Source of the DNA: Candidatus Bathyarchaeota archaeon
GTDB lineage: Archaea > Thermoproteota > Bathyarchaeia > Bathyarchaeales > Bathycorpusculaceae
Length of the DNA stretch: 35,552 nt
Direction of reading: 5' to 3'
Assembly: GCA_029879735.1 (NCBI GenBank)
Contig: JAOUPS010000010.1
Coordinates: forward strand, 1-35,552
In this document: positions 1-35,552 of the stretch, piece after piece
Layout: every line of letters starts with the position of its first letter
Numbering within the stretch: position 1 is the first letter of the stretch
Translations under genes and position numbers: made by a program
Notes under the pieces: generated by a model
Database searches by the model: none
What the model was told of the DNA's origin: nothing
What the model saw: the letters and a program-made list of their open reading frames with translations, nothing else

Positions 1-69
1 CGCTTTCTTTTCAACTACTTTGTTAAACCTCACAATCTCACCACGAACTAGTAGATTCACGTTAGTCAT
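1..69 (-). CDS. 5' end of an unknown gene cut by the window edge
   Basis: An open frame starts with ATG at 69 and runs off the left edge after 23 codons (MTNVNLLVRGEI... ). It begins 13 nt after the stop of the Lon-family gene on the same strand, so it could be the next gene of that operon. The fragment is too short to assign a family. The product is unknown. Confidence 0.4.
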   Translation of the reverse strand, partial: MTNVNLLVRGEIVRFNKVVEKKA

Positions 70-82
70 AAGAGTTCTCGGA

Positions 83-2467
83 CTATCTGCGCATTATGAA
101 CTCGGGAAACTCCTTTAGTTTTTCAGCCATCTCTTTCAGGGTCTTATCGATTCTGTAATTAACCGTTCCCTCTTCAAATGTTCCATCAGCCTGCCTTACA
201 CCTGCTTTCAATCCGGTAAGAATCTCAATTCCTTGATCAATAGTTTTCACCGGGTATACGTGAAACTTGCCTGCCTTGACAGCGTCTACGACTTCCTCTT
301 TTAACATTAGGTTTTGGGCGTTGCTCTCGGGAATGATTACTCCTTGTTCTCCATTGAGACCCTTAGCCTTGCAGACTTCAAAGAAGCCTTCAATCTTTTC
401 GTTTACTCCGCCTATAGCTTGGACTTCTCCTTTTTGGTTTACAGAACCAGTGATAGCAATACTTTGTCTAATTGGGAGATCTGACAGGACAGAGAGGAGC
501 GAGTACAGTTCTGTGCTAGAAGCACTGTCTCCTTCCACCATTCCATAGCTCTGTTCGAAGACTAAGCGGGCTGAAAGGCTGAGGGGTTTGTCTCGAGCGT
601 ACTTCCCAGCCAGATATCCGCCTAAAATCATCACTCCTTTAGTGTGGATGGGGCCTGCCAATTTCGCTTCTCTTTGGATATCGACAATTCCTTCCCGTCC
701 CAACCCTATACTAGCTGTGACACGTGAAGGTGCGCCAAATGAAAAGTCTCCTAAACTCATTACGGAGAGACCGTTCACTTGTCCAACCGCTTCCCCTTCA
801 GTGTCAATGAGGAGAATGTTACGTTCAATCATTTCTCGAATCTTCTCTTGAATGAGGCTAGAGCGGTAGACCTTCTCTTCAATTGCCTTTTTGATGTGGT
901 TAGCAGTCAAGTAATCAGAACCTTCTTGCATAGCGTAGAAGTTGGCTTCCCGAATTATGTCAGAGATCTCGCCAAAACTGGTGGAAAGCTCTTGCTGATC
1001 TTCAGCCAACTTGGAGCCATGCTCGATTATTTTTGTTAGTCCTGAAGCATCAAGGTGTTTTAGCTTTTCTTTTTGACAGAAGGTGCAAACAAACGAGGCA
1101 TATTTCTGCATGTTTTCTTCGTTTCGATCCATGGTGGTGTCAAAGTCTGCTTTGACCTTGAAAAGTTCCTTGAAGTCGATGTCTAATAGGTATAGCTGAT
1201 GGTAAAGGAGAGGATTTCCGATCAGGACGACTTTGACGTCCAGAGGGATGGCCTGAGGCATCAACCCCTTCGTAGTTATGAAACCTAGACGTTCCCCTAA
1301 CTCCTCAATGGTTATACACTCGTTCATAAGAGCCCTCTTCAAGGAATCATAAGAGGCTAGACTGCGGAGCACCTCTTCGGCTGGAAGCACTAGGTATCCC
1401 CCGTTGGCTCTATGTAGAGAGCCTCCACGAATCATCGTGAAGTCAGTGGCAAGGACGCCGAATTGCGCCTCCTTCTCTACCCTTCCGAAAAGATTTTGAT
1501 AGGTGGGATTGAGCTCTATTACTACAGGCGCGCCTTTAAGTTCGGAGTTATCCACAATCACGTTCACTTCATACTTCCTGAAGGGAAGCCCCTCCATCCA
1601 AGGAACAGGAAAGGGAACAGGGGGAGTCTCAGGCTCCTTCACGAATAGGGAGATGTTATTCAAGATGTCGTCCTGTAACTCTTCCAGGTAGGTGATAACC
1701 TCTGGAAACTCCTTGTATTTCTCTTTCAGATCAGTAACCAGATGACCAATAGCGTAGAGAGCAACCTTACGATTCAGTTTTTCAAGCTCTTCGTTAACTT
1801 TTCCCTCTAAACTCCTCAGTTGGATCATTGCACTTCTTAAGTCCGAATCCAGCCTTTCCCTTCTTCTCTGAATTTCATCTCTCATCTTTGGGCCTAGCGA
1901 CATGAAATCACGTTCGCTTAGAGGCTTTCCCTTCATCATTGGGACTGTAAGTAAACCGACGGGACTGCTTTGAAGGACGAATCCCTCCTCTTGGGCTCTC
2001 TTGTTCAGTTTGGAAAGAAGCTCATCTCTGTCTTTTTCGACGGCGCTGATGGTTGTCTCCTTTTTTATGGCATAGTCTTCGCTTTCGAACGCTTTTGGAA
2101 GCCTTCTTTGTGTTTCGCTGATGATATTCGCTGTGTCAGCTTGGAAAAGTTTTCCGTTTCCTGGAGGCAGCTTTATGGCCTTGGGTTCATACGGGTTGTT
2201 GAAGTTGTTTACATAACACCAGTCAGAGGGCACGAGTTTCGTTTTAGCCATTTCCTCCAAGAAGTCTTTAACGGCAGTCGTTCTACCGGTTCCTGGAGGA
2301 CCAGCCACATAGATGTTAAACCCTCGTTCCTTAATGTCTAAGCCGAACTTGAGTGCCTTAACAGCCCGTTTTTGGCCGATAATTCCCTCAAGCGGGGTCA
2401 ACTCGTCTGTGGTCTTACACCGAATCAGAGTTGGATCGCATTCTCTCCGAAGCTTTTCAGGGGGCAA
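83..2467 (-). CDS. Lon-family ATP-dependent protease (AAA_32 / S16 type, soluble)
   Basis: The 794-residue product looks like the soluble Lon-related proteases (AAA_32 plus Lon S16 domain) that unfold and degrade proteins in the cytoplasm using ATP. A P-loop GPPGTGRT lies at residues 56-63; the usual lysine is arginine, which is common in this subfamily. A long helical insertion follows (about 130-270), then the rest of the AAA module with RANGGYLVLPAEE. The C-terminal peptidase domain holds the Ser-Lys dyad: Ser648 in EGDSASS and Lys691 in GGVNEKIEG. No membrane segment is seen, unlike typical archaeal LonB. The chosen start is TTG at 2467, because no ATG is in frame; family members usually begin a few residues before LPPEKLR, and an ATT at 2479 lies 5 nt after AAGGTGAG, so the start is uncertain. 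It is transcribed divergently from the gene at 2615. Confidence 0.93.
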   Translation of the reverse strand: MPPEKLRRECDPTLIRCKTTDELTPLEGIIGQKRAVKALKFGLDIKERGFNIYVAGPPGTGRTTAVKDFLEEMAKTKLVPSDWCYVNNFNNPYEPKAIKLPPGNGKLFQADTANIISETQRRLPKAFESEDYAIKKETTISAVEKDRDELLSKLNKRAQEEGFVLQSSPVGLLTVPMMKGKPLSERDFMSLGPKMRDEIQRRRERLDSDLRSAMIQLRSLEGKVNEELEKLNRKVALYAIGHLVTDLKEKYKEFPEVITYLEELQDDILNNISLFVKEPETPPVPFPVPWMEGLPFRKYEVNVIVDNSELKGAPVVIELNPTYQNLFGRVEKEAQFGVLATDFTMIRGGSLHRANGGYLVLPAEEVLRSLASYDSLKRALMNECITIEELGERLGFITTKGLMPQAIPLDVKVVLIGNPLLYHQLYLLDIDFKELFKVKADFDTTMDRNEENMQKYASFVCTFCQKEKLKHLDASGLTKIIEHGSKLAEDQQELSTSFGEISDIIREANFYAMQEGSDYLTANHIKKAIEEKVYRSSLIQEKIREMIERNILLIDTEGEAVGQVNGLSVMSLGDFSFGAPSRVTASIGLGREGIVDIQREAKLAGPIHTKGVMILGGYLAGKYARDKPLSLSARLVFEQSYGMVEGDSASSTELYSLLSVLSDLPIRQSIAITGSVNQKGEVQAIGGVNEKIEGFFEVCKAKGLNGEQGVIIPESNAQNLMLKEEVVDAVKAGKFHVYPVKTIDQGIEILTGLKAGVRQADGTFEEGTVNYRIDKTLKEMAEKLKEFPEFIMRR

Positions 2468-2499
2468 ACCATTTTGAATAAATACTCACCTTCATCATA

Positions 2500-2512
2500 A
2501 AGCATTTAAAAT
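2500..2512 (-). promoter_or_regulatory. Candidate TATA box for the Lon-family gene
   Basis: On the minus strand the sequence reads ATATTTTAAATGC. A start site about 25 nt downstream would fall near 2483, giving a very short leader before TTG 2467. Inferred from position and composition only. Confidence 0.4.
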
Positions 2513-2614
2513 ATCTCACTTTAAAAGAATTTGGCTATCTATTAAATTCAGAATTTAGGAAAATTTTAACTTATAATCAACTTAACTAATCGATTAAATC
2601 GAGGACTGACAAGG

Positions 2615-3004
2615 ATGGGGAATAATGATAGATTAAGTCTTTTTGAAGGCATTATCATTGGAATTTATGGCAATTGGTTAATATCGCTCATCGATAAAAT
2701 ATCATTTACTACACCTTTAGTTGTTGCAGGGTATTCCCTATCATGGTTTCAGCCATTTCTTATTACTCTATCAATTGCGTGTCTAATTTCACTTGTAGCC
2801 ATAGGAATATTTGGAGGAAAACTCGAAACACGTTGGGAAGTTGTATTACTAAGTGTAGGACATTTTGCCCCTATTTGTATTTCTTTATATGTTGAAGGCC
2901 TGATTCTAAAAGACATGTTCTTTCTTGGTATTGGCGGTATTCTCTTCTTCATGGTATATACTTCTGAATTATGGAGAGCCAGACAATTGCAAAGAAAAAG
3001 CTAG
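2615..3004 (+). CDS. Small integral membrane protein, unknown function
   Basis: This is a 129-residue protein with about four hydrophobic segments (roughly residues 10-27, 31-67, 75-95 and 98-115) and a basic C-terminal tail (RARQLQRKS), which suggests a cytoplasmic C-terminus. ATG at 2615 is preceded by GACAAGG, a weak ribosome-binding site. It is divergent from the Lon-family gene and convergent with the APC permease. I do not recognise a family; codon use is AT-rich like the neighbours, and the frame is long and clean, so I believe it is a gene. Confidence 0.6.
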   Translation: MGNNDRLSLFEGIIIGIYGNWLISLIDKISFTTPLVVAGYSLSWFQPFLITLSIACLISLVAIGIFGGKLETRWEVVLLSVGHFAPICISLYVEGLILKDMFFLGIGGILFFMVYTSELWRARQLQRKS

Positions 3005-3014
3005 AACATAACTA

Positions 3015-3030
3015 GAGCACGCGCGCTTTT
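3015..3030 (+). repeat. Alternating CG element with T-tract (convergent spacer)
   Basis: GAGCACGCGCGCTTTT lies 11 nt after the stop of the membrane-protein gene and 30 nt before the end of the permease gene. It is preceded by CTA (CTAG flank) and followed by a T5 tract, so it could end transcription from the left. Confidence 0.6.
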
Positions 3031-3060
3031 TGTCTGTTAACGTCTTAATTAGTTTAGATT

Positions 3061-4515
3061 TTATTTCCATGTCTGTTTCTTGCCGGCGATCTTTCTATAG
3101 CCTCTTTTTATGTGGCGTAATAAGTGAGCCAAAAACCTCTGCTCTTGTCTGTATACTCTTTTCAGGATTGACTCTCTAGAAAGTAATGTTTTTCTAAGCT
3201 CGGTTATTTCCTTTTTTGGAGAATATTTGACGTAAATTGGTATTCCAACGAAAAGTAGGGCAATCCCCGCTATGAGTTGAGTGATTGTGCACTGTGAGAT
3301 CAAGTAAAGAGAGAAGATTACTCCCAAGCTTGGAATAAGTAGGCCTCCCTTGAGGTGGAATTGGGATTTTAGAGCTTTGTTACGCAGTGAAAAGATTGAT
3401 GCACTAGTTGCTACATATGCGATCGCCATAAAGAAGACGGAGGTAGCTATCAACATGCTTAGGTTACCAACAATTGCGGCTACTAGTGCTGTACCAGCCT
3501 GAATTGTAGTCCCTACGTAGGGCGTTTTGAATTTTGGATGCACCTTGGCGAAGATGCGAGGGAACAGACCATCAACAGCTAGAGCATAACCAAGTCTTGA
3601 CGTCCCCAACATTCCTGATTCGTCAGAACCGGAAACAGAAATTAAGGCTCCAACACCCACAATTATCCCGCCAATCAATGCCAAAGTAGGATTAATATTG
3701 AGTATTACAGTAGTTGCTGATGCTAGCGGCGCACTATCAAAAGGCAATTGGCTGTATGATCGTACACTAAAGAGTACGATGTTCGTCACCAAATAGAAAA
3801 CGGTTACAATTGAGATTCCAAGCATTATGGCTTTTGGAATTGTTCTACTCGGATCCTTTATCTCTTCCGCTGGTATGGTCGAGATTTCGAAGCCAGCATA
3901 TGCCCAAAATATTAAGACAAGGGCTGCGCCGAAATGATCTAACCCGTATGGAGCGAAAGGTGAAAAATTCGACGCAGCCACAGTTGGATTGAAAATAATG
4001 TAGAGTAAACCAGCTCCGGAAAAAAAAATCAGAGGACCAAGTTTTAACAAGGTAAGGATGTCATTAATTCTTCCAGCAGCCCTAACTCCAACAACGTTTA
4101 CTAGTGCCAAGAAAGCTACAAATATCACCTTGACTACGATTTGATAAATCAATTCAAGATTAGGTAAGAAGAACATTAAATATCTAGTGAAGGCGACTGG
4201 AAAAACGGCTAGTGACACCCATTCGGCAAGCCAAAGTGACCAGCCAACAACAAAACCTGTAAACGATCCCCATGCCTCTTTTGCATATGCATAAGGTCCG
4301 CCGACTTTAGGAACCAGAGCAGCGCACTGAGCAAAACATAAAGCAATTACGATAGCAATGATTCCCGCTACAATCCATACCAAAAGTGAAGAAGGGCCAA
4401 GATATGCAGCCCCAAACGACGAGGCCACATAAATGTCAGCCCCTATTATCGCTCCCACTACAAGATTTGTCACGTCAAAAAGCGAAAGCTCCGATTGAAG
4501 TTCATTCTTGGACAC
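3061..4515 (-). CDS. APC-superfamily amino acid/polyamine permease
   Basis: The 484-residue product has about 12 hydrophobic segments and family signatures: GAIIGADIYV in the first helix (the unwound substrate-binding region of APC transporters) and VPKVGGPYAYAKEA in helix 3. It should act in the cytoplasmic membrane as a secondary transporter for amino acids or related organic cations; the substrate cannot be read from the sequence. The C-terminus (about 440-484) is basic and cytoplasmic. ATG at 4515 starts directly before the first helix. It stands alone, with a CG element on each side of the gene. Confidence 0.9.
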   Translation of the reverse strand: MSKNELQSELSLFDVTNLVVGAIIGADIYVASSFGAAYLGPSSLLVWIVAGIIAIVIALCFAQCAALVPKVGGPYAYAKEAWGSFTGFVVGWSLWLAEWVSLAVFPVAFTRYLMFFLPNLELIYQIVVKVIFVAFLALVNVVGVRAAGRINDILTLLKLGPLIFFSGAGLLYIIFNPTVAASNFSPFAPYGLDHFGAALVLIFWAYAGFEISTIPAEEIKDPSRTIPKAIMLGISIVTVFYLVTNIVLFSVRSYSQLPFDSAPLASATTVILNINPTLALIGGIIVGVGALISVSGSDESGMLGTSRLGYALAVDGLFPRIFAKVHPKFKTPYVGTTIQAGTALVAAIVGNLSMLIATSVFFMAIAYVATSASIFSLRNKALKSQFHLKGGLLIPSLGVIFSLYLISQCTITQLIAGIALLFVGIPIYVKYSPKKEITELRKTLLSRESILKRVYRQEQRFLAHLLRHIKRGYRKIAGKKQTWK

Positions 4516-4569
4516 TTCTATCCCTCTGGCAAGTTTCTCAATTTACTATACGGAGGAGAGTTGACGCGC

Positions 4570-4757
4570 TTATGTCTTTTTTCTAAATGCGCGCGCATGC
4601 TTAGGGGTGACTACTTTTCCTCCATTTTCTATTTTTTCAAGATGTAAGTCCGAATTTAACATTTCAATTAGCTTTTCAGTTTTAGTTTTCGACCTATTTC
4701 AGTCACCAAGCGTTCTTCCTCTGTTTTGGGTTTAAATAATTTCGCATAGGTGCTCAT
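4570..4757 (-). pseudogene. Small gene broken by a -1 frameshift
   Basis: On the minus strand an ATG at 4757 opens a frame reading MSTYAKLFKPKTEEER... for 29 codons. After GGTCGAAAA (near 4692-4684) the neighbouring frame continues in the same style (TEKLIEMLNSDLHLEKIE... KVVTPKHARAF) to a TAA at 4570-4572. Restoring one A would give a single 62-residue acidic/basic protein. This is either a decayed small gene, a sequencing error in an A-rich run, or a programmed frameshift. A CG element is read in frame as Ala-Arg-Ala near the C-terminus. The family is not recognised. Confidence 0.45.
4587..4600. repeat. CG palindrome ATGCGCGCGCAT
   Basis: A perfect 12-bp palindrome at 4587-4598, extended by GC, with eight consecutive alternating C/G bases. 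It lies 72 nt upstream of the permease start and inside the 3' end of the broken small gene. Confidence 0.7.
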
Positions 4758-4972
4758 TTGGCTACACAATTTCCATTTTTATGTTTTCCTGCAATATTAA
4801 GCCATACAAAACCGTAACCTATGTTTCTAATAGAACAAGTTTGAGCAAAAGAGACAAAGTTTAGATTTGTAACGTCTTAGGGATTTCCATGATAGAAGTC
4901 ATGTTCAGCTTTCTGCCCTACGCGCGTACGAGTTTCAATTTGTGTATTGAGCATTTTCGCTTTCTAGACTAA
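4758..4972. other. Spacer between broken small gene and Cys-rich gene
   Basis: No credible frame is seen on either strand. The right end holds the palindrome TACGCGCGTA at 4919-4928 about 45 nt after the stop of the Cys-rich gene. Confidence 0.5.
4919..4930. repeat. CG palindrome TACGCGCGTACG
   Basis: Ten-base perfect palindrome TACGCGCGTA with continuing alternation to 4930. It lies just past the 3' end of the oxidoreductase operon. Confidence 0.65.
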
Positions 4973-5191
4973 TTAATCTCCACTCGCCAGATTTAGATCA
5001 TAGTCGATCTGCAAGATGTCTACCTGAAGCTCTTTTGGTCCTTTCTTCAAGTTCTTGGGGCAGTCGCACTCGAAACATCCGTCGCACAGTTCGCAGCAGC
5101 CGCTCTTCTTCATAATCTCTTCCAAGGATTCAAGCAAGTTACCACTTCTCGAATCTAATTTACACCTGCAGATATAAGGGATTTTCGTCAT
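4973..5191 (-). CDS. Cysteine-rich small protein in the oxidoreductase operon
   Basis: This 72-residue protein starts 9 nt after the beta-subunit gene and is read in the same direction, so it is probably co-transcribed. It holds nine cysteines: CRC near residue 8, then CCELCDGCFECDC at about 32-44. Such spacing can bind zinc or an iron-sulfur cluster, but it does not match the two-cluster ferredoxin pattern CxxCxxCxxxC. The rest is charged. An accessory, maturation or electron-transfer role for the 2-oxoacid oxidoreductase is an inference from context; I do not know the family. ATG at 5191 has no clear ribosome-binding site, as expected for translation coupled to the upstream gene. Confidence 0.65.
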   Translation of the reverse strand: MTKIPYICRCKLDSRSGNLLESLEEIMKKSGCCELCDGCFECDCPKNLKKGPKELQVDILQIDYDLNLASGD

Positions 5192-5200
5192 AACTGATTG

Positions 5201-6058
5201 TCAAACAAATTCGTTCATGAGTGGTCTTATATCTATGTCCTCGATTCTTTGCGTAACTAAGGGCATCTCTACTATTTGCGCCAACTCGTCCTCGTACGTT
5301 GGTTTGATCTCCCTGTAGAATAGTCCTATGGGGATACGGTCATTCCACTCCAAAGACTTTAGGAACGCCGCTTTTTTGTCTGTGACGTCGTGGCCTGTTT
5401 CTTCAAGTTTATATACTCTCTCCGAAAACCAATCATAGGTGTTTTTGCGATTGAATGTGACGCACGGTTGCAACACATCTATGAGCGCAAATCCCTTGTG
5501 TCTCAGCCCATCAACTATAAGTTTTGTAAGTTGTCTCATCTCTTTTGAGAAACCCCTAGAAATGTAAGTAGCTCCAGAAGCAATGGCCAAGGCGATCGGA
5601 TTTATAGGCACTTCTATGACTCCCGTTGGAGTTGATTTTGTGGTAAATCCTTTGTCACTGGTTGGAGATGTCTGTCCTGTTGTCAAACCGTAGATTTGGT
5701 TGTTGCTGACGATGTAAGTCATGTTCAAGTTTCTTCTCATGGCGTGTATGAAATGACCGACTCCTATTCCGTATCCGTCACCGTCTCCACCTACCACGAT
5801 TGCTGTCAAATTGTTGTTGGCCAGTTCTGCTCCAGTGGCGATGGGCAGGGCTCTTCCGTGAATCCCATGAAACCCGTAGGTGTTAATCCAGTGGGGCATC
5901 TTTGAAGAGCACCCGATTCCTGAAAAGATGACAACATTATGTGGTTCAAGATTCAGTTGAACTATAGCCCTCTTAAGCGCATGCCAGATGGGAAAATTTC
6001 CGCAGCCAGGACACCAGCTAGGTTGCCCTACGGTTTTCAAGTCGGCTAATTCAACCAT
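5201..6058 (-). CDS. 2-oxoacid:ferredoxin oxidoreductase, beta subunit
   Basis: The 285-residue beta subunit carries the thiamine pyrophosphate site: GDGDG at 91-95 and NN at 119-120, the classical GDG...NN motif. Cys16 and Cys19 (WCPGC), Cys50 (GIGCSS) and Cys199 (LQPCVTF) match the four ligands of the proximal [4Fe-4S] cluster known in the two-subunit archaeal enzymes. With the alpha subunit it decarboxylates 2-oxoacids (2-oxoglutarate, pyruvate or related) to acyl-CoA and reduces ferredoxin; it may also run in reverse for carbon fixation. The start ATG at 6058 overlaps the end of the alpha gene by 8 nt, a sign of translational coupling. Which 2-oxoacid is used cannot be told from the sequence. 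Confidence 0.95.
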   Translation of the reverse strand: MVELADLKTVGQPSWCPGCGNFPIWHALKRAIVQLNLEPHNVVIFSGIGCSSKMPHWINTYGFHGIHGRALPIATGAELANNNLTAIVVGGDGDGYGIGVGHFIHAMRRNLNMTYIVSNNQIYGLTTGQTSPTSDKGFTTKSTPTGVIEVPINPIALAIASGATYISRGFSKEMRQLTKLIVDGLRHKGFALIDVLQPCVTFNRKNTYDWFSERVYKLEETGHDVTDKKAAFLKSLEWNDRIPIGLFYREIKPTYEDELAQIVEMPLVTQRIEDIDIRPLMNEFV

Positions 6059-7802
6059 TATGCAAAACCTCCTTTATCCTTTGATAGATCTCAGTTGGAA
6101 AGAATTGCCTCCCATCGTACTTCAGAATCTTATGCCCAATTTCTTTCCCAGTTTTCTCTCCTATCAAACCGCCCAGTTGTGCTGTTTTATTATTCTCCAC
6201 GATCACGGTTACCTTTGAACTCTCAATAGTTTTTGATACGGTGTTGCTTGGAAACGGGCTGATGTATGTTATCTGAAGGAAGTTTGCTTTTATTCCATCG
6301 CGGTCGAGGAGTCTAACAGCCTCTTTTATGGGCCCTTTTGTAGAACCCCAAGCTATTATCGTCACTTCCGCGTCCTTGGAACCATAAAGATTAGGCTCTG
6401 GTATCTCTCTTTCGGCCTGCTCGAATTTCCTGAACCTTTTGTCCATCATTTTGGTTCTAACGATTTTGTCCTCGCACAGATATCCTGTCTCATCATGTTC
6501 GTTTCCGGTCGCAGTGAATATGCCTCCTTTTTGAGAGGGAATCGTCCTCGGAGAGATTCCTGTCTCCGTGAATTTGTATCTTTTGAATTGCGCAATCTTC
6601 TCTAACTCTTTATCACTTAGTAGCAGTCCCCTGTCTATCTCAACTCTGCTCACGTCGAATTTATCGGCGGTTTTGTGACTTTCTGAAAGGTATTTGTCGA
6701 GAACAAGAATCACTGGGCATTGATATCTCTCTGCGAGATTGAAGGCTTCGATAGTTTTGTAAAAACATTCTTCAACATCCCCGGGAGCTATTACAAACCT
6801 TGGGAAGTCGCCTTGAGAAGCGTGAAGTACGAACTTCATGTCTCCCTGCTCTGTGCGGGTTGCAAGCCCTGTGCTTGGTCCAGGTCGCTGACACAGTACG
6901 ACCACTATGGGAGTTTCGGTCATCGCTGCGAGGCCGAGAGCTTCAGACATGAGGGAAAATCCACCTCCCGAAGTGGCGGTCATAGCTCTTACTCCAGCAA
7001 AGCTGGCTCCAATGACCATGTTTATGGCCGCAATCTCGTCCTCGGTATGTTTTACAACAAGGTTGAAGTATCTTTCTTGAGATGCCATCAAATGAAGTAT
7101 CGAGGACGCTGGCGTCATTGGGTAAGCAGCATAGAACTTGCATCCAGCTTTTATTGCCCCCAGAACCACGGCTTCGTTACCAGTGAGCAACATCCTCTTC
7201 TTTCCGCCAACCTTCGGCAATTTACGTCCAAAATCCTTCTCGAAGCCTTTGCTTTTCACATAGTCGTAACCTAGTCTTGCAGCTTTGATGTTGAACTCTA
7301 TAGTCTCCTTTGCTTTTCCTCGGAAGACGTCTCTGATGACTAATGAAAGCATTCCGAAATCAAAGTCTATGAGCCCAACTGAGGCGCCTAAGGCGACAGA
7401 GTTTATCATTACTCTTCTTCCGCCTGACTCCTCAGCGAGCCTAAGTAATGGAACAGGGTAAAGCCTAATGTCCTCTCTTCTCAGACCTTCCTTATTCAAA
7501 GGTATTTTGTCTTCGTCATAGATTATTCCGCCTCCATGTGTCAGCTCCTCCAGATGTCTGTCAATGGTTTCCTTATTTAGAGCTACGAGCAAGTCGACAT
7601 TTCTCACATGCGAGAAAACCTCTTCAGATCCAGCGTTGACTTGATAGGTGTTGTGACCTCCTCTTATGAGGGATGGATATTCAGCGTGGTCGAAGACATG
7701 CAAACCTGCCCTAGAACAGACTTTGGCAAAGATGAGTCCAGTGGTCATTATTCCATAACCTGCTTCGCCACCAACTTTCCATGAAAGATTATTATTCTTT
7801 AT
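6051..7802 (-). CDS. 2-oxoacid:ferredoxin oxidoreductase, fused gamma-alpha subunit (probable ATA start)
   Basis: This subunit joins the gamma domain (about 10-180) to the alpha domain (from about 205), as in the two-subunit archaeal OFORs. YPSLIRGGHNTYQV in the gamma part and YPMTPAS in the alpha part (substrate-binding YPITP loop) are family signatures. The first ATG in frame is 7748, but the gamma-domain motif VGGEAGYGI is encoded just upstream without any ATG, GTG or TTG before it. A perfect AGGAGGG lies at 7810-7816 and sits 7 nt before an in-frame ATA at 7802, so I place the start there (583 residues); the conservative start is 7748 (565 residues). An in-frame TAG lies just beyond the ribosome-binding site. 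It is the first gene of the operon with beta and the Cys-rich protein and is divergent from the kinase gene. Confidence 0.92.
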   Translation of the reverse strand: MKNNNLSWKVGGEAGYGIMTTGLIFAKVCSRAGLHVFDHAEYPSLIRGGHNTYQVNAGSEEVFSHVRNVDLLVALNKETIDRHLEELTHGGGIIYDEDKIPLNKEGLRREDIRLYPVPLLRLAEESGGRRVMINSVALGASVGLIDFDFGMLSLVIRDVFRGKAKETIEFNIKAARLGYDYVKSKGFEKDFGRKLPKVGGKKRMLLTGNEAVVLGAIKAGCKFYAAYPMTPASSILHLMASQERYFNLVVKHTEDEIAAINMVIGASFAGVRAMTATSGGGFSLMSEALGLAAMTETPIVVVLCQRPGPSTGLATRTEQGDMKFVLHASQGDFPRFVIAPGDVEECFYKTIEAFNLAERYQCPVILVLDKYLSESHKTADKFDVSRVEIDRGLLLSDKELEKIAQFKRYKFTETGISPRTIPSQKGGIFTATGNEHDETGYLCEDKIVRTKMMDKRFRKFEQAEREIPEPNLYGSKDAEVTIIAWGSTKGPIKEAVRLLDRDGIKANFLQITYISPFPSNTVSKTIESSKVTVIVENNKTAQLGGLIGEKTGKEIGHKILKYDGRQFFPTEIYQRIKEVLHNG

Positions 7803-7816
7803 TCTCGGTCCCTCCT
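7803..7816 (-). promoter_or_regulatory. Strong ribosome-binding site that points to an ATA start
   Basis: Minus-strand AGGAGGG (7816-7810) followed by 7 nt and then ATA at 7802. The only ATG in between, at 7782, is out of frame. This is the evidence for the longer gamma-alpha protein. Confidence 0.7.
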
Positions 7817-7840
7817 ATACAACCTCTGGAGGAGGAGACT

Positions 7841-7853
7841 TAAAAAATAAATG
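7841..7853 (-). promoter_or_regulatory. Candidate TATA box of the oxidoreductase operon
   Basis: Minus strand CATTTATTTTTTA lies about 45 nt upstream of the ATA start, giving a predicted start site near 7822, just before the ribosome-binding site. Inferred from position. Confidence 0.45.
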
Positions 7854-7906
7854 CAGGTTCAAGAGAATAGGAACGTATTCCATGGAGAAAGGCACGTGCG
7901 ATGTGA

Positions 7907-8542
7907 GTGGATACGATGGATAGTGCGGTTAGAGGACTATGGAACGTCGTTCTGAGTGGTTATCCAAGGTCAGGTAAAACGACGCTTGCAAAAAAACTCG
8001 TTGTCGAAAACCCATATTTTGCAAGGGTAGGAGTAGATGAGTTGAGAGAGATGCTTTTTGGCGAGGTCTATCCATGTCGTGACGAGTTCTTGGCATATTC
8101 TTTAATAGGCGAAATCCGAGACGCTCTGCTTGAAAGAGGATATAGTGCTGTGATAGACTCAACGGCGCCTGACAATGTGACACGGGAATTTTTGCTAGCA
8201 ACGAAAGTCAAGCATGTTAACCGTCTTCTCGTCATTTTGGACGTTGATAGACAAATCCTAGTGGCGAGAAACATTGAGAGATTCGGTGACGCGAGCCCCG
8301 TTCTTGCGTGGGGAAAGCGTTGGCAGAGACCTAAAGGCAGAATTCCTATCTTCAAGTTTAGAAACAGCGACACTGAGGATTTCAGCTTGTATTATGCGCG
8401 TCTGAAAGAGGTTTTGCAGAGCGAAACACATCCTTTTAAACCCGAATTCCGCCCTCCACATTTATCCATACAAGAGATCAGAGAAACTCTCAGAAACTTC
8501 TTAGCGCGCGCTAAGATGAATGAAAAAATCGGTTTAGAATAA
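7907..8542 (+). CDS. P-loop kinase-like ATP-binding protein (AAA_33 type)
   Basis: The 211-residue product has a Walker A motif GYPRSGKTT at residues 18-26 and a short alpha/beta core with VIDSTAP (about 83-89) and LLVILDVD (104-111), resembling the small P-loop kinases of the AAA_33/zeta-like group that phosphorylate small molecules, RNA ends or proteins. The substrate is unknown. The reading frame starts at GTG 7907; ATG 7916 is an alternative, and neither has a strong ribosome-binding site. The C-terminal stretch (residues 195-211) contains Leu-Ala-Arg-Ala encoded by a CG palindrome, which may be a later addition. It is convergent with the Mo-cofactor gene and divergent from the oxidoreductase operon. 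Confidence 0.82.
   Translation: MDTMDSAVRGLWNVVLSGYPRSGKTTLAKKLVVENPYFARVGVDELREMLFGEVYPCRDEFLAYSLIGEIRDALLERGYSAVIDSTAPDNVTREFLLATKVKHVNRLLVILDVDRQILVARNIERFGDASPVLAWGKRWQRPKGRIPIFKFRNSDTEDFSLYYARLKEVLQSETHPFKPEFRPPHLSIQEIRETLRNFLARAKMNEKIGLE
8501..8514. repeat. Perfect CG palindrome TTAGCGCGCGCTAA
   Basis: This 14-bp perfect palindrome is the clearest form of the window-wide element. It lies 28 nt before the stop of the kinase gene and is read in frame as Leu-Ala-Arg-Ala-Lys. Confidence 0.8.
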
Positions 8543-8574
8543 GAATAGACTATGATTCGCCTGTGCTAAGATTG

Positions 8575-9141
8575 TTATGGGATCTCAGCCCTGTCTGGAA
8601 AACCTCTGCTTTCATAAGTACCTAGAAAGTCATAATCGACGAGTTCTATGCGATTGAGTAGATAGATCCATTTGTATCCCCACCTACCAGGGACTACTAG
8701 GCGTAGTTTCTGATGCAACGGTTCGCCTTCTTTCTCGTAAGCCAAGAGTATATCTTCACCTAGAGCAGGACTCATGGCTAGGTCTGTTGTAAAACCATCC
8801 TCAGCATAAAATGCCACCTTCACAGCCTCGGGCAAAACTCCAGCTTTTTCAAGCATGAATCTGAGGCTCACTCCAGTCCAATTTCCAGAGTCAACAAGAA
8901 CTCCTGAGCCTTCTGGAGACGGCAAGCAATAGAGTTCAGCACTGATTGTGCGCCTAGGCATCGTCACGATCTCCTTCAAGCTAAGATTCAGAGGATGTTG
9001 AACGAGTCCGTCAACCAACAAATTCCAATCTGGATGTTCAGCACTTGTGTTCTGACGCGGAAAAGAAGATTGTGAAAGAAGAATACAAGCAGTGACTATT
9101 GCCACGATCGTAACTGCAATGAATGGGATTTTCCAGTTCAT
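8575..9141 (-). CDS. Exported molybdopterin-binding oxidoreductase domain protein
   Basis: The product resembles the sulfite-oxidase-type Mo-cofactor domain (Oxidored_molyb): a core with ELYCLPSP, where the cysteine (about residue 72) would be the Mo ligand, and the conserved C-terminal stretch VPGRWGYKWIYLLNRIEL. At 188 residues it is a bare catalytic domain without the dimerisation domain. A hydrophobic N-terminus (about residues 4-23) should act as signal peptide or anchor, so it works outside the membrane. I start at ATG 9141; a TTG at 9147 is two codons earlier. A TATA-like CATATTTAA at 9170-9178 implies a leader of only about 8 nt. The natural substrate and redox partner cannot be read. 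The E1-like gene on the other side of the spacer may serve cofactor synthesis. Confidence 0.88.
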   Translation of the reverse strand: MNWKIPFIAVTIVAIVTACILLSQSSFPRQNTSAEHPDWNLLVDGLVQHPLNLSLKEIVTMPRRTISAELYCLPSPEGSGVLVDSGNWTGVSLRFMLEKAGVLPEAVKVAFYAEDGFTTDLAMSPALGEDILLAYEKEGEPLHQKLRLVVPGRWGYKWIYLLNRIELVDYDFLGTYESRGFPDRAEIP

Positions 9142-9169
9142 TTTCAATCATTAGCATAATGACATACGT

Positions 9170-9178
9170 CATATTTAA
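9170..9178 (-). promoter_or_regulatory. TATA box of the Mo-cofactor domain gene
   Basis: Minus strand TTAAATATG centred 33 nt upstream of ATG 9141, predicting a near-leaderless mRNA. Confidence 0.45.
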
Positions 9179-9260
9179 TTCTTACTTACTAGCAAGAATT
9201 GGAATAGCACTCGTTTTTTAACCAAGATTCCCACCGAATGACAGTGATTATGATTGCTTC

Positions 9261-9276
9261 TAGAGCGTACGCTCTA
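9261..9276. repeat. 16-bp perfect palindrome TAGAGCGTACGCTCTA
   Basis: A perfect palindrome in the middle of the divergent spacer between the Mo-cofactor gene and the E1-like gene. The centre GCGTACGC alternates purine and pyrimidine, and the TAGAGC arms match the flanks of other CG elements, so it is a variant of the family or an operator for both genes. Confidence 0.7.
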
Positions 9277-9420
9277 AGACTTGTTTTCTCTCCGAACTAG
9301 ACAGTGTCACGGGCACGTAGGTTTCCCAGATCCTTCCCTTCATGAAGTTTAATTCTACCTCTATGAAAGATAGAAATAGTTCTCTTTTCTCTCATAAGTC
9401 ATGCAGGAGCACTGTTAACG

Positions 9421-10527
9421 ATGGCTAAGACAGGACTGCATAAAAAAGGAAGCTTCTCTCTGAACAAAAAAGAGCAAGAGTTGTATTCTAGACAGATCGT
9501 ACTCAGAGAGATAGGTTACAATGGGCAACTCAGGCTTAAGAACGCCAGAGTCTGCATAATCGGTCTGGGAGGTTTGGGTAGTTTGATAGCTACACAGTTG
9601 ACCGCCATGGGAGTAGGTCACATCCGTCTGGTCGATCGAGATGTAGTGGAAATTGCTAACCTTCATAGACAATATCTCTATGACACAAAAGTTCTAGGTC
9701 GTTCCAAGGCAGAGGTAGCTGCAGAGAGATTGGCCCTCCTTAACCCCTACGTCAATCTTGAACCCTCGACAATCTCGATCAATTCTGAGAATGCTGAAGA
9801 AGTCATTGAAGGCATGGATGTCGTCGCAGACGGTCTAGATGCCATGAAACCCAGATACGCAATAAATAGAGCATGCGTAAAGTTGAAGACGCCCTACGTC
9901 TTCGGATCTGCTGTTATGACTCACGGAAACGCCTCTACAATCATACCGAAAGAGACGCCATGTCTTGAATGCTTCTTCGGTAACATCGAAGATGCCAATA
10001 TGCCAAAATGTGCCGTTGTAGGTGTCCACCCGTCTATACTAGGTCTCATTGCAAGCGTTGAGGTCTCAGAAGTCATAAGAGTGCTTCTTGGCAGAGAACC
10101 AGTATTGAGAGGTAGACTTCTTTTCTCTAGCTTGGAAGAACTTTCCATGGATCTAGTCGACGTGTTAAGAAATGAACTATGTCCAGTATGCGGTGAAGAA
10201 TCAGTAACAGAACCTTTCCATTCAGAGAGAGAATTGGTTGAAGAGGTCTGTGGAAGAGAAGGTAAAAGAACCTTAATGGTCATACCAAAAGAAGACTTGA
10301 AACTTCAAATATCCAAATTATCTGAGATTTTAGAAAACAAGGGTTTCCATATTGAGACGGAAGGAAGGTTGAGTATAACTTCAACACGGGGAGAGCAAAA
10401 AGTGAGTATTATGCAGAGTGGTGTAATGATTGGGGAAGGAATCGGTGAAAAAGAGAATCTAATCACACTATACCGAGACATAATCACCAATAGTTTGGGT
10501 GTCTCTTGGATGCGGATATGTGACTAG
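9421..10527 (+). CDS. E1-like adenylyltransferase (ThiF/MoeB/HesA family) with C-terminal extension
   Basis: The first 260 residues are a typical ThiF/MoeB fold: nucleotide loop GLGGLGS at 48-54, DRDVVEIANLHRQ at 72-84, a zinc site made by CLEC (181, 184) and CPVC (254, 257), and Cys197 in KCAVVGVHP. Such enzymes adenylate the C-terminal Gly-Gly of a MoaD/ThiS-like sulfur carrier for molybdopterin, thiamine or tRNA thiolation. Residues 275-368 form an extra domain that I cannot assign. ATG 9421 has AGGAG at 9405-9409. Next to a Mo-cofactor protein, a role in molybdopterin synthesis is the simplest guess, but no sulfur carrier gene is in the window. The TAG stop lies within the flank of a CG element. 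Confidence 0.9.
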   Translation: MAKTGLHKKGSFSLNKKEQELYSRQIVLREIGYNGQLRLKNARVCIIGLGGLGSLIATQLTAMGVGHIRLVDRDVVEIANLHRQYLYDTKVLGRSKAEVAAERLALLNPYVNLEPSTISINSENAEEVIEGMDVVADGLDAMKPRYAINRACVKLKTPYVFGSAVMTHGNASTIIPKETPCLECFFGNIEDANMPKCAVVGVHPSILGLIASVEVSEVIRVLLGREPVLRGRLLFSSLEELSMDLVDVLRNELCPVCGEESVTEPFHSERELVEEVCGREGKRTLMVIPKEDLKLQISKLSEILENKGFHIETEGRLSITSTRGEQKVSIMQSGVMIGEGIGEKENLITLYRDIITNSLGVSWMRICD

Positions 10528-10539
10528 AGCACGCGCTAA
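10524..10539. repeat. CG element overlapping the stop codon of the E1-like gene
   Basis: CTAGAGCACGCGCTAA includes the TAG stop (10525-10527) and is followed by TTTTG. It lies in the convergent spacer with the DUF1059 gene. Confidence 0.65.
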
Positions 10540-10589
10540 TTTTGACAGACAAAAAATGGTAAAGGGCGCTTTTTCAGCCTTTGGAGCAG

Positions 10590-10766
10590 TCAAACCTCTT
10601 TTATTGCAGCTTTAACTTTCGCGATCATGTCTGGGGGGATCTTACTCATACCGTGCACGGTTTTGGCGTGTTCAGCTACTTTCCTCATGAGTTCCTCCTC
10701 AGTTTTGGCACGAATCACGGCGTCGCAATCCACTCCAACATCTCGGCAACGCAACATCTTAGCCAT
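10590..10766 (-). CDS. DUF1059 family small protein
   Basis: The 58-residue protein starts MAKMLRCRDVGVDCD and ends with AEHAKTVHGMSKIPPDM..., which are the marks of the DUF1059 family, small conserved proteins of unknown function in archaea and bacteria. Cys and His residues (Cys7, Cys14, His33, His38) could bind a metal; this is inference. A frame extends upstream to 10805, but the extension overlaps a TATA-like element (TTTAAG near 10805-10811), so ATG 10766 is the better start. It is monocistronic and lies between CG elements. Confidence 0.85.
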   Translation of the reverse strand: MAKMLRCRDVGVDCDAVIRAKTEEELMRKVAEHAKTVHGMSKIPPDMIAKVKAAIKEV

Positions 10767-10838
10767 AATCACACTTCCAGTTCGAATTAAGACAACAACT
10801 AGCACTTAAATCTTTTTACACACAAGTAGATTAAAAAT

Positions 10839-10846
10839 CGCGCGCG
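10839..10846. repeat. CG element CGCGCGCG
   Basis: Eight alternating bases upstream of the DUF1059 gene and downstream of the UbiA gene, followed by GGTTAG. Confidence 0.6.
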
Positions 10847-10942
10847 GGTTAGGAAACCTTAGGTGTCCCCAAAAATGAAAAATAGGTACCTACAATTACT
10901 TCAGCTTCTTTGACTTGTGGAAGAAACTTTGACTGAATTCGA

Positions 10943-11911
10943 TCAAGGCAAGAGTTTGCCCACCAGAAGTACAAGAGACACGAGGACAATTGTCTGCGTA
11001 ATTAGAGTGATCCACTGTGGATTGTGTGCAGACAATCTTTCAATGTCTTGTGCAATAAAACTCTGATCCTCTGAGATCATGTATCTCTTGGAAAGAGAGT
11101 AAAGTTTGCTGTATTTCCTCAGCACATATAGGTAAGCAAATACCACAACCAGTAGGAAAACAGTCAGTGCTGGGTAGGACCCGTGAGCTAGTCTGAGAAG
11201 AATCCCTGTCCCGCAGAGTACGCCTCCTACACTTAGCAACACTATGCCGAAGAGTGAAGCTTTTGCAAGACCGAGCCGCACTGTCACAGTGTCAATTCCC
11301 ATTGCCTTGTCGCCGAAGTAGTCCCGGATCTCAGCTGGCACGATTACACCATACACCGTCAGAGCCTGCCCGGAGAGGAAGAGTAGAAACAAAGGGTCCA
11401 GCTCAGAAGAAAAAGTGTGATACACAAATGTTACTGGCAAGATGCTGAGGACGACAAGCAGCGTGATCACTGCAAGCCATGATCTCGACTTCAGTCTTAG
11501 GGGTGACGCAGAATAGGAGTAGGCCAAGAAAACCGCGGCTACCCACATTAACAGCAAGGCAAGCTTTCCTTGGACCAGATACAACAGAAGAATGAAAGCC
11601 AGGCTTAGCAAAAATTCGATAATTATGAATGATGTTAGTTTACCCTTCCCCAGACGACTCATGGCCTGAACGAGTTCCTTCTTGCGACTGTCCTTTGAGT
11701 CCAACTCGTAGTCTGCCATGGTGTTCACTTGGGCCGCCACAGCTGAAACAAGCGTGATTATGGCAGAGACTAGAGCCACTGGAATCGCCAGCCCCCAAAA
11801 GAGATCCACTGGGAGATTGATGCCCCAGGAAAGTCCAATAATAATGGAGGCTGAATTCGCTGGAAGGAATTCTGGCCTTGAAACAGTAGCTAACAATCTT
11901 GCGGTCTGCAA
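10943..11911 (-). CDS. UbiA-family prenyltransferase
   Basis: The 322-residue membrane protein has about eight to nine hydrophobic helices and the two Asp-rich loops of UbiA enzymes: NTMADYELDSKD near residues 63-74 and EIRDYFGDKAMGIDT near 195-209. These bind Mg2+ and the prenyl diphosphate. In archaea such enzymes attach geranylgeranyl groups to glycerol phosphate lipids, quinones, heme or chlorin-like rings; the acceptor here is unknown. The first loop lacks the exact NDxxDxxxD form, as in several archaeal members. The start is TTG 11911 with GGGAG 12 nt before it. It is divergent from the ribbon-helix-helix gene. Confidence 0.9.
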   Translation of the reverse strand: MQTARLLATVSRPEFLPANSASIIIGLSWGINLPVDLFWGLAIPVALVSAIITLVSAVAAQVNTMADYELDSKDSRKKELVQAMSRLGKGKLTSFIIIEFLLSLAFILLLYLVQGKLALLLMWVAAVFLAYSYSASPLRLKSRSWLAVITLLVVLSILPVTFVYHTFSSELDPLFLLFLSGQALTVYGVIVPAEIRDYFGDKAMGIDTVTVRLGLAKASLFGIVLLSVGGVLCGTGILLRLAHGSYPALTVFLLVVVFAYLYVLRKYSKLYSLSKRYMISEDQSFIAQDIERLSAHNPQWITLITQTIVLVSLVLLVGKLLP

Positions 11912-11966
11912 AGTTGACTTGTTCTCCCAATGAAGCTAACGCAATTTACACCACGCATATAACTGT

Positions 11967-11978
11967 TGCGCGCACGTA
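11967..11978. repeat. CG element TGCGCGCACGTA
   Basis: Twelve alternating bases, 56 nt upstream of the UbiA start, followed by GGATCCTTTTTT. Confidence 0.6.
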
Positions 11979-12091
11979 GGATCCTTTTTTGATGAGTTTC
12001 GAAAAGACCTTGTATGTGGACTATGACTGGTAGCATTGTGCAAGGAAGAATAGAAATCATGCCTTCTTCTTGGAGAAAACCTAGATTTCTC

Positions 12092-12138
12092 GACCCTGCT
12101 CCCTTCTGACTAACGCGCTCAGTCATTAGTGCAGGGTC
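12092..12138. repeat. Two-tier stem-loop (inverted repeat)
   Basis: The outer arms are GACCCTGC (12092-12099) and GCAGGGTC (12131-12138), the inner arms TGACT (12107-12111) and AGTCA (12121-12125), all perfect. The loop between the inner arms contains CGCG. It may be a structured RNA leader, a terminator or a protein-binding site. Confidence 0.6.
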
Positions 12139-12217
12139 AAAGCAGTTCCGCAATTGCCTGATGTATCAAAAACTTAAAATCTGTTTGCTCAAAGATCTTT
12201 TTACAGTTGTGAAGATT

Positions 12218-12688
12218 ATGTCTGTAGAATTTGAAGGAAGAAGGAGAATTCACCCGGACGATGACGAAGAATCCATAGAGGCAATCATTCGACTACCTAG
12301 AAGCCTTTATGAAGATATAAAAGCAGAAGCAGAAATACGAGGAATTTCGACTGCAAGTTTCATCAGAGATGCATTGATGAAAGCGTTGAAGGTCCCTGCA
12401 GAAATTGATGAGGAAATCAATGATCTGCTAGAATCTTGCAGCTTTGACGAGGATAACTTCGAGATTGAGGGAGCAAAGGGGTTCTTGGTTAATGTTTCAG
12501 ATAGCAGTCTAAAAGGTGACGTGTGGACGCCTAAACAGTTGGACAAAGTCGCCGAAAAACTTGTTATTGGCTATCACGGATACGTTTTCCCGCCGAAGCT
12601 GAACGACTTAATAGATCGTGTTGCCAAAGCAATGAAACTGAATGGACAGCAAAAAGACTATCTAGCACGCGCGTTACTTCCATCTTGA
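12218..12688 (+). CDS. Ribbon-helix-helix DNA-binding protein with unknown C-terminal region
   Basis: The 156-residue product has an N-terminal stretch (IRLPRSLYEDIKAEAE, then GISTASFIRDALMKAL, about 25-58) typical of CopG/MetJ-like ribbon-helix-helix proteins, which bind operators as dimers through a beta strand. An acidic linker and a second region of about 70 residues follow and are not recognised. The frame is open from 12161, but that part overlaps a TATA-like element at 12173-12180; ATG 12218 gives a 16-nt leader. It could regulate itself or the divergent UbiA gene. The C-terminus reads Leu-Ala-Arg-Ala from a CG element. Confidence 0.75.
   Translation: MSVEFEGRRRIHPDDDEESIEAIIRLPRSLYEDIKAEAEIRGISTASFIRDALMKALKVPAEIDEEINDLLESCSFDEDNFEIEGAKGFLVNVSDSSLKGDVWTPKQLDKVAEKLVIGYHGYVFPPKLNDLIDRVAKAMKLNGQQKDYLARALLPS
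12663..12676. repeat. CG element TAGCACGCGCGTTA
   Basis: Lies 12 nt before the stop of the ribbon-helix-helix gene and is read in frame as Leu-Ala-Arg-Ala, like the copy at 8501. Confidence 0.6.
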
Positions 12689-12772
12689 AAAGATCATTAT
12701 TACACGCTTGCATCTTCAATTAACCGAGTTTCTGTTTCACAAGGGGATGGTTATCGCGATTGTTTTCGTATA

Positions 12773-12850
12773 TAGCGCGCCCCGAAAACTGCTATCTGCC
12801 CTTAACCCTGCCTTCCGAGACTTAACATTTTTGCATAGGCTAGCGTGCAC
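12773..12850. repeat. Two CG elements in one spacer
   Basis: TAGCGCGC at 12773-12780 and CTAGCGTGCAC at 12840-12850. The second is a weaker variant that keeps the CTAG flank and the alternation. Confidence 0.5.
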
Positions 12851-12917
12851 TTGTTGCTGTTATGTCACAGTCACATAGACTTAAAAGTCATATTATCTTG
12901 ATCTCCGAGCAGGACAA

Positions 12918-13109
12918 GTGAAAGAAATGCCTGAACCAGGATTTGAAATCTATAAGGATGCCGCCGGAAAATTCAGATTTCGATTGAGAGCTGCGAACAA
13001 TCAGATAATTGCAGTGAGCGAAGCCTACGAGTCAAAAGACGGATGCATGAAGGGAGTGGAGTCAGTTAAGACTAATGCTCCAAAAGCGATGATACAGGAT
13101 CTTACCTAG
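12918..13109 (+). CDS. DUF1508 (YegP-like) small protein
   Basis: The 63-residue product matches the DUF1508 repeat: FEIYKDAAGKFRFRLRAANN then an Ile-Ile-Ala-x-Ser-Glu turn, a Lys-Asp-Gly-Cys segment and a final NAPKAMIQDLT. These small beta-sheet proteins occur singly or in tandem; their role is unknown. The frame starts at GTG 12918; ATG 12927 (MPEPGFEIYKD) is an equally good start. A diverged copy forms the C-terminal half of the next gene, 47 nt further on, so a duplication is clear. Confidence 0.85.
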   Translation: MKEMPEPGFEIYKDAAGKFRFRLRAANNQIIAVSEAYESKDGCMKGVESVKTNAPKAMIQDLT

Positions 13110-13165
13110 AAACGGACGCGAACAGTGTTATTCATCGCAAGTCTACTTAGAAAGGAGTGTCACTC

Positions 13166-13624
13166 TTGGAAATGAAAAGGTTCATCGTTCAGTCGGAGAT
13201 ATTGCCTGAAGACATGGATCCTGTAGCTTGTTCCATGGGTATTCCCATCATGTTGAAGAATGCAGGCGTTGAGGACGTCGAAGTCATAAGATGTTATTGT
13301 TGCGGAGAAGAAAGAAAAGTACTGGTTGAGTTCGAGGCACCGAGTAGAAAGGACCTATCTGCTGCCCTCCAAAAAATTGACTTTCCGGTATGGTCAACTA
13401 TGGAGACTCATAAGGTAATAAGTGCTGAAAAGCGAGCCAGACCGATGCCAAAATTTGAGATCTATAGGGACACTGCAGGAAGATTCAGATTTAGGCTGAG
13501 AGCCGCGAACAATCAGATAATTGCGGCAAGCGAAGCGTATGAGACTAAAGCTGGATGCAACAACGGAATACAGTCTGTTATGCAAAACGCACCGGAAGCA
13601 ACAGTAAAAGATCTCACCAGCTAG
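13166..13624 (+). CDS. Two-domain protein: unknown N-terminal domain plus DUF1508
   Basis: The N-terminal 90 residues (MKRFIVQSEILPEDMDP..., RCYCCGEERKVLVEFEAP) are not assigned; the Cys-Tyr-Cys-Cys cluster may bind metal. From about residue 93 a DUF1508 unit follows (FEIYRDTAGRFRFRLRAANN...), clearly related to the upstream gene, with most positions identical. The ribosome-binding site AAAGGAG at 13151-13157 overlaps the GTG at 13157, so translation more likely starts at TTG 13166 (8 nt spacing) or ATG 13172. It probably shares a transcript with the upstream gene. No function can be assigned. Confidence 0.82.
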   Translation: MEMKRFIVQSEILPEDMDPVACSMGIPIMLKNAGVEDVEVIRCYCCGEERKVLVEFEAPSRKDLSAALQKIDFPVWSTMETHKVISAEKRARPMPKFEIYRDTAGRFRFRLRAANNQIIAASEAYETKAGCNNGIQSVMQNAPEATVKDLTS

Positions 13625-14054
13625 CGCAATAGAGACATCACCCAAAACCTTGCAACATGGATTGACATAGCCCCCCGCAAAACCCCATTTTTTTGTTGAT
13701 CCCGCGTTTTGACATATACCACGTATCATGCGGTACGCGCTCAATCCCTTCCACAACTCATAAAAACTGAAGAAGAGCTAACTAGAGTTTGAGAAGATTC
13801 TCTCGAGGTAGTGAGTTTATGGTTGATTCAAGGGCCGGGAAACTTGCAAGGCTCTGCGTTCACTAGTGTGGATGTGAAACGCGCACGCGCGTCCCAACAG
13901 ATAGTTGGTTTTTAACCTATTTTGATATACCAGATGAGACAAAAGAGCTCTCGCATATAAACCGTGTGATGTCAGTTTTACTTAGTTTAACGCCCAAAAT
14001 ATATAATAGCTCTAAGCATCGGAATATAGCCTTAACATAAAGGAGAATGGTTAT
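13625..14054. other. 430-nt spacer without a gene
   Basis: No convincing frame was found. It holds a weak CG variant GTACGCGCTC (13733-13742), a strong CG element at 13879-13892, and at the right end a TATA-like AATATATAATA (about 13998-14008) and ribosome-binding site AGGAG (14041-14045) for the next gene. Confidence 0.55.
13879..13892. repeat. CG element ACGCGCACGCGCGT
   Basis: Fourteen consecutive alternating purine-pyrimidine bases in a co-directional spacer. Confidence 0.65.
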
Positions 14055-14570
14055 ATGAAAATCTTGAAGGACATTGGCTTTTGGTTAGCGTTGATTATAG
14101 TTCTTGTGACCATCTATCTTTCATTTGCGACTTACTTCCGTTGGCTTCCATTATCTTTTCGCATAGGCGGGCTCTTTTTTGCCCATTGGCTAGGCATAGT
14201 AGGTGCTTCATTCATTGGAATTTATACACCAATATACTACATTCTGAAGCGGCGTTATCCAAAAAGACTTAAAGGTTTAGTCAAAATTCACGTGTTCGGC
14301 AATTTGCTTTCCTTCACGCTCATATCCATTCACATTGCTCAGCAGTTAGGCAGACCACCACAGTTCTATCCGGATTTAGGAGCGGGACTTGCATTATACA
14401 TAATCACACTGATTCTGGTTGCAACGGGTTTCATTCACAGATATGGGTTGCTTGCGAGTTTAGGAAGATACCAGATGCCACATCGTAATAGGTTCACCCA
14501 TGTCGCTTTAACTCTATCGTTCTATATCGTCATATTTATTCATGCATTACGCAATGTAGGAGTCCTATAG
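14055..14570 (+). CDS. Four-histidine membrane protein, probable diheme b-type cytochrome
   Basis: The 171-residue protein has about five hydrophobic segments (7-27, 38-63, 77-95, 110-128, 147-165). His79 and His93 in one helix and His149 and His163 in another are each 14 residues apart, the spacing that lets two helices hold two b hemes stacked across the membrane in cytochrome b and ferric-reductase-like proteins. A further His44 and His128 lie near helix ends. There is no flavin or NAD domain, so it would need a partner. It has its own TATA box and ribosome-binding site (AGGAG, 9 nt before ATG). The heme assignment is inference from spacing; the family is not recognised by name. Confidence 0.75.
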   Translation: MKILKDIGFWLALIIVLVTIYLSFATYFRWLPLSFRIGGLFFAHWLGIVGASFIGIYTPIYYILKRRYPKRLKGLVKIHVFGNLLSFTLISIHIAQQLGRPPQFYPDLGAGLALYIITLILVATGFIHRYGLLASLGRYQMPHRNRFTHVALTLSFYIVIFIHALRNVGVL

Positions 14571-14596
14571 ATTCATTTTTTTGTTTTAGTTCAAGA

Positions 14597-14627
14597 AGGT
14601 CGAAGGAAGGAATTAAAATTTAATTTT
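14597..14627 (-). repeat. AT/CCTTCCTTC interspersed element, copy A
   Basis: On the minus strand it reads AAATTTTAATTCCTTCCTTC with flanks. It is related to copies at 18150-18180 and 23697-23728 and lies about 40 nt before a CG element. Confidence 0.45.
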
Positions 14628-14665
14628 CAAATTATCCCACTGTTGTAGAATGAATGTTCCATTGA

Positions 14666-14679
14666 CACGCGCGCTCGTG
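14666..14679. repeat. CG element ACACGCGCGCTCGT
   Basis: Nine alternating C/G/A bases (CACGCGCGC) in the spacer before the Ymh-like gene. Confidence 0.6.
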
Positions 14680-14752
14680 GGCGACTTAACAGAATCGGTT
14701 GAAAGTAACCTAAATAAAGCCCCTTCCTTTCTTACTTAAATTCGGGATTCTC

Positions 14753-15415
14753 ATGAAAGTTATTTGGAGTGGAAAACCTAGCCTTCAAATTTCTTCCGGC
14801 GACTTGATTCAAATTTTGAGTGGCCACGGAAACCGAGAAGGTGTTCAGATTGAAGCGACAAGAATACGCAACAAAACAACGGGAGCCTTCTTTGAAAGCG
14901 ATGTTCATGGAATCCTCTCAACACGAAAACCTCATGATTTTACTCCGCCTTTGCTTGGATATGCGAAGTATATACAGATGAGTGGAATTGGCGTTGTTTT
15001 TGAACTTGAGGAGATTGCTCCGCCGATAGTATCCGGAATCTTGCGCGAGTGTGCAAAATTCATTGATTCAAAACTCTATGGACGGTGTAAAGACAAGGAT
15101 TATCACGATGTCGTCACGAATGCTTTTCCAATTCTTGAAGATAGAATCCGTGCGAAGATTGGTGTTGATACGAGTTATTCGGGGCAAAAATTGATAGATT
15201 ATGCTTTCAATCCTAAGAATGGACGATTGATGCTTGGAAAAATATCAAATGAGCAACAAGCACTTTATCTGTTATTCAAGGGAGCAATCGGATTCTTGCG
15301 AAACCCGCCTTCTCATAGCCTTACGGAAGACGAAAGCAACATTGAAGCCTTTGAACTTATCTGCATGGTTGATCTATTGTTGCGGATTGTTGACAAGGCG
15401 GAGTTACGAAGTTAG
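14753..15415 (+). CDS. TIGR02391 / Ymh-like protein with HEPN-like RxxxxH motif
   Basis: The C-terminal half of this 220-residue protein (from about 100: KDYHDVVTNAFPILEDRIR..., ending LLRIVDKAEL) resembles the Ymh (TIGR02391) family, often found near mobile or defence genes. RNPPSH at 183-188 fits the R-x4-H active-site pattern of HEPN ribonucleases, with the favoured Asn after Arg. The N-terminal 90 residues are unassigned and could sense or bind. A role as an RNA-cleaving toxin or abortive-infection protein is inference. ATG 14753 has no strong ribosome-binding site. A PD-(D/E)XK-like gene lies 0.5 kb away on the other strand. Confidence 0.75.
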   Translation: MKVIWSGKPSLQISSGDLIQILSGHGNREGVQIEATRIRNKTTGAFFESDVHGILSTRKPHDFTPPLLGYAKYIQMSGIGVVFELEEIAPPIVSGILRECAKFIDSKLYGRCKDKDYHDVVTNAFPILEDRIRAKIGVDTSYSGQKLIDYAFNPKNGRLMLGKISNEQQALYLLFKGAIGFLRNPPSHSLTEDESNIEAFELICMVDLLLRIVDKAELRS

Positions 15416-15693
15416 TAACTTACAGCAAGCGCGGCGTGCTTCTCTCGACGGACACTTCCTTTTCATGTTTCTGAAAATGCTTTGAAAGAAGCCATAAGGA
15501 AACTGAAAAGTTAGGACGACAGAAAAAACATTCTGCTACATTAGTTAACCTATATATAATAATACTGCCTGACCTCAGAAAAAAGTATACCTATATACCT
15601 ATACTATTATAATCATAATAATAATCGAACTGCTTTCTGCTCTTTCACCTTACCAGCTGAACGCTAGGTAACTTCCATCTTCAGCTGAATCCA

Positions 15694-15810
15694 GCACACA
15701 CGTCTCACTTGAACCCTGCTGTGTGCAAATAATTCCAGCCTGATTTCTGTGCACACAACATCACCTCTCTGCAGTGTGCACGTTCATGCGTTGAAACTGT
15801 GTGTGTGCAT
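15694..15810. repeat. Cluster of five alternating TG/CA motifs
   Basis: GCACACACGT (15694-15703), GTGTGCA (15721-15727), TGTGCACACA (15748-15757), GTGTGCACGT (15774-15783) and TGTGTGTGTGCAT (15798-15810). All alternate purine and pyrimidine, and one is a palindrome. Confidence 0.6.
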
Positions 15811-15826
15811 TAAAATTTAATCCCAA
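15811..15826. repeat. AT element ATTAAAATTTAATCCC, copy B
   Basis: TAAAATTTAATCCC followed by AAACCC. It is nearly identical to the copy at 16850-16869 and directly follows the last TG/CA motif. Confidence 0.5.
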
Positions 15827-15891
15827 ACCCAAACCCAGAAAATTAGACTTTGCTTCTCTTCTTCTTCCATTTGCTCTTTTTGTACTAATTT

Positions 15892-15905
15892 CTAGCGCAC
15901 GCTAA
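15892..15905. repeat. CG element CTAGCGCACGCTAA
   Basis: Near-palindromic variant with one C/G step replaced by CA, in the convergent spacer, 47 nt before the end of the minus-strand nuclease-like gene. Confidence 0.65.
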
Positions 15906-15951
15906 CTTTCAGACTCTTGTTTCAACTTCAGTAAGGCTTTTCAACCATGAC

Positions 15952-16524
15952 TTACTCATGGATTATGCAATTCTTAAATGCGGGTGGAATATGGTTTTCG
16001 AATCTCTGGTCAATTTCAAACAGATAGTCCATAGGGTGTCTGACTAACTTGGCAATGATTGTTTTTCCTCTTATATCATCCATATCTAACACATATCTTA
16101 GTTTTCTTTCGGGAATCTCCTTGGGTGAAACTAGTAAATTGAAGGTTGGGCTAAAAACATCTTGATAGAATTTTGCTTGTAGAACGTCTCTGATTTTAAT
16201 GGGTGTCGCTTTTACTTCAACTGTTATAAGTTCTTTTGGACTTGATGATTTTTTCTTCACGAATCCCATTATATCTGGGCGAAGTGCACGCACATTCTCG
16301 ACATTTAGTATTCGAATAGCCTTATCATTTAATACCTTTTTTAGCACTTCAGAAATACTCTCAGAAGTTATTTCCAAATAGGGATTTTCTCTGACAACTG
16401 GGCGATGCTGAATTTCACGTTCAACATAATTATATGAAAGCACCGTCCGTAAAGTGTTCAAAACTGGTTCGTATAGTAGTTCTTCCTTTCTAACACGTTT
16501 CGGCTTGGGCTTTTCAGAAGACAT
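15952..16524 (-). CDS. Putative PD-(D/E)XK nuclease-like protein
   Basis: The 190-residue product has a core pattern RPDIMGF, 12 residues, then TVEVKATP, giving Asp84, Glu103 and Lys105, which fits the PD-(D/E)XK nuclease fold, with a following helix rich in Gln and Tyr (QAKFYQDVF). The N-terminus is basic (KPKPKRVRKEE). It could be a restriction or repair nuclease, or an inactive relative; no methyltransferase is nearby. The listed frame opens at TTG 16533, but ATG 16524 is preferred: a TATA-like element at 16554-16566 would start transcription about 10 nt before it. It lies near the Ymh/HEPN-like gene, convergent with it. Confidence 0.72.
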   Translation of the reverse strand: MSSEKPKPKRVRKEELLYEPVLNTLRTVLSYNYVEREIQHRPVVRENPYLEITSESISEVLKKVLNDKAIRILNVENVRALRPDIMGFVKKKSSSPKELITVEVKATPIKIRDVLQAKFYQDVFSPTFNLLVSPKEIPERKLRYVLDMDDIRGKTIIAKLVRHPMDYLFEIDQRFENHIPPAFKNCIIHE

Positions 16525-16564
16525 AAGTATCAATTATATAGTAATTCAGAAGTGAATATAAAAA

Positions 16565-16576
16565 TACGCGCGTGCG
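16565..16576. repeat. CG element TACGCGCGTGCG
   Basis: Twelve alternating bases immediately upstream of the TATA box of the nuclease-like gene. Confidence 0.6.
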
Positions 16577-16635
16577 AGTGCAATAATTACTAAATCTGTG
16601 GAACATAACGCTGAAAATGATGCAACGGTTCGTAA

Positions 16636-16746
16636 CTAATCCGGCATCTCGCGTCGCGCGCGCGGCTTCATAAATTCGTCTATATTGGCTATATCTTCAA
16701 TGATCATTTTAACGAGTTCGCGCGCGCTAAGTCTAGAATTCCTCAA
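16636..16746 (-). CDS. Possible 36-residue small protein
   Basis: TTG at 16746 follows a GAGGG with 8-nt spacing, and the frame reads ...SARELVKMIIEDIANIDEF... and ends in a basic tail. The composition looks protein-like, but both CG elements at 16655 and 16719 are inside it and no homologue is known to me. It may equally be a remnant, since the frame is open further upstream without a start. Confidence 0.25.
   Translation of the reverse strand: MRNSRLSARELVKMIIEDIANIDEFMKPRARREMPD
16655..16664. repeat. CG element CGCGCGCGCG
   Basis: Ten alternating C/G bases, among the longest runs in the window. Confidence 0.65.
16719..16730. repeat. CG element CGCGCGCGCTAA
   Basis: Nine alternating bases with the TTAG flank on the minus strand. 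Confidence 0.65.
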
Positions 16747-16849
16747 ATTTTTAGTTCCCTCGCAAAAGAACCCCAAAAAAGCCTCTAAAACACGGGTTAA
16801 CCATGCAAAATGGGGTTTGTTGAAAGGGGTAGTGGAGTAACTGATAAAA

Positions 16850-16869
16850 AATTAAAATTTAATCCCCAA
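16850..16869. repeat. AT element TTAAAATTTAATCCCCAAAC, copy C
   Basis: Nearly the same as the copy at 15811, in the spacer after the Lrp-like gene. Confidence 0.5.
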
Positions 16870-16907
16870 ACACACCATCTCTAGGCAACGCGCCAAATGG
16901 AAAATCG

Positions 16908-17357
16908 CTACAGCAAAACAAATTCAGTTTTGGCCTGCTTCAGTGAAATCACAGACGTGCTTTTTTCAATGCCTTCTCGGGTGAGAATGCTCTTTAATAC
17001 GTCATAGTATTCATCCTGATTCTTTGTCCTAACTTTAAGGACGACATCCCATTCTCCGGCAATGATGTCTGCACTATCAACCTTTTCATATCTAGCCAGT
17101 TCACCTACGATCTGGTCAGGGTCAGCACCTGCTTTAGCGGTTAATTTGATGAAGAGATACACACAAAAACCTTCATCGATTTTCTCGTAGTCAAAAACAG
17201 CCTTGTAGGTTTTTATCGCTCCTTCATTTTCCAGCTTCTTTATGTTGTAGTGTAAAGTGGCAGAGGGTTCATTTATTGTCTTTGCTATTCTCGCTATCTG
17301 CGGTGTACAGTAACCCACTTTGAACAGCCTAATCAGTTTGGGCCTTATATTCTTCAT
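16908..17357 (-). CDS. Lrp/AsnC-family transcriptional regulator
   Basis: The 149-residue protein has an N-terminal winged helix (about 1-55, TPQIARIAKTINEPSATLHY) and a C-terminal RAM domain (about 62-140, FCVYLFIKLTAKAGADPDQI...), which in this family binds amino acids and drives octamer formation. It is divergent from a LysE exporter, the classical pairing in which the regulator senses the exported amino acid. The frame opens at TTG 17399, but the minus-strand TATA box TTTTTAAATA (17378-17387) lies inside that extension and puts the start site at about 17357, exactly at ATG MKNIRPKLIRL. The mRNA should be leaderless. A decayed copy of its first codons is found at 18192-18251. Confidence 0.92.
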   Translation of the reverse strand: MKNIRPKLIRLFKVGYCTPQIARIAKTINEPSATLHYNIKKLENEGAIKTYKAVFDYEKIDEGFCVYLFIKLTAKAGADPDQIVGELARYEKVDSADIIAGEWDVVLKVRTKNQDEYYDVLKSILTREGIEKSTSVISLKQAKTEFVLL

Positions 17358-17430
17358 ATTATTAAACAATGTTCGATTATTTAAAAATTTTTCGTTCAAA
17401 AATTGAATTTTATTCAGATAGATAATTATA
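17319..17430. repeat. 112-bp direct repeat, left copy (Lrp promoter and first codons)
   Basis: Aligns without gaps to 18213-18324 with 93 of 112 bases equal by eye. Its right end stops exactly before the CG element at 17431. Confidence 0.75.
17378..17387 (-). promoter_or_regulatory. TATA box of the Lrp-like gene
   Basis: TTTTTAAATA on the minus strand, centred 25 nt before ATG 17357, predicts a leaderless transcript. Confidence 0.6.
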
Positions 17431-17441
17431 ACGCGCGCTAG
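17431..17441. repeat. CG element ACGCGCGCTAG
   Basis: Lies between the two divergent genes, directly at the end of the 112-bp repeat and 24 nt before the LysE start. Confidence 0.65.
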
Positions 17442-17464
17442 TTGGGGTTAGTTAGGGATAAAAT

Positions 17465-18091
17465 ATGACTGAAGGACTTGAATTTTTAATTTCAGGAATG
17501 ATCTTTGGTCTCGCTGCTGGAATATCTCCCGGGCCTGTTCTTGCTTTGGTTTTTTCTGAGACTGTGAAGTATGGAAGAAAAGAAGGAGTAAAAATCGCGA
17601 TTTGTCCTCTGATTACAGAGTTACCGATTGTTCTATTTGTATTGCTCATATTATCAAATTTAGTAAAACATGGCTTTGTAATTGGAGCAATCTCTCTGTT
17701 TGGTGCTTGTTATTTAATTCATTTAGGTTTTGAGAATCTGAGAGTCAAAATTAGCGGATTTGAGGTTGAGTTTGCAAAAGAAGATGCTCTAAAACGAGGG
17801 GTTATTGCGAATTTCTTAAATCCTCATCCTTACCTGTTTTGGCTCTCTATTGGTGGTCCAATGATTTTCGAAAGTTTGGATATACACATTTCGGCAACAG
17901 TTCTTTTCATCTCAGGATTCTACAGTCTGCTTATCGGGTTGAACATAGGTATTGCTTTAATTGTAGAAAAATCTAAGTTCTTTATTGAAAGCAAGTATCA
18001 TCTTTACGTTGTTCGTGCTTTAGGGATTGCATTAGTCTTGTTCGCAGTAATTTTTGTAAGAGATGGTCTAAAATTAATGGGCATATTTTAA
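17465..18091 (+). CDS. LysE/RhtB-family amino acid exporter
   Basis: The 208-residue protein has six hydrophobic segments and LysE signatures: GISPGPVLALV (about 20-30) in the first helix and NFLNPHPYLFW (about 118-128). Such proteins export basic amino acids, threonine, homoserine or similar metabolites through the cytoplasmic membrane. The divergent Lrp-like regulator probably controls it. ATG 17465 has no strong ribosome-binding site. The gene is bracketed by the 112-bp direct repeat and by CG elements, so the pair may have been rearranged or duplicated and then partly lost. Confidence 0.93.
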   Translation: MTEGLEFLISGMIFGLAAGISPGPVLALVFSETVKYGRKEGVKIAICPLITELPIVLFVLLILSNLVKHGFVIGAISLFGACYLIHLGFENLRVKISGFEVEFAKEDALKRGVIANFLNPHPYLFWLSIGGPMIFESLDIHISATVLFISGFYSLLIGLNIGIALIVEKSKFFIESKYHLYVVRALGIALVLFAVIFVRDGLKLMGIF

Positions 18092-18100
18092 GTACTGCGG

Positions 18101-18110
18101 CGCGCGTGTA
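18101..18110. repeat. CG element CGCGCGTGTA
   Basis: Lies 9 nt after the LysE stop and is followed by ACCTTTTCTTT, which could help end transcription. Confidence 0.55.
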
Positions 18111-18149
18111 ACCTTTTCTTTCCAAAAAGTCAGCCTCAACTGGATAAAG

Positions 18150-18178
18150 AAGAAGATAAAATTTTAATTCCTTCCTTC
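18150..18178 (+). repeat. AT/CCTTCCTTC interspersed element, copy D
   Basis: AGAAGATAAAATTTTAATTC then CTTCCTTCC, running directly into the CG element at 18179. It is the same motif as at 14597 (inverted) and 23697. Confidence 0.5.
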
Positions 18179-18190
18179 CGCGCGCGCTAA
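18179..18190. repeat. CG element CGCGCGCGCTAA
   Basis: Nine alternating bases next to the truncated Lrp copy, one base before its in-frame stop at 18192. Confidence 0.7.
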
Positions 18191-18191
18191 A

Positions 18192-18251
18192 CTAGCTTAG
18201 TGAGTAGTCTTTTTTGAACAGTTCAATCAGTTTGGGTTTTATGTTCTTCAG
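18192..18251 (-). pseudogene. Truncated Lrp-like gene fragment
   Basis: The minus strand reads LKNIKPKLIELFKKDYSLS and a TAG, matching the first 15 residues of the Lrp-like protein (MKNIRPKLIRLFKVGY). The start codon is CTG instead of ATG, and similarity ends just before the CG element at 18179. It is the coding part of the right copy of the 112-bp repeat and a relic of a second regulator gene. Confidence 0.7.
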
Positions 18252-18324
18252 ATTATTGAATGATATTCGATTATTCAAATATTTTTTGTTCATAATTTGA
18301 ATTTGTTTCAGATAGGTAATTATA
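18213..18324. repeat. 112-bp direct repeat, right copy
   Basis: Diverged copy of 17319-17430, including the former TATA region. Many differences are transitions. Together the copies flank the LysE gene. Confidence 0.75.
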
Positions 18325-18380
18325 GAAAGCAATGCATTAGTATTAAAGTAGAAATTTGGGTGATAGAAAAGGTGGTTGAT

Positions 18381-18623
18381 ATGAGAAAACTGTTTGGAAC
18401 AATAGGGAGATTAAAACTATTCAGATTAATCCGAGGCGTAAGAATGGGAGACATGGATGCTTCCCTACGCACGGACTCAAATGAAGACCAAGAACAGACG
18501 AAAACTTTCAGTTCGGACGCTTATGTTTTGGCCAAAAAACGTAAGCATGAAATTGAAGCGCAGAAGGCTATGGTGATGTTTGAGTCACGCCATGACAAAT
18601 GGAAGGCAGGAGGACCTCTTTAA
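18381..18623 (+). CDS. Small charged protein, unknown function
   Basis: The 80-residue protein begins MRKLFGTIGRLKLFRLI, a basic amphipathic stretch that could touch membrane or nucleic acid, followed by an acidic, Gln-rich part and a basic C-terminal helix (YVLAKKRKHEIEAQKAMVMF). ATG 18381 has AGGTGG about 6 nt upstream, so I prefer it to the upstream extension to 18297, which overlaps the promoter repeat. It lies between the LysE gene and the toroid gene. The family is not recognised. Confidence 0.55.
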   Translation: MRKLFGTIGRLKLFRLIRGVRMGDMDASLRTDSNEDQEQTKTFSSDAYVLAKKRKHEIEAQKAMVMFESRHDKWKAGGPL

Positions 18624-18640
18624 AAACACTTTCTTGCCCT

Positions 18641-18653
18641 TTAGCGCGCGCAC
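18641..18653. repeat. CG element TTAGCGCGCGCAC
   Basis: Lies 18 nt after the stop of the small charged protein gene, in the convergent spacer. Confidence 0.65.
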
Positions 18654-18845
18654 TTCTCTTAAGGTGTGGAAATCATAAAGGAAGGTCATTAATCTTGCGG
18701 TTAATTTAACTTTTCATGGAAATTCAGCAAACGGTAGAGAAAATCGTGAAGGAATATACATTCAAGTTTTCTTGTACTTGCATAACCTCTGTAGAAGAGA
18801 ATCCGCGGTGTGTTTCTCTTGTAGTGATGATTAATTCGCGGTTTT

Positions 18846-19814
18846 CTATTTGTAAATCCTCTTTAATATTCGCAAAGCTAGAAGAGTGATCCACTTCGAA
18901 GGCTTCCGTTTTTGTCCAAAGTCAAAATCAGACCACACTTTATGGATTGATTCGGGTGTAAACCTTCCCTTGCTGTCCCGTTTGGAGAGAAGCAGGTTGA
19001 CCATCTCTGCCTCTTGAAGACTTTGTTTGGCGTATTCAAACTGAGACAGAACAGCCAGAAACTTCAAGATTTTGTAGTCGGTGAACGGGTATTTCAACTT
19101 CTCCCAATCTGTTCCAATCTGACTATCATGACCAGCATACTTCATCTTCCCCCTGTTTTCCCAGCATTCAAAAAGAAAGTCAACCCCCTTCATAGCAATT
19201 TCACTGTTTCGAAGTTTGGGGTTTTGAGCTAATGCCCCAAGCACAAACATTGTAGCCATGGCGCAACTTGGCTCCCTTTCTCTTGGTCCGCCAATCTGTC
19301 CAGTATTCTTGCACCAAAATCCACCATCAAGACGCCGCCTTCTGATAAGCCATCCATAAGCTTTTTGTAATCTGGAGTCTCCTAGAAGACCTACTTTCGC
19401 CAATGATTCAATTATGATGGCGCTGTGACAATCACCGGGTTTTGTTGGAGGATCCCAGCCAAATCCACCAGACTGGAGTTGAGTGCTAAACACGTATTCG
19501 CAGGCTCTGGCAATCCTTTTGTCCTTCACAGTGAAACCGAAATCCGCTAGCACCGGAAGTATCCAGAAAGTAGTATCTTTCCTTGGCCACCACGTGTGAA
19601 TGTCTTTCGGTCTTCCCCAGTAACCGTCTTCATTTGAACCTTCGAAAATCTTCCTCACGAGTGGGTGCTTAAGAATTGCCATTCTCATCGTCACGACTAG
19701 ATCATCATTCTCCTCCTTCTCCAGAAGATCAGTCAACGCACGATAAACTACCCAAGGCTCGCCAGCGAGTAGCCATTCGACCAGTTCTTCTCCTAGCAGC
19801 CTTTTCCAATTCAA
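18846..19814 (-). CDS. Alpha/alpha-toroid protein (prenyltransferase/squalene-cyclase repeat type)
   Basis: The product (322 residues from TTG 19814) shows repeats typical of the terpenoid cyclase/protein prenyltransferase barrel: QLQSGGFGWDPP, RRRLDGGFWCKN, and helices between them, with lone His and Asp residues. No DxDD or clear prenyl diphosphate motif is visible, so catalysis is uncertain; related proteins without known function are common. Start: TTG 19814 (MNWKRLLGEELVEWL) follows AGGGG with about 7-nt spacing; ATG 19895 gives 27 more residues but has no ribosome-binding site and runs through a CG element. The two GbsR-type regulator genes lie just upstream on the same strand. Confidence 0.75.
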   Translation of the reverse strand: MNWKRLLGEELVEWLLAGEPWVVYRALTDLLEKEENDDLVVTMRMAILKHPLVRKIFEGSNEDGYWGRPKDIHTWWPRKDTTFWILPVLADFGFTVKDKRIARACEYVFSTQLQSGGFGWDPPTKPGDCHSAIIIESLAKVGLLGDSRLQKAYGWLIRRRRLDGGFWCKNTGQIGGPREREPSCAMATMFVLGALAQNPKLRNSEIAMKGVDFLFECWENRGKMKYAGHDSQIGTDWEKLKYPFTDYKILKFLAVLSQFEYAKQSLQEAEMVNLLLSKRDSKGRFTPESIHKVWSDFDFGQKRKPSKWITLLALRILKRIYK

Positions 19815-19870
19815 TTGCGAACCCCTGTATAGGCTATGAGGTTTCAAGGTATCAAAGTTTTGTTTTAAGC

Positions 19871-19884
19871 CTAGCGCGCGCGAG
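19871..19884. repeat. CG element CTAGCGCGCGCGAG
   Basis: Nine alternating bases between the regulator gene and the toroid gene. It is intergenic if the toroid gene starts at 19814. Confidence 0.6.
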
Positions 19885-19905
19885 CGGTCGAGCATAGCGT
19901 TTATG

Positions 19906-20448
19906 TTATTTGTTTTCTTTCATGAACTTCCCTATTTCTTCATCGATCAACGCCATAAGCATCGGCATAGTAGATATTAACTTCAACAACTGTGTTACGG
20001 TCGTGTAGATCTTCTGGTACCCTTTGACGCCTTTCATCTCTTCTGCCTCGTTGTCCAACGTCTCTTTCATTTCCTTGAGCTCTTTTTCCATCTCCTCGAT
20101 AAGTCTTTCCGCCATAAAGAAATAACGTGCTGACGTGAAGGGCAACTTTTCCATTCTGTAAATGTGCTTATGCGTGCCTGGAATTGTCTCCTTTGTGATC
20201 ACATTCATATCAACAAGCTGACGAACAGATTTGGAGATGGTTCCTGCGGAAAAACCTGTCAACTTCTGCAAATCTTCCTGGGTCAAACTTCTCCTTATGT
20301 CAAAATACGTCAAGACCGTGGCAATTATCGGGTGACGACCAGTGAATTCAGGAGATTTCTCTGCAAAAAATCCCACAATCTCCTGCTCTATCCGGCGGAT
20401 CTCCGGATCAAACCCATTAGGATCTTGGACAGCTTTGCTAGACGTCAT
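19906..20448 (-). CDS. GbsR/MarR-type transcriptional regulator, second of a pair
   Basis: The 180-residue protein has a winged helix (about 40-100): LTQEDLQKLTGFSAGTISKS is the helix-turn-helix and the IPGTHKHIYRM turn the wing. A long charged coiled coil (115-145) for dimerisation follows. This layout matches the GbsR branch of MarR regulators. ATG 20448 starts 3 nt after the stop of the paralogous gene 20452-20979, so they are co-transcribed and may form a heterodimer. The divergent ABC exporter operon is the likely target. Confidence 0.88.
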   Translation of the reverse strand: MTSSKAVQDPNGFDPEIRRIEQEIVGFFAEKSPEFTGRHPIIATVLTYFDIRRSLTQEDLQKLTGFSAGTISKSVRQLVDMNVITKETIPGTHKHIYRMEKLPFTSARYFFMAERLIEEMEKELKEMKETLDNEAEEMKGVKGYQKIYTTVTQLLKLISTMPMLMALIDEEIGKFMKENK

Positions 20449-20451
20449 CTA

Positions 20452-20979
20452 TTACACTTCCCGTTTTGCTTCAACATCAGAAGCAAAGGTCTGAAATCTT
20501 TGCATCACCCATTCATAAGCTGGAATGAGAACCTTCATTTCGTCCAGAAGTCGGCGAATGTTTTCATACCCTTTTTTCTCGGAAAGGTCAGGACGACTCA
20601 GTTTTGCTTCAATCTCTCGGAGGAACTCTTTAATTTGGGAAAAATACCGCTGAACATCTATCAATGATCGAAACTTGATTTCTGATATAGTCCCGTCAAG
20701 TTCATAATGGTATTCCCGTGTGTCTGGGTGAGAATGTTTGCGGACAACCCCTTGCTTCTCCAGAGCCTGGAGAGCTATCGAAATGGTTCCTAACGAGTAA
20801 CCTGTGAGTTTCCGGAGAATTTTCTGAGTGACTTCCTGGTTGACATAAATGTGGGCTGTAATCTCAGAAGCTTTGCGAGAACCCCCCTTCAGATAACCCA
20901 TCTTCGTCAAGACATCTACAAGTCTTTTTTCAACCGTTCTCAGTTTCCCTTCAGTGAGACGAGGTTTACTGTTTTCCAT
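20452..20979 (-). CDS. GbsR/MarR-type transcriptional regulator, first of a pair
   Basis: The 175-residue protein (MENSKPRLTEG...) has a winged helix with VNQEVTQKILRKLTGYSLG at about 48-66 and the wing HPDTREYHYEL, then a coiled helix. It is related to the downstream gene in layout and motifs (KLTGxSxGTIS) but well diverged. The frame extends to 21045, yet the extension covers the TATA box (21006-21016), so ATG 20979 is the better start, with a leader of only about 7 nt. The inverted repeat at 21017-21035 next to this promoter suggests autoregulation. Confidence 0.88.
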   Translation of the reverse strand: MENSKPRLTEGKLRTVEKRLVDVLTKMGYLKGGSRKASEITAHIYVNQEVTQKILRKLTGYSLGTISIALQALEKQGVVRKHSHPDTREYHYELDGTISEIKFRSLIDVQRYFSQIKEFLREIEAKLSRPDLSEKKGYENIRRLLDEMKVLIPAYEWVMQRFQTFASDVEAKREV

Positions 20980-21005
20980 CTTGATGAAACATAATGGAAA
21001 ACGAA

Positions 21006-21016
21006 GAATATAAATC
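21006..21016 (-). promoter_or_regulatory. TATA box of the regulator pair
   Basis: Minus strand GATTTATATTC, centred about 32 nt upstream of ATG 20979. Confidence 0.5.
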
Positions 21017-21035
21017 TTTTCAAAATTTATGAAAA
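21017..21035. promoter_or_regulatory. Candidate operator TTTTCA-N7-TGAAAA
   Basis: A perfect inverted repeat between the two divergent TATA boxes, so binding could block both promoters. The GbsR-type proteins encoded next to it are the obvious candidates. Confidence 0.55.
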
Positions 21036-21044
21036 ATGAAAACA

Positions 21045-21053
21045 TTTAAATAT
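21045..21053 (+). promoter_or_regulatory. TATA box of the ABC exporter operon
   Basis: TTTAAATAT, followed by a leader of about 45 nt with AGGTGA at 21107-21112 before ATG 21119. Confidence 0.5.
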
Positions 21054-21118
21054 CTGAATCTCCTTAGTAAATATACGTAGGTTTCAAGTTTCGCGAAATT
21101 TAAATCAGGTGAACAGAA

Positions 21119-22033
21119 ATGATTGAAGAAAAGTTAATAGAAATAGAAAATCTGACAAAAATGTACGGAAACCATGTAGGCGTCAAAGACCTCAACCTCG
21201 CTGTTCACAAAGGCGAAATAATGGGCTTCCTCGGACCTAACGGAGCCGGTAAAACAACAACTATACGGAGTTGCCTCGCGTTGATTGCAAAAACAGCAGG
21301 CAAGATAACCATATTCGGACTGGATTCCCACAGAGACTCCGTCGCAATACGAGAAAAGACCGGGTATCTGCCTGGCGATTTTGGTCTCATCCCATCAGTT
21401 AAAGTAAGTTCTTATCTTAAGTATCTGCTCTCATTAAGAGGCTGCGAACGAACGGAAAAAATGATGCCGCTGGCTAAGAGGCTTGAGCTCGATCTTAACC
21501 GAAAAACGAATGAGCTTTCAAAAGGCAACAAACTGAAAGTAGGCATAATTCAAGCACTGATGGCAGATCCAGACCTCATCATCATGGATGAGCCAACTTC
21601 AGGGCTTGACCCCCTCATGAAACAGGAGTTCTGCCGCATTCTACGGGAAGAAAAAAACCATGGAAAAACCATCTTCATGTCTTCACATATTCTAGCAGAT
21701 GTGGAAAGAGTCTGTGACAGAGTCGCAATTATCAGAAAAGGACAGGTGAAAGTGGTGGAAGAAATACAGACGTTGCAGGAAAAAACAGGAAAGGTGCTCG
21801 AGGTCGAATTTGGAGACCCCTTCACCATCGACGAGTTCAAACTTGAAGGCGTCAGCGAGATACAAGAGGATAATGGCAGAATAATAATGACCATACATGA
21901 AAACCTTGACGGTGTCATCGATGCCGTGTCAAACCATCGGATACTGAACATGAACCTGAAAACCTACAGCCTAGAACAACTCTTCCTGAAATACTATAGG
22001 GCTGGAGAAGACTCTGAAAGAGGTGACGCATGA
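21119..22033 (+). CDS. ABC transporter ATP-binding protein
   Basis: The 304-residue ATPase has Walker A GPNGAGKTT (about 39-47), the signature in the form LSKGNKLKVG (instead of LSGGQ), Walker B LIIMDEPTSGLDPL (about 150-163) and a switch His in SSHIL. This layout is typical of ABC-2 type exporters such as drug or lipid pumps. The last 80 residues form the small regulatory domain common in that group. Its stop overlaps the next start (ATGA at 22030), and AGGTGA sits 6 nt before its own ATG. The cargo is unknown. Expression is probably under the divergent GbsR-type pair. Confidence 0.95.
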   Translation: MIEEKLIEIENLTKMYGNHVGVKDLNLAVHKGEIMGFLGPNGAGKTTTIRSCLALIAKTAGKITIFGLDSHRDSVAIREKTGYLPGDFGLIPSVKVSSYLKYLLSLRGCERTEKMMPLAKRLELDLNRKTNELSKGNKLKVGIIQALMADPDLIIMDEPTSGLDPLMKQEFCRILREEKNHGKTIFMSSHILADVERVCDRVAIIRKGQVKVVEEIQTLQEKTGKVLEVEFGDPFTIDEFKLEGVSEIQEDNGRIIMTIHENLDGVIDAVSNHRILNMNLKTYSLEQLFLKYYRAGEDSERGDA

Positions 22034-23121
22034 TGGCCGGCAGAGTGGCATACATGGAACTCAGAACCGGATGGAAAGGACTCCTCATATTCAGCCTACT
22101 CATCCTCGTCATTTCCGTGGGCATAGTCCAAATCTTCCCCACTTTCCGAGATTCGATGATTGAAGAATTGGAAGGGGCAAACAAGGTCAGTTTGGAGCTT
22201 CCCGAAGAGCAAGGAGGCAACATCACCCTTTCATGGGAGTCGCTTGACAACGCAAGCAGCTACATGGTGCTGGAAGACACCCGGTTAAGCATGGTAACAG
22301 CGAAACTCAAATACGCAGGAAGAGAGACAAGCATCACCTTTGAAAAGAATTTCGAAGAAAAACGGTACTACTCAGTCATGGCATTATTGAACGAAACATC
22401 AGATCCAATGTTGATTGGCATCGCAACAACAGAAAAAGGCGAAAATCCCTTCCAAGAACTGATGCAAAACCCCTTCTACAAAGCCTTCACCGGCGGAAGA
22501 AACATCAACATGCTTGAAACAAAAGGATTCATAACGTTAGAGTTCTTCAGCTGGTGGTGGATGTTTGCAGGACTCTTCATCGCCTACCTCTCCGTGTCTA
22601 TCGTGGCAAGCGATTTCGAAAACAGACACATGGACGTGTTGCTGTCCACACCTGTTTCACGCCGCCATTACCTGATCGAAAAGTTCACCGCAATGACCAT
22701 TACCGCATTTCTAGTAATACTGGTGGCCACCGCCGGGCTTGCCGGCGGGCTGGCAAGCATCAACGCCCTCAACGAGTTTCCTCTCGATATCGTGTTTCTG
22801 TCACTGATAGGCTGCCTGCCTTTCCTTATGCTGATAACTGCCGTTGGCATATTGACCGCTGTACTCTTCCAGAAAGTAAGAGCCGGCATGGGCATAACCT
22901 TTGCTTTCGTCTTCGCAGAGTTCTTTCTTCTCGCCTTCGGAGGCTTCTCCAAAAGCCTTGAATGGATGAAAACCGTCAGCATCTTCAAATACTGGGATTA
23001 CTCCTCCGTCATCATCGACGGCTCCTTCAAAGCAGGAGATTTCCTTCTGTTGACAATATTGGCGATTGCACTTCTCATCATCGGCATACAGATCTTTCAA
23101 AAGAAGGACATACCAGCATGA
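22030..23121 (+). CDS. ABC-2 type transporter permease
   Basis: The 363-residue membrane partner has an N-terminal helix (about 15-36), a large extracytoplasmic domain (about 40-170, with a fibronectin-like stretch ITLSWESLDNASSYMVLEDT), then five helices from 175 to the end. ASDFENRHMDVLLSTPVSRRHYLIEKF is the cytoplasmic coupling helix region typical of ABC-2 permeases. It overlaps the ATPase gene by 4 nt and has AGGTGA 3 nt before its ATG. The cargo is not evident. A CG element follows its stop by 5 nt. Confidence 0.92.
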   Translation: MMAGRVAYMELRTGWKGLLIFSLLILVISVGIVQIFPTFRDSMIEELEGANKVSLELPEEQGGNITLSWESLDNASSYMVLEDTRLSMVTAKLKYAGRETSITFEKNFEEKRYYSVMALLNETSDPMLIGIATTEKGENPFQELMQNPFYKAFTGGRNINMLETKGFITLEFFSWWWMFAGLFIAYLSVSIVASDFENRHMDVLLSTPVSRRHYLIEKFTAMTITAFLVILVATAGLAGGLASINALNEFPLDIVFLSLIGCLPFLMLITAVGILTAVLFQKVRAGMGITFAFVFAEFFLLAFGGFSKSLEWMKTVSIFKYWDYSSVIIDGSFKAGDFLLLTILAIALLIIGIQIFQKKDIPA

Positions 23122-23126
23122 GACCC

Positions 23127-23134
23127 CGCGCGCG
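23127..23134. repeat. CG element CGCGCGCG
   Basis: Lies 5 nt after the stop of the ABC permease gene. Confidence 0.6.
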
Positions 23135-23148
23135 ATGACATCAACAGT

Positions 23149-23430
23149 TTGCTATTCATTCAGTGTTCAAAGAGAATGATTTCTGCGAATAGTGAACAGA
23201 GAACGTTAATCGATATTTTCAGTGAACATTCATTTTTGAACCGTTCAGTTCTCGTAAACGGTCAAATTCACTCGGAGGAACAGATTTTAATGTTCAGAAT
23301 ATGTGAAACGTGCGAAAAAGGAACATTCAAGTTGAGAGACAAGAGGCTGAAACCGTATTCACTCTTTATTCGCGATTCAAACGTCTATCCTCTGTTTTCC
23401 GTTCCCTCCATTTTGAACATTGCTGAATGA
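23149..23430 (+). CDS. Doubtful 93-residue ORF
   Basis: The frame opens at TTG 23149 and has an internal ATG at 23176 (MISANSEQRTLIDIF). It contains one CETCEKG that could be half of a zinc ribbon. The DNA is unusual for repeated GTTC/GAAC words (for example GTGAACATTC, TTGAACATT). No ribosome-binding site or homologue is evident; it may be a remnant. Confidence 0.2.
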   Translation: MLFIQCSKRMISANSEQRTLIDIFSEHSFLNRSVLVNGQIHSEEQILMFRICETCEKGTFKLRDKRLKPYSLFIRDSNVYPLFSVPSILNIAE

Positions 23431-23490
23431 TTTCGAACTACAAAAAAGGAATGATCAATTCTCTCAAAATGAGCATCCTCTAAAACGAAA

Positions 23491-23499
23491 GCGCGCGCG
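23491..23499. repeat. CG element GCGCGCGCG
   Basis: Nine alternating C/G bases in the gene-poor stretch. Confidence 0.6.
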
Positions 23500-23602
23500 A
23501 AAAACAGAACTTGTTCGTTCTTCTCCTTTCTTCTTTCAACTATTCTCCAACAAAACCTCCTAAGGCTTTTCACTCAGAAATAACTTGTGAAATTAGAATG
23601 TT

Positions 23603-23612
23603 CGCGCGCGCG
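23603..23612. repeat. CG element CGCGCGCGCG
   Basis: Ten alternating C/G bases with T-T-C and G-A-G flanks. Confidence 0.65.
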
Positions 23613-23659
23613 AGTTTCAGATATGTAAGAGTCGGTTTGAGTGAGAATAAAACTTGATG

Positions 23660-23728
23660 AAGGGAAGGAGTTTGGGGAAACCCACGTTTTCCCCGAGAAG
23701 AAGATATAATTTTTTTCCTCCTTCCTTC
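23660..23728. repeat. Nested inverted repeat with CCTTCCTTC element (copy E)
   Basis: The inner arms GGGGAAA (23674-23680) and TTTCCCC (23688-23694) pair perfectly around CCCACGT. The outer arms GAAGGGAAGGAG and CTCCTTCCTTC pair with one bulge. The right half (AAGAAGATATAATTTT..., 23697-23728) is the same interspersed motif as copy D. Confidence 0.55.
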
Positions 23729-23834
23729 AAACTAATTTCTCTAGACTCTTTACATCTCCATAGTCTCTATACTGTATAGAGAGAAACAGCTGGAGATTCA
23801 GCATTCGTACTTGATGAAGGCAGTTATTGTGTTA

Positions 23835-24015
23835 TCAAGATGTCTTTGGGGTTAGTCTTTGTTTTCTTTTCTGCATCTCATTGTAGAGTTGTTCAAACCA
23901 TTCACTGAATTGTGGTTGATTAAGCTGTTCTCTATAGTCTTCAATTATAGGTTTCATCTTTCTCCATGTGCTCTCGATCGGTCCACTGCGCGCGCCATAT
24001 CCCGGCTGTAACGAG
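23835..24015 (-). pseudogene. Remnant of a DDE-type transposase C-terminus
   Basis: On the minus strand, a frame reads PGYGARSGPIESTWRKMKPI..., ends KRKQRLTPKTS, and closes with TGA at 23835-23837. GPIESTWRKMK resembles the (N/G)PIExxWxxLK segment that carries the last catalytic Glu in several DDE transposases. Upstream, related-looking sequence continues in other frames (SGKVVSSADKIVFVTRY near 24060-24000), so the gene is frameshifted and truncated. The exact IS family is not clear. Confidence 0.45.
23988..23995. repeat. CG element GCGCGCGC
   Basis: Lies inside the transposase remnant, read as Gly-Ala-Arg-Ser. Confidence 0.5.
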
Positions 24016-24241
24016 TAACAAACACAATCTTATCAGCTGAAGAAACAACCTTGCCGCTTAACTGTTTAGCGAAAACATACTTACTACTTTACGACCATCT
24101 GCGTGGGATGTTGAGGGTTTCGTCGGAATGGAGAAACTTCGGGAGATCGGGGGAAGCTTTCTGCGTCAGTATACCCTAAATGGGAGGAATTGTCAGATGC
24201 CTTTTTAGGGGACGTTCTGTTAGGCTTTATTGGGGATCAGC

Positions 24242-24763
24242 GTGAACGTCGAGCCGATTGAATCAGTGATGAGGAGGATTATGGACCAGTACAACAAGAA
24301 GCCAGAAGGTTGGAGTGTTCTAACCGATCACAAGGGAAACGTGCTGGTTCTAGGCTCAAGGATGGGTTACAGGCTAAAGCTGATACCGCTTAACCCCCAA
24401 GAATACACTGGAGTTGGCGTGAGGATAGGTGGCACAAAGGAAATGCGAAAGGTTGTGGAGGGAGTTCCATCCTACGGGCTCAGACCCCTATCAGGCATGG
24501 AAACAAAAAAACTGCTCAGCACCATCCACCAAAGGGGCGCCGTCCAGAACAAACTAATCAAGAAACTTTTGGGAATAAACCCAGTACCCACATGGGAGCT
24601 GCGCAAGAAGGAGACAAAGACAGTCTTAGGCGGCCCGGTCATAGCCCACCCGAACCTAAGCGCCATCTCAAAAAGCCAACGGGAACTGGAAATGAAGCTT
24701 GCCGTGGAGGCAGACAAGCTCTTCAGAACGAAATATCCTGGAAGGGCCGCGATTTACCGTTAA
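24242..24763 (+). CDS. Conserved-looking protein of unknown function
   Basis: The product (173 residues from GTG 24242) begins MNVEPIESVMRRIMDQY and ends KLFRTKYPGRAAIYR. It has an N-terminal beta-rich part (WSVLTDHKGNVLVLGSRMGY), then a basic helical region (KKLLSTIHQRGAVQNKLIKKLLG) and a C-terminal helix. GTG 24242 has GGGGA 5 nt upstream; TTG 24230 and ATG 24269 or 24281 are alternatives. Third-position G/C appears higher than in its neighbours, perhaps a recent arrival. It follows a scarred region, so the N-terminus may be incomplete. The family is not recognised. Confidence 0.6.
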   Translation: MNVEPIESVMRRIMDQYNKKPEGWSVLTDHKGNVLVLGSRMGYRLKLIPLNPQEYTGVGVRIGGTKEMRKVVEGVPSYGLRPLSGMETKKLLSTIHQRGAVQNKLIKKLLGINPVPTWELRKKETKTVLGGPVIAHPNLSAISKSQRELEMKLAVEADKLFRTKYPGRAAIYR

Positions 24764-24972
24764 CTATGTTCTTCATGTTGGACAGCCACTTTGATGGCAA
24801 TCTGTTTCTGCTGTAACCGTGTGAAACCTCGCGGTCCCCGCATAGGCTTTGGCAAATTTTGAGGAAAAAGGTCAAAATATAGGTATTCGAAAAGAGTTCT
24901 GATAACTTTGGTTCCCGTAAATATACTTAAAGAGGTTAGTCAACTTGTATAGAAAGAGGTTTGGATACTCTA

Positions 24973-26931
24973 ATGTCTTACCTGTATGTCTGTTCCAAGT
25001 GCGGTAGGTCACATACAAAGGCAGAGTACAGAGACAGCATGTTTTGTCGAGAGTGTGGCAAGTTTCTCACCGGTCGCAACAGAGTTAGCGTGTCTTCGTC
25101 AAGGGGACAGAAAATGGGGAGTGAAGAGTGGAGTCTGTTTCCCTATGAGCCTTACCCTCAACAGTTGGAGTTCATGAGGGATGTAAAGAACGTAGTGGGT
25201 AACCGAGATGTCTTGGTGACAGAGGCTTGTAACGGCTTTGGGAAGACAGTGTGTGCTTTAGCCAGCATCCTGCCAATGAATCGAAAGGTGGTATACGCCA
25301 CTAGAACCCACGAGCAGGTACGCCAAGTTCTGTTGGAAGTGGCACACATAAACATGAGTTCCGGAAAAGCGTTTTCAGCTGTGAACCTAGCCAGCAGGCA
25401 GCACCTGTGTTTAAACGAAAAGTGTAGAGGTCTGTCTGCAGCTGATGCGGTGGAAGCCTGTCGATTGCTTAGGGAGGCAGGCCAATGCCCCTACAAGACA
25501 GAAATCGAATTATCAGGTTCAACCTTGCCTTTAGTGTTGTCTATTATAAGGCTTCGACGGCAAGGGAAAACCAGAAAGATTTGTCCTTATTTCCTAGCGA
25601 GGAAAGCGGCTGGATACAGCACTGTAATTGTAGCTCCCTATCAGTACATCTTTAACGAGCACATCAGGAGAATAGTCAAGCTGGAACTCAGTAACAGAGT
25701 GTTGGTGTTCGATGAAGCTCACAACGCCGACCAGATCGGACAAGACGCTCTAAGCAACACACTTTCCGAGAGAACCCTGAACAGCGCCAAACGCGAGTTG
25801 GAAGCTGTAGAAGCAACAACAGAGTTCATAGACCACCTGACAGAATACCTAGACAAGAAGGTTTCTGAGAACTCTACAACTGAATCAGGGATAAAGCTTC
25901 ATCTAGACTTGAAACAAGTTTTAAGCGTGAAAAAGCTTTCAACGTTTGCAGCCGAATTCTCTGATCTGGTGGAGGAAATTCGAATAAACAAAATGGAGAG
26001 GGGAGATTACCCAGTTTGCTTCTTGAACGGAGTACTCAACTTCCTAAAGCATGTAGACTCCAGCCCAAGAGAGAGCTACATCGCCGTCTACCGAAGATCC
26101 TTCCAGGGGTTCAGCATTATCGAATACCGATGCTTAGATCCTAGCTTGGCCATAAAGCCGGTGGTGGAAGAAGCCTCAGGAGCGCTAATCATGTCTGGAA
26201 CTCTATCACCCTTAGAGCTTTTCACTGAGGTTTTGGGGCTGAAAAAAGCGGAGAAACGGACTTACTCGGCCATAGCAAACCCAGAGAACGTGCGCACCAT
26301 AATAGATCCATCGGTCACAACGCGATTCAAAGAGAGGAACGAGGAGATGATCAACCGCTATGGAGAAAACGTTTCCAAAGTTGTCAGCAAGATTCCTAAC
26401 GGCGTCCTTATTTTCTTTCCCCAAAGAAAACTTATGCTGAAGAGCCTTGACTCTTGGCGAAGAATGGGAATCATAGAACACGTGAGTAATCGCTCTTATC
26501 TCAATGGAAAGCCCTTATTCATAGAAGGGACCCGAGCGTCAGAAAACAGGAGAATCGTGGAAGAATATAAGAGAGCGGCTAAGACTGGCCACGGTGCAGT
26601 GTTGTGTGGTGTCTTCAGGGGAAGAAATGCGGAAGGATCCAACTTTCCTTACGAGGAGGCCAGAGGGGTTGTCCTGATCGGAGTTCCCTACGCTGACTAC
26701 AGTGATCCGGTGGTAAAGGCTCAAATAAGATACTTCAATAAAAAGAGAAGAGGTCTAGGGGAGAAGTGGTATGTAATGGACGCTTTCAGGGCCGCCAACC
26801 AGGCTATAGGACGGGGAATAAGGCACCGAGATGACTGGTGCAACTTCATCCTTATGGACAACCGCTACAAGACCCACCAAACGCTAATCTCCAACTGGGC
26901 GACCGCAAACGCTATTCATAAAATCTCGTAG
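24973..26931 (+). CDS. XPD/Rad3-type DNA helicase with N-terminal zinc ribbon
   Basis: The 652-residue protein is a superfamily 2 helicase of the XPD/DinG group: Walker A in the form ACNGFGKT (85-92), VFDEAHN (DEAH at 247-250), and motif VI AIGRGIRH near the C-terminus. Cysteines at about 146, 151, 163, 172 and 204 lie where XPD helicases carry a [4Fe-4S] cluster; the last pair has the 32-residue spacing of archaeal XPD. Before the helicase core there is a zinc ribbon, CSKC at 7-10 and CREC at 25-28, which standard XPD lacks. It should unwind DNA 5' to 3' in repair or transcription. ATG 24973 is preferred over TTG 24961, because AGAGG at 24955-24959 leaves 13 nt. Confidence 0.92.
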   Translation: MSYLYVCSKCGRSHTKAEYRDSMFCRECGKFLTGRNRVSVSSSRGQKMGSEEWSLFPYEPYPQQLEFMRDVKNVVGNRDVLVTEACNGFGKTVCALASILPMNRKVVYATRTHEQVRQVLLEVAHINMSSGKAFSAVNLASRQHLCLNEKCRGLSAADAVEACRLLREAGQCPYKTEIELSGSTLPLVLSIIRLRRQGKTRKICPYFLARKAAGYSTVIVAPYQYIFNEHIRRIVKLELSNRVLVFDEAHNADQIGQDALSNTLSERTLNSAKRELEAVEATTEFIDHLTEYLDKKVSENSTTESGIKLHLDLKQVLSVKKLSTFAAEFSDLVEEIRINKMERGDYPVCFLNGVLNFLKHVDSSPRESYIAVYRRSFQGFSIIEYRCLDPSLAIKPVVEEASGALIMSGTLSPLELFTEVLGLKKAEKRTYSAIANPENVRTIIDPSVTTRFKERNEEMINRYGENVSKVVSKIPNGVLIFFPQRKLMLKSLDSWRRMGIIEHVSNRSYLNGKPLFIEGTRASENRRIVEEYKRAAKTGHGAVLCGVFRGRNAEGSNFPYEEARGVVLIGVPYADYSDPVVKAQIRYFNKKRRGLGEKWYVMDAFRAANQAIGRGIRHRDDWCNFILMDNRYKTHQTLISNWATANAIHKIS

Positions 26932-27117
26932 ACCGCTTCCTTTTTATTTGTAAATGAACAGAGCGCGGTATCTACGGAAAAGACATGAGAAGTATCCAGT
27001 AGTCTAACTATTCGATTACACATGCTTTCACCCATGGTAGCAACTTTATATGTAGTTTCTCCTTAAATTATTAATAGAACTTTAGAATACATAATAGACG
27101 AAAAGGATTTGAGAAGA

Positions 27118-27414
27118 ATGGGAAAGTATCTGGTGTTTTGGGAAGTAGACCAAGCTAGAGTGCCTGTTAGTCCTCAAGAGCGAGGTGCCGGATGGGGCGC
27201 TTTGATAGACATGGTTAGGGGAGATCTAAAGAGAGGTGTGTTGAAGGACTGGGGAGCATTTGTTGGAGAAATCAACGGGTATGCAGTCTATGAAGGAACT
27301 GAGGTAGAAATCGGCAACACACTACAACAGTACGTTCCATGGGTCCGCTTTAAGGTACATCCGATCGCTTCTGTGGATCAAGTGGACGAAATTATAAAAG
27401 CCTTAACCACGTAA
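27118..27414 (+). CDS. Small alpha/beta protein, unknown function
   Basis: The 98-residue protein (MGKYLVFWEVDQARVPVSPQ...) looks like a ferredoxin-like alpha/beta domain: strand, helix (WGALIDMVRGDLKRG), strands around WGAFVGEINGYAVYEG, and a last strand FKVHPIASVD with a final helix. Small stress-inducible dimeric barrel proteins look similar, but I cannot name a family with confidence. AAAAGGA at 27101-27107 supports ATG 27118 rather than TTG 27109. It is a single-gene unit convergent with the binding-protein gene. Confidence 0.7.
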   Translation: MGKYLVFWEVDQARVPVSPQERGAGWGALIDMVRGDLKRGVLKDWGAFVGEINGYAVYEGTEVEIGNTLQQYVPWVRFKVHPIASVDQVDEIIKALTT

Positions 27415-27480
27415 TCAAAGGAACCCACTCAATAGACATTATCATTCCCCTGTTTTTCTCCCAACAACTTTCTCATTTTC

Positions 27481-27500
27481 AGCGCGTGCTTCTTAAGAAG
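27481..27500. repeat. CG variant AGCGCGTGCT next to CTTCTTAAGAAG palindrome
   Basis: Ten alternating bases followed directly by a perfect 12-bp palindrome (27489-27500), in the convergent spacer. It could form a terminator for either gene. Confidence 0.5.
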
Positions 27501-27579
27501 AAGAGATTAAACTTTAGTATAAATGTGATTTTTTCACACATACCGTCAGGTTTGTGATAGTAGAAACTGTCCGTGTGTT

Positions 27580-28278
27580 TCAAGGAACCGCGTGATACCA
27601 ACCATATTCCATGTAGATTTTCTTGCCGTTCTCTGATACAAGAAAGTCAATGAATTTCTTGGCTAGTTCTTTGTGTTTTGAAAACTTTATTGTAGCTACT
27701 CCAGTGCTTCTGTATACTTGAAGCTCTTCGGGTAACTCTACGACTTCCATGGTTTTCATCCACAACTTTTTGAAAGCATCCCAACCAAAGACGGCATCCA
27801 CTTTCTTCTGATTAATCAGAGCCATCACTGCTCCGCATCCGTCTGCAAAATCAGCAATATTGTTTCTTATTCTGTCAGTAAGTCCAGCCTTGCTTGAAAC
27901 GTCATCCCATACTCCTAACAAACAGCCACTAACAGAAATCCCGACTTTAACTCCTTCTCGGGTCAAATCAGACATTGACTTTATCTTCTTCGGATTTCCC
28001 ATCGGCACCAAGATAGCAGATTTCCTAAAACCAACGCTTCTCCTTGTGTCTCTATGGACTAATCCTTTTTCTTGAGCTTCATCAAGTATGAACTCTGCTC
28101 CACATGTCAGTATGTCGCCTTTTCTTAATTCTGCAATCTCCGAGACAAGGTTTTCAGCTTTCCCGACAGTAAACTTGAATTCCGTTCCGAATCTCGCCTT
28201 AAATTTTTCGGCACATCTTTTGATAGGTGGAGCCACCGCACCAGAAGAATAAACATGCAAAACCTCTTTGTTTGACAT
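27580..28278 (-). CDS. Periplasmic-binding-protein-like domain without signal peptide
   Basis: The 232-residue product resembles the ModA/WtpA-like substrate-binding fold used for molybdate, tungstate and other oxyanions: VLHVYSSGAVAPPIKRCAEKF at the N-terminus, DILTCGAEFI, VGISVSGCLLGVW and a C-terminal FIDFLVSENGKKIYMEYGW. It lacks any signal peptide, and no transporter genes are next to it. AAAGGAGA lies 6 nt upstream of ATG 28278 (MSNKEVLHV), which rules out the longer frame to 28302. It might be a cytoplasmic oxyanion sensor or carrier; the ligand is unknown. Confidence 0.8.
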   Translation of the reverse strand: MSNKEVLHVYSSGAVAPPIKRCAEKFKARFGTEFKFTVGKAENLVSEIAELRKGDILTCGAEFILDEAQEKGLVHRDTRRSVGFRKSAILVPMGNPKKIKSMSDLTREGVKVGISVSGCLLGVWDDVSSKAGLTDRIRNNIADFADGCGAVMALINQKKVDAVFGWDAFKKLWMKTMEVVELPEELQVYRSTGVATIKFSKHKELAKKFIDFLVSENGKKIYMEYGWYHAVP

Positions 28279-28603
28279 GGCAAATCTCCTTTTGCTCTCC
28301 ACTTATTCGTTTCTTCTGCTCAAATACTTTTCTTCATCCAACATCGTAGTTAGCAGGTTAGTTCTTGGCTATTCCTTCTCTTAATAACACCTTCTTTTCC
28401 CCAATTTCATAGTGTGAGGCAGTTGGCTGTGCAGAGCGCCCCCCATTCCACCAAAATGTTTGCGCGCGCTAATAATGCGAAGTGTATACTCGTTAGAATT
28501 TGAGATCAACTCTCAGTCATATCCATAATATAGATTTCATGTTAACAGACTTTAAATTCTTACATCAGAATACTGAAGAAGGAGCAAAAAAGCTGGAACA
28601 TAT
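28279..28603. other. Divergent spacer
   Basis: Apart from the CG element at 28461-28472, nothing was recognised. GAAGGAG at 28577-28583 is too far from the next ATG to be its ribosome-binding site. Confidence 0.5.
28461..28472. repeat. CG element TGCGCGCGCTAA
   Basis: Nine alternating bases with a TTAG flank on the minus strand, in a divergent spacer. Confidence 0.65.
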
Positions 28604-28792
28604 ATGCGTAAGAAGCTGGTGGCTTCAGGCATCATCCTTTTCACTGTAGGCTTTCTAATAGCCTTCACTCCTGAAGAAATCAAAGTCTACGTAGAATTGT
28701 CACCGTTTTCCATGTTAGGGATTGTAATAGGGATCGTTGGATTCGTGCTAGCAATATCTGGTCTTCTCAGTCTCTTGACAAACAGACTATAG
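28604..28792 (+). CDS. Small two-helix membrane protein
   Basis: The 62-residue protein has hydrophobic helices at about 6-21 (ASGIILFTVGFLIAF) and 38-58 (LGIVIGIVGFVLAISGLLSLL), a basic N-terminus (MRKK) and a short outside loop. Such proteins are common but have no known function. ATG 28604 has a weak site GCTGGA upstream. Confidence 0.55.
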   Translation: MRKKLVASGIILFTVGFLIAFTPEEIKVYVELSPFSMLGIVIGIVGFVLAISGLLSLLTNRL

Positions 28793-29125
28793 CAGCGGTA
28801 TAAGAAAGGAACAGGAAGAACGTTATAGAACCTCTGTATCTACTCAGCAGTAAAAGCTCCTTTCTTCACGGATATCTCCACAAGTGGCAAGTTTATCATC
28901 TCTACTTCCGATTTGTCGGACTTTTCAGAAATTGCGTTTGCTTCCTCTTATGCGCGCGCAACAAGAGGAAAATACCACGACAACGACACCTTCATTGGCA
29001 AAAAAGCTGTTGGATACCTGAAAGCGCGCAGAAAAACATGCACACAAAAACTGGAGAGAGGGGAGCATATGCGCAGTTTCAACTATCCAATGAGAAAAGA
29101 ATTATGGGTTTTTCTCCTGCGAACC
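28793..29125. other. Spacer with hairpin and coding-like stretch
   Basis: A plus-strand frame open from about 28829 reads like protein (FIISTSDLSDF, TRGKYHDNDTFIGKKAVGYL) but has no good start and runs antisense into the end of the protease gene, so it is probably a remnant. It includes the hairpin at 28942-28970 and AGCGCGCA at 29023-29030. Confidence 0.4.
28942..28970. repeat. CG palindrome inside an 8-bp stem
   Basis: The arms TTCCTCTT (28942-28949) and AAGAGGAA (28963-28970) are perfect complements and enclose TGCGCGCGCA, itself a perfect palindrome (28951-28960). It is the only CG element seen inside a longer stem with A/T and G/C arms. Confidence 0.7.
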
Positions 29126-30499
29126 TTAAATCGTATAGTATCCCATGTTTCGAGTTGCCCAATAGTCGTCGCTGTAGTACCAAGCCCAGTATAGTCCTGC
29201 ATTGTCAGTTGTTAGATAACTCATGACACTGTAAGAGTCTGGATCATATATCTCTCCAAAGGCTGGATGGAAGTTCGCAATGCCTATGCTGTGGCCCATC
29301 TCATGCATCAGGATCACAGCCTCCGCACCGATTTCTAGCTCTGGTGTAGTTGCCCAATTGTCTGCTGTTTCGTCTGCTATGAAAATGTAGTTTCCAGCCA
29401 GAAGGTCATTTCCTCTAGTTAGCACATATGTATATCCCACTATATTGGGTTCATCTTCAACGGTAGTACCGAATAGAACCCATTTCCACTTGGAGACGAA
29501 GTTGGCTGACTTGCCTGTATATTTGTCATCGCCAAGATTGTTATAGGCTGCCTCAATAGTCCAGAACTTTGTGTCTGAGACGCTTTGATCTATAGGCACC
29601 TCCTCGTCAACGTGGAACGTCACACTGATTAACTCGCCGCTTGGATTGTTGCCCATGCAGTACCATTCAATGTAGTCTAGAACTTCCGGCGTTGGCATGT
29701 GGCCGTTCATGTAGTCGATCTCAATGAACAGCTCGTAATCGAAGGCTAGTGTAGACGTAATCTCTAATCCCACATCAATGCTGTGAACAAGCAAGCCACT
29801 TGTTCCAGTGACAGTTAATGTATAGGTTCCAGGCGCGGCTGAGCCCACCGTTACCGTCAACGTTGAGGTTGCTGAGCCGTCGGCAGGAGGAGTAACTGGA
29901 GTTGGATTGAGAGTGGCATCCATGTTTTCAGGTCCAATAACCGTCAATTCGACTGTGTCACTAAAACCATTCAAAGACGTTACAGTGATTGTTGATGTAT
30001 CACTGCTGCCTACAACAATCGTTAACGTGTTGGGAGACGCATTAAGGGTGAAGTCGGGAGCTGGTGGGGTAGCAGTGACTGTCACCTCTACAGATTCCGC
30101 TGCTTGTCTTCCCGCGCCATTGGTTGCTCTCGCGGTTATGGAATAGTCTCCTTCTGTTTCGACAGTCCAATCATAGTAGTAATGATCTTCGCCATTTCCA
30201 CTGGTTGTTATGTCAACCCAGCCATTAGTGCTCTCAGGCCCGTCGATTTTCAGCTTAACCATTGTAATTCCGGTTGAGTCGCTGGCCAAAACATCGATAA
30301 CGTAGGTTCCAAATACGAGGGAAGAGCCATCTGATGGATATTCGATATTAACCGTTGGCTTTGAAGGCGCCGCATTCACCCGTGTTAATGGGACATTCGT
30401 TTGGATGGTGGATGAAGAGGCAACAGAAATCAAAGCTAGCGACAGGAGTATCATCCACAAAATGATCGCAAGGAAAGATCGCTTTTTCATACGCACCAT
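29126..30499 (-). CDS. Secreted metzincin-like zinc metalloprotease with Ig-like domains
   Basis: The 457-residue protein starts with a signal peptide (basic MVRMKKRS, then a hydrophobic stretch to about residue 28). Two beta-sandwich domains follow: an Ig-like domain at about 47-145 (VNIEYPSDGSSLVFGTYVID) and another at about 150-250 (FTLNASPNTLTIVVGSSD). The C-terminal catalytic part holds HEMGHSIGIANFHP (about 406-419) and a likely Met-turn SVMSY some 15 residues later. In metzincins the third zinc ligand sits at HExxHxxGxxH; here that place is Asn and a His comes two residues later. It should cleave proteins outside the cell. Ligand assignment is inference. Confidence 0.85.
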   Translation of the reverse strand: MVRMKKRSFLAIILWMILLSLALISVASSSTIQTNVPLTRVNAAPSKPTVNIEYPSDGSSLVFGTYVIDVLASDSTGITMVKLKIDGPESTNGWVDITTSGNGEDHYYYDWTVETEGDYSITARATNGAGRQAAESVEVTVTATPPAPDFTLNASPNTLTIVVGSSDTSTITVTSLNGFSDTVELTVIGPENMDATLNPTPVTPPADGSATSTLTVTVGSAAPGTYTLTVTGTSGLLVHSIDVGLEITSTLAFDYELFIEIDYMNGHMPTPEVLDYIEWYCMGNNPSGELISVTFHVDEEVPIDQSVSDTKFWTIEAAYNNLGDDKYTGKSANFVSKWKWVLFGTTVEDEPNIVGYTYVLTRGNDLLAGNYIFIADETADNWATTPELEIGAEAVILMHEMGHSIGIANFHPAFGEIYDPDSYSVMSYLTTDNAGLYWAWYYSDDYWATRNMGYYTI

Positions 30500-30807
30500 T
30501 AGAACCTGGCTTTCAGTGGCATAAAAAGCTTACTTCCAGAGCGCACTTATGCATTCATAAATCTGAATAAAAAAAGAGGGAGGGTCAAACTATCTATAAC
30601 TTCTTGTGCATACGCGGATGCGCGCTCGTCAATTTGACATAGCGTATGTGATAGACGTATAGAAGATTGCTTCAGAAAAGTGTAAATCTTGATTCTATCT
30701 GATATTTAGTTGTGTTGAGTCTTCTTTCATTCAGACGATGAAGCATTGAGCGCCGAGTGTGGGGCGCTATGACAAAAATACCCAGATTAGGGAGGGAGGA
30801 GAAAAAA
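30500..30807. other. Divergent spacer between two exported-protein genes
   Basis: Holds a CG element at 30618-30630, a weaker GAGCGCAC at 30539-30546, and a ribosome-binding site GGAGGAG (30795-30801) for the right-hand gene. No gene is seen. Confidence 0.5.
30618..30630. repeat. CG element ATGCGCGCTCGTC
   Basis: Eight alternating bases (ATGCGCGC) in the divergent spacer. Confidence 0.55.
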
Positions 30808-32061
30808 GTGAAGAATAAGCGAATCTTAGCTGTCTCTTTGCTCTGTATAGCAATGATTTCATTAGTTATCGCTGGCGTATGGGGTTTGCTTTCACGTGTA
30901 GGTACGTTAGGTGCTGCAGCACGACAACTCGGGGAAATCGAACAGAACGGAACTAGTCTGCACATTACGCTTTACGGAGACCCCGAAGGCGCTCGCGGAG
31001 CCCTTGAAATGTTCCAATACGTCGAACTTCACAACCTTACATGGAGAGGGGCACTGCCCAAGCCTTACCCACCGCCGCCAGGACCACCGCCACCAGAAGG
31101 TAACATTGAACTCGAACTTTCATCCGTAGAGTTTCAGAATGGAGGAGACAACGAATGGACCGGAGAAGTTGAAGACTTGGATGCTCATGTAGTCGTAAAT
31201 GATCTGGTTAACGTTGTTGTCCAGGCAGACAAGGTTGATGTCGAGCTAGAGTTTTGGACATCGCATGATCTGCCCGCACTCAATCTCACGGCAGAACTAA
31301 CAGGCAATGTCTATGTCTATCTATATGCTTCTGTTCTACAGATACAAGGCCTGCAACTGGCGTTATATGAGTTCAGCGGCGAATATTTCGTGATATCCGT
31401 GACTGTCATTAAGCCCATGGAGATCTCATTAGAGAACCCCTCGGAAGGGGACAGGGTTGTCGGTGACGTGCAGGTTCAAGCCAGGGTGAAGACTGCTCCA
31501 GGGATTTCAGTTGAGCGTGTTGATTGGTGGGCTGAAGGAAAGGAAGACTGGAACAAAGATTCTAGATTTGAGGAGTCAATGGGGTATGATGACGGAGACG
31601 GTCTATGGAAAGCCGACTGGCATACCTGGCAAGGCGGAAAAGGATGGTACGCCTTACAAGTTAGAGCGGAAGCCACTCAAGAAGGAGGATTCAGGTACTG
31701 GGACGAAGAAACGATAAGCGTGGAGACTGACAATCCTTGGGTCGAATCATGGGTAAAGCATCCAGACTGGGATGAACAATTCGATGGACTCGAGATAGAA
31801 TTGGCGAAGAACGGAAATATTTGGCATTGGCAAACAGGCTTCAACCTACCGCCGTGGATGGATGTCAGCCTTACAGCTCCAGGAGACTTTTGGGATGGAA
31901 ACATACAATTCCAATCTTGGCTCATAATGGACGAAGCTGGAACCAAAATATTTGAATCTGACAATCCGACGCTCATGATAGGAGACGTATACGATGCCTA
32001 CCTAGTCAACGGAAGAGCAAGACCGCTAAGATGCATCTACGTCGAAACACCATCACCTTAA
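30808..32061 (+). CDS. Exported or membrane-anchored protein with Pro-rich linker and Ig-like domain
   Basis: The 417-residue product starts at GTG 30808, 6 nt after GGAGGAG (the upstream frame to 30757 has no such site). A basic start and a hydrophobic helix (KNKRILAVSLLCIAMISLVI) act as signal or anchor. A linker PKPYPPPPGPPPPEG (about 84-98) follows, then a beta-rich part and an Ig-like region from about 210 (MEISLENPSEGDRVVGDVQV), rich in Trp. It has no catalytic motif that I recognise; a cell-surface or binding role is likely. It is divergent from the secreted protease, and the two may act together. Confidence 0.8.
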   Translation: MKNKRILAVSLLCIAMISLVIAGVWGLLSRVGTLGAAARQLGEIEQNGTSLHITLYGDPEGARGALEMFQYVELHNLTWRGALPKPYPPPPGPPPPEGNIELELSSVEFQNGGDNEWTGEVEDLDAHVVVNDLVNVVVQADKVDVELEFWTSHDLPALNLTAELTGNVYVYLYASVLQIQGLQLALYEFSGEYFVISVTVIKPMEISLENPSEGDRVVGDVQVQARVKTAPGISVERVDWWAEGKEDWNKDSRFEESMGYDDGDGLWKADWHTWQGGKGWYALQVRAEATQEGGFRYWDEETISVETDNPWVESWVKHPDWDEQFDGLEIELAKNGNIWHWQTGFNLPPWMDVSLTAPGDFWDGNIQFQSWLIMDEAGTKIFESDNPTLMIGDVYDAYLVNGRARPLRCIYVETPSP

Positions 32062-32107
32062 GCAACGAATATCCATTCGATATTCCTTTGGCTTCTAGTA
32101 GTGGTAA

Positions 32108-32125
32108 CTAGCGCACGCTCTTTTT
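32108..32125 (+). repeat. CG variant with T-tract CTAGCGCACGCTCTTTTT
   Basis: Lies 46 nt after the stop of the exported protein gene and is followed by a T5 tract, so it resembles the copies at 3015 and 10524 and may terminate transcription. Confidence 0.6.
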
Positions 32126-32290
32126 ATACCGTCATAATGAAGCACGCTATTTCATTCTCGGGAAACTTATTTAAGTAAGAAGGCATCCCCCAATCAAGTT
32201 TAGGAGTGCATAGAAAGGTGGAGTTAAAGGACTCTTTGAGAGAGACCTTGGCCTTACTGAAGGAGGAACTGTGGATGGAAGGTGGGCAGG

Positions 32291-33532
32291 ATGAAGCTAG
32301 CCAACATCTCGCACTACTTCGGCAGAGATGCTCTATCGCCAAGGTTTCTGAAAGAAGCCCTTATTGCGTTTTCCTTCAACATCGGCGGAATACTCGCCGG
32401 CTTTATAGTTGCCTCTCAGCTTAACGTTTTTCAGCTTTCTCCATGGGCTATTGCAGTGTACCCCGCTATCTTGACTGCGAGAGGTGTGATAAGCGGTCTG
32501 TTTAGTGGACGCTTAAGCACCGCACTGCATATTGGCACAATTCATCCGAGACTTCGTGGAAACACAAAAAGCTTCTACATGCTTTTCAAATCCCTAATAG
32601 TCATAACTTTGGAAACAAGCGTTGCGATGAGCTTGGTATCCATGATTTTTGGGAGCTTGTTCTGGGGGATAACCTTCGCAGACTTTTCTGACATTCTGAT
32701 AGTAATATTGGCAACCATGATCTTAGGGTTGACAAACTCCCTGTTTACAGTTGAAATTGCTTTCATTTCTTTCAAGAAGGGGTTAGACCCTGATGTGATT
32801 GTGTATCCAATAATGTCTACGGTGGCGGATATAGTCATAACGTTGTGTTATGTTTTCGCACTTAACTTGTTCTTTTTATCGGGTTTCGTTGGCAGATACA
32901 TTGTTATTTTTTTGGGAGCGGCACTCATTATCCTTGCATTGGATGTTTTGCCAAGGTGCATCCACGACCAAGGATTCGTCAAAACAATTAAAGAGTCTCT
33001 ATTAACACTTGTTTTCGTAGCCTTTGTTGTCAACGTCACTGGAACAATTCTGAAGAATATTAGTGAAATCGTGGGTAGTAGAAAGGAGATTTACACCGTT
33101 TATCCCGCTTTGATTGACACAGTAGGGGATGTTGGTTCAGTTGTTGGTTCTACAGCCACGACAAAGCTGGCGTTAGGTTTGCTTAAACCTTCTTTTGATG
33201 GAATACGGAACCATGCAACACGAATTTCTGCCACATGGACTGCGTCAATAATTATGTTTACTGTATACTCTATTTTATCACTTTTTACGCAAGGCACATT
33301 CACGTTGCATGCGTTTCTAGGGTTTGCTTCTGTTCTACTCATAACAAACATAATTGCGGTTTCTGCGATAGTTCTAGTATCCTACGCTGTTGCAATCTTA
33401 ACTTTTAAAAAGGGGTTAGACCCCGACAATTTTGTTATTCCAATTGAGAGTTCCCTTGCAGACGGTATAACCTCTATCGCTTTGCTTGTTGCCTTGGTTT
33501 TGGCAAACTATATGGTTTATGGGGGAGTGTGA
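32291..33532 (+). CDS. MgtE/SLC41-type divalent cation transporter
   Basis: The 413-residue membrane protein is built from two related halves, as in SLC41 proteins: YPAILTARGVISGLFSGRLS in the first half and YPALIDTVGDVGSVVGSTAT in the second, plus KKGLDPDVIVYPIMSTVADI and KKGLDPDNFVIPIESSLADG. These Asp-rich, Pro-containing helices line the Mg2+ path in MgtE. The N-terminal CBS/MgtE_N sensor domains of bacterial MgtE are missing. ATG 32291 is preferred to GTG 32282, because AGGTGGG ends 5 nt before it. A short frame from 32206 (MHRKVELKDSLRETLALL) precedes and overlaps it in another frame and could be a leader peptide. Confidence 0.9.
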   Translation: MKLANISHYFGRDALSPRFLKEALIAFSFNIGGILAGFIVASQLNVFQLSPWAIAVYPAILTARGVISGLFSGRLSTALHIGTIHPRLRGNTKSFYMLFKSLIVITLETSVAMSLVSMIFGSLFWGITFADFSDILIVILATMILGLTNSLFTVEIAFISFKKGLDPDVIVYPIMSTVADIVITLCYVFALNLFFLSGFVGRYIVIFLGAALIILALDVLPRCIHDQGFVKTIKESLLTLVFVAFVVNVTGTILKNISEIVGSRKEIYTVYPALIDTVGDVGSVVGSTATTKLALGLLKPSFDGIRNHATRISATWTASIIMFTVYSILSLFTQGTFTLHAFLGFASVLLITNIIAVSAIVLVSYAVAILTFKKGLDPDNFVIPIESSLADGITSIALLVALVLANYMVYGGV

Positions 33533-33545
33533 AAACCGAATTAAA

Positions 33546-33695
33546 ATGGTGAAAGACAAAGTAAACATTCTGGATGACGGAAGGGTTGAAATAATATTTT
33601 TGCAGCCGTCGCTCTTGTTCAGATATAGGAAGCGGGTTAAGTTCTACACACGTGAAAGTGAACTCGTAGTGGTGGGCGACAAGATAACGGGTTAG
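33546..33695 (+). CDS. Small protein following the cation transporter
   Basis: The 49-residue protein MVKDKVNILDDGRVEIIFLQ... ends ELVVVGDKITG and reads like a small beta-rich domain. It begins 13 nt after the transporter stop; an in-frame ATG at 33519 preceded by GTTTATG is a longer option that would overlap the transporter. Co-transcription is likely. The function is unknown. Confidence 0.5.
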   Translation: MVKDKVNILDDGRVEIIFLQPSLLFRYRKRVKFYTRESELVVVGDKITG

Positions 33696-33704
33696 AGGTG
33701 TCAC

Positions 33705-33890
33705 TCAAAAGTTTGGGAGGAGATACTTAAAAGCGAAGCTCCGAATCGTCCGGAATTGCCCGAGAACAGGAAAATTGAAGAAAGATCTAAAAAATAGCAC
33801 GCCTATTCGGTCAAAAAGGTAGCTGGCGAGCACTCCAGCAGCAATTATGCCGTTACCTATCAACAAAGCCAACATTACTGTTTCATACAT
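33705..33890 (-). CDS. Possible small membrane protein after TBP
   Basis: The 61-residue frame starts with ATG one base after the TBP stop codon and has one hydrophobic helix (VMLALLIGNGIIAAGVLASYLF) with an aromatic, basic C-terminus. It ends 9 nt from the convergent small gene. The tight packing favours a real gene, but no family is recognised. Confidence 0.4.
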   Translation of the reverse strand: MYETVMLALLIGNGIIAAGVLASYLFDRIGVLFFRSFFNFPVLGQFRTIRSFAFKYLLPNF

Positions 33891-33891
33891 G

Positions 33892-34440
33892 TTAAAGTAG
33901 GACCTTCATCTCATTAAGTCTCCGCCGAAGATTTTCCACAGCCTCATAGACATCCTTTTCCTTTTTCGCGCCAGCGCAAACAATCTTGCCGGAGGAGAAT
34001 ATTAGGAAAACCACCCTAGGACTTTCCATTCGGTAAATCGCAGCTGGAAACTGCTCCGGCTCATACATGAGGCTCCCGCCCATGGGAGCTCGTTCGCACA
34101 AGGCTTCAAGGTCAACCGGGGAACCGAGGCTTCCAGAAGCAACGATGTTCGTTATCTGTATCTCCGGCTTTCCGGTGATGATTATGCCAGCCGTTTTTAG
34201 CTCCTTGGCAACCTTCAAGATTGACCACCTGGCCTCCTTCTCCGACTTGGCACCAGTGCAGACCATCCTGCCGCTGTTGAAGATGAGAGCGCACGTCTTG
34301 GGCCTCTTCAGCCTAAAGGGGAGCCCAGGAAAAACGTGCGGTCGGTACTCGACGTGTGGAAAAGCCTTAACTATGGCGTCCAAGTCGATTCCGTGTTTGA
34401 AGGAGGCTGAGGCCACGACGTTCTGAATTTTAGTTTCCAT
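33892..34440 (-). CDS. tbp: TATA-box binding protein
   Basis: The 182-residue protein is made of the two direct repeats of TBP: IQNVVASASFKHGIDLDAIV... FNSGRMVCTGAKSEKEA (about 5-75) and ITNIVASGSLGSPVDLEALC... FSSGKIVCAGAKKEKDV (about 97-165). It binds the TATA box and, with TFB, recruits RNA polymerase. Phe and Val residues of the DNA-bending surface are in place. ATG 34440 is used; the frame extends to a TTG at 34455. It is downstream of the TFS gene by 32 nt and followed directly by a small membrane-protein frame. No acidic tail is present. Confidence 0.96.
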   Translation of the reverse strand: METKIQNVVASASFKHGIDLDAIVKAFPHVEYRPHVFPGLPFRLKRPKTCALIFNSGRMVCTGAKSEKEARWSILKVAKELKTAGIIITGKPEIQITNIVASGSLGSPVDLEALCERAPMGGSLMYEPEQFPAAIYRMESPRVVFLIFSSGKIVCAGAKKEKDVYEAVENLRRRLNEMKVLL

Positions 34441-34472
34441 ATTCTTTGCTTTCAAGGCTTCCAGAACTCAAT

Positions 34473-34826
34473 TTAGCTGTATTCTCTGAACGTGTATCCG
34501 CATTTTGTGCAGCGCAAGAACTGTGTTGAGGATTCGTCGGTGCCTCTCGTCTGTACTTGCCAAACGTAGGCTAAGCTGTTTCCGCATCTTTGGCATCCAA
34601 TTCTAACTGTGGGTAGTGTTCGCAGTTTCTGCTCTTCCTTTCCTATTACCGCCACGAGTTGCTGGGGCTTGTGCTGTATAACTTTTGCAACTTTTGGCGT
34701 GACCTTTTCGCTTAATGCTTGTTCTTTGTAGCCGCATATCGGACAAACAAACACTATTGACGTTTTTTTGCCGGTCTTTCCCTTTTTGGGCACGAGACGA
34801 GATCCGCATTTGGGACAAAATTCCAT
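34473..34826 (-). CDS. tfs: Transcription factor S (TFIIS-like / RPB9-like)
   Basis: The 117-residue protein has an N-terminal zinc ribbon (CPKC at 4-7, CPIC at about 28-31) and a C-terminal one (CQRC, then CTKC) with the invariant loop RGTDESSTQF, whose Asp-Glu pair enters the RNA polymerase active site and stimulates cleavage of backtracked RNA. ATG 34826 (MEFCPKCGS) has GGGAGGAG 5 nt upstream, so the longer frame to 34856 is rejected. It is likely in one transcript with TBP. Confidence 0.95.
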   Translation of the reverse strand: MEFCPKCGSRLVPKKGKTGKKTSIVFVCPICGYKEQALSEKVTPKVAKVIQHKPQQLVAVIGKEEQKLRTLPTVRIGCQRCGNSLAYVWQVQTRGTDESSTQFLRCTKCGYTFREYS

Positions 34827-34913
34827 GACTTCTCCTCCCACGTGTTTATATTCCATGCCGCCGCTTCGTTTCCTCTAGAGTTTTCGTATCTAAGCTTTCT
34901 TGATACTTATTCT

Positions 34914-35135
34914 TCATACATAATTCCTCGCATCAAATTCGAATCCACAATCCGGGCATCTCGCGGTGAAATCCTCTCGTGGCTTAGCATCTTTTTTGGA
35001 TGATTGATGTGCACGCTTACCTTTTTTCCTTGGAAGCCTCTTTCGTTTCCTAACCAAAGACTTCTTTTGATTTAGAGACCCGGTTCTGCTTGCTTTGAAT
35101 CTTGCTTGATGACCACCGCAGTTAGGGCATTTCAT
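34914..35135 (-). CDS. Small basic zinc-ribbon protein
   Basis: The 73-residue protein has CPNC at residues 3-6 and CPDC near 60-63, joined by a very basic stretch (KKSLVRKRKRLPRKKGKRAH), so it probably folds one zinc ribbon that binds nucleic acid. AGGTG lies 7 nt before ATG 35135. Its place beside TFS and TBP suggests a role in transcription or translation; the family is not recognised. Confidence 0.7.
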   Translation of the reverse strand: MKCPNCGGHQARFKASRTGSLNQKKSLVRKRKRLPRKKGKRAHQSSKKDAKPREDFTARCPDCGFEFDARNYV

Positions 35136-35184
35136 TTTCTAACACCTGACATGAGACGGGGACTTGCTCTTACGGAATAGCCGA

Positions 35185-35430
35185 TCATCTATTTGGACCC
35201 TCCACAGCTATCATGGTTAATGTCGTCCTAACGTTGTCAACGCTTCTAATGCGCCAGGTTACAATTTCCTTGAGCTTATCCATCGTTTCTGCCTTAACTC
35301 TTGCAATTACGTCGTAGACTCCGTAGACAGCGAAGGCCTCATCCACTCCATCAATTTTCTTCAAATCGTTCAATATATCTGCGATTGAAGAACCTATCTC
35401 CGTGTTTATCAACACAAACGCCGTTGGCAT
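35185..35430 (-). CDS. Stand-alone RAM domain (Lrp/AsnC ligand-binding type)
   Basis: The 81-residue protein MPTAFVLINTEIGSSIADIL... has the beta-alpha-beta-beta-alpha-beta layout of the Lrp ligand-binding domain, with the GVDEAFAVYGVYDVIARVKA core, but no DNA-binding part. Such stand-alone RAM proteins can bind amino acids or co-assemble with full Lrp proteins. ATG 35430 follows GAGGAG and directly follows the stop of the upstream frame. Confidence 0.9.
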   Translation of the reverse strand: MPTAFVLINTEIGSSIADILNDLKKIDGVDEAFAVYGVYDVIARVKAETMDKLKEIVTWRIRSVDNVRTTLTMIAVEGPNR

Positions 35431-35552
35431 TCAAATCTCCTCAAGCAGCATAATGTTTACTGCTTCCAGCATTGTTTGCATCTCTTCAAGTTCAGATTCC
35501 AATTCTCCAACGCGTTCCTCAAGTTTTTTCTTAAACGCCACAAGCTTCCTCA
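35431..35552 (-). CDS. 3' end of a coiled-coil protein, cut by the window edge
   Basis: The frame enters from the right edge and ends with TGA at 35431-35433. The 39 visible residues (LVAFKKKLEERVGELESELE, then EMQTMLEAVNIMLLEEI) form a heptad-like helix. It is coupled to the RAM-domain gene, because its stop touches the next ATG. The family cannot be told from this fragment. Confidence 0.6.
   Translation of the reverse strand, partial: RKLVAFKKKLEERVGELESELEEMQTMLEAVNIMLLEEI

Follow-up and report, generated by a model that had tools for sequence, protein, structure and literature searches.

Autoregulated lrp promoters serve a divergent partner gene over a common control region. The locus described here resembles these promoters in that lrp is transcribed divergently from its partner across shared control DNA, but it departs from them in that copying of the control region has placed it beside a new partner, the exporter gene lysE, and a different Lrp ligand-binding half. 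The copies lie beside short runs of alternating CG, referred to here as CG tracts, for which several described palindromic systems offer partial parallels.

Palindrome targeting is reported for some members of the IS1182 family. One of them, IS1272 of staphylococci, is reported to target inverted repeats without target-site duplication, and the model proposed for it allows for a route in which the entire palindrome becomes duplicated on either side of the insertion sequence (IS) (PMC5678879). An IS in the genome studied here likewise encodes DUF772 and DDE_Tnp_1 and may insert into palindromes; however, IS1272 replaces varied stem-loops, whereas here both ends are bounded by alternating CG, and fragments other than the IS are also CG-bounded. 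The GC clusters of yeast mitochondria, which proliferate and have been linked to recombination-mediated exchange, share with the tracts the character of short dispersed GC-rich palindromes in an AT-richer genome, but they are conserved and longer (42 nt for GC42), in contrast to the bare dinucleotide runs of 7–11 nt found here (PMC4478555). HIP1 (GCGATCGC) of cyanobacteria, discussed with respect to DNA methyltransferases, is also a very frequent short GC palindrome that is uneven between genomes (PMC4390886); unlike HIP1, the tracts are strongly intergenic and located at joints.

The locus lies in the window, by which we mean the whole analysed stretch of 35,552 nucleotides from a Candidatus Bathyarchaeota archaeon (GenBank contig JAOUPS010000010.1). 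Its features are as follows, with the strand given for genes.

16908–17357, minus strand: lrp, an Lrp/AsnC regulator gene, with its ATG at 17357 and an open frame back to 17399
17150–17175: homology switch in lrp between the window and C20 (crossover or gene conversion), without a CG tract
17319–17430: left promoter-module copy, the 5′ part of lrp plus a bidirectional promoter, now before lysE
17395–17407: TTCAAAAATTGAA palindrome, candidate Lrp operator (predicted function)
17432–17438: CG tract at the promoter/lysE joint; its C20 counterpart is degraded to GCGTGAGC
17465–18091, plus strand: lysE, a LysE-type exporter gene, 208 aa, matching PF01810 over nearly the whole length (E=1.9e-20)
18100–18106: CG tract 3′ of lysE; C20 also has a tract, about 28 bp past lysE
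18179–18187: CG tract where the right-hand lrp stub is cut off
18192–18293, minus strand: lrp stub, Lrp residues 1–34 with one stop codon; own-genome match E=5.2e-8
18213–18324: right promoter-module copy, before the small gene
18381–18623, plus strand: small gene, 80 aa, no Pfam match, six more genome matches, C-terminus SRH[DE]KWKAGGPL
18644–18651: CG tract 3′ of the small gene
Elsewhere in the genome (blastn): further promoter-module copies at C130 (89%), C20 (87%) and C79 (76%), and a partial copy at C20:6789–6849

The longest direct repeat within the 5 kb searched was the 112-nt pair 17319–17430 and 18213–18324, with 83% identity (93/112) and a blastn E-value of 1.4e-27 in the 2.14 Mb genome. 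A sequence-only reading of this DNA had reported the same pair of 112-bp copies with 93 matches; the pair is real, but it is not the whole family, as the genome holds at least five copies of the module. Each copy comprises the 5′ part of an Lrp/AsnC gene and the promoter upstream of it, and TTCAAAAATTGAA is retained as a near-palindrome in most of the copies compared in this and other genomes. The two window copies have the same orientation, lie 894 bp apart and adjoin tracts at their ends much as had been described: the left copy ends at 17430, two bp before its CGCGCGC tract, and the coding part of the right copy is cut beside another, with the end of the lrp stub 4–5 bp from the tract at 18179–18187.

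Comparison with other loci revealed where the module comes from. The right copy continues past the 112 bp into small-gene sequence homologous to C130 and C79; at C79, the module sits between a frameshifted lrp and a divergent gene of 80–100 aa, and the divergent lrp/small-gene pair recurs in at least eight other genomes of the order. At a threshold of E≤1e-30, Lrp relatives turned up in ten further genomes from the order and in none of the other genomes of the family. The lrp loci found in other genomes of the order carry the module, most with a divergent small ORF, although the distant small ORFs show weak sequence homology (17% in one aligned) and are linked by position and a common C-terminal pattern. 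The repeated 112 bp represent the divergent promoter of an old lrp/small-gene pair, shared by both genes, together with the start of lrp. The right copy is the ancestral arrangement, with the small gene intact and lrp reduced to a stub.

The small genes encode an 80–100 aa family without a Pfam match and with the common C-terminus SRH[DE]KW[KT][AS]GG[PA][LY]; a genome scan with the small protein picked up a single additional record, from a Ca. Bathyarchaeota bin. C156 encodes an otherwise different 155-aa protein with the same SRH-type ending, as if the tail were portable. Members of the family are listed below.

Window: 18381–18623
L033: 4040–4282
L034: 1882–2136
L035: 4984–5241
L036: 3646–3903
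L037: 3043–3297
L038: 3479–3946

The left copy has a different neighbour. A genome search found one lysE paralogue, 81% identical, at C20, which carries a second lrp-promoter-lysE set with the decayed joint tract listed above. In six other genomes, the matches to LysE relatives begin no earlier than about the start of lysE (query position ≥145) and lack the promoter module, so lysE is the newcomer and the joint lies within 17430–17465, at the tract. The left copy is the ancestral promoter, with a CG tract at its fusion to lysE. The sequence-only reading had instead proposed that regulator and exporter, lrp plus lysE, were duplicated in tandem and that the second copy was then deleted between CG tracts. 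Two co-oriented copies with their ends beside tracts are what such an event could leave; however, the right copy runs on into small-gene sequence, the lrp/small pairing is ancestral, being present at C79 and in other genomes of the order where the promoter sits between lrp and the small gene, and no trace of lysE is found on the right, the only lysE copies detected being 17465–18088 and that at C20. The missing remnant and the ancestral pairing contradict a tandem duplication of lrp plus lysE, and a history of this kind is highly improbable.

The regulator itself also appears to be composite. The Lrp encoded at 16908–17357 has a C-terminal RAM ligand-binding domain (PF01037, E=1.2e-10); no Pfam HTH match was found, though the N-terminal half is its most conserved part. 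Residues 1–65 of the window and C20 proteins are 95% identical and the remainder 44%, and at the DNA level the two loci share 88% homology over 930 bp (17162–18091), which then stops. The C-terminal halves of the two proteins fall into different groups from other genomes, with modest tree support. The split in identity and the different C-terminal groups indicate that the DNA-binding half, promoter and exporter moved jointly onto another sensor half through recombination within lrp near 17162, where there is no CG tract. An independent tandem copy of lrp plus promoter, with ends lacking a CG tract, was observed in another genome (G126:C4; L128, L131).

CG tracts are far more abundant than composition predicts. 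Over both strands, the window has 40 occurrences of GCGCGCG compared to 1.2 expected from dinucleotide shuffles, and 1.13 Mb of the genome (70 contigs) contains 254 tracts of at least 7 nt, 213 of them between ORFs, whereas a first-order Markov model for intergenic DNA predicts about 7 intergenic tracts. Tract density is about 25-fold higher between ORFs than within them, and the spacing of tracts is more even than random, with about one per occupied intergenic region. This under-dispersion led us to dismiss the pairing of tracts as proof of cassettes. No conserved sequence flanks the 213 intergenic tracts beyond an A/T preference next to the tract, and the idea that tracts are the ends of REP/MITE-type repeats was dismissed on the same grounds. 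Only 2 of 80 conserved gene pairs hold a tract compared to about 8.6 expected (length-stratified sum), a shortage that fits joining at tracts and may also reflect operon constraint, and intergenic DNA that aligns to the relative G019 contains 2 tracts compared to 15 expected. Across the order the abundance of GCGCGCGC is patchy and is highest in this genome (388). A dispersed intergenic GGAATTAAAATTTTAATTCC-like motif, present in the window at 14602–14628, 15809–15827, 16851–16869, 18148–18178 and 23696–23728, often lies within 80 bp of a CG tract, with AAATTTTAAT about 9-fold enriched.

Analysis of duplication ends, obtained from all-against-all blastn in 1.13 of the 2.14 Mb of this metagenome bin with crude ORF calls, revealed that CG tracts are associated with duplication breakpoints in this genome. 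Thirteen of 114 distinct ends (≥80% identity, ≥100 bp) lay within 3 bp of a tract, compared to a mean of 3.9 and a maximum of 9 in 300 trials in which each tract was shifted inside its own intergenic interval. Among the 2080 6-mers near intergenic duplication ends, GCGCGC ranked first and CGCGCG second, with GCGCGC at 19 of 128 ends versus 2.85 expected (21-bp windows, p=8.6e-11). After exclusion of the window contig and of the promoter family, 12 of 85 ends remained versus 2.16 expected (p=1.7e-6), in 8 of 27 families. Since ends within a family are not independent, the safer figure takes one random end per family, which gave about 5 of 34 versus 0.86.

The link between break points and CG elements that had been proposed from the window therefore held when other duplication ends were checked, genome-wide and apart from the repeat that suggested it, but it is not universal. 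About 85% of duplication ends have no tract, and both the lrp crossover near 17162 and the tandem lrp copy in G126 are away from tracts. Ends of blocks aligned to G019 showed no tract excess (4 versus 4.1) at a DNA identity of 78%, which blurs the ends, and the 35 tracts of G019 are too few for a comparison at its self-duplications. As for the suggestion that the elements are recombination or fragile sites, this genome supports the association, and the mechanism considered below is conditional.

The shape of the joints is consistent across the junctions examined, where homology to the source stops at the tract edge or within a base or two. Source-side microhomology into the tract is 0–2 nt, except for one pair with CG in both copies; this is about the chance level, and microhomology-mediated joining at the source side was dismissed. 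The tract is present in only one copy in 22 of 28 pairs. In 27 of the 28, no resumption of homology past the tract was detected, which led us to dismiss insertion of a bare tract into an otherwise continuous copy. Tracts are found at both ends of a 142-bp segment at C90, the promoter-small unit of C130 (C130:23864–24299) and a 47-bp repeat; the stub-promoter-small unit of the window is also flanked on both sides, less sharply than in C130. No insert-free empty site of a CG-bounded insert was seen.

Other duplicated segments next to tracts were observed in passing. The C90 segment (C90:5216–5357, L052) duplicates the start region of a gene that lies at a distance of 4 kb. Three copies of a 365-bp repeat with abundant GTTCA/TGAAC motifs occur at window 23127–23499, C84:29994–30354 and C55:757–1077; those in the window and at C84 have a CG tract on either side. 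The gene for TATA-binding protein (window 33892–34455) has a truncated paralogue at C155:13860–14183 with its broken end at a CG tract, and the neighbouring MgtE-like gene (32282–33532) is also duplicated in C155, again ending at a CG tract.

A possible source of such joints is the IS1182-like element. C9 carries two copies (one at C9:27550) encoding a DUF772/DDE_Tnp_1 transposase (PF01609, 1e-24; PF05598, 2.3e-15), with the terminal inverted repeat (TIR) TAGSCTGTTTAGAAATT at both ends of both copies and GCGCGC on each side. For relatives in other genomes with the different TIRs CAGCCTGTTGCTAAATT, TGGCTTGTCCCTAAATT and ATGCGTGTTCCTAAATT, GCGCGC precedes nearly all ends seen. Because no other target duplication was seen around the copies in this genome or the relatives, we infer that GCGCGC is probably the duplicated target of the IS rather than its conserved tip. 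With only two full copies compared to hundreds of tracts, the IS cannot be the sole user of the tracts.

We propose two layers, promoter re-use and CG tracts as preferred sites of insertion or joining, a reading that we give about an even chance of being right. The old divergent promoter of lrp and the small gene has been copied several times and re-used with different genes; in the window, one module copy has been joined to lysE at a tract, and the other has kept the small gene while its lrp was truncated at a tract. The CG tracts, as alternating palindromes of 7–11 nt that are mostly intergenic, may be favoured sites at which the IS1182-like transposase or another structure-selective nuclease makes a staggered cut at the two feet of the palindrome. 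The IS or a stray fragment would then be joined, and fill-in would provide each joint with a complete CG tract; the site would come first and the insert second. Alternatively, the tracts could be scars, the product rather than the target of a Ku-independent end joining that adds or copies alternating CG, which we consider rather unlikely. The presence of the tract in one copy only of most pairs, its full length at each joint and the near absence of microhomology are consistent with scars, as is the location of some source positions inside coding sequence, which seldom contains tracts. Searches detected no Ku in this genome (bin 91% complete) or in the 23 genomes whose GCGCGCGC count reaches 60, and detected it in 33 other genomes of the comparison, a pattern that would suit scars but is confounded by phylogeny, and many Ku-less genomes have few tracts; Ku-dependent end joining was dismissed because Ku was not found here. 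However, an enzyme that adds nothing but alternating CG is not known to us, and IS copies with diverse ends that are nearly all GCGCGC-bounded fit a target better than a scar. We therefore prefer duplication of a target, which seems roughly twice as credible as scars. The fuller claim, that the tracts are the scar of an unknown Ku-independent joining pathway and that hundreds of intergenic tracts record past rearrangements, is a little less likely again than scars as such.

The even spacing of tracts is simply predicted by neither target nor scar, and at near one per occupied intergenic region, with the strong concentration between ORFs, it would suit ordinary intergenic elements such as terminators, insulators or protein sites that coincide with duplication ends at gene boundaries. 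Against such elements, the excess at duplication ends survives shuffling of tracts within their own intergenic intervals, CG stands above every other 6-mer at intergenic ends, and tracts are rare both in conserved gene pairs and in aligned intergenic DNA. We regard ordinary elements as improbable, more so than either form of the scar explanation.

The locus shows a promoter and the DNA-binding half of a regulator put to use again with another output gene and another sensor half. If the tracts are hot spots for insertion or joining, or scars, genomes of this order would show visible marks of their joints, which would make the history of rearrangement legible in the sequence and allow a search for a specific enzyme.
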